The notes under the pieces were generated by a model. It saw only the letters and a list, made by a program, of their open reading frames with translations. It was not told the origin of the DNA and made no database searches. Positions 1 to 64,000 of a stretch of DNA of 64,000 nucleotides are shown here, piece after piece. The stretch is from Thermococcus nautili (GTDB lineage: Archaea > Methanobacteriota_B > Thermococci > Thermococcales > Thermococcaceae): the NCBI RefSeq assembly GCF_000585495.1, contig NZ_CP007264.1:1240001-1304000 (forward strand), in the 5' to 3' direction. How positions within the stretch are numbered: position 1 is the first letter of the stretch; every line of letters begins with the position of its first letter. The position numbers and the translations under genes were made by a program.

Positions 1-220
1 AAGATTTTTGATTGTGAAATCGGGAGGAGATACTTTTTCCGGCTTTCTATAGGAAGAGTATCTAGTTATTTTGTGTTTAACCAACCGGTACTACCGATTG
101 CTTTCTCCTGGGAATGCTCGATATCGCATTGCTGTGTTCCTCCTTAGGCTTCTTTCCAATTTTGAATAGCGCCGTTGTCCTCTTGGTTGCATTCTAGTTC
201 CTTTTACATTAACGTAACCC

Positions 221-229
221 TTAAATAGG
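221..229 (+). promoter_or_regulatory. TATA box, probable promoter of the ABC binding-protein gene
   Basis: TTAAATAGG preceded by a C-rich BRE-like ACCC. Archaeal start sites usually lie about 25 bases downstream, here near 250, giving a leader of about 55 bases. A second TATA-like ATTATACC at 253-260 would place the start near 284, so which one is used cannot be decided from sequence. Confidence 0.5.
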
Positions 230-268
230 GCTCGGATGTATAGCTTCATGCCATTATACCCCGTATAT

Positions 269-280
269 GGCAACGTTGCC
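269..280. promoter_or_regulatory. Perfect 12-bp palindrome, operator candidate
   Basis: GGCAACGTTGCC is a perfect inverted repeat 11 bases upstream of the GGAGG ribosome site (291-295) of the binding-protein gene. Depending on which TATA box is used it lies in the leader or just before the start of transcription; both positions suit repression. The regulator is unknown. Confidence 0.4.
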
Positions 281-304
281 AAAAAGTGAAGGAGGCAGTG
301 GAGT

Positions 305-2797
305 ATGAATAGGAAAGCCCTAAGCCTGTTCGTTATGGGCTTGATGTTGTTTAGCGTTTTCTTGGTTGCCAAGCCAGCAAGCGCGCAGACGGTCCAGGGA
401 GATAAGCTTAAAATCGTGTACCTTGCCGCTCAGGGCAGCCTCTTCATGGGTGTCTTCAACCCGTCCCCGAGCGGAATGACCGACGTTTACACCAACCGCA
501 TCTGGTACTTCCTCAACGACCCCATGATAATGATGGGCCCGGACGCCCAGAGGCACAACTACAGGTGCCAGCTCGTTGACGTCAAGTACAACGTTCAGGT
601 TCCGGACGATGCTGTAATCTGGAATGGAACCGAGAAGAAGTGGGTCAGCCCCTACGCGGGCAAGACCGCTACCAGCGCCGTCACCTGGAAGTGCGGTCTC
701 GGAACCTGGGTTGACGGCCAGAAGATAACCCTCGCCGACTACCTCTTTAGCTATGCTATGACCTGGGAGTGGGCCTACCAGGACGGCAAGGACGACAAGT
801 ACTACGATGAGGAGTGGGGCAACAACTACCAGGGAACCCTCGAGACCATAATGGGTCTCAAGGTCAACAAGGTCACCGACGACTACATCGAGTACACCGT
901 TTACCAGGACTACATAGTTCCCTACAGCAAGTGGGCTACTGCCCTCAACTTCGGTGTGAAGCCGAGCGTTCCGTGGGAGCTCTACAACGTTATGAGCGAG
1001 ATGGTTGCCAACGGCGTCGAGGGCAAGGCCTTCTCCTGGAGCGAGCAGCCGCAGGGCGGATACCAGATTGATATGATTGACCCCGACCAGATGAAGTACT
1101 TCAAGGCCGAAGCCCAGGCCATCCTCAACAGCGGAAAGCTCATCCCGGTCTGGCTTGAGACCGCCAAGGACGTCCTCCAGAAGTGGGGCATCAGCGAGGA
1201 GCAGGCTGGAATAACCACCGACCTTGCCAAGGAGGGCTACGAGAGCGTCATCAGCTGGGTTGACAAGTACAACAACGCCATCATCGGCGACGGTCCGTAC
1301 TACGTTGAGAAGTACGACCCGAAGGCTATGACCGTCGTTCTCAAGATGGCCAACAACAAGAGGATTGGCTATCCGGGAGAGGTCAACGGCAAGAAGCTTC
1401 CGTGGGACCCGTACTGGAAGGAGATTGACATCTACGGTAGCCTTAACGACGACACCGCTATCCTCGCCGTTGCCAAGGGCGAGTACGACCTCTACTGGTA
1501 CGCCAGGCCCTACAACAAGATAGCCAAGGCCCTTCAGGAGTACGGTGACAACCTCAACCCGATGAAGACCATCGCCGTCTGGTGGAGCGTCAACCTCAAC
1601 CTCGTCGGCGACCCGCAGACTGGTCTCGTCAACTCGAGCGGCCAGACCAAGTTCAACCCGTTCGCGCTCCGTGAGGTCAGGTACGCTATGAACTGGCTCA
1701 TCAACAGGCAGTACATCGTCAGCCAGGTCCTCCAGGGAAGCGGTGCTCCGCTCTTCGGTACCGCCGTCAGCGGTCAGGTTGACGCTTACAGCAACTACAT
1801 GATGGTTGCCAAGGCCCTCGGCTTCACCCCGCAGGGTGACGAGGCCTACGCCATCAAGATGATTGACGAGGCCATGAACAAGGCCGCCCAGGCCCTTAAG
1901 GCCAAGGGCCACACCCTTGAGAAGAAGGACGGCGTCTGGTACTTCGACGGCGAGCCGGTTACTGTGAAGGTTATCGCTCGTGTTGAGGACGAGAGGCTTG
2001 ACGAGGGTAAGTACCTCGCCCAGATACTCCAGAAGGCCGGCTTCAAGGTTGACCTCCTCCAGTGGCAGAGGAGCCAGGCCAGCAAGGCCGTCTACCTCAG
2101 CGACCCGACCACCCTCCAGTGGCACGTCTACACTGAGGGTTGGGTCGTCAGCGGAATCCAGGATGTTGCCAGCCTTGCTTGGGACTTCTGGTTCTTCGAC
2201 ATCTACGTTGACCCGAACTGGGGTACCGACTACCACAACCCGATGACCGTTAAGGACCTCGTTGACGCTACCGCCAACGGTGACCTCAACAAGTTCATAA
2301 GCACCATCGGTCTTAAGTACTACAACACTCCGGACAAGCTCAAGCCGCTCCTTGACTGGACCGGCTACGACCTTGCTAACTTGCTCGCCTACGCCAAGTG
2401 GACCGGACCGAACAACGACACCGTCAAGCTCCAGAGCCTCGACCAGTTCTGGGACCTCTACAAGCTCGCCTACGGTACCCACTCACTCAACGCTCCGCGT
2501 GTCTACACCGCCGAGACCTGGAACTTCTTCCTCCTCAACAAGAGGATAAAGGTCGAGTTCGTTGACCCGATAAGCGGTGTTGGCAGCATACTCTCAGCCA
2601 GGTCCATTGAGCCCGCCCCGAAGGAGACCCCGACCACCACCCCGCAGACCACCAGCAGTGAGGAGAAGCAGACCACCAGCAGCCAGCCGACCAGCACTCC
2701 GACCAGCTCAACCAGCGAGGAGAGCAAGGGACTCTGCGGTCCGGCCTTCATCGTCGGCCTTGCCATAGTGCCGCTCCTCCTCAGGAGGAGGAAGTGA
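305..2797 (+). CDS. ABC transporter substrate-binding protein, family 5 (peptide type), CGP-CTERM anchored
   Basis: Extracytoplasmic solute receptor of a peptide/oligosaccharide-type importer (830 residues). Residues 1-28 form a signal peptide ending near SASAQ. The body is aromatic- and Asp-rich, as usual in the DppA/OppA (SBP_bac_5) family. The C-terminus has a Thr/Ser/Pro-rich linker (about 765-805) followed by LCGPAFIVGLA, a hydrophobic stretch and RRRK, which is the CGP-CTERM surface-anchoring signal of Thermococcales. The start is ATG with GGAGG nine bases upstream. Codon use is extremely biased, indicating high expression. Two permeases and two ATPases follow after a separate promoter. 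Di/oligopeptides are the likeliest substrate, but family 5 members can also bind oligosaccharides. Confidence 0.9.
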   Translation: MNRKALSLFVMGLMLFSVFLVAKPASAQTVQGDKLKIVYLAAQGSLFMGVFNPSPSGMTDVYTNRIWYFLNDPMIMMGPDAQRHNYRCQLVDVKYNVQVPDDAVIWNGTEKKWVSPYAGKTATSAVTWKCGLGTWVDGQKITLADYLFSYAMTWEWAYQDGKDDKYYDEEWGNNYQGTLETIMGLKVNKVTDDYIEYTVYQDYIVPYSKWATALNFGVKPSVPWELYNVMSEMVANGVEGKAFSWSEQPQGGYQIDMIDPDQMKYFKAEAQAILNSGKLIPVWLETAKDVLQKWGISEEQAGITTDLAKEGYESVISWVDKYNNAIIGDGPYYVEKYDPKAMTVVLKMANNKRIGYPGEVNGKKLPWDPYWKEIDIYGSLNDDTAILAVAKGEYDLYWYARPYNKIAKALQEYGDNLNPMKTIAVWWSVNLNLVGDPQTGLVNSSGQTKFNPFALREVRYAMNWLINRQYIVSQVLQGSGAPLFGTAVSGQVDAYSNYMMVAKALGFTPQGDEAYAIKMIDEAMNKAAQALKAKGHTLEKKDGVWYFDGEPVTVKVIARVEDERLDEGKYLAQILQKAGFKVDLLQWQRSQASKAVYLSDPTTLQWHVYTEGWVVSGIQDVASLAWDFWFFDIYVDPNWGTDYHNPMTVKDLVDATANGDLNKFISTIGLKYYNTPDKLKPLLDWTGYDLANLLAYAKWTGPNNDTVKLQSLDQFWDLYKLAYGTHSLNAPRVYTAETWNFFLLNKRIKVEFVDPISGVGSILSARSIEPAPKETPTTTPQTTSSEEKQTTSSQPTSTPTSSTSEESKGLCGPAFIVGLAIVPLLLRRRK

Positions 2798-2798
2798 T

Positions 2799-2820
2799 TT
2801 CCTTCCCCTCTTTTTCTTGT
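2799..2820 (+). terminator. Oligo-T terminator after the binding-protein gene
   Basis: A pyrimidine tract with a run of T directly after the stop codon, the usual archaeal termination signal. It separates the highly expressed receptor from the permease operon. Confidence 0.5.
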
Positions 2821-2854
2821 TCCTGCCTGATGAACACGGCTGTTCTTATGTTCA

Positions 2855-2897
2855 AAATGTGTACATTTGTGCTCGTTTTGGGGAAAACTATTTAAAC
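2855..2897 (+). promoter_or_regulatory. Promoter of the permease/ATPase operon with upstream inverted repeat
   Basis: TATA box TATTTAAAC at 2889-2897 predicts a start near 2917. About 20 bases upstream lies AAATGT-GT-ACATTT (2855-2868), an inverted repeat with a 2-base spacer. A site upstream of the TATA box would fit an activator. This promoter is why the ATG at 2962 is preferred over the upstream TTG at 2917. Confidence 0.5.
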
Positions 2898-2961
2898 TTT
2901 AACTAGCACGTAAAAGTTGACTTCATGGAGAGCCAGTAGTATCGTTGCTGGAGGGGATAGA

Positions 2962-4002
2962 ATGGGGATGAGCTTTGGAAAGTACGTGGCGTACCGTTTG
3001 ATAAACGCTGTGATAATCCTCTTCCTGGCGGTCCTATTGATGTCCGCCCTCTTCACGAAGCTCGCAACAATACAGCTGACTGCCCAGGTGAACGAGGAAG
3101 TGCAGATGTGGGTTAGGTCTTACACGCAGACCCACCACACCCAGCCTTCCCAGGAGCTCATTGAGCAGTACAAGCAGACCAGGATTAAGTACTACCACCT
3201 CGACCAGCCCTACTGGAAGAGAACGTGGGAATACGCGATAAATACGTTCACGTTCAATTGGGGACAGTCGTTCCAGAAGGTCTTTGGAACCACCGTTATA
3301 ACAGACCAGATTAAAACGGCCCTTGGCAGGACGATACTCCTGTTTACGACTGCAGAAATCCTGGTTATCATCATAGGTCTTGCCCTTGGTATCAAGAGCG
3401 CTCGCAGTCCGGGAAGCCTGCTCGACAGAACCATATCCATTCTGGCAATGGTCACCACGAGCCTTCCGATGTGGTGGCTCGGAATGCTCATGATACTCGT
3501 CTTCGTTGTCTACCTCGGCTGGCTGCCGATAACGCTCTACTCACAGGTTCAGGTCTCCGGATGGGTTAACATTCTCAAGAAGATGAGCCTCCCGGTCGTT
3601 ACAATAGTCATCAACCTCTTCGGTGGCTGGGCCTGGACGACCAGAAACATCATGATTGGAACCATGCAGGAAGACTTCATTATGGTTGCCAGGGCAAAGG
3701 GTGTTCCCGAGAGGAAGATTATCTACGGCCACGCCCTCAAGGCTGCCGCCCCGCCGATTATCACCATGGTCATCTTCGGTCTCATAGGCTCCCTCGGCGG
3801 TGCAATGATTACCGAGATAGTCTTCAACTGGCCGGGAATGGGACGTCTCTACTACGAGGCGCTTCAGCTCAACGCCGTTAAGACGATGATGGCACTGAAC
3901 TACATGTTCGCAATGATGACCGTCTTCTCGATGGTGCTCGCGGACATACTGTACGCGTACCTCGACCCGAGAATCAGAATCGGCGCCGCTGCCCGCTCGT
4001 GA
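2962..4002 (+). CDS. ABC transporter permease, DppB/OppB type
   Basis: First membrane subunit of the importer (346 residues). An N-terminal membrane segment (FGKYVAYRLINAVIIL) is followed by a periplasmic region and about five further membrane segments. The cytoplasmic EAA loop that docks on the ATPase is visible as VARAKGVPERKIIYGHALK (about 230-250). ATG 2962 has GGAGGGG five bases upstream; a TTG at 2917 is in frame but would sit at the predicted transcription start. The next permease gene starts 10 bases after this stop, so the four genes form one operon. Confidence 0.9.
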   Translation: MGMSFGKYVAYRLINAVIILFLAVLLMSALFTKLATIQLTAQVNEEVQMWVRSYTQTHHTQPSQELIEQYKQTRIKYYHLDQPYWKRTWEYAINTFTFNWGQSFQKVFGTTVITDQIKTALGRTILLFTTAEILVIIIGLALGIKSARSPGSLLDRTISILAMVTTSLPMWWLGMLMILVFVVYLGWLPITLYSQVQVSGWVNILKKMSLPVVTIVINLFGGWAWTTRNIMIGTMQEDFIMVARAKGVPERKIIYGHALKAAAPPIITMVIFGLIGSLGGAMITEIVFNWPGMGRLYYEALQLNAVKTMMALNYMFAMMTVFSMVLADILYAYLDPRIRIGAAARS

Positions 4003-4012
4003 GGTGGTGTAA

Positions 4013-5557
4013 ATGAGATGGGTTGATTTCAAGGACAGCGTCAAGAGGTTTTGGGAGGATTTCAAGCACCAGAAGAGTGGAATGTTCGGATTATTTTTCC
4101 TCATCGTCCTCATAGTCCTCGCAATCGCTGCTCCTTACATTACCAGTCCCAACATACCCAAGGAGTGGCAGACTGGAACCGCGTGGGTTACTAACCCCAA
4201 GAATGCCCCGCCGGCATGGGAGAACTACTTCGTTAGCGAGAAGAGGGCGTCTCAGGTTGAGTACACCATAGACGACCTTCACCTAAGCAAGACCCAGAAC
4301 GGTAGCTACACCGTTTACACGATGACGTTTACCTATGATATGAGATACGACATTCCGCCCAAGGACATAGTCATTACCGGCCTTAACTCGACCGCTAAGA
4401 GGCCCCAGGACAACCCACTGGTCACGATGTACGTTGAGAGGCCCAAGGAAAACGGCCTTAAGTACAACTCCCTCATGCTCCTCTACAACGTCCAGCTCCC
4501 ATCAAGCGGTGTCGTCCAGCTTGCCTACACCCAGGAGGTCAAGAGCCTCATCTTCTACTGGCTCTACGAGAACGGCATATTCACTCTTCCAATGCAGCTT
4601 CCGGACAGCCTCCCGATGGACATGAAGATGATGTACCTCACCCAGCAGGTTCAGATGAACTCGACCCTCTACGGTTACTACCAGTCAATGGACCCGATGA
4701 AGGTCATCTTCGGTAAGATGACCGACAACGGAAAGCTCCGCACCCTCGACCAGATAGTTAACTCCCCTGAAGCCCTCCAGGGCACGTACAAGTTCACCAT
4801 AGTCGTCACCGTTCCCAGCGACGTTCAGGTTGACTTCAGCAACTTCAAGGTTGCCCTTGTTGGTAGAACCTACGGTCTCCTCGGAACCGACCAGTACGGT
4901 AGGCCGATTGCCGTTGGCCTCCTCTGGGGTATCCGCGTTGCCCTGGCCATAGGTATCGCCGTTTCAGTCAGTACCGTCCTCATTGGAATCCTCGTGGGTG
5001 TTACCAGTGCTTACCTCGGCGGATGGGCGGATGAGGCGATACAGAGGTTCACCGAGTTCATGATGACCCTGCCGGTGCTTCCGATGCTCATCCTGCTCTC
5101 GCTGTACTTCGGAGGTAAGATTAACCTCAAGCAGCTCGTCTTCATCCTGGTGCTCTTTGGATGGATGGGAACCACCAAGGTCGCGAGGAGTATGGCGCTC
5201 CAGATTAAGGAGCAGACCTACGTTGAGGCGGCAAGAGCCCTCGGTGCGAGCACCGGAAGGATAGTCTTCAAGCACATAGTGCCACAGCTCCTACCGTACG
5301 CGTTCGCTAGCATAGCCCTCAGCGTTCCGGGAGCAATCCTCAGCGAGGCCGGACTGAGCTTCCTTGGCCTTACGAGCAACAACATGATTACGTGGGGTCA
5401 GATGCTTAACGCTGCCAACGCCAACGGTGCGACCCTCAACGGATACTGGTGGCAGGTCATCCCGCCCGGACTTGCAATCGCCTTCGTCGGACTGATATTC
5501 GTCCTGATTGGTGTCTCGCTCGACACCGTGCTCAACCCGAGGCTCAAGCGCGCGTGA
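4013..5557 (+). CDS. ABC transporter permease, DppC/OppC type, with large extracytoplasmic insertion
   Basis: Second membrane subunit (514 residues). Family members are commonly about 280-350 residues. Here residues from about 45 to 290, between the first and second membrane segments, form a large soluble extracytoplasmic domain. The C-terminal half carries five membrane segments and the EAA loop YVEAARALGASTGRIVFKHI. The start ATG has GAGGTG just upstream. The extra domain may contact the unusually large receptor, but that is inference. Confidence 0.9.
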   Translation: MRWVDFKDSVKRFWEDFKHQKSGMFGLFFLIVLIVLAIAAPYITSPNIPKEWQTGTAWVTNPKNAPPAWENYFVSEKRASQVEYTIDDLHLSKTQNGSYTVYTMTFTYDMRYDIPPKDIVITGLNSTAKRPQDNPLVTMYVERPKENGLKYNSLMLLYNVQLPSSGVVQLAYTQEVKSLIFYWLYENGIFTLPMQLPDSLPMDMKMMYLTQQVQMNSTLYGYYQSMDPMKVIFGKMTDNGKLRTLDQIVNSPEALQGTYKFTIVVTVPSDVQVDFSNFKVALVGRTYGLLGTDQYGRPIAVGLLWGIRVALAIGIAVSVSTVLIGILVGVTSAYLGGWADEAIQRFTEFMMTLPVLPMLILLSLYFGGKINLKQLVFILVLFGWMGTTKVARSMALQIKEQTYVEAARALGASTGRIVFKHIVPQLLPYAFASIALSVPGAILSEAGLSFLGLTSNNMITWGQMLNAANANGATLNGYWWQVIPPGLAIAFVGLIFVLIGVSLDTVLNPRLKRA

Positions 5558-5567
5558 GGTGGTTTAG

Positions 5568-6527
5568 ATGGCTAAGAACGTCCTTGAAGTTAGGAACCTC
5601 AAGATGTATTACTTCACCAGCAAGGGTGTCGTCAAGGCCGTTGACAACATCAGCTTCGACCTCAAGAAGGGTGAGGTCCTGGGACTTGCCGGAGAAAGTG
5701 GATGTGGCAAGTCCTCCCTTGGTTTTACCCTTTTGGGTATGCCCACCCCGCCAGGAAAGATAGTTGACGGAAGCATCAAGATTGACGGCAGGGAGATAGT
5801 TGGCCTTCCTGAGGACGTCCTCAGAAGGGAAATCCGCTGGCAGAAGATTTCGATGATATTCCAGGGAGCAATGAACGCCCTCAACCCGGTTTACACCATC
5901 GGTTTCCAGATGACCGAGCCCCTCATATACCACAAGGGAATGAGCCAGGAGGAGGCCCTTGACAGGGCTCAGAAGTACCTTGAACTCGTCGGTCTCGACC
6001 CGGAAATCGTTTACCGCTACCCCCACGAGCTCTCGGGTGGTATGAAACAGCGTGTCGTTATTGCTATGGCCCTCCTCATGGAGCCGAGCGTCGTCATAGC
6101 CGACGAGCCGACGACGGCCCTCGACGTTATCGTTCAGGCGCAGATTATCAACCTCATGAAGAGGCTCAAGAAGGAACTCAACCTCTCGATGATATTCATC
6201 ACCCACGACCTCAGCATCCTCGCCGAGATTAGCGACAAGGTCGCCATCATGTACGCGGGCAAGATTATCGAGATTGGTGACAGCGAGAAGATTTACTACG
6301 AGCCGGCCCACCCGTACACCCAGAAGCTCCTCGCGGCTATTCCGAGGCTTCACGAGGACGTTGAGAGGCTCGAGTTCATCCCCGGACAGCCGCCCAACCT
6401 CATCAACCCGCCGAAGGGATGCCGCTTCCACCCGAGGTGCCCCTATGCGATGGACGTTTGTAAGGAGCAGGAGCCCGAGCTGAAGGAGATTGATAAGGAC
6501 CACTACGCGGCATGCTGGTTGCTGTGA
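5568..6527 (+). CDS. ABC transporter ATPase, DppD/OppD type
   Basis: Nucleotide-binding subunit (319 residues). It has Walker A GESGCGKSS, the signature LSGGMKQR, Walker B VVIADEPTTALD and the H-loop ITHDLS. The C-terminal extension GCRFHPRCPYAMDVC followed by AACW is the Cys-rich tail typical of Opp/Dpp ATPases, which binds an iron-sulfur cluster in some members. The ATG follows GAGGTGG. It pairs with the next ATPase, giving a heterodimeric motor. Confidence 0.93.
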   Translation: MAKNVLEVRNLKMYYFTSKGVVKAVDNISFDLKKGEVLGLAGESGCGKSSLGFTLLGMPTPPGKIVDGSIKIDGREIVGLPEDVLRREIRWQKISMIFQGAMNALNPVYTIGFQMTEPLIYHKGMSQEEALDRAQKYLELVGLDPEIVYRYPHELSGGMKQRVVIAMALLMEPSVVIADEPTTALDVIVQAQIINLMKRLKKELNLSMIFITHDLSILAEISDKVAIMYAGKIIEIGDSEKIYYEPAHPYTQKLLAAIPRLHEDVERLEFIPGQPPNLINPPKGCRFHPRCPYAMDVCKEQEPELKEIDKDHYAACWLL

Positions 6528-6537
6528 GGTGTTGAGA

Positions 6538-7545
6538 ATGGCCGAGCCGATACTCAAGGTTGAAAACCTCAAGAAGTACTTCCCGCTCAAGAGGGGTCTC
6601 CTCGCCAGCCTGCGCGGTGAGCCTCAGCGCTTCGTCCACGCGGTTGACGGAGTCAGCTTCGAAATCTACAAGCAGCAGGTCTTTGCACTCGTCGGTGAGA
6701 GTGGCTGTGGTAAGTCCACCACCGGAAGGCTCATTGTTAAACTCCTCGAGCCAACCGACGGTAAGATTTACCTGGAGGGCGAGGACGTCACCGAGATTAA
6801 AACCAAGGAGGAGCTCCTTGCCTACAGAAGAAGGGTGCAGATGATATTCCAGGACCCGTTTGCCTCCCTCAACCCGCGCTTCAGAATCTTCGACGTCCTT
6901 GAGGAGCCCCTCCTCATCCACGGCATCGGTGAAACCAGAGCCGAGCGTGAGGAGCTCATCTATAAGGCCCTTGAGATGGTCAAGATTATTCCACCCGAGG
7001 ACTACGTCAGCAGGTTCCCGCACATGCTCTCCGGTGGACAGAGGCAGCGTGTGGCTATTGCAAGGGCCCTCATCCTGAACCCGACGTTTATCGTCGCCGA
7101 CGAGCCGGTCTCGATGCTCGACGTGTCAATTCGTGCAGAAATCCTTGAGCTCATGAAGAGCCTCAAGGACAAGATGGGCGTCACGTACCTCTACATCACC
7201 CACGACCTCTCAACGGCCAGGTACTTCGCCGACTGGATTGCCGTCATGTACCTCGGTAGAATCGTCGAAATGGGTCCGGCTGAGAAGGTCATTGACAACC
7301 CGCTCCACCCATACACGAGGGCGCTGCTCGCTGCCGTTCCGGAGCCGAAGCCCGAGAGGAGAAACGTCATCAAGGAGCTTCCGATTAAGGGTGAGGTTCC
7401 GAGCGCCGTCAACATTCCGCCCGGATGCCGCTTCCACCCGAGGTGTATCTACGCCAAGAAGGGTCTCTGTGACGTTGAACAGCCGAAGCTCATAGAGTAC
7501 GAGCACAACCACTTCGCCGAGTGCCACCTCGTCGGCAAGTTCTGA
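6538..7545 (+). CDS. ABC transporter ATPase, DppF/OppF type
   Basis: Second ATPase subunit (335 residues), with Walker A GESGCGKST, signature LSGGQRQR, Walker B FIVADEPVSMLD and H-loop ITHDLS. The C-terminus has GCRFHPRCIYAKKGLC and AECHLV, again the Cys tail of the Opp/Dpp family. ATG 6538 follows GAGGTG overlapping the previous stop; an in-frame TTG at 6490 lies inside the upstream gene and lacks a ribosome site. Confidence 0.93.
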   Translation: MAEPILKVENLKKYFPLKRGLLASLRGEPQRFVHAVDGVSFEIYKQQVFALVGESGCGKSTTGRLIVKLLEPTDGKIYLEGEDVTEIKTKEELLAYRRRVQMIFQDPFASLNPRFRIFDVLEEPLLIHGIGETRAEREELIYKALEMVKIIPPEDYVSRFPHMLSGGQRQRVAIARALILNPTFIVADEPVSMLDVSIRAEILELMKSLKDKMGVTYLYITHDLSTARYFADWIAVMYLGRIVEMGPAEKVIDNPLHPYTRALLAAVPEPKPERRNVIKELPIKGEVPSAVNIPPGCRFHPRCIYAKKGLCDVEQPKLIEYEHNHFAECHLVGKF

Positions 7546-7549
7546 CCCC

Positions 7550-7560
7550 TTTCTTTTTTC
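7550..7560 (+). terminator. Oligo-T terminator ending the transporter operon
   Basis: T-rich run (TTTCTTTTTTC) directly after the last ATPase stop. The next gene follows within 15 bases, so read-through is possible. Confidence 0.4.
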
Positions 7561-7572
7561 TCGGTGATGCCC

Positions 7573-8043
7573 ATGAACGAAGCCCTCAAAGTGTTTCTGA
7601 GCTCAAGGCTCGTTGTTGCGGGTTTTATAATGATACTGCTCGCCATGATTCTGTCGGCAATAGCCGTTTTCCAGACGGGGCATCCTTCGTATTACTCAAG
7701 CGGAACCCTCGGTCCTGGCAATCATACGCTTGGCAACGATACCTTTGAGAACAGGTACTTCTACTGCAACAGGAGCCTCTCCCTCAGCTCGAAGAACGCG
7801 ACCGTTGAGGTCTCCTGGGGCAACTTCACGGCCGTATATAACATAACCGGAAACGCCACGTTCATCCCAACCGACAGGCCCGAGGTAAGGGTTATTAACG
7901 GCACCGTCACCTACACATACAGGGCGAAGGCCATAAGCTACCCCTACTCCGACCTCGCGATACCCGCGGCAATCCTTGCCTTCGCCGGCACCGTTGTCCT
8001 GTGGGTTGGATACACCCACGCCCTCAGGGGGAAGAGGAAATGA
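7573..8043 (+). CDS. Small membrane protein of unknown function upstream of nadE
   Basis: I do not recognise the family (156 residues). There is one N-terminal membrane segment ([20 protein letters not shown]), an extracytoplasmic middle with several Asn-X-Ser/Thr sites and two Cys, and one C-terminal membrane segment ending in a short basic tail. ATG 7573 has GGTGAT four bases upstream; GTG 7564 and ATG 7567 are in-frame alternatives. The stop overlaps the nadE start as ATGA, so the two are translationally coupled, but no functional link is evident. Confidence 0.7.
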
Positions 8044-8804
8044 GGGAGCTTGACTTCAACTCCGTCGTCGAGATAATCACGGCCTTTATCCGGGAGAAAG
8101 TTGAGGAGGCTAACGCCGAGGGCGTCGTGATAGGGATAAGCGGGGGCATAGACAGCGCAACAACGGCTTACCTTGCCGTCAAAGCCCTCGGGAAGGAAAA
8201 AGTTCTCGGCCTGATAATGCCCTACTACCAGAACCAGGACGTTGAAGACGCTAGACTGGTCTGCTCCTCCCTCGGAATCGAGTGCAGGGAGATAAACATA
8301 AAGCCCCTCGTTGACTCGTTCGTTTCTCAGCTCGGCTTCCAGCCCGACAGGAGGAGCCTCGGCAACATAATGGCGAGAACGAGAATGGTACTCCTCTACG
8401 CTCACGCCAATGAGAAGAACTGCCTCGTCCTTGGAACAAGCAACAGGAGCGAGTTCCTCACCGGCTACTTCACCAAGTGGGGCGACGGGGCGAGCGACTA
8501 CGCGCCTCTCATAAACCTCTACAAAACCGAGGTCTGGGAAATAGCGAAGCTCATCGGCGTTCCCGAGAGGATAATCGAGAAGAAACCCACCGCCGGCCTC
8601 TGGGAGGGCCAGACTGACGAGGACGAGCTTGGCATAAGCTACCGCCTCCTCGACGAAATCCTCTGGCGCCTCGTTGACCTGCTGAAGGACAAGAAGGAAA
8701 TAGCCGAGGAGCTGGGCATACCAATCGAGCGGGTCGAATACGTCGAGAACCTCGTTAAGAGGAGCGAGCACAAGCGCCGTTTGCCACTGGGCCCGAGCTT
8801 CTGA
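8040..8804 (+). CDS. nadE: NH3-dependent NAD+ synthetase
   Basis: Catalyses the last step of NAD synthesis: ATP-dependent amidation of nicotinic acid adenine dinucleotide using ammonia. At 254 residues it lacks a glutaminase domain, as expected for the archaeal ammonia-dependent form. Visible motifs are the PP-loop [10 protein letters not shown] (about 37-46), [19 protein letters not shown] and [18 protein letters not shown]. The ATG lies in an ATGA overlap with the previous stop and has GAAGAGG upstream. Confidence 0.95.
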
Positions 8805-8813
8805 GGTGAGCCG

Positions 8814-9659
8814 ATGAAGCGCGGTTACCTTCTCGTTTTTCTCGCCGCCTCAATGTGGGGAACGATAGGGATATTCGCCACCTACATCTACCGTTATAAC
8901 GTTGATTCCTTCACGATGGTCTTCTGGCGCGTTCTCTTTGCTCTGATAATTCTCGGAACCTACATCTCGCTCTTCCTGCGCGAGAATCCCTTCACGCGCG
9001 AGAAATTGTGGTTCTACGCGGTTTACGGCCTCGTTGGAGTTTTTGCCTTCTACACCCTCTACTTCTACACCGTCAAAATCTCATCGGTCGGCTTCGCGGT
9101 TCTGCTCATCTACACCGCCCCGGCCTTCTCGGTAATCCTCGGCAGATTAATCTTCAAGGAGCCCATAACAACCGAGAAGGCAATCGCACTGGTAATGGTG
9201 CTGGCTGGAGTGCTTCTCGTTGCTGGCAACGTGGACTTCAACGTGAGCCACTTGGCTTTACTGACAGGCATAGCGACCGGCTTCACCTACGCCCTCTATG
9301 GAGTCCTCGCCAAGTTCGGTGTCAGAAACGAGAGGCCCGAGAGGGTTCTCTTCATGACCCTGCTCTTCGGCCTGCTCTTCCTCGCTCCCTTCTCTAAGTT
9401 CTCCGTTCCGAGGGGAGCGATTCCCTACCTCCTCGGTTTAGCGTTTTTCCCGACGTTCCTCGGCTACACCCTCTACAACCACGCCCTCAAAGAAGTAGAG
9501 GTCAGCAGGGCCAGCATAGTTGCGACCGTTGAGCCGGTGGTTGCAATAGTTCTCGCGTACATCCTGTTTGGCGAGGCCTTAACGCCCCTCCAGCTCCTCG
9601 GCGGGGCGCTCATAATCGGGGCATCAATCCTCGTGCACATGCGGGAAGGAAAGAACTGA
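8814..9659 (+). CDS. DMT-superfamily (EamA) permease
   Basis: Ten predicted membrane segments in two EamA repeats (281 residues), the drug/metabolite transporter fold. The second repeat ends with EVSRASIVATVEPVVAIVLAY, the conserved EamA helix with Glu-Pro. Substrate unknown. ATG follows GAGGTG and lies 9 bases after nadE. It is one of three EamA genes in the window (others at 13923 and 42088). Confidence 0.88.
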   Translation: MKRGYLLVFLAASMWGTIGIFATYIYRYNVDSFTMVFWRVLFALIILGTYISLFLRENPFTREKLWFYAVYGLVGVFAFYTLYFYTVKISSVGFAVLLIYTAPAFSVILGRLIFKEPITTEKAIALVMVLAGVLLVAGNVDFNVSHLALLTGIATGFTYALYGVLAKFGVRNERPERVLFMTLLFGLLFLAPFSKFSVPRGAIPYLLGLAFFPTFLGYTLYNHALKEVEVSRASIVATVEPVVAIVLAYILFGEALTPLQLLGGALIIGASILVHMREGKN

Positions 9660-9666
9660 GAAGGGC

Positions 9667-10989
9667 TCAAACGTAGAAGTACCTCTCGAGCTCCCACTCG
9701 GTAACCTTCTTGGTCTCCAGCGGGAGCTCTCTGCTCTCGAGGTAGGCGACGTACTCGCTCCACTCCCTCTCCTTGTAGGCGATGAAGTTCTCGTAGGCCT
9801 CTCCGAGCGCCTCCCGGACAACCTTGTCCTTCTTCAGCTCCTCCAGCGCCTCCCCGAGGCTTTCAGGAAGGGTCTCGATTCCAGCTTTGGCTCTCTCCTC
9901 CTCGCCCATCTCGTAGACGTTGGTTTCAACGTACGCCTCCGGCTCAAGCTTCCTCTTGATTCCGTCGAGTCCAGCTAAGAGTATCGCCGAGAAAGCTAAG
10001 TACGGGTTGGCGCTCGGGTCCGGACAGCGGTACTCTATCCTCGCCCCGTTGCCCCAGAAGGCCGGGACGCGGATTAGCGCGCTCCTGTTCCTGTAGCCCC
10101 AGCTGATGTAGACCGGAGCCTCATAACCCGGAACGAGGCGCTTGTAGCTGTTCACCGTCGGGTTGGTCAGGGCCGTTAGGGCTTTCGCGTGTTTGAGTAT
10201 TCCGGCTATGAAGTGAAGTGCCGTCTCGCTCAGCCCGTCCTCGCCGATGAAAGCGTTTTCTCCGTCCTTCCAGAGGCTTATGTGGAGGTGCATTCCGTTG
10301 CCGGGATAGCCGTAGAGGGGCTTCGGCATGAAGGTGGCGTATAAACCGCGCATCTCGGCGATGGCCTTGACGACGTACTTGAAGCTCACGATGTTGTCGG
10401 CGGTCTTGAGGGCCTCGTCGTAGCGGAAGTCAATCTCGTGCTGGGCCCTGCCAACCTCGTGGTGGAGAACCTCCGGAACGAGGCCGAAGGCCGGCATGTA
10501 GAGGGCTATCTCCCTCCTCAGCTCCCTCGCCTTGTCGAGGGTCACGAGGTCGAAGTAGCCCCCGCTGTCGGGTATGTGGAGCTCCCAGGTTCCGTTCTTC
10601 TTGAAGAGGTAGAACTCAGGCTCTGGCCCGATGTAGGCCTTGTATCCCTCTTTTTCGAGCCTCTCAAGGGCCCTTCTTAGGACTCCCCTCGGGTCCGCCT
10701 TGTAGGGCTTCCCGTCCTTGTATATGTAGCCGTAAACCCTCGCTATGCCCTCCCAGGGGACCTCGGCGTAGGTGCTCGGGTCAGCCTTGAAGATAAGGTC
10801 GCTGTCCTCTATGCCCTGGAAACCGGGAATCGAGGAGCCGTCAAAGGAGATGCCCTCCTCGATTGCCTCCTCGTACCTCGCTATCGGGACCTCCATTCCC
10901 TTTGGAACGCCGTTTATGTCCACGAATATGAGCTGGAGGAACCTCGGGCCCTTTGCGCTGACGCCGAGGAGCTTTGCACTTTCGTTCAT
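9667..10989 (-). CDS. glnA: Glutamine synthetase type I (GSI-alpha)
   Basis: Makes glutamine from glutamate, ammonia and ATP (440 residues). Visible are DGSSIPGFQ (about 52), the metal-binding HHEVGRAQHEIDF, NGMHLHISLW, NSYKRLVPGYEAPV, NRSALIRVP and the EYRCPDPSANPYL segment. The length matches the GSI-alpha subtype, which lacks the 25-residue insert of adenylylated GSI-beta enzymes; control is therefore expected through transcription and feedback. The ATG has GAGGTGAT upstream. The gene stands alone with no glnK/amtB neighbour, and a perfect palindrome lies just upstream of its ribosome site. Confidence 0.96.
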   Translation of the reverse strand: MNESAKLLGVSAKGPRFLQLIFVDINGVPKGMEVPIARYEEAIEEGISFDGSSIPGFQGIEDSDLIFKADPSTYAEVPWEGIARVYGYIYKDGKPYKADPRGVLRRALERLEKEGYKAYIGPEPEFYLFKKNGTWELHIPDSGGYFDLVTLDKARELRREIALYMPAFGLVPEVLHHEVGRAQHEIDFRYDEALKTADNIVSFKYVVKAIAEMRGLYATFMPKPLYGYPGNGMHLHISLWKDGENAFIGEDGLSETALHFIAGILKHAKALTALTNPTVNSYKRLVPGYEAPVYISWGYRNRSALIRVPAFWGNGARIEYRCPDPSANPYLAFSAILLAGLDGIKRKLEPEAYVETNVYEMGEEERAKAGIETLPESLGEALEELKKDKVVREALGEAYENFIAYKEREWSEYVAYLESRELPLETKKVTEWELERYFYV

Positions 10990-11008
10990 TTTTTCATCAC
11001 CTCATTGT

Positions 11009-11049
11009 TTGAACGTTCAATTATTTCCGCCACATGCTGAACATATACC
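11009..11049 (-). promoter_or_regulatory. glnA control region: palindrome plus TATA
   Basis: TTGAACGTTCAA (11009-11020) is a perfect 12-bp palindrome 20 bases before the glnA start codon. Reading on the minus strand, a TATA-like GGTATATG lies at about 11042-11049, which places the transcription start at the palindrome, a position suited to repression when nitrogen is plentiful. The regulator is not identified. Confidence 0.5.
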
Positions 11050-11212
11050 CCTAATTAACCCTTTCCCCTGAATTTTTGAACGCCTGACGAAAAACGGCCT
11101 ATGGGCGTTATCGTTTTGACGTAAACAAGTCTATCTACTCGCTTAATTTTGAACTTTTTGACAAGAGAATGTTAAATAACGTTTATCTGCTCCGGCTCGA
11201 ATTGACACCCGT

Positions 11213-11617
11213 ATGAACCCCGAAAACGCCCTCTTGAGGGAAATCTACCGCATAAACAGCCACCTTCCGGCGAAGAGGCCAACCCTCGTCCAGTTGCTCG
11301 CCTCAGAGGAGCCCTCCGTCAGGCTGAGGGACGGGAGCAGGCATTCCTTCCGAAAGGCAGAGCTCGAGAGGATTAGGGGTCTTCTTGACCCCGGCGACGA
11401 GGAGAAACTGCTCCTCCCGATAGTCCTTGAGATAGTCAGCGACTTCAGGGGCTACTTCAGGGTCAGGGGAAAGGTCGCGGTCAAGGTGATAGACAGGCTC
11501 CTTGGCTCCTACGACCCCCTCGACGAGCCAGAGGAGAGGCTTTATCCGAGATATCTGCTCTCCAGGGTGAGGCGGGAGTTGCCGACGACCACAACCTACG
11601 CCTTCATAGCGGAGTGA
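11213..11617 (+). CDS. UPF0216 (DUF61) family protein
   Basis: Small conserved archaeal protein of unknown role (134 residues). The N-terminal ALLREIYRINSHLPAKRPTL and the central PIVLEIVSDFRGYFRVRGK are characteristic of UPF0216. No ribosome site precedes the ATG. TATA-like elements at 11171-11188 predict a start near 11200-11212, so a leaderless or very short-leader message is likely. The following gene overlaps or abuts the stop. Confidence 0.85.
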   Translation: MNPENALLREIYRINSHLPAKRPTLVQLLASEEPSVRLRDGSRHSFRKAELERIRGLLDPGDEEKLLLPIVLEIVSDFRGYFRVRGKVAVKVIDRLLGSYDPLDEPEERLYPRYLLSRVRRELPTTTTYAFIAE

Positions 11618-11622
11618 TGGGT

Positions 11623-11907
11623 ATGGACGACGATAGGAAGGTTTTCCTCAACTACCTCGCCTTCACGGTTCCCCACGTCACGGTTTTCGCCGGGGCGGTC
11701 TTTGGAATCCTCGTGCTCCTCGGCATAAAGACGTCGCTCGCCCTTGGAATCTTCGCCCTCCTCTACGGGGTGATGCTCCTGGCAATAGCCCTCGTTGCAA
11801 GGGAGCACTTCTCCGACCTGGGACTCTACCGCCTTTATCTGGCGTTCTCCGCGTTTCTCGTGGCTACTGGCCTGTTCCTGCTATACCGTGCCCTCGTGCA
11901 CAGCTGA
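11623..11907 (+). CDS. Small membrane protein, three predicted membrane segments
   Basis: Unrecognised family (94 residues). Hydrophobic segments lie at about 9-30, 35-55 and 66-90. ATG 11623 has GGAGTGAT four bases upstream; ATG 11617 overlaps the previous stop codon and is an alternative. It is probably co-transcribed with the UPF0216 gene. Confidence 0.65.
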   Translation: MDDDRKVFLNYLAFTVPHVTVFAGAVFGILVLLGIKTSLALGIFALLYGVMLLAIALVAREHFSDLGLYRLYLAFSAFLVATGLFLLYRALVHS

Positions 11908-11961
11908 CTTTTAATGGGTAAGTTTAAATTCGAGGGCGCCTTATTATCTGGGGTGGTGATT

Positions 11962-13578
11962 GTGAGGCGGGCACTACTGCTCATCGCTATCATACTAGTT
12001 TCGATGTTCCTTCCGTTTACCAGCGCCCAGTTTGGAACTATATCAGTGGCGGGTTCGATAACCGTTGTGAGAGGTGACTACAGCGAAGGAACGCTTCTCC
12101 TGACGAACAATGCGGGTGTAATTTACTCTGTCGTCAGCTATCAGAGCTTCTGGGTGGAGGACACAAACGGAAACCGCGTTGAGGGATTCAACTTCACGAT
12201 GTTCCCGAGGGTTTTTCCAAACTGGGGCAGGGGTCAGAACAAGACGGTAAAATACAACCTGACCGTGTCAAAGGACGTCCTTCCGGGCAACTACACGCTC
12301 TACCTTCGATTCATAGCAACTTACTCGGGAGACGTTTACATCCTGAAGGCCAAGGTTCCGGTTGAAGTTCTCGCTTCACCCCTTACCTTTACGAGCGCCT
12401 ACTCCTACGTTCCTGGTCGGGGTGATGTTCCCTACGTTTTCCTGGGGGAGAGCGTTACCGTTTACTCCCATGTGATTAACATCGGCCACTTCAACGCTAC
12501 CGTGAACGTTTTCTCTGCCCTTCTCCTGGGGAGCAATAACTACTCCGTCGTTTCCAAAAACGTGACAGTTCCGCCGGGGGACACACTGATAAGGCTATCT
12601 CTACCTGTCGGGTGGAACTATCCGGAGGGTAACTACACCCTAATCTACCGCGTTTCATACGGGGACCAGAGTTACACCTACGCCAAGAAGCTTGCAGTTT
12701 CACTCGGTGTCAGGCTCGTTGGCGTCTCTGTTGAGAAGGAGAGCGTCCTGCTTAACGACACACTGAAGGCGTACGTCACCATCATTTCCGAAAGGGACAT
12801 AAACGCCACGATTTCCTGCGTTGCCGTAATCAACGGCACAAAATCATTTGCTGCCAAAACTCGGGAGATAACCCTCTCCCCGGGTACTAGTGTGGTTCAG
12901 CTGTCTCTTCCGACATCCAAGCCAGGAAACGTCTCCGCCGTTATTGGTCTCTCCGTTCACGGTCGCTCCGGGGGGAACGATACCGTTCACTACACCGTTT
13001 ATGCTCCACCCTCAATAGGGTCCCTGAGTGCAAAGCTACTGAACTCGACGCTTGAGGTTAGCGCCCTGCTCCTGAACCCGACCCCAGAAGCGGTCAGCGG
13101 AACTCTCGAGTACAAGGTTCTCGCCAACGGAACTTCCCTCTACGCTGACGTTCTTGACGTAACTATTCCCCCTGGCAAAAAGGGGCTTTCATTCAGGTTT
13201 AACGTTCCAAAGGGCGTCAACGTTACGTACTCCTTCAAGCTCAACGCCCTTGGAAGGGTCAGCGTCAAGGAAGGTAGCCTCTGGGTTCCGGCGCCGAAGC
13301 CCAAGCCGTCCCCGACGCAGACACCAACAACCACGTCCACAACCCTGCAGTCTAACACAACCTCAACGACGGGCGAAGCCAACGGCGGGGGCTTCCCGTG
13401 GTGGCCCGTTGTTGGGATACTCATCGTAGTGGCCGTTGCGGTTGTGTTATACTACCAGAACCAACCCAAGAAGGGGAGAACCAGGAAAACTCCAAAGCGC
13501 CGCTCACCGCTCGGGAGATTCAAGAGGCCGAAACCGCCAAAGTTCCATGAGAGGGATTCCCTGCCCAAAAAGAAGTGA
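11962..13578 (+). CDS. Secreted, membrane-anchored surface protein with Thr-rich stalk
   Basis: A 538-residue surface protein of unknown function. GTG 11962 gives a clean signal peptide (RRALLLIAIILVSMFL, cleavage near TSAQ) and has GGTGGTGAT upstream. An in-frame ATG at 11914 lies before the TATA box GTTTAAATTC (11922-11931), so it is unlikely. The ectodomain is beta-rich with many Asn-X-Ser/Thr sites and looks like repeated Ig-like or NEW3-like domains. It ends in a Thr/Ser-rich stalk (about 445-470), one membrane segment (VVGILIVVAVAVVLYY) and a strongly basic cytoplasmic tail. Such architecture fits a cell-surface or adhesion role, but nothing names the ligand. Confidence 0.75.
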   Translation: MRRALLLIAIILVSMFLPFTSAQFGTISVAGSITVVRGDYSEGTLLLTNNAGVIYSVVSYQSFWVEDTNGNRVEGFNFTMFPRVFPNWGRGQNKTVKYNLTVSKDVLPGNYTLYLRFIATYSGDVYILKAKVPVEVLASPLTFTSAYSYVPGRGDVPYVFLGESVTVYSHVINIGHFNATVNVFSALLLGSNNYSVVSKNVTVPPGDTLIRLSLPVGWNYPEGNYTLIYRVSYGDQSYTYAKKLAVSLGVRLVGVSVEKESVLLNDTLKAYVTIISERDINATISCVAVINGTKSFAAKTREITLSPGTSVVQLSLPTSKPGNVSAVIGLSVHGRSGGNDTVHYTVYAPPSIGSLSAKLLNSTLEVSALLLNPTPEAVSGTLEYKVLANGTSLYADVLDVTIPPGKKGLSFRFNVPKGVNVTYSFKLNALGRVSVKEGSLWVPAPKPKPSPTQTPTTTSTTLQSNTTSTTGEANGGGFPWWPVVGILIVVAVAVVLYYQNQPKKGRTRKTPKRRSPLGRFKRPKPPKFHERDSLPKKK

Positions 13579-13613
13579 CCAAACCTTTTTATCCTCCCTT
13601 TTCTGCTTCCTTA

Positions 13614-13939
13614 CGGCGAGGGGGTCGGGGGCTCTCGGGGCACTCCCGAGGAAGTTCCGCCCACCGCACCGGGACCGCGGTGCCGTAAGGCACCTCCCGG
13701 GAGGGAGGGCAACGGCGCAGAAACGACACGGCTCCCGGGAGATGTGGATGACGCGCGCGAAGGGCCCGGCGACGGGCACCGAGCTAACCCGCAGACAATC
13801 CCGGGGGATGCGGTGAAACGGCCGTCCCGCGGGGTGCAAGGCCGTGGGAGGGGCGATGAGTTCCCGGTGCGAGCCCCGTGGTAGGCCGCTCAGTCGAATG
13901 CCCCCTTGACACAGAAGGCGGGCTACGACCCCCTCGCCA
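13614..13939 (+). ncRNA. rnpB: RNase P RNA (archaeal type A)
   Basis: Catalytic RNA of RNase P, which trims tRNA 5' leaders. A very GC-rich, non-coding stretch carries the conserved GAGGAAGTTCC (13648-13658), GGTAGGCCGCTCAG (13880-13893) and ACAGAAGGCGGGCTA near the 3' end. P4 forms between CCGCCC and GGCGGG. The ends form a perfect 13-bp P1 helix: 13615-13627 with 13926-13938. TATA at about 13585-13592 predicts a start at about 13614. The length near 325 nt fits Thermococcales. Its protein subunit gene rnp2 is at 29167. The 3' strand of P1 overlaps the stop end of the convergent permease gene. Confidence 0.93.
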
Positions 13940-14768
13940 AATCAATAGCTGAGGCGAGTAGAATTAGGGCGCCACCTATAACGGTTCTAACTCCCGGTAC
14001 CTCTCCAAAGACCAAGAACGCGTAAACTATCGCGCTCAGCGGGTCGAGGTAGCTCAACAGGGAGGCGTCTTTGACCTCCACCTTCTTCAGCCCGTCCATG
14101 TAGAGGTAGAGGGCGAACACCGTGTGGAGCAAGACGAGAACCGCTATTGCCCACCAGACCGGGCTTCCAACGTTTTCAACGGCCACGAAAGGAATTAAAA
14201 CGACGGAAGCTACCGCCAGCTGGAGGAAGGTTAGGCTCTCACCGTCAACGCCCCTCATGAACCTGCCGAGGTTTGGAATTAGTGCATAGAAGAGCGCTCC
14301 CAGAAACGCGAATACGATTCCTGTGAAGTCCCTGTCGGAGAGGCTGATTCTCTGGGAAGACGCTATGAGGAGCAGTCCCGTGAAGGCTATGGCGAGGCTC
14401 AGAACCTTTCCCGCGTCGAGCCTTTCATTGAGGAAGCGCCACGAAATCAGCGTCGCCAGAACCGGCGCGGTGTAGTAAACGAGAACCGCGTTCGCTATGC
14501 TCGTGTAGTTGAAGGCCGTGAAGAGGAAGACCCAGTTTAAGGCTAACGCAGTCCCGAGCGCGAGCATGTGATAGGGCCTCTTTCTCAGCTCCCCCAAGGC
14601 GTTTCTGAGCTTTCCCCTGAGGCTGAGGAGTGGAAGGAGGACGAGCGCTCCAAGCGAGACCCTCGCAAAGGCGACGCCCAGGCCGGAAAGCCCGGAGAGC
14701 CTGCCGAATATTCCGACGCTCCCCCATATAAGCATTGCAAGCGCTATCTGGACCTTTCCCCGGTTCAT
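13923..14768 (-). CDS. DMT-superfamily (EamA) permease
   Basis: Ten predicted membrane segments in two EamA repeats (281 residues); substrate unknown. ATG 14768 lies in an ATGA overlap with the priS stop and follows GGGAGAG; GTG 14783 is an in-frame alternative. Its last five codons and stop are complementary to the 3' strand of the RNase P P1 helix, so the C-terminus is constrained by the RNA. It is co-transcribed with the primase genes, though a functional link is not evident. Confidence 0.87.
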   Translation of the reverse strand: MNRGKVQIALAMLIWGSVGIFGRLSGLSGLGVAFARVSLGALVLLPLLSLRGKLRNALGELRKRPYHMLALGTALALNWVFLFTAFNYTSIANAVLVYYTAPVLATLISWRFLNERLDAGKVLSLAIAFTGLLLIASSQRISLSDRDFTGIVFAFLGALFYALIPNLGRFMRGVDGESLTFLQLAVASVVLIPFVAVENVGSPVWWAIAVLVLLHTVFALYLYMDGLKKVEVKDASLLSYLDPLSAIVYAFLVFGEVPGVRTVIGGALILLASAIDLARGS

Positions 14769-15799
14769 AGCGAGCTCTCCCACTCCTCGTACGCTTCCTT
14801 TACTTCCTCCTTCCTGAACTCTGGCACGGCGTCCCTGAAGGGGTTAAAGCGCTCGAGTTTCCCCTCATCGGGGCCGATGTAGGTCGTTATCAGCCCGACC
14901 TTGGAGTGCAGGCTCGACGGCAGGCGGAGGATTCTCTTTACATCGACCGTAACGCGCCCGTCGAAGTAGGCCTTGGAGAACGTGCTCGATATCGAGAACA
15001 GCCTTATCAGCGTTTTATAGCCGACTCCGCTTGGGAAAGAGGCCAGCAAACCCCTCTCGACGAAGCTTCTGACGATTCTATTCCTGCTCTCATCGCTCAG
15101 GAGTTTTCTGGCAAGGCCCTTCTTTATCCCCGCGCTTATCAGGTGGTTCTCGTTTGCCCTCTTTATGAAATAGCCGAAGCGAAGTCTAAACACCCTGAAG
15201 TAGCCGCTCGACAGCATAATCCTCCTGCTCATCACGTCCTCGTAGGTTACCTCCTCCGAGGCGCTGATGTAAGCTAAAATCCTCTCGCGGGCCTTGGCGT
15301 CGAGCCTCAACGCCCATTCGTCGAGAACCCTTATGTGGTAGCCCCTGCCAGAATAAACCACGTGGACGTTCTCAAAGCCGAAGTCCTCCTTAAGAACCAC
15401 TAGAGTGTCCCTTGCGAGCTCCTTCGCGTCCTCCAGGCAGATTGGGCACACCTGCCCGCTCGGGTGAAGATTCTGGCATCTCCTGAGGGGCAGGTCCTTG
15501 GCGTCTATGTCGAAGACGAGCTCGGCCCCGAGCCAGCCCTCCATCTGGGCCGGTTCGCGGTAGAGCGCAACCGATGTGTAGATTGCGTAGGGTGAGGTGG
15601 CCTTAACGTAGTCCTCCAAATCTCTAACGTCGGTGAATACGTTCTTCCTGTCGCTCGGGCCCTCGCCGGTGTGGTCGAAGCCGAACTCGCGCTTTTCAAG
15701 GCTATCAATGATGAACTTCGGAATCCTTTCGGCCTTCCACTCGTCCTTGTAGTAGAGCTCCCTCTCCTCCCTGCTGACCTCTCTGAGCAGTTCAGCCAC
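14765..15799 (-). CDS. priS: DNA primase, catalytic small subunit
   Basis: Synthesises primers for replication as a PriS-PriL heterodimer (344 residues). The catalytic motif VFDIDAKD supplies D97 and D99; a zinc site is formed by C/H residues of CQNLHPSGQVCPIC (about 107-120). VYSGRGYHIRVLDEWA is the nucleotide-binding SGxGxH motif. The start is uncertain: GTG 15799 gives an N-terminus like the Pyrococcus enzyme, and GTG 15808 and 15817 are alternatives. It overlaps the 3' end of priL. Confidence 0.95.
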   Translation of the reverse strand: MAELLREVSREERELYYKDEWKAERIPKFIIDSLEKREFGFDHTGEGPSDRKNVFTDVRDLEDYVKATSPYAIYTSVALYREPAQMEGWLGAELVFDIDAKDLPLRRCQNLHPSGQVCPICLEDAKELARDTLVVLKEDFGFENVHVVYSGRGYHIRVLDEWALRLDAKARERILAYISASEEVTYEDVMSRRIMLSSGYFRVFRLRFGYFIKRANENHLISAGIKKGLARKLLSDESRNRIVRSFVERGLLASFPSGVGYKTLIRLFSISSTFSKAYFDGRVTVDVKRILRLPSSLHSKVGLITTYIGPDEGKLERFNPFRDAVPEFRKEEVKEAYEEWESSL

Positions 15800-17000
15800 C
15801 CTCCTCACCCCCTTCACCGGTTTCGCTCCGCTCCTCCCTTGCGAGCCTTCTCAGATAGTAGGTCAGCGGGTTCTTGACCCCCCTGCAGTACCTGTCCGGC
15901 TTGCATAGCTGGGGAGCGTTGGCCCTTATCTTGTCGCAGTTCGGCGGGAAGTACCACGTCGAATTTCCGCTGTCTTCAAGCGTTGGCTTATCGGTCAGTC
16001 CGAAGCCGAGGTGGTACCATATGTTCTTAATCTCGTGGGGCTGGTCCTCGAAGAGCGGCGGCTTACAGCGGTTGCCGGCCTCTATGATAACCGGTAAAAT
16101 CTCCTCCTCGATGACCCTTAGGTCGCTTACGCAGTCCTTAACGCGGACGTCCTTCCTCGGCGGGTTGGGGCAGATGCGCGCGTAGCTCAGGAAGCTCGTT
16201 AAGAGAACCGTAATCGCGTAGTTCCTCATTCCCGCGGGGACGCCTTTTAGGGCCTCCTTAACGCACGGCGGGAAGAGGTCGAAGCGGAGCGGTTTCGCGC
16301 CAACCTTTCCGAGCTTCTCAAGCCTCTCCTTGAAGTACTCCCCGGCGAGCTCCTCAAGCTTCTCCTTAAGCTCCTCGTAGAATTCGGGAAGTTCGTCCCT
16401 GACGTCCGCGAGAAGGCTGACAGCTTTATCGAAGCGCCTCTCAAAGGCCATCTCCCAGAGCTTTAACGCCTCGTCCCAGCGGAGGTAGGCGTATCCTTTC
16501 CTTACGTAGACCTCCTTCAGCGACCCCTCCCAGAGCTCGAGGAACTCGCTCAGGTGCATCCTATACTTCAGCTTGAGCTTCTCCCTCTCGTCCTCGGGCA
16601 GACTTCTGTCCATTGCCCTTTCAAGTATCTTCCTGTCCCTCTCGGGTATCCCCTCCGTCGGCTCAATCTTTAGAAGACTTCCCTCCAGCGAGCCCTTTCT
16701 CTCTATCCTCGCGCGGTAGAGCTTTGCCGTTGCCTTCTTCACGAACTCGGCCTCGATGCCATAGGGGGAGAACGCCAGCGCCCCGAGCAGGGCGTAGAAT
16801 CTGAAGAGGTCCCTGAGCTCCTCGAGTGGGTCGGTTCTGAGGAGCTCTCCCGGGGGCTCATTGGATTTTAGCATCCAACCGACGAGTGAGAGTGCCTCGT
16901 CTGGGTCTATGCTTGAGGGAATCCTTTCAAGGAGCGTTAGAACGTCCCCGAACTCGCGCCTGATTAGCTCCTGTGCGTCCCTTCCAAAGGGGTCGGACAT
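15792..17000 (-). CDS. priL: DNA primase, large subunit
   Basis: Regulatory subunit of archaeal/eukaryotic-type primase (402 residues). Four conserved cysteines of the C-terminal 4Fe-4S domain are visible: C in FPPCVKEAL, C in RICPNPP, and C in FPPNCDKIR, LCKPD or YCRGVKN. ATG 17000 follows AGGTGA; the frame extends upstream but without a ribosome site. The message continues into priS and the EamA permease. Confidence 0.94.
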   Translation of the reverse strand: MSDPFGRDAQELIRREFGDVLTLLERIPSSIDPDEALSLVGWMLKSNEPPGELLRTDPLEELRDLFRFYALLGALAFSPYGIEAEFVKKATAKLYRARIERKGSLEGSLLKIEPTEGIPERDRKILERAMDRSLPEDEREKLKLKYRMHLSEFLELWEGSLKEVYVRKGYAYLRWDEALKLWEMAFERRFDKAVSLLADVRDELPEFYEELKEKLEELAGEYFKERLEKLGKVGAKPLRFDLFPPCVKEALKGVPAGMRNYAITVLLTSFLSYARICPNPPRKDVRVKDCVSDLRVIEEEILPVIIEAGNRCKPPLFEDQPHEIKNIWYHLGFGLTDKPTLEDSGNSTWYFPPNCDKIRANAPQLCKPDRYCRGVKNPLTYYLRRLAREERSETGEGGEEGG

Positions 17001-17133
17001 GGTTTCACCTTGCTCCCACTTTGCTTTTTTCAATAAAACGTTTCCGCCCCTGTGGTGTTCCCTGGCGATTTAATAAGTAAACCGTTGTAAATCTTCCATC
17101 AAAGGGGACTTTAGTTCCGTTATCTTCCAAAAG

Positions 17134-17141
17134 TTTTATAT
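17134..17141 (+). promoter_or_regulatory. TATA box of the KaiC-like gene
   Basis: TTTTATAT predicts a start near 17164, leaving a leader of about 46 bases before the GTG GAT ribosome region at 17201-17206. That is longer than typical for this group. Confidence 0.5.
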
Positions 17142-17210
17142 CCACAAACCATCAATTAGCTATAGCGGATAAACTAAGGGCTATCCCCAACAGCCATCAC
17201 GGTGATTCGT

Positions 17211-17963
17211 ATGACCAGAGAGGTGTGGCAAGTTCGCAGAGTCAAGACCGGGATTCCCGGTTTTGACGACCTCGTTGAGGGAGGATTCCCCGAGGGAACC
17301 ACGGTCCTTGTAACCGGTCCCACCGGAAGCGGTAAGACAACGTTCGCGGTTCAGTTCGTTTACAAGGGTGTTGAGCTCTACGATGAACCCGGAGTAATAG
17401 TCACCCTCGAGGAGAGGGCGCAGGACCTCAGGAGGGAGATGAGGACCTTTGGCTGGGACATCGAGAAATACGAACGCGAGGGCAAGATAGCCATCGTCGA
17501 TGGTGTCAGCGCCGTCGTGGGGCTCCCGTCCGAGGAACAGTACGTCCTTGAGGGCAACCTCAACGCCGAGGACTTTTTGAGATACGTCTACCGCGTTGTT
17601 AAGGCAATCAACGCCAAGAGGCTCGTCATAGACTCCATTCCCTCCATAGCGTTCCGCCTCAAGAAGGAGGAGGAAATCAGGGAGATGCTCCTCCAGCTCA
17701 ACACGATACTCCTTGAGATGGGCGTCACGTCAATCCTCACAACCGAGGCCCCCGACCCGAGCAGGGGCAAAATCAGCAGGTACGGCGTCGAGGAGTACAT
17801 CTCCAGGGGCGTCATCCTTCTCGACTTCATCGAGAGGGAGGTTGAACTCAAGCGCTATCTCTTAATCAGGAAGATGCGTGAGACGAGGCACTCGATGAAG
17901 AAGTACCCCTTCGAGATAACCGAGGAGGGCATAGTCGTTTACCCGAGCGGGGAAATCTACTGA
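17211..17963 (+). CDS. KaiC/RecA-superfamily ATPase, single domain
   Basis: RecA-fold ATPase (250 residues) opening with RVKTGIPGFDDLVEGGFPEG, the KaiC entry motif, then Walker A GPTGSGKTT (about 36-44), a catalytic Glu in TLEERAQ and Walker B RLVIDSIPS. It is a single-domain archaeal KaiC homologue, a group implicated in signalling or motility regulation, but no partner genes lie beside it. ATG 17211 has GGTGAT four bases upstream. Confidence 0.88.
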   Translation: MTREVWQVRRVKTGIPGFDDLVEGGFPEGTTVLVTGPTGSGKTTFAVQFVYKGVELYDEPGVIVTLEERAQDLRREMRTFGWDIEKYEREGKIAIVDGVSAVVGLPSEEQYVLEGNLNAEDFLRYVYRVVKAINAKRLVIDSIPSIAFRLKKEEEIREMLLQLNTILLEMGVTSILTTEAPDPSRGKISRYGVEEYISRGVILLDFIEREVELKRYLLIRKMRETRHSMKKYPFEITEEGIVVYPSGEIY

Positions 17964-18004
17964 CACCCAAAATTTTTTAAGGACCTTTGTTCTTACTATT
18001 TTCG

Positions 18005-19168
18005 ATGGTTCAAAAACGATTATTTGTAGTCGTTTTGTTGTCATCACTCCTCTTCGTTTCCCTTGCGCTTAGCCGTTACTCCCCAGAGAAAGACTCCTTC
18101 ACCGGCCTCTGCGTTTATTCTTCTGGCTCCATCTCGGTCCTCTACAACGGCACGGTCACGGTCGCACTCGGGAAGTCTTTGGAGCTCGGAAAGGCCTACA
18201 CAGTTCAGGGCAGGCTCAGAGCGACCAACCGCGGTCTCTGGATGGACGTTTCCTCAGTAGTCCCCGCAAACGCGACGTTTCCCTTAGAAATTATTGAAGG
18301 GGCCTACTGGTACTCCAACGGCCCCGTTCTGCTCACTCCTTCGAGGGTCCGCCTCGCCTATCCACTCAACGCTTCCAAGGGAAGCCTCGTGAGGCTTGAG
18401 GGCCTGACCTACGGCTCGAAGTTCTATCCCGTCAATGTTGAAGAGCTCGGCTATTTGAAGGAACCCCGCAATGGCATGCCCTACCCTCTTGAGGGCGTCG
18501 TCCTCTACCCGGGCAACCCCGCAACGGTCTGGAACGGGAGCGAGGAGTTCAGGGTTTACCTCCCCCACGGCCTTTCCCTCAGACCGGGCCTTCGCGTCAA
18601 AGTCCTCGGCGTTGTGAGGCTTTACTCGACGATTACCCTCTACGTGAATTCCGGCGACGACGTTAACGTCCTCGGGTCTGCCGAGGAGAAGCCCCTCAAC
18701 CTGGCCGAAATTGGTGATATAGCCACCGGCGAGTGTCTCGTTATCAAAAGTACCTCCCGCTACCTGAAGCTCGACTGCACAGACTTGAAGCTCTACGGCT
18801 TCAGCGCGAGAGTCGGCGACACGGTTCGCTTCGAGGCCCTGAGAAGGAAGTCCAGTTTGCTCTGCCTGAACTGCTCCGTTGTAAAACCCCGGGAAGAGTT
18901 GCCAAACGACATATGCTCCTTCAACGAAGGCTCCTTCTCGAGAATCTCGGGAAAAGTCGCGTGGGTAAAAGTTTACAGAAACGGCTTTGGCATAGCAAAC
19001 GTAACAAACGGCACCTGCTCGGTTCTCCTCAAGCTCCCATCGAGGCTTGGTGTCTCTCTGACTGAAAACGAGAGCGTAACGGCCTACGGCTTCTTCACGA
19101 CCTACCGCGGAAAGCCGGCGTTTGAAGTTCAGTCGGGTGAGGACCTTTGCTCCGGGAAGCACTGTTAG
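18005..19168 (+). CDS. Secreted protein with repeated OB-fold-like segments
   Basis: A 387-residue exported protein. A signal peptide (MVQKRLFVVVLLSSLLFVSLALS) is followed by several segments of the pattern charged-hydrophobic strand, VxGxVxxxxxGxxxVxV, typical of OB-fold domains: about residues 30-85, 110-140, 155-215 and 310-380. Cysteine pairs occur near the C-terminus. Many Asn-X-Ser/Thr sites are present. TATA-like AATTTTTTAAGG at 17970-17981 puts the start of transcription almost at the ATG, so it may be leaderless. It overlaps the TctA-like gene by 22 bases, which suggests a coupled function. Nucleic-acid or metabolite binding is inference only. Confidence 0.65.
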   Translation: MVQKRLFVVVLLSSLLFVSLALSRYSPEKDSFTGLCVYSSGSISVLYNGTVTVALGKSLELGKAYTVQGRLRATNRGLWMDVSSVVPANATFPLEIIEGAYWYSNGPVLLTPSRVRLAYPLNASKGSLVRLEGLTYGSKFYPVNVEELGYLKEPRNGMPYPLEGVVLYPGNPATVWNGSEEFRVYLPHGLSLRPGLRVKVLGVVRLYSTITLYVNSGDDVNVLGSAEEKPLNLAEIGDIATGECLVIKSTSRYLKLDCTDLKLYGFSARVGDTVRFEALRRKSSLLCLNCSVVKPREELPNDICSFNEGSFSRISGKVAWVKVYRNGFGIANVTNGTCSVLLKLPSRLGVSLTENESVTAYGFFTTYRGKPAFEVQSGEDLCSGKHC

Positions 19169-20271
19169 GTCTCCTGCTCGGCACTTTCACGGGAATAACG
19201 CCGGGAATCCACGTGAACACTTTGGCTTCCCTTCTCCGCGGTTTCGGCCTAAGCGCGGTCGTTCTCTTTGCGATGGGGCTGACTCATACGTTCCTTGATG
19301 CAATCCCTTCAACCTTCCTCGGCGTTCCCGATGAGGGTACGGCCCTCGGCGTTCTTCCGGCTCACCGGCTCGTGCTCGGCGGTAAGGGCCTTGAGGTCGT
19401 CAGGATAGCGCTCATCGCGAGCTTTCTGGCGGTCATATTCTTCCTCCCGCTGGTTCCCATCTACCTTCGCCTCGCTCCCCTCTACAGGCCCGCCTTTGGA
19501 AAGTTTGCCGTCCTGCTCCTAATCCTTCTTCTCGTCTTCACCGAGCGGGGCGTGAAAAAGATTTATGCGCTCTTCGTAATCCTTCTCTCGGGGATTCTTG
19601 GCCTTTTTATTCTCTCGCTCCCGCTGAACGAGCCATTTTATGTCCTCTTCACCGGGTTCTTCGGCGTTCCGGTTATAGTTTCCTCCCTCCTGGCCGGGAC
19701 CAAGCGAGTAGAGCCTGGCAGTCCGGAGCTCGAGATTACCCCCAAAGGGCTCGTCCTATTCTCTTTCCTGGGGACGCTCTTCGGTATGCTTGCTTCCCTT
19801 CTTCCGGCCTTCACGGCATCGCAGGCGGCCCTGCTCGGCTCGTTCATCTCCCGGGACGAGCGCTCGTTCCTGACAATCGTCTACTCCGTTAACACCGCCA
19901 ACTTCCTCTTCGCCTTTCTCAACTTCCTTGAAACGGGAAGGGAAAGAAACGGAGTGGTGACGCTAATGGAGCCTTTGAGCGTCAAAGCCCTCCCGGCGTT
20001 CCTACTCGTTGCGCTCTTCGTGGGCCTCGCGGTTCTCCTCTACGGCGAGCCCCTTGCAAGGTTTCTGGCGGGGGCCCTCTCAAGACTTCCGTACCGGTTT
20101 ATCAACCTCACTGTTCTGGCGTTTCTGGTTCTCCTGGCCTTCATCTTCGACGGCCTTCCGGGCCTGTTCGCGCTGACCGCTTCCTCGATTGTGGGTTACC
20201 TAACCGTTCTCCTCGGGGTGAAGAGAACGGTCTGCATGAGCTCCCTGATGCTCCCGGTCCTGCTAAGATGA
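19147..20271 (+). CDS. TctA/DUF112-like polytopic membrane protein
   Basis: About ten membrane segments (374 residues). The N-terminal LLGTFTGITPGIHVNTLA contains the Gly-Pro-Gly pattern of the tripartite tricarboxylate transporter TctA family, and a related pattern recurs mid-protein (LLPAFTASQAALLGSF), as expected for a two-repeat carrier. TctB and TctC partners are missing, which is normal for the archaeal branch. The start is TTG with GGTGAGGA three bases upstream, overlapping the preceding secreted protein gene. Confidence 0.78.
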   Translation: MLREALLGLLLGTFTGITPGIHVNTLASLLRGFGLSAVVLFAMGLTHTFLDAIPSTFLGVPDEGTALGVLPAHRLVLGGKGLEVVRIALIASFLAVIFFLPLVPIYLRLAPLYRPAFGKFAVLLLILLLVFTERGVKKIYALFVILLSGILGLFILSLPLNEPFYVLFTGFFGVPVIVSSLLAGTKRVEPGSPELEITPKGLVLFSFLGTLFGMLASLLPAFTASQAALLGSFISRDERSFLTIVYSVNTANFLFAFLNFLETGRERNGVVTLMEPLSVKALPAFLLVALFVGLAVLLYGEPLARFLAGALSRLPYRFINLTVLAFLVLLAFIFDGLPGLFALTASSIVGYLTVLLGVKRTVCMSSLMLPVLLR

Positions 20272-20275
20272 AACG

Positions 20276-20584
20276 TCAGGCGGACTTCTCCTTCATAATC
20301 TTCTGGAACTCGGAGTAATCCGTCACGATTCTCTTGCCGTCGAGGGTCTCGAAGTACACCTTCTTGACCTTAATCTTCTTGACGTCGGTGTACTTCATCT
20401 CGGGCGGGTCGTAGGAGCCTGGCTCGACAACCTCGTCCTCGACGACGTAGGTCTTCAGCTCGGGCTGGCCTATGTACTTCCAAACCTCGTAGAAGACCTC
20501 GGGCTCGAGGTGGACTTCACCGTCGAGCTCAATCCAGTCGGCGCCAATCTCTTCCAAGAACTCCTTTACAACGTCGAAGTGCAT
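20276..20584 (-). CDS. Small conserved-looking cytosolic protein, function unknown
   Basis: A 102-residue acidic/basic mixed protein with no membrane segment. It starts with a helix (HFDVVKEFLEEIGADWIEL) and has a beta-rich middle and a Lys-rich C-terminal half. ATG 20584 follows GGTGGT; an upstream GTG at 20593 is in frame. It is convergent with the TctA-like gene and divergent from the methyltransferase. I do not recognise its family. Confidence 0.7.
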   Translation of the reverse strand: MHFDVVKEFLEEIGADWIELDGEVHLEPEVFYEVWKYIGQPELKTYVVEDEVVEPGSYDPPEMKYTDVKKIKVKKVYFETLDGKRIVTDYSEFQKIMKEKSA

Positions 20585-20678
20585 AGAAACCACCGCTCTA
20601 ATATAGGGCTCCGGGGGTTAAATACCTATCGCCGGGCAGGTTTTTAAACCCCCTTCTCTAACCCCTCCGGTGGTGAGA

Positions 20679-21869
20679 ATGGCGAGGGTAATCGTTGACG
20701 CCCAGGCGGCGAGGGCCATAGGGAAGGGCGCGATGATAGTCTTCAAGAAGGGTGTCGTGAGAACCGAGGGCGAGTTTGAACCCGGAGACATAGTCGAGGT
20801 CTACACGAGGGGAGGGAAGTTCCTCGGCAGGGGCTTCGTCAACCCCAACTCGAACATAATGGTCCGCCTGCTCATCAAAGATAAAGACACCCCGATAACG
20901 AAGGAGCTCTTCAAGGAGAGGATTAGGAAGGCCAACGAGTACAGAAAGAAGGTTCTTGGCTACGACAAAGCTTACAGAATGGTCTACGGCGAGGCTGACT
21001 ATTTACCGGGCCTGATAGTCGACCGCTTCAACGAGATAGCCTCACTTCAGATTTCGAGCATCGGCATGGAGAGGTTTAAGCTCGATTTGGCCGAGGCCAT
21101 AATGGAGGTCGAGCCTGAAATAGAGACAGTCTTCGAGAAGAACACCGGGCGCTCGAGGAGAAAGGAAGGTTTACCTGAGATAGAGCGCGTTCTCCTCGGC
21201 AAGGAGAAGTACAGGACGGTAATAGAGGAAGGAAAGGCCAAGTTCATCGTCGACATGCGCGGTCAGAAGACGGGCTTCTTCCTCGACCAGCGCGAGAACA
21301 GGATAGCTCTGGAGAAGTACGTCAAGCCGGGAATGAGGGTTCTCGACGTCTTCACATACACCGGTGGCTTCGCGATACACGCGGCGGTGGCTGGAGCCGA
21401 GGAAGTGGTTGCCGTTGACAAGTCCCCACGGGCCATCGAAACCGCCAAGGAGAACGCTAGGCTCAACAGCGTCGAAGACAGAATGAGGTTCATCGTCGGT
21501 TCCGCCTTCCCCGTTATGGAGGAGATGCTCAGGAGGGGCGAGAAGTTCGACATAGTTATCCTTGACCCACCTGCCTTCGTCCAGCACGAGAAGGACCTCC
21601 AGCGCGGGCTCAGGGCTTACTTCAATGTCAACCACGCCGGCCTGAAGCTCGTTAAGGAGGGTGGAATCCTCGTCACCTGCTCCTGCTCCCAGCACGTTGA
21701 CATGCAGGCCTTCAAGGACATGGTCATCGCCGCTGGGGCAAAGGCCGGCAAGTTCCTCAAGATGCTCGAACCCTACAGGACTCAGGCCCCGGACCACCCG
21801 ATACTCATGGCCTCGAAGGACACCGAATACCTTAAGTGTCTCTTCCTCTACGTTGAGGATATGCGCTGA
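20679..21869 (+). CDS. Class I rRNA methyltransferase, RlmI-like (COG1092)
   Basis: SAM-dependent RNA cytosine-C5 methyltransferase of the RlmI/PH1915 type (396 residues). An N-terminal PUA domain (about 1-70) is followed by an EEHEE-like middle domain and a Rossmann domain with VLDVFTYTGGFAIHAA (SAM motif I), VAVDKSPRAIE, DIVILDPPAF (motif IV) and the catalytic-loop CSCSQHV. Target is probably 23S rRNA. ATG 20679 follows GGTGGTGAG. Confidence 0.9.
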   Translation: MARVIVDAQAARAIGKGAMIVFKKGVVRTEGEFEPGDIVEVYTRGGKFLGRGFVNPNSNIMVRLLIKDKDTPITKELFKERIRKANEYRKKVLGYDKAYRMVYGEADYLPGLIVDRFNEIASLQISSIGMERFKLDLAEAIMEVEPEIETVFEKNTGRSRRKEGLPEIERVLLGKEKYRTVIEEGKAKFIVDMRGQKTGFFLDQRENRIALEKYVKPGMRVLDVFTYTGGFAIHAAVAGAEEVVAVDKSPRAIETAKENARLNSVEDRMRFIVGSAFPVMEEMLRRGEKFDIVILDPPAFVQHEKDLQRGLRAYFNVNHAGLKLVKEGGILVTCSCSQHVDMQAFKDMVIAAGAKAGKFLKMLEPYRTQAPDHPILMASKDTEYLKCLFLYVEDMR

Positions 21870-21874
21870 AACTC

Positions 21875-21943
21875 GGGACGATGACGAGAAAGCACCTCCA
21901 CTGAGACCGGCGTGAGTGCTGAGACGCCCACGGTCGGAGTCCC
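21875..21943 (+). ncRNA. Candidate structured RNA: nested hairpin with K-loop-like tip
   Basis: In the 88-base gap between convergent genes four nested helices line up: GGGA 21875-21878 with TCCC 21940-21943; CTCC 21896-21899 with GGAG 21936-21939; GACC 21905-21908 with GGTC 21932-21935; GGCGT 21909-21913 with ACGCC 21924-21928. The terminal loop GAGTGCTGAG, read with the flanking T as TGA...CTGA, resembles an L7Ae-binding K-loop. It is not a standard C/D or H/ACA RNA as far as I can see, and a bidirectional terminator is also possible. Confidence 0.35.
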
Positions 21944-21957
21944 TTCGCTTTTCTTCT

Positions 21958-22701
21958 TCACAGCTTCAATATCAAGCTGTGCCTCCACCGCGCCCCAGCT
22001 TTAAACCGAATGTCTTTCACCAAATAGCCCAGCTTTTCTCCCTTCTCGGCTATAACCCTTATCAGCCCCTCCTTGTCGGGCAGGAAGAGGGCCACCCTTC
22101 CGCCGGGCCGTAGGTAGTCCCTCGCTTCCTCAATAAGTTTCACCGAGAAGGCCTCGCCGTGCTTTCCCCCGCCAACGCCTTCCCTCTCCGTGAGAACTCC
22201 CTTGGTCGGCCTCTCGTAGTAGGGAGGAGCTGAGAAGATGACGTCGAAGCGCTCTCCTTCGGGGATTACTCCCCTGATTATCCCCCCGTTGCTCTTGATT
22301 AGCCTGACCCTAGCGAGGTTCCGATTGATGTTCCTCCTCGCGTACTCGAAGAACTCATCGTCCAGCTCCGTGGCCGTTACCTCACAGTCGAAGAGTCTCT
22401 CAGCCATAAGTGCCATCATCGCGGTGTGCCCGGTCCCAATCTCCAGAACCTTCTCCCCGCCCCTCAAAAACGTCTTAAGGAAGAGGTAGCGCGATATCGG
22501 GGGCGTCACGAGACCGCGAGGATGGTATTCTATCTCCAGCCCGAAGAGGGCCTTCGCTATGGCTCTGTTGTAGAGTATTCTGGCTTTTCTGTTCGAGAAG
22601 TCGAGCCTTCCGCGCTCGTCAACGTATTCCTCCAGCTCCGGAAAGAGCTTAACCGCTTCCCTCACAGGCAGTCCAAGCTTTCCGTCCTTCCAGAGGGGCA
22701 T
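21958..22701 (-). CDS. RlmF-related SAM methyltransferase
   Basis: Rossmann methyltransferase (247 residues) with motif I VLEIGTGHTAMMALMAE (about 92) and the catalytic tetrapeptide as APPY in FSAPPYYERP, the N6-adenine-type (N/D/S)PPY position with Ala first. Archaeal proteins of this type are related to RlmF, the 23S rRNA m6A enzyme. No ribosome site is seen before the ATG, so the start is less certain. It follows the M20 peptidase gene by 36 bases. Confidence 0.8.
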   Translation of the reverse strand: MPLWKDGKLGLPVREAVKLFPELEEYVDERGRLDFSNRKARILYNRAIAKALFGLEIEYHPRGLVTPPISRYLFLKTFLRGGEKVLEIGTGHTAMMALMAERLFDCEVTATELDDEFFEYARRNINRNLARVRLIKSNGGIIRGVIPEGERFDVIFSAPPYYERPTKGVLTEREGVGGGKHGEAFSVKLIEEARDYLRPGGRVALFLPDKEGLIRVIAEKGEKLGYLVKDIRFKAGARWRHSLILKL

Positions 22702-22737
22702 GGAAAGAGGTGGAAACTGGAAAGAAAAGGCTTTCGC

Positions 22738-24000
22738 TCAGCGCAGGGCGAGGTAGGCCATTACCTTGGCGTCTTCGACCATGTTGTCAATCTTCGCATA
22801 CTCGTTGGGCTGGTGAGCCATCTCGTCGAGCGTCGCCCAGACGACCGCTGGGATGCCCTTCCTCCTGAAGAACGCCGCGAAGGTTCCGCCTCCTATGCCC
22901 CCTACCTTGGCTTCCTTTCCGCGTAGCTCCTTTATCGCCTCCTTCAGGAGCCTCACTATCTCGCTGTTCGGGTCGGTCGGCGGTGCCGGGTCGCCCCTCT
23001 GAAGGACTTCCACCTCGATTTCGGGAAGAACCTTCCCGTCAAGCTCCTTCCTGTGCCTCTCCTTAACTTCTTTCGCGACATCTTCAACGTCCCTGAGAAT
23101 ATCGTCGAGGCTGTACCTCGGCAGAACCCTGCAGTCGAAAACGACCTCGTGCTCGCCTGGGATTATGTTGGGGCTGTCAGCCGGGTTTCCTCCCATCGTT
23201 GGCTCGAAGGTGCTCTCCGGCGGGTCGAAGAGCTCGTCCTTCTCGCTGTACTTCTCGTGAAGCCTTTTGTCGAGGTTGTAGGCCAAATCAAGTGCAACGC
23301 GGTGTGCGTTCAGGCCCTTGTCCGGCATGCTCGCGTGCACCTGCTGGCCCTTGACCTTGAGCTTGAACCAGAGGATTCCCTTTTCGGCAACCTCTATGAA
23401 CGTTCCGTCCTCGTTTCCGCCGTCCGGGACGAGAACGAGGTCGTCTTCCCTGAACAGCTCCGGGTGCTCCTTCATCAGCCACCCGATTCCGTACTTGCTC
23501 CCGGTTTCCTCGTCGCTGACGAAGGCCAAAATGACGGTTCTCTTCGGCCTTATCCCGAGGTTCATCATGGCCCTTACAGCGTAGAGCGAAGCAACCAAAC
23601 TCTGCCCGTTGTCCTCGCTTCCGCGCCCGTAGACCTTACCGTCCTTGACGAGCGGTTTGAAGGGCTCCGTAACGGTCCACTTGCTCAGGTCTCCCGGCGG
23701 AACGACGTCGATGTGCGTAAGAATCCAGAGCCTCTCGCTCTCCTCGCCTTTCTCGCCGTAGTAATAGGCCAATACGTTCGGCCTGACCCCGTTCTTGGCC
23801 CTCTCGTCGGGGGCGTTGTAGACCTCGACCTTATCGAAGGGCCAGTCCCTGATAATCTCAAGCAGCTTCTGCGCCTTGTCGTACTCCCCCTCGTAGCCGT
23901 AGTCGGGGCTTATGGCCGGAATCTTAATCAGCTCGACGAGCGTCTTTACCATCTCATCCCTTAAGCTTTCAACTTCCTTCAGAACCCCTTCGAACTCCAT
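22738..24000 (-). CDS. M20-family zinc peptidase/deacylase
   Basis: Cytosolic metallohydrolase (420 residues) of the ArgE/DapE/carboxypeptidase group. Metal ligands are visible as H and D in LTHIDVVPPGD (about 97), D in YGRGSEDNGQ, EE in VSDEETGS with the first Glu as general base, D in PDGGNEDGTF and H in EMAHQPNEY near the C-terminus. A dimerisation lid domain lies between about 190 and 310. ATG 24000 follows GGTGGT. Substrate unknown; a dipeptidase or N-acyl amino-acid deacylase role is plausible. Confidence 0.88.
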   Translation of the reverse strand: MEFEGVLKEVESLRDEMVKTLVELIKIPAISPDYGYEGEYDKAQKLLEIIRDWPFDKVEVYNAPDERAKNGVRPNVLAYYYGEKGEESERLWILTHIDVVPPGDLSKWTVTEPFKPLVKDGKVYGRGSEDNGQSLVASLYAVRAMMNLGIRPKRTVILAFVSDEETGSKYGIGWLMKEHPELFREDDLVLVPDGGNEDGTFIEVAEKGILWFKLKVKGQQVHASMPDKGLNAHRVALDLAYNLDKRLHEKYSEKDELFDPPESTFEPTMGGNPADSPNIIPGEHEVVFDCRVLPRYSLDDILRDVEDVAKEVKERHRKELDGKVLPEIEVEVLQRGDPAPPTDPNSEIVRLLKEAIKELRGKEAKVGGIGGGTFAAFFRRKGIPAVVWATLDEMAHQPNEYAKIDNMVEDAKVMAYLALR

Positions 24001-24030
24001 CAGAACCACCGCCACTACTTCTCCCCGGAG

Positions 24031-24059
24031 CTTAAACCGGTTTCGGAGCGCTTATATAC
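24031..24059. promoter_or_regulatory. Divergent promoter pair (M20 peptidase / metallo-beta-lactamase protein)
   Basis: Minus-strand TATA-like TTTAAGC at about 24031-24040 serves the peptidase and plus-strand CTTATATAC at 24051-24059 serves the metallo-beta-lactamase-fold gene. The two core elements are within 30 bases. Confidence 0.45.
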
Positions 24060-24106
24060 CCCACCGCCCAAACCCTACCGTCCGCAGAGGATACGGAGGT
24101 GAGGGA

Positions 24107-24922
24107 GTGATAGAGATAACCTTCCTCGGAAGCGGGGGCGGGAGGTTCATCACAATAACCCAGTTCCGCTCCACGGGGGGATTCCACATACGGGCGAGCA
24201 GGAACGTTTACGTTGACCCTGGGCCGGGAGCGCTCGTCAGGAGCTGGCGCTACAAGCTCGACCCGAGAAGATTAGATGCAATCTTCGTCTCCCACAGGCA
24301 CGTCGACCACTGCAACGACCTTGAGGTCATGGTCGAGGCCATGACAGGCGGTGCGCTCAAGAAGAGGGGAACGCTGATAGCTTCGAAGAGCGTCGTCTAC
24401 GGCGACGAGACTCATACACCTGCGATAAGCAAGTATCACATAGAGGTTCTTGAGAGCGTCCACACGCCAGAGCCGGGCAACAAGATAGCGATAGGCGAGG
24501 AGGAGTTCCTCATAACCCCGAGCCAGCACTCGGACCCGACGACGATAGGCTTCCGCATGAAGACCGCCTACGGCGACATCTCCTACATTCCCGACACGGC
24601 CTACTTCGATGGCCTGATAGAGTGGCACGACGGGGCGAGGGTCATCATAGCGGCGATAACGCGCCCGAGGGACATGGGGATTCCCTACCACCTCAGCACC
24701 GACGATGCCGTTGAAATGCTCAAGAGCATGGAGAAAAAACCCGAAGTACTGGTAATGAGCCACATCGGCATGAAGATGCACTTCGCCAACCCCTACAAGG
24801 AGGCAAAATACATCGAAACGGTGACCGGCGTCAAGACCTACGTCGCAAAGGAGGGCTTCAAGGTCATGATAGACAAAAGGGAAATAGCCGTCAGGACCCT
24901 TCGACCCGCGCGCTTCGTTTGA
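24107..24922 (+). CDS. Metallo-beta-lactamase-fold hydrolase
   Basis: A 271-residue metal-dependent hydrolase with the motif SHRHVDHCND (HxHxDH), further ligands in SQHSDPTT and YIPDTAYFD, and a C-terminal MSHIGMKMHF. The family includes RNases, phosphonate enzymes and others; no specific substrate is evident. GTG 24107 follows GGAGGTGAG and gives the usual N-terminus IEITFLGSGGG. Its 3' end overlaps the convergent mutase gene by 32 bases. Confidence 0.85.
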   Translation: MIEITFLGSGGGRFITITQFRSTGGFHIRASRNVYVDPGPGALVRSWRYKLDPRRLDAIFVSHRHVDHCNDLEVMVEAMTGGALKKRGTLIASKSVVYGDETHTPAISKYHIEVLESVHTPEPGNKIAIGEEEFLITPSQHSDPTTIGFRMKTAYGDISYIPDTAYFDGLIEWHDGARVIIAAITRPRDMGIPYHLSTDDAVEMLKSMEKKPEVLVMSHIGMKMHFANPYKEAKYIETVTGVKTYVAKEGFKVMIDKREIAVRTLRPARFV

Positions 24923-26261
24923 GCTTTTCCACTTCTTTTGCAACCGTTTTATAAGCTAACTCGAAGAGCTCGTCCCTTCTCTTTTCGCTCGGTCCCTCGA
25001 CGACGACGCGAATCTTCGGCTCCGTCCCGCTCGGCCTGACGAGAACCCACGAGCCGTCCCTCAGCTGGAAGCGGTAGCCTGAAATCGTGAGGACTTCTTT
25101 GATTTCCTCCCCTAAGGCCTTCTCAAGCTCTTCCCTAGCCTTTTCGATGACCTTCCCCTTGAGTTCGTCCGGGCACGGGACGTTTTCCTTCCTCAGGTAA
25201 TAGACCGGAATCTCGGAGACGAGCTTCGAGAGCGGGCCGTTCTCGTCAATCATCTTAATCAGGAGCGTCATCGTCACGAAGCTGTCAATCCAGTTGCCAA
25301 ACTTTGGATGGACGAGCTTCCAGGGTTCGCCGGCGAAGATGGCTCCGTATTTCTTTATGCCGTCGTGGGGCTGGCCGAGTGGGACTCTAACGACCTTTCC
25401 CCCGGCCTTTTCAACCACCTCATCAATCCTCGACCCGGTGTTTATCGACGTAACAACCGTTCCCCCGCCGTTTTCTTCAACGTAGTACCTGGCGAAGAGC
25501 GCTATTACCGTGTCCTCGTCAACGTAGTTACCCTTCTCGTCGAAGACCGCTATCCTGTCAGCGTCGCCGTCCTGTGCTATAGCCAAATCAACGCCGAGTT
25601 CTTTAACAAGCTCCCCGAGGTAGGCGATGTTCTCGTACCTCGGCTCGGGCTTCCTCCCCGGGAAGTGGCCGTCGACGTGGGCGTTCACGCTTATCACTTT
25701 CGCCCCCATCTCGCGGAGCAGGTAAGGCGCCAAAACGCTCCCGGAGCCGTTGGCCCCGTCGTAGAGGACTTTAAGGCCCGTCTCGTGGTTCACGAAGTCG
25801 AGAACCGCTCCGATGTAGTCGTCTATAACGTCGAGGGGCTTAACCGTTTTAATCTCGTTCCACTCTGCCTTCCTGAAGTTCCCAGAGAAGACTATCTCCT
25901 CAAGCTCCCTCTCCTGCTCGACGTAGAATTCCGTCCCGTCGCCGTTGAAGACCTTTATCCCGTTGTCGGTCGGGGGATTGTGGGAGGCTGTAATCATAAC
26001 TCCAGCGTCGCCGTGCTCCCTCGTTGCCCATGCTAAAGCTGGAGTTGGAATCAAATCGGCATCTAAAACCTCCATCCCGCTCGCGAGCAGACCGCTTATC
26101 AGAGCGTTCTTGAGCATGATGCTTGAGGTCCTCCCGTCCCTCGCGACAACAGCTTTTCCGCTCTTGTATGTTCCAACGGCCATACCGACCTTCAATGCAA
26201 GCTCGGGCGTCACCTTCTCCCAGAGCCTCCCCCGAATCCCCGCGGTGCCGAAGAGCTTCAT
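24891..26261 (-). CDS. Phosphoglucosamine/phosphohexose mutase family protein
   Basis: Alpha-D-phosphohexomutase (456 residues) moving phosphate between C1 and C6 of a sugar. It starts with FGTAGIRGR; the phosphoserine loop is MITASHNPPTDNGIKV (Ser about 94), the metal loop is AQDGDADRIAVFDE (about 234) and the phosphate-binding loop RPSGTEPKIRVVVEG. Archaeal members act as GlmM, PMM or PGM, sometimes with mixed specificity, so the sugar is not assigned. ATG is preceded by a GGTGGT-type site. Confidence 0.9.
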   Translation of the reverse strand: MKLFGTAGIRGRLWEKVTPELALKVGMAVGTYKSGKAVVARDGRTSSIMLKNALISGLLASGMEVLDADLIPTPALAWATREHGDAGVMITASHNPPTDNGIKVFNGDGTEFYVEQERELEEIVFSGNFRKAEWNEIKTVKPLDVIDDYIGAVLDFVNHETGLKVLYDGANGSGSVLAPYLLREMGAKVISVNAHVDGHFPGRKPEPRYENIAYLGELVKELGVDLAIAQDGDADRIAVFDEKGNYVDEDTVIALFARYYVEENGGGTVVTSINTGSRIDEVVEKAGGKVVRVPLGQPHDGIKKYGAIFAGEPWKLVHPKFGNWIDSFVTMTLLIKMIDENGPLSKLVSEIPVYYLRKENVPCPDELKGKVIEKAREELEKALGEEIKEVLTISGYRFQLRDGSWVLVRPSGTEPKIRVVVEGPSEKRRDELFELAYKTVAKEVEKLKRSARVEGS

Positions 26262-26283
26262 ACCACCACCGGCTTTAGTTCGC

Positions 26284-26682
26284 TCACGGCTTATAAACGT
26301 ATATTGCTAGCCCACCGTAGTTCATGAGCCTCAGCGGTCTGGGCACGGAGTCACCGCTCAGGGGCAGAATCACGAGGGGAACGCCTGTCTTTCGGCTTAG
26401 CTCAACGATGGGCTTCATTATCTCGGGCGTTGGCCTTACGGAGTAGAGAACCACCGCGTCCCTGTAAAGGCTGAGCCTCGGCCTGAAGAGGTCGTCGCGG
26501 AGGGCTTTTATGCCGGCTTTCCTCGCGTTCTCAACTGCCTTTTCGTTCCAGTCTATTGCTAAAACGTCGTAGCCGAGCTCGGTCAGCCTTAAAGCCACTT
26601 TCGTCTGGAAGCCTATGCCGAGCTCAACCGCCTTTCCCCGCGGGAAGGTCTGGGCTATGAACTCCGCCAGTTTCTCGAGCAT
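26284..26682 (-). CDS. UPF0146 family protein
   Basis: Small archaeal protein (132 residues) with a methyltransferase-like Rossmann core: KAVELGIGFQTKVALRL and VLAIDWNEKAVENARKAGI resemble SAM motifs I and II, but the fold is short and catalytic motifs are missing. This pattern matches UPF0146. It lies head-to-head with the TrmB-type regulator. Function unknown. Confidence 0.83.
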   Translation of the reverse strand: MLEKLAEFIAQTFPRGKAVELGIGFQTKVALRLTELGYDVLAIDWNEKAVENARKAGIKALRDDLFRPRLSLYRDAVVLYSVRPTPEIMKPIVELSRKTGVPLVILPLSGDSVPRPLRLMNYGGLAIYVYKP

Positions 26683-26721
26683 GGGGGGTGTTTTTGATAC
26701 CCCTTAAAAAGTTAAGCAAAA

Positions 26722-26741
26722 GTTTTATACACTCACCGTGA
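26722..26741 (+). promoter_or_regulatory. Promoter of the TrmBL1-like gene with partial glycolytic motif
   Basis: TATA GTTTTATAC (26722-26730) is followed immediately by CAC-TCACC-GTGA (26730-26741), which keeps the inner CAC-N5-GTGA core of the Thermococcales glycolytic motif TATCAC-N5-GTGATA but not the outer bases. A site just after the TATA box would give autorepression. Confidence 0.4.
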
Positions 26742-26792
26742 CCATATACCACTAAGGATGAACAAACTAACGTTAGTGAATAGGTGACGAAA

Positions 26793-27818
26793 ATGAGGGA
26801 GGAGGAAATCATTGAAAAGCTCCAGAAGCTCGGACTCACGAAGTACGAGAGTTTAGCGTACATAACCCTTCTCAAGCTCGGCCCGAGCAAGGCCACCGAC
26901 ATAACCAAGGAGAGCGGCATTCCGCACACGAGGGTCTACGACGTCCTCAGCTCGCTCCACAGGAAGGGCTTCGTCGATGTTATGCACGGAACTCCAAGGC
27001 TCTACCGCCCGGTTAATCCTGAGGTCGTCCTCGAGCGCATAAAGGAGGAGTTCATAGAGGACATCGAGAAGCTCAAGGAGGCGTTTGTCGAGCTCTACAA
27101 GCAGACCCACGGCCAGGAGTTACCGGAGATATGGACGATTCTCGGCTTCGACAACACCCTTGAGAGGGTTCAGCACATAATAAGAACCGCCCGCTACGAG
27201 GTTCTAATCAACACGCCCTACGAGTTCCTTGAGCTTCTCAGGCGGGATATAAAGGCCAGAAAGGACGTAATCTTCGTGATAATCACAAACCTGCCCGATG
27301 AAATTCCCGACTGGCTCAAGGCGGACAACATACTCCTCGCGAGAACCGGCGGTGCCCCCTGGCTTATGGCGAGCTGGATAATCGGCGACGCGGACTACTC
27401 GATATTCTTCGGCGCGATTCCCAAGGACAGGAGGCGGGAGAAGTTCTACTCCTTCTGGGCCAAGAGCCCGAGGGCGGTCTTCCAGTACATGCACTGGTTC
27501 TACACGATTTACTTCGACAACAGCGAGGTTGTCAAACCCATCAACTACGAGGCACTCTCAAAGCCCCTGACCTTCGTCAACGTCAGGACGCTCATCACGA
27601 TACTCAAGCACGTTGGTCTTCCGCGGGAGGCCGAAATCACCGGAAAGCTCGTCGATACGAGGGAGCCGGTGGAGCTCCACGGAAAGATAGTGGACTATGA
27701 ATACACCCCGCTCGTGGCCAACGTGACGATAGAGGCCGGCGGCAACCGCTGGAAGGTCGGCGGAATAAGCAGTTACGTCGAGGACGTCGAGGGCGAGAAG
27801 TTCATACTCCTCGAGTGA
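26793..27818 (+). CDS. trmBL1: TrmB-family sugar-responsive regulator, TrmBL1/Tgr-like
   Basis: Transcription factor (341 residues). The N-terminal winged helix (about 1-80) contains ITKESGIPHTRVYDVLSSLH, the recognition helix shared by TrmB proteins. A central region (about 110-240) resembles the TrmB sugar-binding/PLD-like fold, and a C-terminal beta domain closes with EDVEGEKFILLE. The N-terminal 60 residues match what I know of TrmBL1 (Tgr), which represses glycolytic and activates gluconeogenic genes through TATCAC-N5-GTGATA. ATG 26793 follows GGTGAC. Glycogen synthase starts 5 bases downstream, tying it to glucan metabolism. Confidence 0.85.
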   Translation: MREEEIIEKLQKLGLTKYESLAYITLLKLGPSKATDITKESGIPHTRVYDVLSSLHRKGFVDVMHGTPRLYRPVNPEVVLERIKEEFIEDIEKLKEAFVELYKQTHGQELPEIWTILGFDNTLERVQHIIRTARYEVLINTPYEFLELLRRDIKARKDVIFVIITNLPDEIPDWLKADNILLARTGGAPWLMASWIIGDADYSIFFGAIPKDRRREKFYSFWAKSPRAVFQYMHWFYTIYFDNSEVVKPINYEALSKPLTFVNVRTLITILKHVGLPREAEITGKLVDTREPVELHGKIVDYEYTPLVANVTIEAGGNRWKVGGISSYVEDVEGEKFILLE

Positions 27819-27823
27819 TGCCT

Positions 27824-29170
27824 ATGCGCGTCCTCATACTCTCTTTCGAATACCTGCCGGTTAAGGTCGGTGGCCTAGCGGAGGCCGTTACGAGCATAGC
27901 TGAAGGTCTTGTCGAGCTCGGCAACGAGGTAATCGTCTTCACCCCCGACCACGGGCGGAGCCTCGGCGAGCCGTTTCTCACCTTCAGGCTCTCCTTCGAG
28001 GGCAGAACCGTCGAGGTAACCGCCAGAAAGCGGGAGCAGAACGGGGTCACGGTTTACACGCTCTCAGGAGACCTCCTCGACACCGACGTCTATCCCGACT
28101 GGGAGACCCTCCTCAGGAAGGCCGTCCTCTTCGGCAAGGCCTCCGCCGGTCTGCTCAACCACCTTATTGAGACCTTCAAGCCGGACGTCCTCCACGCCCA
28201 CGACTGGCACACGGTCTTCGCCCTCGGACTTTTGAAGAAGTACTTCTCTCCCAAAACCGTTTTTACGGTTCACAGGCTCAATAAGGCCAGGATTCCAGCG
28301 GGCTACTTCCACGAGGCCAACTTGGGCGAGCTCGCGCCTTATCCCGAGATAGACCCCGAGCACACCGCCTGCTACATAGCCGACGCGGTAACGACCGTTA
28401 GCAAGAGCTACCTCCTCGAGGAATGGGACTTCTTCAGGAGCTTCGACGGCAAGGTGACGCACGTCTTCAACGGCATAGACTGCTCCTTCTGGAGTGAGGA
28501 ACTCCTTGAGAACGCCGATAGGCCGAGGGAGGAGCGGAGACGGCTAATCCTCGGGCGCTTTGGTTTGAGCGACGGAAGGGCCTTCATGTTCATCGGCCGC
28601 TTCGACAGGGCCCAGAAGGGCGTTGACACGCTCCTCAGGGCGATAGAGATACTCTCCGGCGACCCCTCTTTTAGGGAGATGCGCTTCATCATCGTCGGCA
28701 AGGGCGACCCGGGATTGGAGGCCTGGGCTAAAGCCGTTGAGAACCGCTTCCCTGAGAACGTCAGGGTAATCACCGACGTCCTGCCGAGGGAAACTGTCCG
28801 CGAGCTCTACGGCTCGGTGGACTTCGTGGTGATTCCCTCTTACTTCGAGCCCTTTGGATTGGTTCAGCTTGAGGCGATGTGCCTCGGGGCGATTCCAATA
28901 GCGAGCGCCGTCGGTGGGCTCAAGGACACGATAATAGACCTCAACGCCGACCCGGAGAACGCCACCGGAATCCTCGTCCCGCCGAGAGATGCATTCGCCC
29001 TCGCGAGGGCCATGGTTTCTGCCAAGGAACTCGACGAAGGGACACTCACAAGGCTTCGCGAGAACGCCAAAAGGCGCGCGAGAAGGGACTTCACATGGGA
29101 GAAGGCCTGCAGGCGCTACCTGCTCGTTTACACCGGCGCTGTGGACAAGGCGATGCCCTTCCTGCTCTAA
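27824..29170 (+). CDS. glgA: Glycogen synthase, GT5 family
   Basis: Transfers glucose from a nucleotide sugar to an alpha-1,4-glucan (448 residues). The N-terminal [16 protein letters not shown] contains the KxGGL nucleotide-sugar motif of GT5. The C-terminal GT-B half has [16 protein letters not shown] and the catalytic-end [16 protein letters not shown] with the EPFGLxxLE signature. ATG 27824 follows GAGTGAT; ATG 27818 overlaps the regulator stop. It is co-transcribed with the TrmBL1-like regulator. It overlaps the convergent rnp2 stop by 3-4 bases. Confidence 0.93.
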
Positions 29171-29529
29171 CGCCAGCCGAATTCGGCTAAAAACTTTCTC
29201 TTCAGCCTTTTTATCGTCCCTGAAACCCCGAGCGTCCTGAAGATTGCCTTCGAGCCGTTTATCTCCGTCACGAGGGTTAGGGCAAATCTGAGCTCTTCCA
29301 CATGCTTCCTGTCAACCCTGACGATTCCGGTCTGGCTCTTTTCATCGAAGCGTATGAACCAGGGTTTTGCTTTGGCCGAGCCAAGAACTCCGAGCGCTGA
29401 GAGGCTCGCCTCCCATATTGCCTTCTTAACCTCGTCCTTCCGGAAGGGCCTCTCCCCAATCAGCTGGAAGGCAATGTAGCGGTGCTTCTCGCGGAGCGTC
29501 GGGGGCAGGTACTTCGGCTTCTCCCTCAT
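29167..29529 (-). CDS. rnp2: RNase P protein component 2 (Pop5)
   Basis: Protein subunit of archaeal RNase P that, with Rpp30, supports cleavage by the RNA encoded at 13614. At 120 residues it begins [19 protein letters not shown], the Pop5 N-terminus, and has a central RNP-like core ([20 protein letters not shown]). No ribosome site precedes ATG 29529 or the alternative ATG 29535. A TATA-like CCTTAAAAAC on the minus strand at about 29557-29567 places the transcript start at 29530-29540, so the message is probably leaderless. Confidence 0.9.
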
Positions 29530-29596
29530 AGGCATCGGACAACTTTGCCCGCCAACGTTTTTAAGGCCTATCCCCGGGTTAGGGTTGGCGAGGGCT

Positions 29597-30682
29597 ATGG
29601 TATGGGAGACCCCTTACTTATCATACGCCGTGAGGGAACTTCCGAAGGGCTGTCAGCTCTGCGTTAGGGGTGAGAAGCTCGTTCTCTTCACCACAGGGAA
29701 GTGCCCGAGGGACTGCTTCTACTGCCCGCTGAGCCCCTGGAGGAGGGAAGATGTTGTTTACGCCAACGAAAGGCCCGTTAAGAGCGTTGATGACGTCATC
29801 GAGGAAGCTATGATTCAGGAGGCAAAAGGTGCGGGCGTCACCGGCGGAGACCCCCTCGCGAGGCTCGACAGGACCGTTCAATACATACGCGCCCTCAAGG
29901 AGGCCTTTGGCGAGGACTTTCACGTTCACCTCTACACCACCGGCGCTTTGGCCACGAAGAAGAACCTTGAGAAGCTCTACGATGCAGGCCTCGACGAGAT
30001 ACGCTTCCACCCCGACCTCTTCAACCCAAACTCGAAGCTCTTCAAGGTGGAAATCGAGAACATAAAGAACGCCTTCGACTTCGACTGGGACGTCGGCGGG
30101 GAGATTCCCTCCGTCCCGGGCCAGTTTGAGAGGATGAAGTGGTACGCCGAATTCCTCGACAGCCTCGGCGCGAAGTTCCTCAACGTGAACGAGCTGGAGT
30201 TCAGCGAGACCAACCTCAGAAACCTCCTCGACAGGGGTTACAGGCCGATAAGCGACGAGAGTTCCGCCATCAAGGGTTCACTCGAACTCGGTCTCAAACT
30301 CCTCGAGTGGGGCGAAGAAAATACCTCGCTGAGCTACCACCTCTGCACCGCGAAGCTCAAGGACGCCGTCCAGCTCAGGAACCGGTTGCGGAGGATGGCG
30401 AGGAACGTTGCAAAGCCATACATGGAAATTACCGAGGACGGAACGCTCCGCTTCGGGATTGCTGAATACGACGACCTCGACGAGCTTTACGAGTTCCTCG
30501 TCAGCGAGGCCGAAGTTCCGGAGGAGTGGCTGCACATCAACCGCGAGAAGGGCAGAATAGAGATGCCCGAGGAGGTGGCTTTAGAGCTGGCCGAGGCCGT
30601 CGAAGGCGACGTGAGGTTCTTCATCGTGGAGGAGTACCCGACCTTCGACCGGATTGAGGTCGAGAGGATTCCTCTACCCTGA
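29597..30682 (+). CDS. Radical SAM protein (COG2108-type), function unknown
   Basis: A 361-residue radical SAM enzyme. The cluster motif is [13 protein letters not shown] (Cx3Cx2C, about 34-41), preceded by a second Cys pair CQLCVRG (about 19-22). [13 protein letters not shown] is the GGE-like SAM-binding segment. It resembles the archaeal COG2108 group related to pyruvate formate-lyase activases; the substrate is not known to me. Its promoter shares the AT-rich core with divergent rnp2. Confidence 0.85.
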
Positions 30683-30721
30683 ATTTCTCCTTTGTTACTC
30701 TTGAGTTGTCATTTATGGGGA

Positions 30722-30797
30722 CGTAAGTAACTTACGGGGGCATAAGTTGTGATGGCTTCGAAAAGGTTATTTACCCCCGAGAATATTAACGGCCATG
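30722..30797 (+). repeat. Duplicated promoter element, copy 1 (palindrome plus TATA)
   Basis: CGTAAGT-A-ACTTACG (30722-30736) is a perfect 15-bp palindrome, followed by GGGGGCATAAGTT, a TTCGAAA block, TATA GGTTATTTACC (30765-30775) and ATATTAACGGCC up to the ATG at 30795. Nearly the same 76 bases recur at 32675-32750. The TATA-to-ATG distance of about 25 bases predicts a leaderless message. Confidence 0.75.
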
Positions 30798-31571
30798 CGG
30801 GTCTTTGTTAAGGACTACCTCCTCCCGTTGATATTCCTCGTCGTCTTTTGGTTCGCCCTCTGGCTTATCACTCCTCCAGTAAGGGAACACCTAAACGCCA
30901 TGAACATCTTCGCGGTTTTCCTCCTTCTCATCCCGTTTCTCCTCGTGGCGCTTCACTTCGTTGGTAAGACCCTTGAACGCTACGGCTATTCTCGCGAGGA
31001 CGTGAGGCGCCTTCCTGAGATAATCGAGAAAACCCACGGCAGGCTCTACCTTCCGAAAGAGGTGTTCAATATCATTGGCGACGCCATTATCTTCTGGGGA
31101 CTCTTTGCGTGGGTCCTTCTGGCGACTGGAGACCCGATAATGGGACTTCTCAGCGGAATAGCGATGTTTGCTGAAATCTTCGCCTTCTCAGTTTTTCTCA
31201 TCTCGATGTTTATCTGGGTTATTATCTTCCCCCACTCCCTTTACAGGCTCTTTACCGGGAGGGAACCGGACAGGGACTTCCTGATTGAGCTGATAAGACA
31301 GAACCTTGTCCTCACGGCAATTCTCGTAGCGGTCAGGCTCATAGCGCTCCATTCAAACTATTCGGCGGGTGATGATTTAATTGGGAAGATGATGGCCTTT
31401 GGGCGGAAAACGGAGCTGGTAACCCTGCTCCTTGAGCTTTCAGGCCTAAACGTTCTCTTTGGCATTGTTGGCCTCTATGGGTCGAGGAAGAGCAGAAAGC
31501 TGACGGCGCTGGCGCTGATAATCATCGTGGCCCTTCAGCTTTGGGTCGCGTGGAGGATTGTTTTTGGTTAA
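30795..31571 (+). CDS. Paralogous membrane protein, copy 1
   Basis: Unrecognised polytopic membrane protein (258 residues, about six membrane segments). It is a clear paralogue of the protein at 32748, with over half of the residues identical. Most conserved is the cytosolic-looking block FVGKTLERYGYSR...RRLPEIIEKTHGRLYLPKEVF (about 54-93), followed by IRQNL and AVRLIALHS motifs. The promoter is also duplicated. The message is predicted to be leaderless. Confidence 0.8.
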   Translation: MRVFVKDYLLPLIFLVVFWFALWLITPPVREHLNAMNIFAVFLLLIPFLLVALHFVGKTLERYGYSREDVRRLPEIIEKTHGRLYLPKEVFNIIGDAIIFWGLFAWVLLATGDPIMGLLSGIAMFAEIFAFSVFLISMFIWVIIFPHSLYRLFTGREPDRDFLIELIRQNLVLTAILVAVRLIALHSNYSAGDDLIGKMMAFGRKTELVTLLLELSGLNVLFGIVGLYGSRKSRKLTALALIIIVALQLWVAWRIVFG

Positions 31572-31612
31572 AGAAAAGAGAAGAGCGAAAGCTTTACCGG
31601 TGTACTCGGGCT

Positions 31613-32665
31613 CTACGACTCTCTCAGGATTAGCTTGACCACGGGGTCGGCCAGTCTGTACTCCCCATTCTCCTCAATCCATCCCATCTTCTTCAGGTTC
31701 TTGAGAAGTTCATACAGCCTCGGTTCTGGAGTTTTCATGCCCTTCACGGCGAGGTAGTCCCTTATCAGGCTCCACCTGTTGTAGCCGAGGGCTATCGCCC
31801 GTAAAATCTCCGTGTACCTCCTGCTCCTCCTTTCAAGCTCCCCCAGCTCACCGAACAGCAGGCCCTTTGCAACGTTGAGCGTCGCCTCCATTGCCTTTTC
31901 GAAGTCTTTCGTTTCAAGGTATTTCACGCCGAAGAGGACGAGCCAGCCAGGGATTCCGTCAAGGATTGATACGGCGCGGTCTATGGTGTCCTCAGACACA
32001 TCAAGACCAGCTTCTCTAAAGCCTGTTCTCAGGAACTCCTTTGAGTTTTTTTCGTCGAAGGGCCTGACGTAGATTTCGCCTCCAACCCTGCCATAAAGCG
32101 GGCTCTCGTAGTCGTCTATGCCAAGAAAGTCGTGGAGCAGGCCGACTTCCGAGCCGGTCAGGATAATTCGGAGGTTCGGCAGACTGTCGTAGGTGTGGGC
32201 AAACAAAGCTAAGAGCTCCTTCCCGCCCCGTGAGCCGTAGAAGCGCAGGTACTGGGCCTCGTCAAAGGCTATTATGAACCTCCCGGTTTTTTCACCGAGC
32301 TCGTTCAGCTCCCTGAAGACCTCCCTCAGCGAGGCGTCATCGGGTTCTACCTCAAGAAACCGGAGGTTCAGCTTTACCCTGAACCGGGCAAGGGTTCTCT
32401 GGAGGGGTCCCCTTTTTGACTGAATTTCCCTTATGAGGTCTTCCTTCGTTATGTGCCCGCTCTCGGCGTAGAGCTCCCTGCAGTCTATCAGAATCCCGGG
32501 GTTCTCGTTGAGGTAAGCCCTGAGTATCGAGCTCTTGCCCACGCGCCTTATTCCGAGAAGGAGAGTTAAAGGATAGCGCTCAACGCTTTTCTCAAGCTCT
32601 CTGAACTCCTTTTCCCTGTCAAAAATCTCCTCTCTCCTCTCCTTTGGCCTGAGGTCGAACAGCAC
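31613..32665 (-). CDS. Archaeal AAA ATPase with C-terminal winged helix (COG1672-type)
   Basis: A 350-residue STAND/ORC-like archaeal ATPase: Walker A GIRRVGKSS (about 38-46), Walker B FIIAFDEAQYL, sensor LTGSEVGLL and a C-terminal winged helix (about 275-350, YLAVKGMKTPEPRLYELLKNLKKMGW). Members are common, mobile and mostly of unknown function. GTG 32665 has GGTGG seven bases upstream. It is divergent from membrane paralogue 2 across a shared palindrome and convergent with paralogue 1, so it may regulate or energise them. Confidence 0.85.
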   Translation of the reverse strand: MLFDLRPKERREEIFDREKEFRELEKSVERYPLTLLLGIRRVGKSSILRAYLNENPGILIDCRELYAESGHITKEDLIREIQSKRGPLQRTLARFRVKLNLRFLEVEPDDASLREVFRELNELGEKTGRFIIAFDEAQYLRFYGSRGGKELLALFAHTYDSLPNLRIILTGSEVGLLHDFLGIDDYESPLYGRVGGEIYVRPFDEKNSKEFLRTGFREAGLDVSEDTIDRAVSILDGIPGWLVLFGVKYLETKDFEKAMEATLNVAKGLLFGELGELERRSRRYTEILRAIALGYNRWSLIRDYLAVKGMKTPEPRLYELLKNLKKMGWIEENGEYRLADPVVKLILRES

Positions 32666-32674
32666 TTACGCCAC

Positions 32675-32750
32675 CGTAAGTAACTTACGGGGGCATAAGT
32701 TATAAGGGTTTCGAAAGGGTTATTTACCTCAGGGGATATTAACGGCCATG
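32675..32750 (+). repeat. Duplicated promoter element, copy 2, shared with the divergent ATPase
   Basis: Same palindrome CGTAAGT-A-ACTTACG at 32675-32689, with an extra half site ACTTACG at 32664-32670, then GGGGGCATAAGTTATAAGG, TATA GGTTATTTACC (32718-32728) and the ATG at 32748. On the minus strand TTATAACTTATG (32697-32707) can act as TATA for the ATPase, whose start would then fall on the palindrome. In copy 1 this minus-strand TATA is lost. Confidence 0.7.
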
Positions 32751-33530
32751 AGAGTCTTTGTTAGGGACTATCTCATTCCATGGTTTCTGGCAGTGGGTTT
32801 TTGGCTGGCCATCTGGACTTTTGTTCGGCAGATACGGGAAAACCTCAACGCCGTAAACGTTTTCGTCGCCTTTCTTCTCCTTGTTCCGTTTCTCCTCGTG
32901 GCGTTTCACTTCGTTGGTAAGACCCTTGAACGCTACGGCTACTCGCGGAAGGACATCAGAAGATTGCCCGAGATAATTGAGAAAACCCACGGCAGGCTCT
33001 ACCTTCCAAAGGAAGTCTTTGAAACAGTAACCAGAGCCTTGATGTTCTGGGGATTGGTTGCTACGGCCGTTGTGATGACAGAAAATCCGCTAAAGGGACT
33101 TCTCAACGGGATTGCGATATTTGTGCGTATCTTCGCCCTCTTTGTTCTTTTCGTCTCGATGGTTCTGTGGGTCATGGATTTTCCATTTGCACTCTACAAA
33201 CTCTTTAAAGGAAGGGACCTGAGTAGAGACTTTTTAGTTGAGATGATAAGGCAGAACCTCCTCTACACGGCAATACTCATTGCGGTCAGGCTCATAGCGC
33301 TTCATTCGAGTTATCCGGCCGGCAATGACCCCATAGGTGAGGTAATGGCCATCGGCAGGAAAACCGGTCTGGTGAAGTTTCTCTTGGAGCTTTCAGGCCT
33401 GAACTTCCTTTATTGCCTCATCGGCCTCTATCTTCCGAAGAAATCTCGGAAACTGACCGCTCTGGCTTTAACGCTGATCGTTCTGACCCAAATCCTGCTC
33501 GTCTGGAGAATGTTCACGGGTAAATTTTAA
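32748..33530 (+). CDS. Paralogous membrane protein, copy 2
   Basis: A 260-residue polytopic membrane protein paralogous to the one at 30795. The conserved core (FVGKTLERYGYSR to RLYLPKEVF) is almost unchanged, and parts of it are identical at DNA level, pointing to recent duplication or gene conversion. Membrane segments diverge more. The TAA stop lies within the TATA region of the downstream vapBC promoter. Confidence 0.8.
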   Translation: MRVFVRDYLIPWFLAVGFWLAIWTFVRQIRENLNAVNVFVAFLLLVPFLLVAFHFVGKTLERYGYSRKDIRRLPEIIEKTHGRLYLPKEVFETVTRALMFWGLVATAVVMTENPLKGLLNGIAIFVRIFALFVLFVSMVLWVMDFPFALYKLFKGRDLSRDFLVEMIRQNLLYTAILIAVRLIALHSSYPAGNDPIGEVMAIGRKTGLVKFLLELSGLNFLYCLIGLYLPKKSRKLTALALTLIVLTQILLVWRMFTGKF

Positions 33531-33551
33531 ATATTTCGTGCATGCATGCAC
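33525..33551 (+). promoter_or_regulatory. vapBC promoter with 14-bp palindromic operator
   Basis: TATA TTTTAAATATTT (33525-33536) is followed at once by the perfect palindrome GTGCATGCATGCAC (33538-33551), so an operator would lie between the TATA box and the predicted start near 33556. VapBC complexes typically bind palindromes in their own promoters. Confidence 0.6.
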
Positions 33552-33566
33552 TTATGGGTGGTGCCG

Positions 33567-33797
33567 TTGGGCAAGACAATTACGATAGCCGATGACGTTT
33601 ACTATGAGCTCGTCAAGATGAAGGGCAACAAGAGCTTTTCCGAGCTTTTGAGAGAGCTCATAGGCAAGAAAAAGAAGGGAAATCTCGACGTGCTGATGAT
33701 AGCCTTTGGAACGAGAACCCCCAAGGAGCTTGAAGAGCTCAAGAAAGAACTGAAGGAGGTTGAAGAATGGATGGACTCCTGGACACCAGCGTGGTAA
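33567..33797 (+). CDS. vapB: VapB-type antitoxin
   Basis: Antitoxin of a type II pair (76 residues): [18 protein letters not shown] is the ribbon-helix-helix/AbrB-like archaeal VapB (DUF217) N-terminus, followed by [16 protein letters not shown] and an acidic helical toxin-binding tail. The start is ambiguous: TTG 33567 follows GGTGGTG with the local spacing pattern, whereas GTG 33561, GTG 33558 and ATG 33546 are in frame but lie at or inside the operator. It overlaps vapC by 31 bases. Confidence 0.85.
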
Positions 33798-34144
33798 TTG
33801 AGCTCTTTGGCGGGAACAGAAAGGTCGTAGAAGAACTTTACCAGGAAGGAAACAGAGAGTATCATCTACCAACCATTGTTCTCTTTGAGCTTCACTGCGG
33901 TCACCTGAAAGAGCGGGAGGAGCTCATGCTTGAGATGATGCCCAAGGTTAAGTTCGATGAGAACTCCGCAAAGATAGCCGGGGCGATTTTCAGAGACCTC
34001 ATGAAGAAGGGAAAACGACCTCCCCTGAAAGACCTCCTCATAGCTTCCACTGCCATAGCCCACAACGCAACGCTCTACACCTGTGATGAGGACTTCAAGC
34101 GCTTCGAGGAGTACGGGCTGAGGGTGAAAATTTTGGAGAAATGA
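33767..34144 (+). CDS. vapC: VapC-type PIN-domain toxin
   Basis: Mg-dependent RNase toxin (125 residues). The four PIN acidic residues are visible: D in [10 protein letters not shown] in LFELHCG, D in LKDLLIAST and D in [12 protein letters not shown] 33767 has GGAGG in the vapB reading frame upstream, so translation is coupled. VapC toxins cleave tRNA or rRNA; the target here is unknown. Confidence 0.92.
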
Positions 34145-34333
34145 ACTGTCCGCTCTTTTGTCTGCCCGTTTCTTTCGACTGACTATGGCTCGTAAAAAAA
34201 GTTTATATGCACAGTTATCTCTACTATGTCTGACCCATTAGTATGAAGATGCCAAGAACCGAAGAAAGGCGACTTTCAGTTGTTGTCTCTCATGGCATTG
34301 AGCATAGGATTTGAACAGTCGGAGGGTTGATCA

Positions 34334-34840
34334 ATGAAGAGCCAGATTTTACACTCTTTCCTTTTCTTTGCTATTAGTATTGGGATACTCAACATTCTCG
34401 CGCCTTTGAGAGAAGTGAGTTATCTGACGTTAGCGATTCTAATTTCGCTCCTCTTCCTCCGTGCAGTGCTTCCAAAGCGGTTCAAAAACAGGACCATAAC
34501 ATTTCTGTGGAATTTTTCAGTGATATTCTTGATGGGCTCCGTAATCTATCACTATAACGAGCACCTCGCGTACTCTTACTTCGCCGGTGCAGGCGTTGTT
34601 GCGGCGTTCTACGCTTTTAGCGACAAGCTGTCCTACTATGCGCCTCAGATAGCGTACTTCTGGGTTGGTCTTGCAATAGGCTTTGTCTTGTCGCTTACAG
34701 TTTTCATAGACGAGGCCAGGGACAATACTGGGTTGTTCCTCCTTCTCACGTTTGGGCTGGGTCTTGCAATGCTTCTCATTGGAAAACTCGTTAACTACAG
34801 GCTGTTTTCCAAAAGACTTGGGACCGAGAACATTGAATAA
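34334..34840 (+). CDS. Membrane protein of unknown function
   Basis: A 168-residue protein with five hydrophobic segments (about 5-25, 30-46, 54-72, 82-100, 105-125 and a last one at 135-152). It is AT-richer than the core genes. ATG 34334 follows GGAGGGTTGA. A TATA at 34201-34209 lies 125 bases upstream, leaving an unusually long leader that could encode a 23-residue peptide. No family recognised. Confidence 0.65.
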   Translation: MKSQILHSFLFFAISIGILNILAPLREVSYLTLAILISLLFLRAVLPKRFKNRTITFLWNFSVIFLMGSVIYHYNEHLAYSYFAGAGVVAAFYAFSDKLSYYAPQIAYFWVGLAIGFVLSLTVFIDEARDNTGLFLLLTFGLGLAMLLIGKLVNYRLFSKRLGTENIE

Positions 34841-34865
34841 GGCTCTAATTCAGTCGGTGGTTCCT

Positions 34866-34879
34866 GTTTTTGTTTTTTT
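34866..34879 (+). terminator. Oligo-T terminator
   Basis: TTTTTGTTTTTTTA shortly after the membrane protein stop, in the 168-base gap before the convergent ileS end. Nothing else is seen in that gap. Confidence 0.5.
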
Positions 34880-35008
34880 ACTGCTCCTGCTCTCATCAAT
34901 TATTAACCACAACTGCACTCGCTAATTGTCTTATTGTTCTTGGTGTTGTCTATATGGAACTTAGAGCACACAATTAAAAGGGAAATAAAAGGGTCGTTAT
35001 GCTCGGAA

Positions 35009-38000
35009 TCAATCTTCAACCTTCTCAATCCCTATCTTCGCCTGGACCTCGGGCCACTCGACGACGTAGCCCTTGGCCTCTCCGAAGATTACCTCGGTCG
35101 CCCTCGTCTCCTTCTTTATGTAGTCGAGGTTCTCGCTGAGCAGTTCGCGGTTCTCGTCGGTGGTCTCTATGGTGACGACGATTCTGTCGTTCACGTCGAG
35201 GTCAAGGCGCTTGCGCATCTCCTGTATCCTTCTGACGAACTCCCTGGCGAGGCCTTCGGCGAGGAGCTCTCTGGTGAGGGTCTTGTCCACGAAGACCCTT
35301 CCGCCCTCGAACTCCTCACTGACAAAGAAGTCCGGCAGCTTCTCTTCTATGCTCAGGTGCTCCCTCGTGAGGTGGAAGGTCTTGCCCTCGATTTCTACGT
35401 CCATCTCGCCCTTCTCGTAGAGTTCCCTTCCGTGCTCGTTTATCCAGGCTATCACGAGCTTTGCGTCGCCCTTGAACTCCGGGCCAACTTTCGCGAAGTT
35501 CGGCTTTATGACGAGCTCGCGCTCGACCTTTCCGACGACCACTTCTTTGGCGTTGAGCTGGTCGCGCAGGATTCTGTTGAGCCTCTCGACGGCCCTCTTT
35601 ACTGTCCCGTCCTCGGTCTCGACGATTATTCTCCTGACCGGGTAGCGGAGCTTTATCTTGGCCCTCTGCCTGGCGCTTGAGCCCGCCTCGACTATCTTCC
35701 TTACCGCCTCCATCTCGCGCTCAAGCTCCTCGTCTATGGCCTTCTCGTCGGGCTTCGGCCAGTCGAGCATGTGGACGCTCTCCATGCCGAGGAACGGCCT
35801 GAGCATGTTCTGGTATATCTCCTCGGCTATGTACGGTGTAAACGGTGCCATCAGCCTCAGCAGGACGTCGAAGACCTTCCAGACGGTGTAGTATGCAGCT
35901 AACTTGTCTGGGTCGTCGCCCTCGACCCACATGCGCTTCCTGATTAAGCGAACGTACCACCTGCTCAGGTCCTCGACGACGAAGTTGTAGATTGCTCTCG
36001 TCGCTTTCGTCAGCCTGAAGGTCTCTATTCCCTCCTCCACGTCCTTTATGAGTCCGTTGACCCTGCTGAGTATCCACTTATCCTCCTCACGGAACGGAAG
36101 CTCCTCTGGCTTGAGCTTGGTCGGGTCGAAGTTGTCGAGGCTCATGTAGGTCGCGCTGAGCACGTAGACGTTCCAGAGTATGTTGAGCATCCTCTTGACC
36201 TGAGCTAGGCCCTTCCAGCTGAAGCGGAGGTTCTCCCAGGGGTTGGTGGCCCAGAGCATGTAGAACCTGAACGGGTCTCTGCCTTCCCTCTGGACGACCT
36301 CCTCGGGCCTTATGATGTTGCCGAGGCTCTTGCTCATCTTGTCGCCCTTTTCATCCAAGACGTAGCCGTGCATGGCCACCTTCCTGTACGGCACGGTGTC
36401 GAAGGCTATGACGCTGGCGGCCTGCTGGGAGTAGAACCACTTCGTAACCTGGTCTTCACCTTCGACTATGAAGTCGGCCGGCCAGAGCTTCTCAAAGAGC
36501 TCCCTGTTCCTTGGATAGTCGAGCGACGCCCAGCTTGCTATTCCGCTGTCGAACCAGACGTCAACGACGTCCTTTACTCTTCTCATCTCCTTGCCGTTGA
36601 CCCTTATGATGAAGGCATCGACGTAGGGCCTGTGCAGGTCCTCCGGGCCAAGCTTCTCCTCTATGACCCTGAGCTTCTCGTTGTAGTCCTCCGGGAGTTC
36701 AACGCGCTCGCCGTTAACCTCTATCGCAACGGCGAGCTTGACAAGCTCCTCAAAGCTTCCAACGACGTATATCTCGCCGTCCTCGCTCTGCCATATCGGG
36801 AGCGGTATTCCCCAGTACCTCTGCCTGCTTATGACCCAGTCGCCCGAGTTCATGACGCCGTTGTCGTATCTAACCTTCACCCAGTCAGGATACCAGGTGA
36901 CCTTCTCGTCGTTCTCCTTGATTATCTTGTCCTTCACCTTGCTGACCTTGAGGAACCACTGGTCTGTTGCCCTGAAAATCAGCGGGGTCTTACAGCGCCA
37001 GCAGTGCGGATACTTGTGCTCTATCGTTCCGGCCTTAACGAGGTAGCCCTTCTCCTTGAGGTGCTCGATTATCTCCGGGTCGGCGTCCTTCACATAGACG
37101 CCCTTCCACCTGCCCTCGGTGTAGCGACCCTGGTCGTCGACCGGGCTGTAAACCGGCAGACCGTACTTCTGCCCGACCTCGAAGTCCTCTTCACCGTGGC
37201 CCGGCGCGGTGTGAACCAATCCGGTACCGTCCTCAAGCGTGACGTGCTCGCCGAGGATTACGCGGTGCGCCCACTCGTACCTCTCGCGGAACTCCCTCTG
37301 TCTCGGATACTCATCGAGAAGGACGTGAACGTATCTCACTCCCTCAAGCTCCTCGCCCTTGAACTCCTCGACCACCTCACCCTTGACCCCAACCTCGCTC
37401 AGAACGCGCTCGACGAGGGCCTTCGCGATTATCCAGTACTCCTCGCCGTTCTCGGTCTCGACCCTAACCCTTGCGTAGTCGTACTCGGGGTGAACTGTAA
37501 CGGCTAAGTTGGCCGGGAGAGTCCAGGGTGTGGTAGTCCAGATGAGGAGGTATTCCCTATCCCTGCCCTCGACCGGGAACTTGACGTAGATGCTCGGGTC
37601 CTTCCTGACCTTGTACTCACCGCGAACCTCGTGCTCGGCCAGAGCGGTTTCACAGCGCGGGCACCAGTGGAGGACGCGCTTGTCCTTCTCGAGGAGACCC
37701 TTCTCCCAGGCTTTCTTGAGGGTAAACCAGCCCGATTCGATGTACTCGTTCTTTATCGTCATGTAGGGGTTGTCCCAGTCCATCCAGATTCCGAGCATCT
37801 TGAACTGCTCGGTCATGACCTTGAGGTTGTTGAGGGCGAACTCCTTACACTTCTTGATGAAGTTGTCAACGCCTATCTCGGTCTCGATGTCCTTCTTGGT
37901 CTTAAGGCCGAGGGCCTGCTCGACCTTGACCTCTATCGGCAGGCCGTGCATGTCGAAGCCCGGCTGCCTGCGAACGTTGTAGCCCTGCATAGTCCTGAAG

Positions 38001-38212
38001 CGGATTATCATGTCTTTGATTATCTTGTTCCAGGCCGTTCCAAGGTGTATCGCACCGCTCACGTACGGCGGTCCGTCGAGGAAGTAGTACTTCGGGCCGT
38101 TCGCCCTGCTGGCCTTGACCTTCTCGTAGGTGTCGTTCTCCTTCCAAAAGGCCTCTATCTTCTCCTCCAGCTTGCCTGGGTTGTATTCCCTAAACTCCGG
38201 CTCCTTAATCAT
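35009..38212 (-). CDS. ileS: Isoleucyl-tRNA synthetase
   Basis: Charges tRNA-Ile (1067 residues, usual for the archaeal/eukaryotic type). The class I signature PPYVSGAIHLGT (HIGH variant, about 48-59) and GDKMSKSLGN (KMSKS) are present. The editing CP1 domain with WTTTPWTLPANLA lies at about 225-240. Zinc-like clusters HWCPRCETALAEH and HCWRCKTPLIFRATDQW are visible. The anticodon-binding domain follows after about 690. ATG 38212 follows GGAGGG. The leader is longer than usual and can form a small hairpin. Confidence 0.97.
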   Translation of the reverse strand: MIKEPEFREYNPGKLEEKIEAFWKENDTYEKVKASRANGPKYYFLDGPPYVSGAIHLGTAWNKIIKDMIIRFRTMQGYNVRRQPGFDMHGLPIEVKVEQALGLKTKKDIETEIGVDNFIKKCKEFALNNLKVMTEQFKMLGIWMDWDNPYMTIKNEYIESGWFTLKKAWEKGLLEKDKRVLHWCPRCETALAEHEVRGEYKVRKDPSIYVKFPVEGRDREYLLIWTTTPWTLPANLAVTVHPEYDYARVRVETENGEEYWIIAKALVERVLSEVGVKGEVVEEFKGEELEGVRYVHVLLDEYPRQREFRERYEWAHRVILGEHVTLEDGTGLVHTAPGHGEEDFEVGQKYGLPVYSPVDDQGRYTEGRWKGVYVKDADPEIIEHLKEKGYLVKAGTIEHKYPHCWRCKTPLIFRATDQWFLKVSKVKDKIIKENDEKVTWYPDWVKVRYDNGVMNSGDWVISRQRYWGIPLPIWQSEDGEIYVVGSFEELVKLAVAIEVNGERVELPEDYNEKLRVIEEKLGPEDLHRPYVDAFIIRVNGKEMRRVKDVVDVWFDSGIASWASLDYPRNRELFEKLWPADFIVEGEDQVTKWFYSQQAASVIAFDTVPYRKVAMHGYVLDEKGDKMSKSLGNIIRPEEVVQREGRDPFRFYMLWATNPWENLRFSWKGLAQVKRMLNILWNVYVLSATYMSLDNFDPTKLKPEELPFREEDKWILSRVNGLIKDVEEGIETFRLTKATRAIYNFVVEDLSRWYVRLIRKRMWVEGDDPDKLAAYYTVWKVFDVLLRLMAPFTPYIAEEIYQNMLRPFLGMESVHMLDWPKPDEKAIDEELEREMEAVRKIVEAGSSARQRAKIKLRYPVRRIIVETEDGTVKRAVERLNRILRDQLNAKEVVVGKVERELVIKPNFAKVGPEFKGDAKLVIAWINEHGRELYEKGEMDVEIEGKTFHLTREHLSIEEKLPDFFVSEEFEGGRVFVDKTLTRELLAEGLAREFVRRIQEMRKRLDLDVNDRIVVTIETTDENRELLSENLDYIKKETRATEVIFGEAKGYVVEWPEVQAKIGIEKVED

Positions 38213-38239
38213 CCCAGAACCCTCCAGAAGTGATAGTTA

Positions 38240-38267
38240 AGGCTAACCCAGAAGAGGGCTCAAGCCT
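38240..38267 (-). promoter_or_regulatory. Possible leader hairpin of ileS
   Basis: AGGCT (38263-38267 on minus) pairs with AGCCT (38240-38244), with an inner GCCC/GGGT helix. TATA on the minus strand at about 38288-38296 gives a leader near 50 bases that includes it. The helix is weak and no known riboswitch is matched. Confidence 0.25.
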
Positions 38268-38372
38268 CGAAACGGGCGGAGCGAAGGATAAAACACTCCC
38301 CCCTCATGGGTATCGGGGCAGAGTTGGGAAGTTAGCTTATAAGGTTTTCTGCCGAGTTTTTTCGGTGGTGGC

Positions 38373-38906
38373 ATGAGAATCGCGGTCGGCTCGACCAACC
38401 CAACGAAGGTTAAGGCCGTTGAGAACGTGATGCGGAGGATTTACGGCGACGTTGATGTCATAGGGGTTGAGGTTGACAGTGGCGTCCCAGACCAGCCGAT
38501 TGGAATCGAGGAGATAGTGAGGGGTGCTATAAACAGGGCGAAGAGGGCTTTGGAGAAGACCAACGCTGACCTCGGCGTCGGAATCGAGGCGGGAATCTAC
38601 CCCTTCCCAGGAACGCTGACCGGCTATCTCGACGTTCAGGTCTGCGCGGTGGCAAGTCCCGACGGGAGGATAACGATAGGCCACAGCCCCGGCTTCGAGT
38701 ATCCGCCTGTTGTAATCAAGAGAATCATTAAAGAGGGAGTTGAGGCAGGCGTGGCGATGGGCGAGCTCGTCAGAGACCCAGAACTCAAGAGGAAGGTCGG
38801 CGCGATAGGCGTTCTGAGTAAAGGCCTGCTCACAAGAACCGAGCTCAACGAGATGGCGGTCCTGATGGCGATGATACCGAGGATGAATCCAAGTTTATTC
38901 TTTTGA
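38373..38906 (+). CDS. Inosine/xanthosine triphosphatase (DUF84/YjjX type)
   Basis: House-cleaning nucleotide phosphatase that hydrolyses deaminated purine NTPs (177 residues). The N-terminal [17 protein letters not shown] is the SxNxxK substrate-binding motif; [11 protein letters not shown] and GHSPGFEYP are also conserved in the family. ATG follows GGTGGTGG, with TATA GCTTATAAGG near 38335. Its 3' end overlaps the convergent TOPRIM-like gene by 12 bases. Confidence 0.9.
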
Positions 38907-39569
38907 TACCTCCAAGAGGTCAGCAAGATGTGAGATTTCTTCTACGCCTCTCCATTTGTCAGTCAGTTTTGAGCACAAGTTCTCAAAGAGATTTTCAAAG
39001 CATCTGGGCCCAAATACGAGGTGAAGCAAGCTGAGCTTTCTCTTTTTCCAGGTGTCCCCGTCAATATCCTTGAACTTTGAGACAGGGCCAAGAACCTTTT
39101 TGTAGACTTCAAGTTCAAGGCTGTCTAGTTCTTTCTCGACATTTTTGAAAATCTTAAACAGTAGGTCCTCCATGTATCCTTCATAGGCCAGTGTGGAAAC
39201 GGGAACTTCTCCTTTTGGGTTGTTCAGCCTGTTTAGTATACTCCATGCATCACGGTCCCCAACAAAAATTACCCCGTTTAGAGTTTCATGGATTTCCTCA
39301 GCGACGCGCCGAAGGGGTTTTATCGCCGACGCGATTTTTAAGAAGTTGTCTTTGCCTTCCACACTTGCTATTACAATGCTTTCGTCATTAGGAGTTCTGA
39401 CAATTCGTATAACACCATCCACCTGGAAGTTTATCAGAAGGTTCCTGAAATGCCTTCTAATGGGGGATGCATAATCGGACCTGGTTATATCCTCTAGGCA
39501 AAACACTTTGACAAGAATTGACCTTATAAGGAGAACATCAAGGGGACCTTCAGTGAATATTATTTTCAC
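38895..39569 (-). CDS. TOPRIM-like protein coupled to an AAA15/OLD-like ATPase
   Basis: A 224-residue protein whose N-terminal half has the TOPRIM pattern: strand plus [14 protein letters not shown] (E7), [13 protein letters not shown] (about 69-80, the GKDN element of OLD/DUF3226 TOPRIMs) and [11 protein letters not shown] (D105, D107). The C-terminal half is helical and unrecognised. The start overlaps the ATPase stop (ATGA), so the two are translated together. TOPRIM-ATPase pairs of this kind occur in defence modules such as OLD, Gabija-like and PARIS-like systems. Nuclease activity is inferred, not seen. Confidence 0.7.
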
Positions 39570-40621
39570 CTTAAATCCACCCCTATGGTGTTAATTGCTA
39601 CATTGGCCTCTGAACCGTTGTAGACTTCAACGTTTGGGACACCCCCGTCTATTGATTTGAATCTAAAAACCCTGACCTCTGACTCGACACCTAATTTCGC
39701 ACAGCTATCAAGAACGTACCCGAGGAATTCTATGCTGTGGGTCGTTATGAACACCTGAGATTTCGTTTTTGCTATCTCTTCCGCGAGGATTTTCATCAAA
39801 CCGGGATGAAGGTGGTTCTCGGGTTCCTCTAAAAGGACTGTAACTGGTTTTTCTGTGTTCAGGGCATAATAATAGCCCATTGCCGTTTTTATACCGTCCC
39901 CCAGCAGGGACATTGGGATTTTCTCTCCGCTCTCCATGAGCAGGATAATCTCTGCGATTTTCTTGTATATCCTTTTAATAGGGCTTCCTGTCACTTTCTG
40001 AAGAAATACTCTTAGGTTATCTACATCAATCAGAGAAAACTCTTCAAGCTTTACAACGACTTCCGAGATTGAGGACGTGCCGTAGTAGGGAGTTCTGAAG
40101 GTATTGTCATCGAGGAGGATTGCGCGTTTGCGAGAGGCGGAATATCTTGGCCATTTGAGTACGTATCTCGTATATTCACCGTATTCAACTGGTTCGATTT
40201 CTACGACCGGCCCACCATAGTTAGCCATGATTACGAGTCTTCTTTCGGTTTCCCCGGAAACATACTTATCCAATGTGCGTTGATTCCAGAGCCTTAGTTC
40301 GGATGTTGTAATGTTCGAGCTTATTGTGATTGGCTGGTAGGGCTCTCTGAAGAAATATGAAATATAGACCATGGGGTCTTCTTCCGCAAGGGGTTTTCTT
40401 ATGTACGGGTTCAATCCCCTTCTGAATAGAATTGTCTTTATGGGGTGTCTCCTGAGGAGGTCTCTGCCGCCCCATGTTGTGTTCAGGTATATGGCCTCAA
40501 GAACGGTGCTCTTTCCCACCCCATTCTTCCCGATGAACACGTTAATTTTGGACAAGTTATTGAGCTCCAACTCTGATATTGCCCTGAAGTTCCTTATCGT
40601 AATCCAATCAAGATATTCCAT
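39566..40621 (-). CDS. AAA15/AAA21 (OLD/RecF-like) ABC-type ATPase
   Basis: SMC/RecF-like ATPase (351 residues). It opens WITIRNFRAISELEL, then Walker A GKNGVGKST (31-39), signature-like MSLLGDGIK, Walker B TVLLEEPENHLHP and the H-switch ITTHSIEFL. The spacing between Walker A and the signature is short (no long coiled coil), as in OLD and defence ATPases. Codon use is visibly AT-richer than in neighbouring core genes. ATG 40621 has GGGGAGGAG upstream; minus-strand TATA AAAATTTTATAG lies at about 40655-40668. Confidence 0.85.
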   Translation of the reverse strand: MEYLDWITIRNFRAISELELNNLSKINVFIGKNGVGKSTVLEAIYLNTTWGGRDLLRRHPIKTILFRRGLNPYIRKPLAEEDPMVYISYFFREPYQPITISSNITTSELRLWNQRTLDKYVSGETERRLVIMANYGGPVVEIEPVEYGEYTRYVLKWPRYSASRKRAILLDDNTFRTPYYGTSSISEVVVKLEEFSLIDVDNLRVFLQKVTGSPIKRIYKKIAEIILLMESGEKIPMSLLGDGIKTAMGYYYALNTEKPVTVLLEEPENHLHPGLMKILAEEIAKTKSQVFITTHSIEFLGYVLDSCAKLGVESEVRVFRFKSIDGGVPNVEVYNGSEANVAINTIGVDLR

Positions 40622-40685
40622 TCTCCTCCCCTATTGATGCCCTTATCTCTCTATAACTATAAAATTTTCTAACGGTAAGAAATGT

Positions 40686-40739
40686 GCCCTCCCCGACCGT
40701 CCCCCGGTCACTTCTCCCGGAGGCGTGAGAGGGGAGGGC
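40686..40739. other. GC-rich inverted-repeat element in an AT-rich intergenic region
   Basis: GCCCTCCCC (40686-40694) and GGGGAGGGC (40731-40739) form a perfect 9-bp closing stem. Inside are GACCG-TCCCC-CGGTC (40695-40709) and a weaker TCTC/GAGA hairpin (40713-40730), giving a three-way-junction shape. It lies between the promoters of two divergent accessory modules. It could be a small structured RNA, an insulator/terminator or a recombination site. Confidence 0.45.
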
Positions 40740-40809
40740 GGTTAAGGTTAGGCCGGTGAGAATTTTAAGCTTTTGCGGAACTCACGTGCAAACATTGCCA
40801 ACGGTAGGG

Positions 40810-40818
40810 TTTTATAAT
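40810..40818 (+). promoter_or_regulatory. TATA box of the second PIN module
   Basis: TTTTATAAT predicts a start near 40838, just before the GGGGAGAG ribosome site of ATG 40849. This argues against the in-frame ATG at 40756, which would precede the promoter. Confidence 0.5.
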
Positions 40819-40848
40819 CCGTCGCGGATAAAAAGAATGGGGAGAGTT

Positions 40849-41181
40849 ATGGCGTCTGATGTGAGGGCGATTGAGTTAATGCTTAAGACCGACGAAGAGG
40901 CCAGGCGTTCGGTCAGTGAATGGATTGTCCAGCTCGCGAGGAAAATTCATGAGAAGCCTGAGGACATAGTGTGGTTTTTTGAGATGAAACGACTGATGAA
41001 GGAAGTTGAAAGGCTGGCCAATACCGTTACTGATGAAGAGCTTGAAAAGTGGGAACGGGAACTGGAGGAGGAGCATGTTGGGATAGATTACAACCTTGAG
41101 GAACTTATGAAGATAGGTGAGCGGAGTTTTAAGAAGTTTAAGCGCATCGAGGTGAAGTTGAGAGAGTTAGGAGTTGTTTGA
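40849..41181 (+). CDS. Putative antitoxin partner of PIN protein
   Basis: A 110-residue, highly charged, helical protein with Glu/Lys-rich segments (VERLANTVTDEELEKWERE). It resembles no named antitoxin that I can place, but its size, its charge and the PIN gene one base downstream support an antitoxin role. ATG 40849 has GGGGAGAG upstream. The base composition is AT-richer than in core genes. Confidence 0.6.
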   Translation: MASDVRAIELMLKTDEEARRSVSEWIVQLARKIHEKPEDIVWFFEMKRLMKEVERLANTVTDEELEKWERELEEEHVGIDYNLEELMKIGERSFKKFKRIEVKLRELGVV

Positions 41182-41182
41182 G

Positions 41183-41662
41183 ATGGCGGGTAAAATCAAA
41201 GTTGTGTTAGATACATCCGTCCTTATTAGTGCGTTGAAGTCTAAGGACCTTCCAAAATCTCCAGCGTGGCAGATATTAAAGGCCCTTCAAAGGGGCTATA
41301 TCGTAAATTTTGTCTCAGATGAAATTATCGAGGAAATGAAAACTCAGATTCTCGGCATCGGTATGGAAACGGGGCTTACAAGACGTGCATTGCGGATTTT
41401 GGCGTTGGTTATTAAAAACAGTGTCATGGTTCGTCCTCGGCGAAAGTTCTCCGATGACCCTGAGTTCCTAAAGAACCTGAGGGACCCGAACGACGCTAAG
41501 TTCTTTGACGTGGCCTACGCCAAGAAAGTGGATTATATTATCTCAGAAAACACCAAGCACATCATCCAGATGAGGGATGAAGCTACCAAAACTTATCGTT
41601 TTGATGGAAGAAAAGTTAAAATCCTGAGGGCGGGAGAATTTGTAAGAGAAGCCTTACGATGA
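41183..41662 (+). CDS. PIN-domain protein, putative toxin (COG1569-type)
   Basis: A 159-residue PIN protein: D in VVLDTSVLISALKS, E in VSDEIIEEM and D in DPNDAKFFDVA. The family is annotated as a putative toxin of type II pairs (PIN_3). ATG 41183 is preceded by GGAG within the upstream gene; a TTG at 41174 is in frame. Its last 9 bases overlap the convergent gene. Confidence 0.82.
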   Translation: MAGKIKVVLDTSVLISALKSKDLPKSPAWQILKALQRGYIVNFVSDEIIEEMKTQILGIGMETGLTRRALRILALVIKNSVMVRPRRKFSDDPEFLKNLRDPNDAKFFDVAYAKKVDYIISENTKHIIQMRDEATKTYRFDGRKVKILRAGEFVREALR

Positions 41663-42037
41663 AGCTTTCTCCTCGACCTGCCTCTCCTCCTCGGGCTCGC
41701 CCTTTCTCCTGCTCTCGTTCTTGATGACCTGTATCACGTAGTCTATGAACTTCCTGACCTCCTCAAGGTCCTCCTCCGGGATGTCCTGAATCTTCTTGTT
41801 CTTGCTCTTGTATGTGAGCAGTTTGAGGAGCGCGAGCCTTCCAAGGGCCGTCCTCGTGCTTATCTCCCCGTTCTTCCAGTCGCGCCATATGGCGTTCGCT
41901 ATGCCGTAGAACTCCGGAATGCTGTCGAGTCCCGGGTCGCCGACGTCAATGACCTCCTTTCCGAGGTACTTGTAGCGCTTCTCCTTCTCTTCCTTCGAGA
42001 ACTCCTTGGTGCGGTCCTTTATGTACTCGTGCACCAT
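41654..42037 (-). CDS. Conserved-looking charged protein, function unknown
   Basis: A 127-residue soluble protein, Lys/Glu-rich and mostly helical; the C-terminal 25 residues are very acidic. A central FYGIANAIWRDWKNGEIS segment suggests a small folded core. ATG 42037 follows GGAGGTGAT by four bases; ATG 42043 and GTG 42046 overlap the ribosome site. No family recognised. Confidence 0.7.
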   Translation of the reverse strand: MVHEYIKDRTKEFSKEEKEKRYKYLGKEVIDVGDPGLDSIPEFYGIANAIWRDWKNGEISTRTALGRLALLKLLTYKSKNKKIQDIPEEDLEEVRKFIDYVIQVIKNESRRKGEPEEERQVEEKASS

Positions 42038-42087
42038 GACCATCACCTCCGCTTTAAGAATAGGTGGATGTTTTTATTAACCTTTCG

Positions 42088-42915
42088 TTAGTTTTTCTTT
42101 ATCTCGTTCCAAACGCCTGCCATTATGAGGAACGCGCCCGCTAAGGCCCTCCTCGTGAACCTCTCACCGAGAATGGCGAAGGCCGACAGGGAGCCGAAGA
42201 TTGGTTCCATCGAATAGATGAGGGCCGCCTTGTAGGCCGTCGTGTGCTTCTGGTACTTGACTTGGAGGGTGAATGCTATGACAGTTCCAAAGAGGGCCGT
42301 GTAGAGCAGTCCGAGCCAGGGGAGCACCTCCCTTGGAAAAACCCTGGGCTCGAACGCCAGAGCGAAGATTAAGGAAAGGACGAAGTTCCAGAAAATCTGC
42401 CAGAAGGCCAGGCTGAGGTAGTCCTTCTCGCCAAAGCGCTGGACGAGAACTATCTGAAAGGCAAAGCTGACGGCGCAGAGGGCCGTTAGGAGGTCGCCGT
42501 AGCCGATGCTTGAGCTTGCCCCCGAGATGAGGTACAGCCCTGTGAGGGCGATGGCGAGCGACAGAACGTCCCTAGCCTTGACCCTTTCCCCGAGGAGGAA
42601 GTAGGCTATGAAGGGCGTGAACACGACGTAGAGAGACGTTATGAAGGCCGAGTTCGAAGCTGTGGTGTACTTGAGGCCGACAATCTGGAAGCCGTGGCCG
42701 AAGAATAGCGTGAGCCCGAGGAGGAAGCCCTCGCGCATGGTCTCCTTCCTGAGGACCTTTGAGCGGAAGATGATTAGCATTAGAAGCGACGCGATGCCGA
42801 AGCGATAAGCCAGGAAGAGAATCGGCGGAAGGTAGTCCAGACTGACCTTCATCGCCGGAAAGGTGAAGCCCCACATCGCTGTTATCGTGAGAAGTATGAG
42901 TTCGGCCCTCTTCAT
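42088..42915 (-). CDS. DMT-superfamily (EamA) permease
   Basis: Ten membrane segments in two EamA repeats (275 residues): AELILLTITAMWGFTFPAMK opens the first and AALIYSMEPIFGSLSAFAIL carries the conserved Glu-Pro helix of the second. Substrate unknown. This is the third EamA gene in the window. It lies 30 bases downstream of the small gene at 42946 and may share its message. Confidence 0.87.
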   Translation of the reverse strand: MKRAELILLTITAMWGFTFPAMKVSLDYLPPILFLAYRFGIASLLMLIIFRSKVLRKETMREGFLLGLTLFFGHGFQIVGLKYTTASNSAFITSLYVVFTPFIAYFLLGERVKARDVLSLAIALTGLYLISGASSSIGYGDLLTALCAVSFAFQIVLVQRFGEKDYLSLAFWQIFWNFVLSLIFALAFEPRVFPREVLPWLGLLYTALFGTVIAFTLQVKYQKHTTAYKAALIYSMEPIFGSLSAFAILGERFTRRALAGAFLIMAGVWNEIKKN

Positions 42916-42945
42916 CGAGCCGAGTTGCTACCGGAATTTAAAAAG

Positions 42946-43254
42946 CTACTCCCCGGGTCCGTTGATGCAGGACATGTTCATTGAAAGGAGCATCTCCACG
43001 TAACCGCTTTCGAGGTTCTGGCGGATTTTGCCGGCAAGCTCCCTGAGCTCCTCCTCTTCGAGCGGTTTCTTCGTTTTCAGCCACTTTATCAGCCCGTCCC
43101 TCTTGTCGAGGATTACAACGTCTCCTTCCGTGATGAGCGGGACGTAGTTCATCTTTACCCCGTAAAGCTCCTCCGCGAAGGCCAGCTTCGCTCTCAGCAG
43201 TTCGAGGTAGTTGGCCAGCTCCTCCCCAAGGAGTTCCCTCAAGAGCCTCTTCAT
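42946..43254 (-). CDS. Small protein of unknown function
   Basis: A 102-residue soluble protein: helical N-terminus (KRLLRELLGEELANYLELLRA), a central VPLITEGDVVILDKRDG beta hairpin and a C-terminal helix ending near MSCINGPGE. ATG 43254 follows GGTGGGA. It is head-to-head with the GH57 gene. I do not recognise the family. Confidence 0.7.
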   Translation of the reverse strand: MKRLLRELLGEELANYLELLRAKLAFAEELYGVKMNYVPLITEGDVVILDKRDGLIKWLKTKKPLEEEELRELAGKIRQNLESGYVEMLLSMNMSCINGPGE

Positions 43255-43283
43255 TCTCCCACCAACTGTACTTTGCTGGACAG

Positions 43284-43356
43284 GTTTATTAACCTATCGG
43301 GCAGATATGGGTAGGAAAAGGCGATAAGGGTTGAAGACGTATCACTCACGGTGAGA
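43284..43356 (+). promoter_or_regulatory. GH57 gene promoter with Thermococcales glycolytic motif-like operator
   Basis: TATA GTTTATTAAC (43284-43293) predicts a start near 43314. At 43340-43356 is TATCAC-TCACG-GTGAGA, which matches TATCAC-N5-GTGATA at 11 of 12 defined positions. It lies downstream of the start and overlaps the GGTGAG ribosome site, the arrangement of genes repressed by TrmBL1/Tgr when sugar is absent. Confidence 0.65.
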
Positions 43357-43358
43357 CC

Positions 43359-45089
43359 ATGTTTATGAAGTACGCCCACCACTTTCACGCCTACCAGCCG
43401 GGCGACGTAGTTTACGTTGAGGACGGCGACGGCTCCGGTCCGATAGAGTACGAAGAGCGGAAAAGCCCGGTCGCGATTAGAATCGGCGATGAGGAAGTTA
43501 GGGGCGAGAACTGGACGCGGGCGATGCTCTACTCCTATGAGAGGATTTCCGATGTTCTATCACTGCTCAAGGGAGTCAGCGTCGATATCGAACCCTTCAC
43601 GTTCCTCATGCTCCTTCGGTACAGAAGGAGGGCCTTTGAGAGGACCCTTGAGCTCCTCAAGACCCTCGACGCCGTTCCAACGGTTCCCTTCCACCCGATA
43701 ATGCCCCACCTCGACGAGTTTGAGCAGAAAATCCTTGCAAGGGTTTCCTTTGACTTCTACGCTCCGCTGATTGGCGACAAGAGCGTCATCGGCTACTGGC
43801 TCCCCGAGGCCGTGATAACGAGAAGGACCGTTCAGCTCATTGAATCCCTCGCCGACAGGAAGCTCGTCTTCCTGCTCGATGAAAGACAGCTACTCTACGA
43901 CTTCCCGCAGGCGAAGTACTCGTGCAACCGCTACTCAAACTCCTTCGTCTTCGGCCGTGAGTGGGGCCTGAGCGACGCCTTCGCCTTCAACACCCTCGAC
44001 GTCCCCGGGCTGGTAAACGAGACCCTCTCGCGGAGGGACGACTACAAGGAGAACCTAGGCGTTCCCTACCTGGTCTTTACCGCGAGCGACCTTGAGAGTC
44101 TGCTCGGAAATCCTGCACAGCTCGAGCGCTTTGTTGCCTGGATGGAGGGCCTTGAGAGAAACGGAGTTGAACGGATTTCGGCGCCTTCCTTCGTCTGGAA
44201 GAAGCTCTCCGGCGAGTTCAAGCGCCTCAAGGGGGAGTGCTCCTTCGAGATGCCCGTCAAAGAGTTCTCCAGCTGGAGCGACTACCTCGACTTGAGCCTC
44301 GACGGCAAGACGAGCGACTCGCGCTGGCTCGGTTACCGGAGGGCCGATGGAAGGGTCTTTGCAAGGGAAGTGAACGGGAGAAAAATCTCCCAGCTCTGGA
44401 AGGTCGCCTTCACGCGCCTTTTCAGCGAGCTCAACAGGACTGTGAGGCTCGGCGTTTTAAAGGGTCTGAAAGAGCTTAACGCCGACCCCGAGGAGTTTCT
44501 GGTCAGGTACGCGAGGGTCTTCTTCAGGGATTACTACGACTACTTCGGTCTGAGCACGTCTCTCAACTACGTCCTCGAGCCTGCCGACGGCGATAGGGAC
44601 GCCCTACCGCTCGGCAGGGCCTACTACCTCATGCTCCTCGCCAACCACTCCTGCCCGCGCTTCTGGGAGAACCTTGACACCCGCGTTGCCTTCTCCAACG
44701 TCTCGGTCATGGCAAAGGCTCTGATTGAGCTGATGAGGTATTTTGAAGGAAGCGAGCTTCAGTCGCTCTTTATCGGGGCGTATCTCAAGATGCTCCGCTT
44801 TGATGACCTCTACCACGTATGGAACCTCTCCGTGATGCCGTCAATCGAGGGCTGGGAGACGGGTGAAGAGGCCTGGCGCGAGGCTTTGAAGCCCGAGGTT
44901 CCAACGAGCGGCTACAACGTCGTGACGAGGGCCGCGCTCTACGTAGGAAAGCGTGACCTCTGGGGCGACCTGAGAAGCCTCGTTGAGGGCTACAACCTCG
45001 AGTGGGCAACCGCGGACACCGGCCACATCCCCGGCGAAAGGCACGGCCTTTGGGAGAACTCGGAGTACTGCGAGCACCGTAGGAGGTAA
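43359..45089 (+). CDS. Glycoside hydrolase family 57-like protein
   Basis: A 576-residue GH57-type alpha-glucan enzyme. The N-terminal HHFHAYQPGD is the first GH57 motif (HxHxYQP), and GYWLPEAVI is the third motif with the candidate nucleophile Glu. An all-alpha C-terminal domain follows from about residue 300. I could not place the acid/base Asp with certainty, so activity (amylase, transferase or branching) is open. No signal peptide, hence cytosolic. A glycolytic-motif-like operator precedes it, consistent with maltodextrin or glycogen metabolism. Confidence 0.82.
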   Translation: MFMKYAHHFHAYQPGDVVYVEDGDGSGPIEYEERKSPVAIRIGDEEVRGENWTRAMLYSYERISDVLSLLKGVSVDIEPFTFLMLLRYRRRAFERTLELLKTLDAVPTVPFHPIMPHLDEFEQKILARVSFDFYAPLIGDKSVIGYWLPEAVITRRTVQLIESLADRKLVFLLDERQLLYDFPQAKYSCNRYSNSFVFGREWGLSDAFAFNTLDVPGLVNETLSRRDDYKENLGVPYLVFTASDLESLLGNPAQLERFVAWMEGLERNGVERISAPSFVWKKLSGEFKRLKGECSFEMPVKEFSSWSDYLDLSLDGKTSDSRWLGYRRADGRVFAREVNGRKISQLWKVAFTRLFSELNRTVRLGVLKGLKELNADPEEFLVRYARVFFRDYYDYFGLSTSLNYVLEPADGDRDALPLGRAYYLMLLANHSCPRFWENLDTRVAFSNVSVMAKALIELMRYFEGSELQSLFIGAYLKMLRFDDLYHVWNLSVMPSIEGWETGEEAWREALKPEVPTSGYNVVTRAALYVGKRDLWGDLRSLVEGYNLEWATADTGHIPGERHGLWENSEYCEHRRR

Positions 45090-45130
45090 GTTTATATTTT
45101 GTTTCCCTAACTCCATAACCGGTGGTTTCA

Positions 45131-45349
45131 ATGAAGCCCAAAAAGGGTTTCGAGCTGAGGGAATCACGGCTGGTTGAGCTCATCGAGAGGGGCTTCGATG
45201 GTAAGAGTGCCCTTGAACTCCGCTCTGCCCTCAATAAAATTCGGGGGAAGCTGGGAAAGAAGGAGTTCCTCCTACTCCTTGAGATTCCACTTCTCTCGGC
45301 TCAGGAAGAGATAGGCCTCGCGCTCCAGCTCCTTGGGAACGTAGTTTAA
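45131..45349 (+). CDS. Small protein overlapping the 3' end of cca
   Basis: A 72-residue Lys-rich protein of unknown function (PKKGFELRESRLVELIERGF). In favour are a TATA box TTTATATTT at 45091-45099, a GGTGGT ribosome site and an ATG at 45131. Against are its short length and the last 78 bases being antisense to cca. The N-terminal 50 residues have normal composition for a real protein. Confidence 0.5.
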   Translation: MKPKKGFELRESRLVELIERGFDGKSALELRSALNKIRGKLGKKEFLLLLEIPLLSAQEEIGLALQLLGNVV

Positions 45350-46636
45350 CAGGACGTCCGCTTCCCTCACCGCGTCCCTTATTCCTTTTCCGAGAGACAC
45401 CTGGTTCTTCTCGAGGAGTTCGATGATGACGTCCACAGCGCTCTCCCGGACGGCCTTTTCGGAGTAGAGCCTCTTTCCAATGACCCAGACCTTCTCGTTC
45501 TTCCTGTAGAAGTTCCGCCCCCGCTCGGTGAAGAATTCCGGGCCGGGCTTAATCTTGACTTTCTCGCGCCAGTCTCTATCAAGTTCGAGCATTATGAAGG
45601 CCTTCCCTTTTCTCCCGACGTTCCAGCCGAGGACGCGGAAGCCTTCCCTCTCAAGGGCCTTTTCAAAGCCCCTCGCGCTCCTCTCCAGCTGGGGCAAAAG
45701 GATGTCGTCCACCATATCGGGGACATCGATTAGGAGCGTTACAAGGGCGGTTCCCCTCTTCCTCAGCTCGTCGAGGTAGTTCCCCTTGGGTTTCTCCGGT
45801 GGGAAGAAGAAGTTGACCGAGGGATTCTCAAGGAACTCCATCGCCTTGAAGTAGAAGCGCCCGTACTTCTCCCAGCTCAGGTTGGCCGAAACGTTCCGCC
45901 TCGGGTCGACGGGGTCTATCACTATCAGCGGTCTGTCTTCTTCGGTTTCCCTCTTCACGGTCTTAAGCGCGGTTTCCGGCTCTTTCCTCAGCCAGTCCGC
46001 CGGGTCTATTATCTTCTGCCTCAGTATGAAGTCCGCCTTCCCGACGACATCGAGGAAGGAGCCGTACTTGATGACGAGGATTTCGGCCAGGTAGCCGGAA
46101 AAGCCCCTCACGTAAATCTCGCTTCCATATGCGTTGATGCCCTTCAGGAAGCGCTTGAGCAGTCTAACCTCATCGTTCCGTCCGTTCAGGTTCTCGTTCA
46201 CCCAGCGCGTGTGGAGTATCGAGCGGTCAACGGCGGTTCTAACATCCCGCCAATTTCTGACGTCGTAGCAGGGCACGAGGTCAACGCTCACCCCTCTGTA
46301 TCTCGCCCGGACGTATGGGTGCTCCGCGTAGGCTATCTCGTAGGAGTCGAGTTTTTCTGCTATGACCTTCCCAAGCTCTAAACCTTTCTCCCTCAGCTCC
46401 TCAAGGGGAGTTCCGAGGGGGAAGGCCAGGAACAGGTCAACGTCGTGGTCTCCAGCTAAATAGGTGTCCTTCGCGAGCGAGCCGACGAAGTAGAGCCTGA
46501 CGTCGAGACCGAGCTCCTCTATTCTCTCCTCGGCTACTGTTCTCAGCTCCTTCATGAGTTCCTCGACGAAGGTCCTCTCCTCATCGCTAGGCCTTATCTT
46601 GGAGAGCACTTTTTCCAGAACCTCGTCAACCTGCAT
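45272..46636 (-). CDS. cca: CCA-adding enzyme (tRNA nucleotidyltransferase, archaeal class I)
   Basis: Adds or repairs the CCA end of tRNA without a template (454 residues). The nucleotidyltransferase motif is FVGSLAKDTYLAGDHDVDLF (catalytic Asp pair about 64-66) with the third Asp in GVSVDLVPCYD. Central and tail domains continue to about 450. ATG 46636 follows AGGTGAGG. It is divergent from the ATPase at 46712. Confidence 0.95.
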   Translation of the reverse strand: MQVDEVLEKVLSKIRPSDEERTFVEELMKELRTVAEERIEELGLDVRLYFVGSLAKDTYLAGDHDVDLFLAFPLGTPLEELREKGLELGKVIAEKLDSYEIAYAEHPYVRARYRGVSVDLVPCYDVRNWRDVRTAVDRSILHTRWVNENLNGRNDEVRLLKRFLKGINAYGSEIYVRGFSGYLAEILVIKYGSFLDVVGKADFILRQKIIDPADWLRKEPETALKTVKRETEEDRPLIVIDPVDPRRNVSANLSWEKYGRFYFKAMEFLENPSVNFFFPPEKPKGNYLDELRKRGTALVTLLIDVPDMVDDILLPQLERSARGFEKALEREGFRVLGWNVGRKGKAFIMLELDRDWREKVKIKPGPEFFTERGRNFYRKNEKVWVIGKRLYSEKAVRESAVDVIIELLEKNQVSLGKGIRDAVREADVLLNYVPKELEREAYLFLSREKWNLKE

Positions 46637-46656
46637 TCCCTCACCTGTTGATTTAG

Positions 46657-46699
46657 AACTATCAAAATATTTATATATCTTTTGTTAGCCAACTATCAA
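46657..46699. promoter_or_regulatory. Direct repeats flanking a TATA box
   Basis: AACTATCAA occurs at 46657-46665 and 46691-46699, 34 bases apart, on both sides of the TATA run ATATTTATATATCT (46667-46680). The repeats are on the same strand and about three helical turns apart, which fits cooperative binding of a regulator to the promoter of the downstream ATPase. Confidence 0.4.
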
Positions 46700-46711
46700 T
46701 CAGGTGTGAGC

Positions 46712-48031
46712 ATGGAGGAGCTTGCCGTCGTTCAGAACCCCTGGTGGAGTGACGCGGACGCGATTTATCTCGATGATAAGGTTAAACGGGCGCTCTCAAG
46801 GGAACCCAAGCTTCTGTACCGCTTTGAGCCGGTGAACAAAATCCTGATAGGACCCAGGCAGGTTGGCAAGACAACCTACATGAAGCTTTCAATAGCCCAT
46901 CTCATTGAATCCGGTGTTAATCCAAGAAACATCATGTACTTCTCCTGCGACCTCCTGAGGGACTACAGAGAAATTGTCTCCGTTGTCCGCTCGTTTCTGA
47001 GGAGGACTACCGGGAAGGCCTACGTTTTTCTCGACGAGGTTACGTTCGTTGATGGCTGGGAACGGGCGGTTAAGTTCCTCCTTGACTCGCCTCTGGCTTC
47101 GAGGATGGTTCTTCAGGTTACGGGCTCGACGTCAGCTGGTCTCAAGAGGGAGAGCTTTCCGGGCCGAGAAATCAAAGTTGAGGAGTTCCTCCCCCTTGAT
47201 TTTAGACTCGTCGCCTTCGTTTATCGGTCCCGGGTGAGGAAAATCAAGCTTCCCCACGAAAACCCCACGACTCCAAGAGAGTTCTACGAAAACGCCCTCG
47301 AGCTGTATCCTTACCTCGATGACCTCTACGGAGCGTTTGACCTCTATCTGAATTCCGGTGGCTATCCCCGTGCAATCTATGAGCTCTTAGCTGGTGAAAT
47401 CTCGCCCGAAACATATGAGATGGTCTACAATGCAACGGTTCTCGACGTTGTGAAGCTGGGGAGGAGTGAGAGAATTGCGCTCTCGCTTATCCTCGGTCTG
47501 CTCAGGCGCTACGGTGACAGGGTGAGCCTCAACTCCCTCGCCAAGGAGCTTGAAATCGGTTCCCACGTGACTGTCAGGGACTACTTAGAGCTCTTTGAAG
47601 AACTCTTCATTGGCAGGAACTACTTCCAGGTGAGGCTCCACGACATGACGCCCCTGTTCAGAAGGGAGCGGAAGTTCTATTTCCTTGACCCCCTCCTTGT
47701 TAGAACTTTCTCTCGGCTCTTCGGCGTGGCCGTGGACGAGTCAAGGGTCGTTGAGGGTGTCGTGGGTGAGCATCTAAGCAGGCTCTTCCCCACTTACTAC
47801 TTCTACGGCTCGAAGGAGGTTGATTTCATAGCCGGAAACCTCGGCGTTGAGGTAAAATGGAGGAAAAGCGTCTCTTCATCAGACTTTCCAAGGGTTGGCA
47901 TAAGGAACAAAATCCTGCTTTCAAAGGCCGACCTTGACTTTGTGGAACCCAGGAACCTTGCGATAATTCCCGTTCCGCTGTTCCTCTTCCAGCTTCATTC
48001 AGCGAGCTCGAACCTCGCAACGGTCTCGTAG
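46712..48031 (+). CDS. AAA ATPase with C-terminal DUF4143-like domain
   Basis: A 439-residue ATPase: Walker [13 protein letters not shown] (about 45-56), Walker [15 protein letters not shown], then VTGSTSAGL (sensor). The C-terminal part (about 290-430) has a winged-helix segment and a nuclease-like [15 protein letters not shown] with E-V-K, the restriction-endonuclease-like core of DUF4143. Such ATPases are widespread, often patchy in distribution, and of unknown role. ATG 46712 follows AGGTGTGAG. It overlaps thpR by 37 bases at the 3' end. Confidence 0.85.
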
Positions 48032-48549
48032 ATTGGCCCCTTCGGCGTCAGCGTGCTCTTCTTCAGCTCTATCGCCTCAACCTCGAACTCGCCGAAGTCC
48101 TCGTTGGCGAGGTCTTTGAGCGCCATCGCCAGCTCCAGTTTGTCCCTCACGAACTTGACGCGCCCGATTGTTATGTGGGCCACGAAGTCCTTGTCCTTCT
48201 TGAAGCCGAGCCTTCTCATCTCGCGCTCGACGTCGTTCGCTATCGCCTTAATGCCCTCGTCGTTCTCTATCCCTGCCCATATCACCCTCACGTAGTTCGG
48301 GTTCGGGAAGACGCCGATTCCCTTGACGCGAACGCGGTGCTTTTTGTGCTTCCTCGCTATCTCCGCCAGGGCCTTCTTGACCTCCTCCGCCGTTATCTCG
48401 TCAATCTCCCCGAGGAACTTGAGCGTCACGTGGAAGTTCTCCCGCTCCACGAACTTTATCTTCGCTGACTTGCTCCCTATCCTCTCCTGAGCCTTCAGAA
48501 GGTTGTCGCGAACCTCGTCGCTTACATCTATCGCTATGAACGCCCTCAT
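47995..48549 (-). CDS. thpR: RNA 2',3'-cyclic phosphodiesterase (LigT/2H family)
   Basis: A 2H phosphoesterase (184 residues) with both catalytic His motifs: FHVTLKFLG (H40) and AHITIGRVK (H125). Family members hydrolyse 2',3'-cyclic phosphates and ligate tRNA halves in vitro. ATG 48549 follows GGTGGT. It is convergent with the DUF4143-type ATPase gene. Confidence 0.92.
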
Positions 48550-48588
48550 ACCACCACCGAGAAAAGTTGGAGGGAGGGGTTAAAGGGG

Positions 48589-49053
48589 TTACTCCCTCAC
48601 CACAACGGGGAACTCCTCCCAGGGGAAGACTATCCATTTGTCCGTTCTGAAGACGTAGAAGTCGGGAACAACCTTGGTCCAGGGCTTCATGCTGAGGCAC
48701 GCGACCTTAACCTCCTTCGCCCCTGCCTTCTTGACCTCCTCGATGACGACCTCAAGGGTCTTTCCGGTGTCGCTGACGTCATCCACAATGACGACCTTCT
48801 TGCCCTCCAGCGAGCCGTGAAGGGGAATCGTTATCACGGGCTTCTCCATCCTCTCGTCGATGCCCTTGTAGAACTTGACGTCTATGACCTTGAGCTCCAC
48901 ATCGCCCAAAACGTGGCTCAGCCTTACAGCTGGGATAAGCCCGCCCCTCGCGATTCCGACTATCACGTCGGGCATGAAGTGCTTTCTCAGTTCTTCGGCG
49001 AGCGCGAAGACTGCCCTATCAATCTGCCACCAGGTCAGGTAAACCTTGTCCAT
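48589..49053 (-). CDS. Purine (xanthine/guanine-type) phosphoribosyltransferase
   Basis: Salvages a purine base with PRPP (154 residues). The PRPP-binding motif is VVIVDDVSDTGKT (about 87-99); IVGIARGGLIPAVRLS is the upstream loop. The C-terminal KWIVFPWEEFP is shared with the archaeal xanthine-guanine enzyme. Base specificity cannot be read from sequence alone. Start ATG 49053. Confidence 0.88.
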   Translation of the reverse strand: MDKVYLTWWQIDRAVFALAEELRKHFMPDVIVGIARGGLIPAVRLSHVLGDVELKVIDVKFYKGIDERMEKPVITIPLHGSLEGKKVVIVDDVSDTGKTLEVVIEEVKKAGAKEVKVACLSMKPWTKVVPDFYVFRTDKWIVFPWEEFPVVVRE

Positions 49054-49173
49054 GGGAACACCTCCGAATAGCGTGAGTTCTCAACGCCGAACTTAAGCTT
49101 TGGGTGAGTGGTGGAAGTTAAAAGAAAGGCCTTAAAAAACCTATTTTGGCAGGAGAATGTTAAAAAGGAGAGA

Positions 49174-49593
49174 TTAACTGTCGTTTGGATTTGGAAACAG
49201 TATGTATACTGTTTTGTTTTTAATATCTATTTCGTGTTCTTTTTCAGTGGTTCCTCTGTTTAGTCCAAGTTTGTTAGCGATTCTCATGATTGAAATTGTT
49301 ATTCCTCCGGTTTTTTGTTTTGTAACTGTGTATCCTTCTGGGCTGTCAGTTGCGGTGAGTTTGAGAAGAATTTCCCCTGTATCCTCAATTATGCCTGCTT
49401 CAACTAGCACTTTGTCGATCATTGACAAAAAGGCATTTACATCGCTAGAAGCAGGAATATACAGGGCTAAGCGTTCTTTTCCAGTTTTTAGTCGTCCCAT
49501 GCTGATTATTTTTATTTTTCCATCTGAGCTCTTAGCTCCTTTTTTCTTGGTAATTATCCATTTTGTTTTCTTTTCGAGATCTTTTAGACTCAT
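49174..49593 (-). CDS. AT-rich orphan gene, function unknown
   Basis: A 139-residue Lys/Ile-rich protein with no membrane segment. It alternates short beta strands (KIIIS..., ITISIM) and helices, and ends in VYILFPNPNDS. Codon use (many TTT, AAA, ATA) is unlike the GC-rich neighbours, suggesting recent acquisition. GGAGGTGATT lies four bases before ATG 49593, so translation is well supported. It is in line with a small membrane protein gene 16 bases upstream. No family recognised. Confidence 0.75.
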   Translation of the reverse strand: MSLKDLEKKTKWIITKKKGAKSSDGKIKIISMGRLKTGKERLALYIPASSDVNAFLSMIDKVLVEAGIIEDTGEILLKLTATDSPEGYTVTKQKTGGITISIMRIANKLGLNRGTTEKEHEIDIKNKTVYILFPNPNDS

Positions 49594-49609
49594 TCAAATC
49601 ACCTCCTCT

Positions 49610-49840
49610 TTACAATGAAAACAATAAAAGACGAAAGAGTTCCCAGTAAGGACCTGCTCCAGGAGTATGTATTCTTATTATTCTTGCTACAATTGTGGTC
49701 AGGATTATAATGATGCTAAAGCTGATGACTATGTGTACTGAAATGTCAATTGCCAATTCCACTTTGGCTTTTTCAAGAAAGGACACTACAAGGTAGACAA
49801 ATACAATCAAATGGTAGAAGTTTATCCTACCCTTTTTCAT
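49610..49840 (-). CDS. AT-rich small membrane protein
   Basis: A 76-residue protein with two hydrophobic segments (FYHLIVFVYLVVSFL and IVISFSIIIILTTIVARI). ATG 49840 follows GAGGTGA by four bases; GTG 49849 overlaps the ribosome site. A minus-strand TATA TTTTTAAGG at about 49875-49884 fits this start. It forms a two-gene AT-rich unit with the downstream orphan. Confidence 0.6.
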   Translation of the reverse strand: MKKGRINFYHLIVFVYLVVSFLEKAKVELAIDISVHIVISFSIIIILTTIVARIIRIHTPGAGPYWELFRLLLFSL

Positions 49841-49897
49841 GTCCTTCACCTCAATGACAATAAGAACAACCCCCTTAAAAACTTTTCCTTACATAAC

Positions 49898-49916
49898 TTT
49901 GAATATAATATTCAAA
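49898..49916. promoter_or_regulatory. 19-bp perfect palindrome
   Basis: TTTGAATAT-A-ATATTCAAA lies about 15-20 bases upstream of the TATA box of the AT-rich two-gene unit and 32 bases after the nrdJ stop. Position and symmetry suggest an operator, or a transcript-end hairpin of nrdJ. Confidence 0.45.
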
Positions 49917-49947
49917 ACACAAACATAAAAATAAGACAGTATAGCAC

Positions 49948-53742
<3,795 letters not shown>

Positions 53743-53746
<4 letters not shown>

Positions 53747-54540
53747 TCCACAACCCTCAGGTAGTCCAAGAGCTCCCTTATGCTCGGCAGAACGAGGTCG
53801 GGCTTAACTCCACTCCGCTCAACGTCCTCTAAGGTGCTCACGCCTGTGAGAACCATTATCGCCTTCATGCCGAAGCGCTTAGCAAAGGCAATGTCCGTGT
53901 CGAGCCTGTCGCCCACCATCCAGATTTCATCAACTGGTCCAAGCTTCTCCCTCACTATCTCGTAGGCCGGTTCGTTGGGCTTTCCTATGATTAGGGGCTC
54001 TCGGTCAGTTGAGGCCTTCAGCGACGCTATTATTGCCCCTGCCCCAGGGTAGAGTCCCTCCTCCGCGGGGTAAGTGGTGTCGGGGTTCGTTCCGATAAAG
54101 CTCGCCCCGTTCCTTATCGCCAGCGTCCCGTACTTGAGCTTCTCGTAGGTTAGCTTGGGGTCGAGACCAACCACAACGTGCTCGATTTCCTTCCATTTTC
54201 CTTCCCTGCACTCATCGAGGCTTACAACGCCCCAGCCGAGCCTTTTCATCTCCTCGTGGAGGCCATCTCCCCCGATGACGAAGATTTTCCCTGGTTCCAT
54301 ATGCTTGGCCATGTAGAGCCTCGTGGCGAGGCCCGAGGTAACTATTCTCTCCGCCGGAACGTCTATGCCCATCGAGAGGAGCTTTTGCCTGTAGGTCTCT
54401 GGCGTTCTGGTCGAGTTGTTGGTGAGGAAGACGAATGGAATACCCTTTTCCCTCAGGTATTTGATTACCCCCCGCGAACCATCAATCGGCCGGTTTCCGC
54501 GGTAGATGACGCCGTCCATGTCGAATATGATTCCAATCAT
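53743..54540 (-). CDS. HAD-superfamily phosphatase, NagD/HAD-IIA type
   Basis: A 265-residue phosphatase: motif I FDMDGVIYRG (nucleophile D7, acid D9), motif II FLTNNSTR, the Lys of IGKPNEPAY and motif IV MVGDRLDTDI. A type IIA cap lies between about 75 and 175. Substrate unknown; 4-nitrophenyl phosphate-type activity and phosphoglycolate or UMP hydrolysis are known in the family. Confidence 0.9.
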
Positions 54541-54579
54541 GCTCCCACCGGAGGGAGAAGGTGGGGGAAGTATAAAAGC

Positions 54580-55161
54580 TCACTGGCTCGCGTCGAGCCT
54601 CAGCGTCACGTCTATTCCATCGGTCTGACACTCGTTGCCCGCCTTGGCCGGGAGTTCAAGGGTCATCCTTACTTCAGCCTTCTCCCCCGGCTTGAGCTTT
54701 ACCGGCAGGGATATCGTCTTCCCGCTGAGCTCGTCGAGGGTTCTGTTCACGGGGATTGTTCTTCCGTTCACGCTGATTGTTTTCAGAACCAGCCACTTTC
54801 CGAGTTCTCCTTTTTCGGGGGTTGAATCAACGGCTTTCTCCGCCGGGGACATCTTCACCTCGTAGTTTCGGACGTTTAGCGTCAGTGTCAGCCGGTTCAT
54901 CGTGACCGTGCCCCTGTTCTTGACGAGGAATGTCACGTTTCTGTTCTCCCCGGGGAGCAGGTTGCTCAGGTCGAAGAGCTTGAGCTCGTTGTAGAAGCGC
55001 TTTCCGTCCTTACTTATGGCGATGTCGAACTCGGCAGTTGTCACGGTGTTGCCCTTAGAGATTGCCGCGTCGGTGAAGTGGGATTTGGCTGCTCCGGAGA
55101 CAGCTACTATCAGCGCCACTACAACAACGATTATCCGAAGTTCTACCTTAACTGCTTTCAT
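54580..55161 (-). CDS. TasA/CalY (camelysin)-like secreted protein
   Basis: A 193-residue secreted protein. A hydrophobic leader (IIVVVVALIVAVSGAA) runs straight into KSHFTDAAISKGNTVTTAEFDI, the hallmark of SipW-dependent TasA/CalY proteins (FxD...SxGNTxxxGxxDI). The rest is a beta sandwich with LPGENRNVTFLVKNRGTV and LKPGEKAEVRMTLELP. Bacterial TasA forms biofilm fibres, and archaeal homologues form bundling pili by donor-strand exchange; the same role is inferred here. ATG 55161 follows a weak GGTG; TATA ACATATAAGG lies on the minus strand near 55193-55201. Confidence 0.78.
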   Translation of the reverse strand: MKAVKVELRIIVVVVALIVAVSGAAKSHFTDAAISKGNTVTTAEFDIAISKDGKRFYNELKLFDLSNLLPGENRNVTFLVKNRGTVTMNRLTLTLNVRNYEVKMSPAEKAVDSTPEKGELGKWLVLKTISVNGRTIPVNRTLDELSGKTISLPVKLKPGEKAEVRMTLELPAKAGNECQTDGIDVTLRLDASQ

Positions 55162-55224
55162 TAGTAACACCGTATAATGTTGGAAGTACCCCTTATATGT
55201 TTTTCGATGTTCGGAAGTAACTAG

Positions 55225-56226
55225 TCACTCATGGACATAGATATTCAGCTTGAGGCTCTGAATTGTTCCGTTGACGGCCCCCAAAATGAGCTCTCTTGCG
55301 GGGGTCTCAGCGTAGTTTCCATCCTGCGGTGCGGGGGGAAGTCTTGGCTGGCTGTCTTTGAACAGGAGGAACCACAGCTGCCACCTGCCGGGTCTGTCTA
55401 TGCTGAACGTGTAGTTGGTCTCGAATTGGGGTGTCCAGTTGCCCTCGATGTTGACTGGAACTGGTGGGAGGGTTACGTTAAACCATCCGGGCATTGGATA
55501 CATCTCATGGATTATCGTCGTGTTTGTTTGGTTGTCCCAGGTCAGGTTCACGAGCCAAATTTGAACGTAGTATGTCACGTTTCTGTGCTCGTGGTTGACG
55601 ATGCCAATGATTACCGTTGCATTCTGTCCGACTTTGAGGTCTGTTGGGTAGTCGCTCGCTTTTCCGTTTGGACCGAGGATGTAGAACTCCGTGAAAGCTT
55701 CTCCGGGCTTGGGATGGGTCACAACATAGGTCAAGACTCCTACGGAGGTCACAATTGCGATTATCAGAATCACGGTGAGGGCTTTATCGAGCCTGCTCGC
55801 GGTCTCCCACTCCAGTTCCCGTTTTATGTCTTCCAGGGTTACCCAGGGAATCCAGGGTTCAATTGCGTTTTTCCTCCTGTAAATTGCCGCGAGGGCGGAG
55901 ATAATGTTAAATGCAGTTAGGCTGATTAGAATTGGCTTCAGCCTTATCCCCCAGGGGGTGTAGTTCAGGGCCAAACCGATGAGCGGAACTATCGCTATGC
56001 TGAGTCCGAAGCTCAGGGCGAGCCTCTCAAGGTTATCGAGCTCTTTTCTCTCTGGAAATAGGGCGGTAATAAATGCGTAGCCTGGGAAAAAGAGCACAAA
56101 CGCTAAACCAAGGGCCTTTCTCGCGAGGCTGTCTGGGAAGGCTAGTATAAGGATGTCCAGAAGGACTGAGAGGCATATCAGCGTCACAAGGTCCCAGTAC
56201 TTCCATACGCCCCGAGGCTCTCGCAA
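55225..56226 (-). CDS. DUF1616 membrane protein
   Basis: A 333-residue protein: about four membrane segments in the N-terminal 120 residues, a cytosolic linker, one more membrane segment (ALTVILIIAIVTSVGVLTYVV), then the extracytoplasmic domain of DUF1616 (EFYILGPNGKASDYPTDLKVG) rich in Asn-X-Ser/Thr sites. DUF1616 proteins often adjoin surface-glycan or S-layer genes. Start ATG 56226 is directly before the next upstream stop, in one operon. Confidence 0.85.
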   Translation of the reverse strand: MREPRGVWKYWDLVTLICLSVLLDILILAFPDSLARKALGLAFVLFFPGYAFITALFPERKELDNLERLALSFGLSIAIVPLIGLALNYTPWGIRLKPILISLTAFNIISALAAIYRRKNAIEPWIPWVTLEDIKRELEWETASRLDKALTVILIIAIVTSVGVLTYVVTHPKPGEAFTEFYILGPNGKASDYPTDLKVGQNATVIIGIVNHEHRNVTYYVQIWLVNLTWDNQTNTTIIHEMYPMPGWFNVTLPPVPVNIEGNWTPQFETNYTFSIDRPGRWQLWFLLFKDSQPRLPPAPQDGNYAETPARELILGAVNGTIQSLKLNIYVHE

Positions 56227-56475
56227 CTACCTTCCCCCCGAGAGGATTGAGTATACACGTCCCATAACGATGATTGCGAACACCACTATCAGGAGCTCGA
56301 GGAGGGGTTTTAAACTCTCCTTCTGCTCCCTGCTCAGGAAGAGGCTTCCCACCTCAACGGTTATTAGAAGGCCTATGAGGGTTAGGGTCAGGAAAACGCT
56401 TACGCTCGATGTAGCCAGAGCAGAAATCAAAATCCAGACTGACAGGAAGAGGAGCATGTAGTCCTCTACATCCAT
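56227..56475 (-). CDS. Small membrane protein
   Basis: An 82-residue protein with about three membrane segments (LLFLSVWILISAL, VFLTLTLIGLLITVEV, LLELLIVVFAIIVMG). It overlaps the upstream gene by 10 bases and abuts the DUF1616 gene, so it is part of the operon. No family recognised. Confidence 0.7.
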   Translation of the reverse strand: MDVEDYMLLFLSVWILISALATSSVSVFLTLTLIGLLITVEVGSLFLSREQKESLKPLLELLIVVFAIIVMGRVYSILSGGR

Positions 56476-57212
56476 TTCTCGACTCCTCCTAGCTTTCTGA
56501 CGGTCACTTCAATTCCGTAGTCCTTTTCTTCAACGGATTCAACGGCGAGCACCTGATTCGTTCCCTTTGCAAGTGCGAGTAGAACTGAGGCGCATATTGG
56601 ACAGGGAGCCTTCTCGCAGTTCCTTGGTCTGCATCCGATTGTTGGTCGAATTACCACCCGAAATCCATCTTCTTTCTCCTCTATGTACACCCTGTCGGCT
56701 AGCTCAAGGTATCGGAGAACGGAGCCCGCGACGCTCTCAACGGCTCCGCTGCCGGCTCCATTGAGCGGTCCCTCAAAGTGCTCCTCAAATTTTTCTACCA
56801 AAGAACTCCCGAAGGGTCCGAGGAAAAGCCCCATCGCCCGGTCGTTGGGAACGTCTGTGAGGAAGACAGTTCCCTCATCAAGCCTCGCTAGGTCAAGCTC
56901 AAACTTATCGTGGAGGGGCACGAAGAGTCCGCCCCTCGGAAGGTTCTCGTAGGGCGGTATGAAGACGGCGTTTCCTTCGAGGTACAGGTTGTCCGCAAAG
57001 GTTGAGAAAACTCTCCGATACGGCTCCATAATCGCCTGAACGCTTTCCTTTTTTACGTAGTCGCTGGATTTAAATGTAAGCACAACGAGGCCCAAGAAAA
57101 CGCCGGCTATACCAAGGTTGGTGAGGGTGGTTTTAACGTTCATGAACCCGTAGATTGCGAGTGCGAGCCCGGTTATCATAAGGGTTAATCCCGAGGCTTC
57201 CCTTACCTTCAT
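56466..57212 (-). CDS. Membrane-anchored protein with Cys cluster
   Basis: A 248-residue protein: two N-terminal membrane segments, then a cytosolic domain of unknown fold. A four-Cys cluster CRPRNCEKAPCPIC near residue 195 may bind metal. IPPYENLPRGGLFVPL is a notable central motif. It opens the minus-strand operon and shares a bidirectional TATA with the DUF4129 cluster. Confidence 0.72.
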   Translation of the reverse strand: MKVREASGLTLMITGLALAIYGFMNVKTTLTNLGIAGVFLGLVVLTFKSSDYVKKESVQAIMEPYRRVFSTFADNLYLEGNAVFIPPYENLPRGGLFVPLHDKFELDLARLDEGTVFLTDVPNDRAMGLFLGPFGSSLVEKFEEHFEGPLNGAGSGAVESVAGSVLRYLELADRVYIEEKEDGFRVVIRPTIGCRPRNCEKAPCPICASVLLALAKGTNQVLAVESVEEKDYGIEVTVRKLGGVEKWM

Positions 57213-57238
57213 TACGCCCCACGAACGGGGGAGCCACT

Positions 57239-57254
57239 AACCTTATAAAAGGTT
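57239..57254. promoter_or_regulatory. Near-symmetric TATA shared by two divergent operons
   Basis: AACCTT-ATAA-AAGGTT can be read as a TATA box on both strands (TTATAAAAG and TTTTATAAG). Predicted starts are near 57272 on the plus strand and 57221 on the minus strand, each just before its first gene. No other TATA is seen in the 67-base gap. Confidence 0.55.
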
Positions 57255-57279
57255 TTCTCGTTTCCGTTCGCGGGGTATT

Positions 57280-59013
57280 ATGAAGAAGGTTTCCGCAATC
57301 CTGTTGCTGTTGCTTTCCCTAACGATGATTCCCCCCTCCTCGGCGGGCTCACCTCTGAGTACTCCTTACTACGTGTACTATGGCAATCTCCTCAACAGGA
57401 CAGCTTCCCTTCTCTCTGGGGTGCTGGAGGGCAACGCCTCAGTGGGAGATGCCTTGGAGCTGCTCTCCGTTGCGAATTCCACGTATTTTACGCTTCTCTC
57501 CTACAACGCTTCAAACGATGTCCTTACCCTCGCCCGCTCCTTCGTTGAGCTTGAGAAGGGTGTTCTGCTGATAGTTAACGGGAGCACTTCCCTCAACTCC
57601 TCACTTTCGAGCGGGAACTACGAGGTAGCGAGGCAGCACATAGCATCTGTTGTGGATGGCATCTCCCTCGTTAGAAACTCCCTTCAAATTATCTCTGAGT
57701 TTTCCTTCGGCGTTAACGGTAGTGAAGCTTCCCTTAACACGACTGCCCTTGATGAGCTTGTTGTCGAAATCTCGCGCGAATTCCGTTCAAAGGAGAACGC
57801 CGTCAACGAAGCTGCCGGGTTGAGGTTCTCTATATTCGTTTCCAAGGCAAGACCTTTCGTTGGGGAAAACGTTACAATCTTTGGGTACGCCCCCAATATG
57901 AGCCGGGTTGTTCTCCATATTGGCAACTACTCGGTTCTCCTTCCGGTTGCTGAGGGGAAGTTCTCTTACGTGTACTCTTTCCCCTCCACTGGGGTTTACG
58001 AGGTCTACGCGGTTGGTACAAACGCAACCGGGGAGCACCGCTCGAACACGGTTGAGGTTGAGGTTCTCCGCGTTCCGGTCTTCATTACCTTCGGCACCTG
58101 CGCAAACCTCTCCGGTGTGTGCGGCTACGTTAGCGATGCCCTGGGCAACCCACTCAAAAACGCTCCCCTGGTGGTTCGCTGGGGAAGCACCGCTAGGGGT
58201 GTCTTCACGGATAGGGATGGGCAGTTTTTTGTTCCACTTAAAACAACCGGCCCGGTATGGGTGGACGTTCTCTACTTCGGAGATGAAGTTCACTCCCCCG
58301 CGAGTGCCTTTACAGAGTTCGTTCCCCAGAGGGTTCCCCTCATAATAAAGCTCTCCGTCTCCAAAGTTTCCCCCTTCTCCGGAGAAGCAACCGTTGAGGG
58401 GCGCCTGCTTCCGTCTCCCGGGGGTTTGATTGCCCTCGACGTTTACGTGGATGGTTCCTTTTACTCCCGCCTCTTCGTTTCGAAGGGGGAGTTCACGCTC
58501 ACAATACCAACAGGAAGCAGACCCCATGAAGTCTACGTAGTTTTCAGGGGAAACCAGAGATACCTGCCCGCCAGGTCAAACACCTTAGTGATAACTCCCC
58601 CGCTGATTCCGATGGCAAGGGTTGCCCTTTTCGTGTCCCTGCTCGTCATAGCGTTCCTTGCGTACCGTATGTTTGGCAGGGAGAGTTCAGGCTCCCCTGA
58701 GCGGGTGGAAAAACCGGACTCGGGCTCGTTGGAGTGGGGCTTGAAGGAAAGGGCTTTCTCCTCCGTGCGTGAGGTTTACGTCCTCGTTTACAGCGCCCTG
58801 CTGAGGCTCCGGGGATTGCCCAGGTCTACGACGCCCAGAGAGCTCCTCGGTGAGTTTAGACGGTTCCCGTTTGGAAAGGATTTGCTCACCCTCACGACCC
58901 TTCACGAGCTTGAGGTTTACAGAGGGATTAAGGCGAAGGCCTCAACGGTTCGCGGTGCGGTTAGAACTGCTTCGAGGGTTCTGCTATCGGCGATAATCGG
59001 TGATGAGCTGTGA
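57280..59013 (+). CDS. Secreted Ig-like protein with C-terminal DUF4129-like domain
   Basis: A 577-residue protein: signal peptide (AILLLLLSLTMIPPSSAG), a helical ectodomain rich in glycosylation sites (about 25-185), Ig/carboxypeptidase-regulatory-like beta domains (about 190-440, LGNPLKNAPLVVRWG...GVFTDRDGQF), a membrane segment (VALFVSLLVIAFLAY) and a cytosolic DUF4129-like part (LRGLPRSTTPRELLGEF). It starts the DUF4129-DUF4350-MoxR-DUF58 cluster, a widespread unit of unknown function. Confidence 0.8.
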   Translation: MKKVSAILLLLLSLTMIPPSSAGSPLSTPYYVYYGNLLNRTASLLSGVLEGNASVGDALELLSVANSTYFTLLSYNASNDVLTLARSFVELEKGVLLIVNGSTSLNSSLSSGNYEVARQHIASVVDGISLVRNSLQIISEFSFGVNGSEASLNTTALDELVVEISREFRSKENAVNEAAGLRFSIFVSKARPFVGENVTIFGYAPNMSRVVLHIGNYSVLLPVAEGKFSYVYSFPSTGVYEVYAVGTNATGEHRSNTVEVEVLRVPVFITFGTCANLSGVCGYVSDALGNPLKNAPLVVRWGSTARGVFTDRDGQFFVPLKTTGPVWVDVLYFGDEVHSPASAFTEFVPQRVPLIIKLSVSKVSPFSGEATVEGRLLPSPGGLIALDVYVDGSFYSRLFVSKGEFTLTIPTGSRPHEVYVVFRGNQRYLPARSNTLVITPPLIPMARVALFVSLLVIAFLAYRMFGRESSGSPERVEKPDSGSLEWGLKERAFSSVREVYVLVYSALLRLRGLPRSTTPRELLGEFRRFPFGKDLLTLTTLHELEVYRGIKAKASTVRGAVRTASRVLLSAIIGDEL

Positions 59014-60023
59014 GAAGGGTGGCGTACGCTCTGCTCCTCATAGTAGGGATTGCCCTCATAGTTATGCCCCTGAGCGTTCCCAGGTTTAAGAGTGATGCCC
59101 CCTACAGCGTTCTGAACACTGGGCCAGATGGAACTTCAAGGTTTGGAGCGCTCCTGTACCACTCCGGCAAGGTAGTTCCCGTGCTCTTCCCCTACTCCTC
59201 GTTCTCTGAGGGAAACGCGACGCTCGTTATGATAGAGCCCGATGTCTCGCTTGGGGCGGGTGAACTCGAGGTGCTTCGTTCGTTCATTGAAAAGGGGGGC
59301 ACGTTGCTACTCGCCACGGACTCTGACGTGGGAAACTCCATACTTCGGGAGCTGGGTTTAAAGCAGAGGGTCTCCAGTGAGAAAGCGCTCACGATAACGT
59401 TCCTCAACGGCCTCCCCGCTACACGGGAGGTTTTGGGTTCCCTTGCGAGGGGCGTCCCCTTCGTGGCCCTTCGCGAGCCTTCTGTTATCCTCGGGGCTCA
59501 GAATCCCATCCTCTTCACCAGCAACGCGACGATGTTCAGGGGTTCCTACGGACGGTTCCCCCTCGCCGATGAGGTGCCCTACGGGAAAGGGCGGATAATC
59601 ATAATTTCGGACCCTGGGATTTTCACGAACGCCCTCTTTGACGAGAACGAGCCGTTTCTCAGAAACCTCATTGCGGGGCTCCCCAAGACGTTCTACATAG
59701 ACGAGGCACACCACCGCGACCTGAACCCGTACTCCTCCGGAACCGTCGTCATACAGAGGGCCGTCAACAGGAAGCTGGTGTTCTACTACGTTCTTTTCGT
59801 TGCGCTCGTCGTGTTCTTTGTTGAATCCGGCCTCGCGCTTCGCTTCCTTGCGTGGTCTCTGGGTCTGGTTTTCTCAATCCTTGAGAAGCTCTTCGGGTCG
59901 GAGGAGAGCCTTGAGGACATCCTCCGGAGGCTTGAGGCCAGGGGCTACGACGGGGATAAGTTAAAAAGACTGATTGAGGAAATCGAGACCGGCTCAAAAC
60001 TGGGTGGTGCTCATGGACGGTAA
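59010..60023 (+). CDS. DUF4350 domain membrane protein
   Basis: A 337-residue protein: N-terminal membrane segment, an extracytoplasmic DUF4350 domain with DAPYSVLNTGPDGTSRFGALL and VMIEPDVSLGAGEL..FIEKGGTLLLATD (a glutamine-amidotransferase-like fold), FYIDEAHHRDLNPYS, then a second membrane segment and a cytosolic tail. Start overlaps the DUF4129 stop (GTG with TGA), so it is tightly coupled. Confidence 0.85.
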   Translation: MRRVAYALLLIVGIALIVMPLSVPRFKSDAPYSVLNTGPDGTSRFGALLYHSGKVVPVLFPYSSFSEGNATLVMIEPDVSLGAGELEVLRSFIEKGGTLLLATDSDVGNSILRELGLKQRVSSEKALTITFLNGLPATREVLGSLARGVPFVALREPSVILGAQNPILFTSNATMFRGSYGRFPLADEVPYGKGRIIIISDPGIFTNALFDENEPFLRNLIAGLPKTFYIDEAHHRDLNPYSSGTVVIQRAVNRKLVFYYVLFVALVVFFVESGLALRFLAWSLGLVFSILEKLFGSEESLEDILRRLEARGYDGDKLKRLIEEIETGSKLGGAHGR

Positions 60024-60942
60024 AACCTTCATAACTAACCTCAAACGGGAGCTCTCAAAGGCTGTGGTTGGCAAAGAGGACGTTATAGAGCTCCTCGCAG
60101 TTGCACTGCTAACCGAGGGACACGTTCTCCTTGAGGGAATCCCGGGCGTCGCAAAGACGACCGTTGCCAAGGCCTTTGCTTCCGCGACTGGTCTCACTTT
60201 CTCGAGGATACAGTTCACCCCGGACCTCCTCCCCGCTGATATAATCGGCGTCCGCTACTACGACCAGAAGGTCAAAGACTGGGTTGTTAAAAAAGGGCCT
60301 ATATTTGCAAACGTCGTTCTTGCCGACGAGATAAACCGCGCCCAGCCGAAAACCCAGTCAGCGTTGCTTGAGGCGATGCAGGAGAGGCAGGTCACCATAG
60401 AGGGAGAAACGCACCAGCTTCCCAGGCCCTTCCTTGTGATAGCGACCATGAATCCCCTTGAGCAGGAGGGTGTTTACCCCCTTCCTGAGGCCCAGATTGA
60501 CAGGTTCATGCTCAAGGTCGAAATGGGCTACCCGAGCAGGGAGGAGGAGCTTGCGCTCTTGAGGAGAAAGAGCACCAACGACTTCGGCGATGTTCGTCCG
60601 GTCGTCGGGGGAAGCGAACTTTTCAGGCTCATGGAGGGGGTAAGGAAAGTTACAGTCAGCGATGAGGTCATAGAGTACATCTACGCCCTCATCTCCGCCA
60701 CCAGGAGTGACGAGAGACTGCTCTTCGGCGCCTCCCCAAGGGCAGGGGAGCACCTCCTCTACGCCGCCAAGGCGAGTGCCTTCCTCGACGGCAGGGAATA
60801 CGTCATCCCTGACGACGTGAAGAAGATGACACTCCCGGTTCTCGCACACAGGCTCGTGCTTAGGGTGGACTACGAGCTCGAAGGTCTTAAGCCCAGAGAC
60901 GTCCTCATGGACATCCTCAAGAGAACGCCGGTGCCGGTGTAG
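60013..60942 (+). CDS. MoxR-family AAA ATPase
   Basis: A 309-residue AAA+ ATPase: Walker A LEGIPGVAKTTVA (about 37-49), Walker B NVVLADEINRAQPKTQSALLEAMQER, sensor IATMNPLEQEG and arginine-finger region SPRAGEHL. MoxR ATPases work as chaperones for vWA-domain partners, here the DUF58 protein directly downstream. ATG 60013 follows GGTGGTG and overlaps the DUF4350 gene by 11 bases. Confidence 0.93.
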   Translation: MDGKTFITNLKRELSKAVVGKEDVIELLAVALLTEGHVLLEGIPGVAKTTVAKAFASATGLTFSRIQFTPDLLPADIIGVRYYDQKVKDWVVKKGPIFANVVLADEINRAQPKTQSALLEAMQERQVTIEGETHQLPRPFLVIATMNPLEQEGVYPLPEAQIDRFMLKVEMGYPSREEELALLRRKSTNDFGDVRPVVGGSELFRLMEGVRKVTVSDEVIEYIYALISATRSDERLLFGASPRAGEHLLYAAKASAFLDGREYVIPDDVKKMTLPVLAHRLVLRVDYELEGLKPRDVLMDILKRTPVPV

Positions 60943-60945
60943 CGC

Positions 60946-62238
60946 ATGAAGAGGGAAGACTTCATTGTGATGACTGCGTTCCTCCTCATGCTTGAGGGCT
61001 ACCTTTCGGGCAACGTCCTCCCCGGGTTTCTCGGCCTGGCGATGCTAATCTATCTGCTCCTCCTCCGCTCGTCTACGGAGTTCGCCGTCAGCGCATCCGC
61101 GGCTTTTCCGGAAGGGCCCCTTGAGGCCGGTAAGGAGTATCTCCTGGAGCTCAGGGTTAAGAACTCGGGTAGCATCGTCCGGCTTCGTCCTGAGGTTTCT
61201 GCGAGGGGCTTGAGCGTTGAGTTCCCGGAGTCCTTTTTCGTTGAGGGCGAGGAGAAAACCCTGGCCGGTCGTATGAAGGTGCTTGAGAAGGGCGAGGTTT
61301 CGATAGAGAGAATCGCGCTCAGGGTCGAGGAATGGCGCGGGCTCTACTTCGACGAGCTGACCCTTGGGGGGGCCAGGTTTCAGGCGTACCCTTCGCTGGA
61401 GGAGCTGAGGGAGGAGGCGAGGGTTGAGAGAAACCTCCGCCTAGCCGAGCTTTACAGGACAGGGCGCTTCTTCGGTCTCGAGAGCCTCGACTTCAAGGAT
61501 TTGAGGGAGTACCAGCACGGCGACGATTTCAGGAGGATAGACTGGAAGGCCAGCCTCCGCCTCGGTGAGCTCATAGTCAGGGAGTTCCTCAGGGAGGACA
61601 ACGTTGACGTTTACATATTCCTCGATAACACCAGGGAGATGAGGAAGGGAATAAGGCGGGCGAAGATTGACTACGGCTCAACCCTTGTTCTCCAGCTTGC
61701 TTCGGCACTGCTCGACAACTACAACGTTGGACTCGTCGTTTACGACGAGGTGAGCGCCAAACTGCTGCCCGCGAGGAAGGGGCAGGCTCAGCTCGAAGCC
61801 ATCAGGAGGAGCCTGGGCATAAAGCACGAGGAGAAGGCCATGAGCCTCAGGTTCGAGTTCTCAGCCAGCGTGGGTTCCAGGGCCAGGGAGTTCCTCAAAA
61901 AGGTGCTTCCAATGATGAAGGGCAGAAAGGGCTCACCCGGAATCTTTGAGGCGCTCTCACTCCTTAAAGGTCCGGCGTTTATAATCCTCATAACCGACCT
62001 CAGCAACCCGAGGAACGTTTACAGGGCCGTTTCCGAGGCCAGGAAGAGGCACAGGGTTCTAATCCTCTCTCCAAATCCGATTCTGTTTTACTCGGGAACG
62101 CTTGACGAGAAAACCCTTGAGAGGCTTTACAAAGCTTATGAGGAGCGGGAGAGGCTTATAAAACGCTTCAACGCCCTCGTTCCCACGATTGACCTCGGGC
62201 CGAGCGACTACCTGAGAGAGATAGCGAGGGTGATGTGA
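60946..62238 (+). CDS. DUF58 protein with von Willebrand A-like domain
   Basis: A 430-residue membrane protein: two membrane segments in the first 45 residues, a beta domain (about 50-160), then DUF58 with REYQHGDDFRRIDWKASLR (about 190-208) and a vWA-like fold with DVYIFLDNTREMRKG (the MIDAS-like DxT/S is altered). Partner of the MoxR ATPase 3 bases upstream. Confidence 0.9.
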   Translation: MKREDFIVMTAFLLMLEGYLSGNVLPGFLGLAMLIYLLLLRSSTEFAVSASAAFPEGPLEAGKEYLLELRVKNSGSIVRLRPEVSARGLSVEFPESFFVEGEEKTLAGRMKVLEKGEVSIERIALRVEEWRGLYFDELTLGGARFQAYPSLEELREEARVERNLRLAELYRTGRFFGLESLDFKDLREYQHGDDFRRIDWKASLRLGELIVREFLREDNVDVYIFLDNTREMRKGIRRAKIDYGSTLVLQLASALLDNYNVGLVVYDEVSAKLLPARKGQAQLEAIRRSLGIKHEEKAMSLRFEFSASVGSRAREFLKKVLPMMKGRKGSPGIFEALSLLKGPAFIILITDLSNPRNVYRAVSEARKRHRVLILSPNPILFYSGTLDEKTLERLYKAYEERERLIKRFNALVPTIDLGPSDYLREIARVM

Positions 62239-62781
62239 GTGATTGGTGTTTTACTCTCGATAATCGCCGGTTACTGGGCCGGGACTTACGCGGGGGCGCT
62301 CTCGATAGTGCCCTGGCTGCTCTCGCTGAAGAGAAGAGACGCCGGGCTGGTGGCGTTCTTTCTCTACGCCATCTACCTGGGCAACTCCGTTCAGGTTTCG
62401 ACGGTGTACTCTTACTCTTCATTGATTGCAGTCCTTTCCTTTTCCCTGGCCCTCATTGTCCTCCTCGACGACGTTCTAACGGGAAGGCTTCTACCGGGGA
62501 GAAGGGAGTTAATTGCGGTTCCCTTCATACTCCTCGGGGCCCTCTTTCCGGAGTCGCTGATTGTTGGCGGGGCCGTTGTTCTTGTCTCCAGAGTGAGGTT
62601 TGGACGGATTGCCGGCGCGGTCTTGGGGATTACAATTGTAGCGTTCGCCCTGCTTAGGGAAACCCTGGATTACGCGGGCTCCGCTCCGGCGCAGGTGGCG
62701 GTTACAGCCGCGGTTGGGGTTTTTGTAATCCTAGTTATCTTAACTCGGAAAATGTTTAAAAAAACAGTACTTAAGCTTTAG
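62239..62781 (+). CDS. Polytopic membrane protein closing the MoxR/DUF58 cluster
   Basis: A 180-residue, almost wholly hydrophobic protein with about six membrane segments. It starts at GTG 62239 directly after the DUF58 stop. No motif recognised; by position it belongs to the cluster. It ends in a Lys-rich tail (RKMFKKTVLKL). Confidence 0.7.
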   Translation: MIGVLLSIIAGYWAGTYAGALSIVPWLLSLKRRDAGLVAFFLYAIYLGNSVQVSTVYSYSSLIAVLSFSLALIVLLDDVLTGRLLPGRRELIAVPFILLGALFPESLIVGGAVVLVSRVRFGRIAGAVLGITIVAFALLRETLDYAGSAPAQVAVTAAVGVFVILVILTRKMFKKTVLKL

Positions 62782-62854
62782 CAAGGGTCTTTATCATGTA
62801 TTTACCCACAATGTTATATAGTGGAATGGTACTTGATTGGATGTTAGGCTAAGG

Positions 62855-62876
62855 ATATAAATTAATCCGTATAAAC
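62855..62876 (+). promoter_or_regulatory. TATA-like elements upstream of the sugar-nucleotide dehydrogenase
   Basis: ATATAAATT (62855-62863) and GTATAAAC (62869-62876) are candidate TATA boxes, with predicted starts near 62885-62900. The rest of the 134-base gap after the previous gene holds nothing else I can name. Confidence 0.4.
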
Positions 62877-62915
62877 AGTATTGATGTCGATGAGAATTAG
62901 ATAGGGGTGTGGTTG

Positions 62916-64000
62916 ATGAGGGTTTCGGTTATCGGTTCGGGTTACGTTGGTCTGGTAACTGGGATGGGTTTTGTCAAGCTGGGGAACGAAGTCATCTTCG
63001 TGGACGTTGACGAGAGGAAAATCGAGATGATAAACAAGGCTCAACCCCCAATTTACGAGGAAGGCCTCGAAGAACTCATGAGAGAATTCAGGGGAAAGTA
63101 CCGGGCAACCAAGGACTACCGTGAGGCCATCCTCAACTCGGACGTGACTTTTATTGCCGTTGGAACTCCATCGCGCGAGGACGGGTCAATCGACCTGACT
63201 TACATCGAGCAGGCTTCGAGGGAAATCGGAAGGGCCCTCCGCGAGAAGGATGACTATCACGTTGTCGTCGTCAAGAGTACTGTTCTTCCCGGGACAACCG
63301 AGAACGTCGTCAAGCCCATAATCGAAAAGGAGTCGGGCAAAAAGGCTTTCAAAGACTTCGGCCTTGCGATGAATCCTGAATTCCTGCGTGAGGGCGTGGC
63401 TTTGAAGGACTTCCTCAACCCGGATAGGATTGTAATTGGAGTCCTGGATGAGCGGACGAGGGAGGTTTTGGGGGAGCTTTACGCGCCTATTGACGCGCCT
63501 AAACTCTTCACGGACATTAAGACTGCTGAGATGATTAAGTACGCTTCAAACGCCTTCCTGGCAACAAAAATTAGCTTTGCCAATGAGATTGGGAACATTT
63601 GTAAGAGGCTTGGCATTGACTCGTGGAAGGTGTTTGAGGGTGTTGGGTTGGACCATAGGATTAGTCCGTACTTCTTCAGGACGGGAATTGGTTGGGGTGG
63701 CTCGTGCTTCCCGAAGGACGTTAAGGCACTCATCAGGAAGGCGGAAGAAATTGGAGAGAATCCCATCATCCTTAAAGCCGTTGTTGAGGTTAATGAGAGG
63801 CAGCCGTTGAAGTTGATTGAGCTCCTCAGGAGGCATGTCCCCGAGTTGAGGGGTAAGACCATTGGCGTTCTCGGTTTGGCGTTTAAGCCGGACACGGATG
63901 ATGTTAGGGAGACGAGGGCGTATGTTATTATCAAGAAGCTCCTTGAGGCGGGTGCGAGGGTTGTTGCTTACGACCCTAAGGCGATGGGGAATTTCAAGCG
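62916..64000 (+). CDS. UDP-glucose/GDP-mannose-type 6-dehydrogenase, cut by the window edge
   Basis: NAD-dependent enzyme making a UDP- or GDP-uronic acid. About 361 codons are visible with no stop; the C-terminal end lies outside. The N-terminal VSVIGSGYVGLVTGMGF is the Rossmann motif. VGTPSREDGSIDL, VVVKSTVLPGTTE and NPEFLREGVAL are family signatures. The catalytic Cys is in GWGGSCFPKDVKAL (about 259). LGLAFKPDTDDVRETRA is the C-terminal domain entry. ATG 62916 is preceded by a GGTGTGGT region. Codon use shifts towards TTG, GTT and ATT after about 63480. Confidence 0.9.
   Translation, partial: MRVSVIGSGYVGLVTGMGFVKLGNEVIFVDVDERKIEMINKAQPPIYEEGLEELMREFRGKYRATKDYREAILNSDVTFIAVGTPSREDGSIDLTYIEQASREIGRALREKDDYHVVVVKSTVLPGTTENVVKPIIEKESGKKAFKDFGLAMNPEFLREGVALKDFLNPDRIVIGVLDERTREVLGELYAPIDAPKLFTDIKTAEMIKYASNAFLATKISFANEIGNICKRLGIDSWKVFEGVGLDHRISPYFFRTGIGWGGSCFPKDVKALIRKAEEIGENPIILKAVVEVNERQPLKLIELLRRHVPELRGKTIGVLGLAFKPDTDDVRETRAYVIIKKLLEAGARVVAYDPKAMGNFK

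Follow-up and report, generated by a model that had tools for sequence, protein, structure and literature searches.

The stretch of Thermococcus nautili DNA analysed here, 64,000 nucleotides in all and referred to as the window, carries a minus-strand gene, tasL, beside the genes of a DUF1616 protein, an 82-aa protein and a Cys-cluster protein, and raises the question of whether these archaea export a fibre-forming protein of the TasA/CalY family and whether the adjoining genes take part in its assembly. The TasA/CalY family includes fibres that hold Bacillus biofilms together, and Thermococcus and Pyrococcus serve as genetic models for hyperthermophiles. The initial annotation had recognised the four minus-strand ORFs, all of which are present at the coordinates given below, and had joined them into one operon for a TasA-like protein and its possible assembly factors. 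We find that tasL is most likely a single-copy, stand-alone member of the TasA/CalY superfamily distributed throughout the Thermococcaceae, and that its neighbours belong elsewhere.

The tasL product and its relation to TasA

The genome carrying tasL is closed and 1.98 Mb in size. The gene (54580..55161, minus strand) encodes a TasA/CalY-type exported protein of 193 aa between an ATG at 55161 and a stop at 54580. In the list of open reading frames it extends from an upstream GTG (54580-55170); judging from the sequence, the ATG at 55161 is the likelier start, as the orthologues align to it and a GGTG ribosome-binding site favours it.

That tasL is TasA/CalY-like, as initially proposed, is a point on which Pfam, a profile of its orthologues run against the PDB and structure models agree. 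In the Pfam search tasL passes the gathering cut-off of PF12389 narrowly (22.8 bits, cut-off 22.5), and 47 of 49 orthologues match this family at E<=0.01, the best at 2.4e-11. The orthologue profile finds TasA in the PDB (8aur and 5of1) at E about 9e-4. Two AlphaFold models, of the full-length and the mature protein, reached pLDDT values of 69 and 64, each resting on 3 sequences, shallow alignments that give low to moderate confidence. With both models Foldseek returned the TasA structures 5of1, 5of2 and 8aur as the top three at probability 1.00, with TM values of 0.48-0.61 by query length; a missing TasA fold, which the initial annotation named as a refutation, is thus not what the models predict. 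The N-terminal segment of the models has a pLDDT below 50, as would be expected of a free donor strand but equally of a shallow alignment. As the tasL profile also matches the TasA proteins of a SipW locus in the same genome over the full length (99.4%, 184 columns), the homology reaches beyond the leader, and a C-terminal GNExQxD...Q motif is common to tasL and these proteins. An orthologue of Bacillus TasA in the strict sense it is not, since it scores 19.7 bits with the NCBIfam equivalog NF046066, which requires 450. A reading of the region as a defence system was also rejected, PADLOC giving zero matches.

tasL does have the leader that runs into FTDAAISKGNTVTTAEFDI, and the hydrophobic N-terminus and the cleavage-site pattern predict a signal peptide of residues 1-27 (55081..55161, minus strand) that would be cut between AKS and HFTD. 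In 64 of 64 distinct orthologues P1 is S, A or G and P3 a small residue (G, A or S, with Val in three), and the same 64 carry Phe at P2' and Asp at P4'; export, the lack of which would have refuted the initial reading, is what this pattern predicts. The arrangement is that of TasA, which bacterial P-type signal peptidase processes poorly, in part owing to the P2' Phe, and which is cut by the archaeal-like SipW (PMC10269814). The ER-type/archaeal signal peptidase family TIGR02228 finds a match in 74 of 74 near-complete family genomes, so that in principle tasL would need no dedicated peptidase.

No SipW gene adjoins tasL in the window, as the initial annotation had stated, and the genome search that it recommended does find a SipW-type S26 peptidase elsewhere in the same genome, yet this peptidase belongs to a separate and patchy TasA locus. 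The latter lies ~93 kb from tasL, outside the window (G000:C1 about 1197986-1202507; L003 9987-14508), and holds a winged-helix (wHTH) regulator, three TasA-like genes, of which the third is recognised by its leader alone and has no Pfam match, a long S26 peptidase and a DUF5305 gene. No SipW was found beside tasL in the genomic contexts inspected, those of relocated tasL genes included. An adjacent dedicated SipW characterises the B. subtilis operon rather than membership in the TasA/CalY superfamily.

For the distribution of tasL we compared 94 genomes as a family, taken as Thermococcaceae, of which 74 are near-complete. Orthologues occur in 77 of the 94 and in 66 of the 74 (~89%), whereas the long SipW-type peptidase is found in 11 of the 94. 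Complete orthologues score 236-310 bits with the tasL profile, one fragment at a contig edge scores 92 and other TasA-like proteins reach at most 52, a gap that sets tasL and the other TasA-like proteins apart as two separate groups. Cleavage site, promoter and Cys were assessed in the 64 distinct sequences, invariance and Pfam matches in 49 aligned ones; among the latter F29, D31 and S35 are invariant and the mean column identity is 55%. The Pfam match, the spread of orthologues and these invariant residues take the observation beyond chance. Outside the Thermococcaceae, no relative was found within the phylum at E<=1e-5, and the plasmid collection gave no match. A protein 85% identical to tasL is present in a Thermococcus MAG, and the scan of named genomes returned only two Thermococcus MAG loci. 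We found no description of the tasL group in the literature covered, nor a TasA-type fibre of Thermococcus or Pyrococcus, the coverage excluding the bundling-pili paper of Wang et al. 2022; a search joining Thermococcus with camelysin gave no paper.

Two observations concern individual members of the family. A single Cys is found in 53 of 64 orthologues, within a C-terminal NECQTD motif; the SipW-locus paralogues and one genus have Ile in its place, and most tasL proteins keep the Cys though exported. The near-complete genomes G014, G017, G031, G033 and G044 lack tasL entirely and provide natural controls for its function.

Promoter, neighbours and the DUF4350-MoxR-DUF58 module

Next to tasL on the minus strand are the genes of a DUF1616 membrane protein (55225..56226; PF07760 at 291 bits, cut-off 31.6), of an 82-aa small membrane protein with three TM-like segments that is syntenic with DUF1616 (56227..56475) and of a 248-aa protein with two N-terminal TM-like segments, a C-terminal Cys cluster and no Pfam family (56466..57212). 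Most orthologues of the 248-aa protein keep the Cys cluster (CRPRNCEKAPCPIC here), a subgroup (L048, L091, L109, L110 and L119) being without it. On the other side of tasL a ribonucleotide reductase of 1100 aa (49948-53250, minus strand) carries what appears by eye to be a short intein without endonuclease (junction between VSKN and CGEE); in relatives the match to this protein falls into several pieces, a pattern that longer inserts would produce.

As read from the sequence, tasL has its own promoter, an archaeal BRE/TATA element (CGAAAAACATATAAGG; 55191..55206, minus strand). Such an element, matching at 8/10 or better, precedes 63 of the 64 tasL genes, in most cases at -57 to -61 relative to the ATG, compared with 28% of shuffles; at the 9/10 threshold the figures are 83% and 3.5%, an enrichment that is somewhat overstated because the shuffles preserve base composition only. 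The site in the window scores 8 and lies closer to the ATG, at -44. The unit formed by the Cys-protein, 82-aa and DUF1616 genes has a TATA-like site of its own (AAAACCTTTTATAAG; 57242..57256, minus strand), and the proposed operon of tasL with the DUF1616 and Cys-cluster genes is not supported.

Divergent from this unit, on the plus strand, run a 577-aa secreted Ig-like protein with a weak DUF4129 match (57280..59013), which is the first gene of a DUF4350-MoxR-DUF58 unit, a DUF4350 protein (PF14258; 59010..60023), a MoxR-type AAA+ ATPase (PF07726; 59974..60942, the real start probably 3' of the listed TTG), a DUF58 protein with a weak vWA match (PF01882; 60946..62238) and, as the final gene of the module, a 180-aa membrane protein with four TM-like segments (62239..62781). 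In 2015 Makarova and colleagues described this gene set as a putative novel secretion system composed of DUF4350, MoxR, vWA, Ig-like and DUF1616 (pfam07760) proteins together with small membrane proteins (PMC5898192). In Haloferax volcanii both the DUF1616 protein HVO_2173 and the protein HVO_2172 carry N-glycans (PMC8241124). In most of the Thermococcaceae loci examined the DUF1616, 82-aa and Cys genes are linked to DUF4350-MoxR-DUF58, often remaining there when tasL is elsewhere, and on haloarchaeal plasmids DUF1616 accompanies DUF58, mostly also MoxR and DUF4350, with no annotated TasA at the plasmid loci examined. The DUF1616, 82-aa and Cys proteins are therefore parts of this already described module. 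By the same measure of linkage tasL falls outside it, with its own promoter, its separability and its lack of association.

The separability is seen in the 54 genomes that have tasL and DUF1616 on one contig: the two lie within about 300 bp of each other in 31 (~57%), spread over several genera, and apart in 23, where the relocated tasL genes occupy several kinds of genomic context. Among the 74 near-complete genomes 59 have both genes, 7 only tasL, 8 only DUF1616 and none neither, which amounts to no positive association (Fisher p = 1), and three of the seven with tasL alone are single-contig assemblies. DUF1616 as an obligate partner of tasL was accordingly rejected. Given the own promoter, the separable linkage, the missing co-occurrence and the attachment of DUF1616 to the MoxR module, the DUF1616, 82-aa and Cys proteins are probably not assembly factors of tasL, contrary to what had been proposed for them. 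As the adjacency recurs in 31 genomes of several genera it is probably ancestral, and it may reflect a loose functional link.

Such a link could mean that the putative secretion system exports or assembles tasL, as its client or as one of its components. The ancestral-looking proximity to DUF1616 speaks for this, as does a module that consists of membrane proteins and extracellular Ig-like proteins and is predicted to act in secretion (PMC5898192), but we regard it as unlikely, since nearly all tasL genes have a promoter of their own, 23 lie elsewhere, tasL exists without DUF1616 in three single-contig genomes and DUF1616 without tasL in eight near-complete ones, and the haloarchaeal DUF1616-MoxR-DUF58 loci are without an annotated TasA, the plasmid collection likewise without tasL.

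A candidate donor-strand filament and its alternatives

The donor strand of TasA consists of residues 28-38, with F29 and I32 in hydrophobic contact with the following subunits (PMC9674648). The corresponding stretch of tasL, which contains F29, D31 and S35, is among its few invariant parts, and the mature N-terminus (residues 28-41, HFTDAAISKGNTVT; 55039..55080, minus strand) is by its position the presumed donor strand. Because the segment matching the TasA donor strand is so well conserved, we favour donor-strand filaments and propose that tasL is probably their stand-alone subunit, fibre formation being presumed from the likeness to TasA. According to this proposal tasL would be transcribed from its own promoter and made with a Sec-type signal peptide bearing the TasA cleavage signature, which would be cleaved by the archaeal (ER-type) signal peptidase that serves as housekeeping enzyme and not by a dedicated SipW. 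The mature protein, predicted from its sequence to be a full-length TasA-type beta domain, would then insert its freed N-terminal strand (about residues 28-41) into the next tasL subunit by donor-strand complementation, a step modelled on TasA and on archaeal bundling pili. The product would be thin extracellular filaments by which cells attach to one another or to surfaces, formed by tasL or with tasL as the main subunit, and neither DUF1616 nor the 82-aa protein nor the Cys protein would be needed. Several findings count against the proposal, besides the shallow alignments behind the models: no TapA-like partner or dedicated peptidase adjoins tasL, a mean column identity as high as that of tasL is unusual for an exposed fibre, and tasL stays beside DUF1616 in more than half of the genomes with both on one contig, which may point to an ancestral and perhaps functional link. 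It is plausible, though we advance it only tentatively, that the Thermococcaceae possess an undescribed filament, a SipW-independent, single-gene TasA-type fibre without a dedicated accessory gene, in ~89% of near-complete genomes.

The strong conservation of tasL, where exposed fibre proteins are often variable, together with its single copy and the three further TasA-like genes that accompany a SipW-type peptidase in the same genome, would also suit a minor subunit, namely a TapA-like nucleator, cap or anchor in filaments built mainly from another protein. We consider this to have a small chance of being correct. The long SipW-type locus is present in 11 of the 94 genomes and tasL in 77, so the proteins of that locus cannot be the usual partners of tasL, and the tasL domain is of full-length TasA type with its C-terminal part intact.

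Less probable still is that tasL is an exported TasA-fold protein which does not polymerise, being for example S-layer-associated or ligand-binding. High conservation, the single Cys of 53 orthologues and the lack of accessory genes agree with such a role, but the equivalent of the TasA donor strand is among the best-conserved parts of the protein. The notion of a camelysin-type metalloprotease, suggested by nothing but the Pfam name Peptidase_M73, is practically untenable and already contradicted by the sequence, which has one His, the non-conserved H28 at the cleavage site, and no HExxH-like motif.

Being conserved and separate from any SipW operon, tasL makes it simple to test whether matrix fibres of TasA type are built by these archaea, and whether the general export machinery alone suffices for a donor-strand fibre.

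Comparison with known systems

Among known proteins B. subtilis TasA (8aur, 5of1, 5of2) is the best match to tasL in both sequence and fold. The two share a signal peptide with P2' Phe, an N-terminal strand followed by a beta domain, and the LSNLxPG and N-G motifs. Unlike TasA, tasL is not part of a tapA/sipW operon, is shorter and shows about 14% identity in the fold alignment, and what is known of it here comes from sequence and models, from which fibre formation is presumed.

The archaeal TasA-type donor-strand proteins AbpA, the bundling pilus of Pyrobaculum calidifontis (7ueg), and 'Archaeal bundling protein X' (9rhp) belong to a different lineage and match tasL weakly, the former at rank 44 in the structure search and the latter at E 0.49 in the PDB profile search; by profile and by fold tasL is nearer to TasA than to AbpA. 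The TasA-SipW-DUF5305 locus of the same genome is of the same superfamily over the full length and yet differs from tasL in its three TasA-like genes, long SipW-type peptidase, DUF5305, wHTH regulator and patchy occurrence. Finally, the DUF1616 and membrane genes adjoining tasL are part of the arCOG01314 putative secretion system (DUF4350-MoxR-vWA-DUF1616; PMC5898192), whereas the text and table of that publication name no TasA-type protein and tasL is separable from the system.
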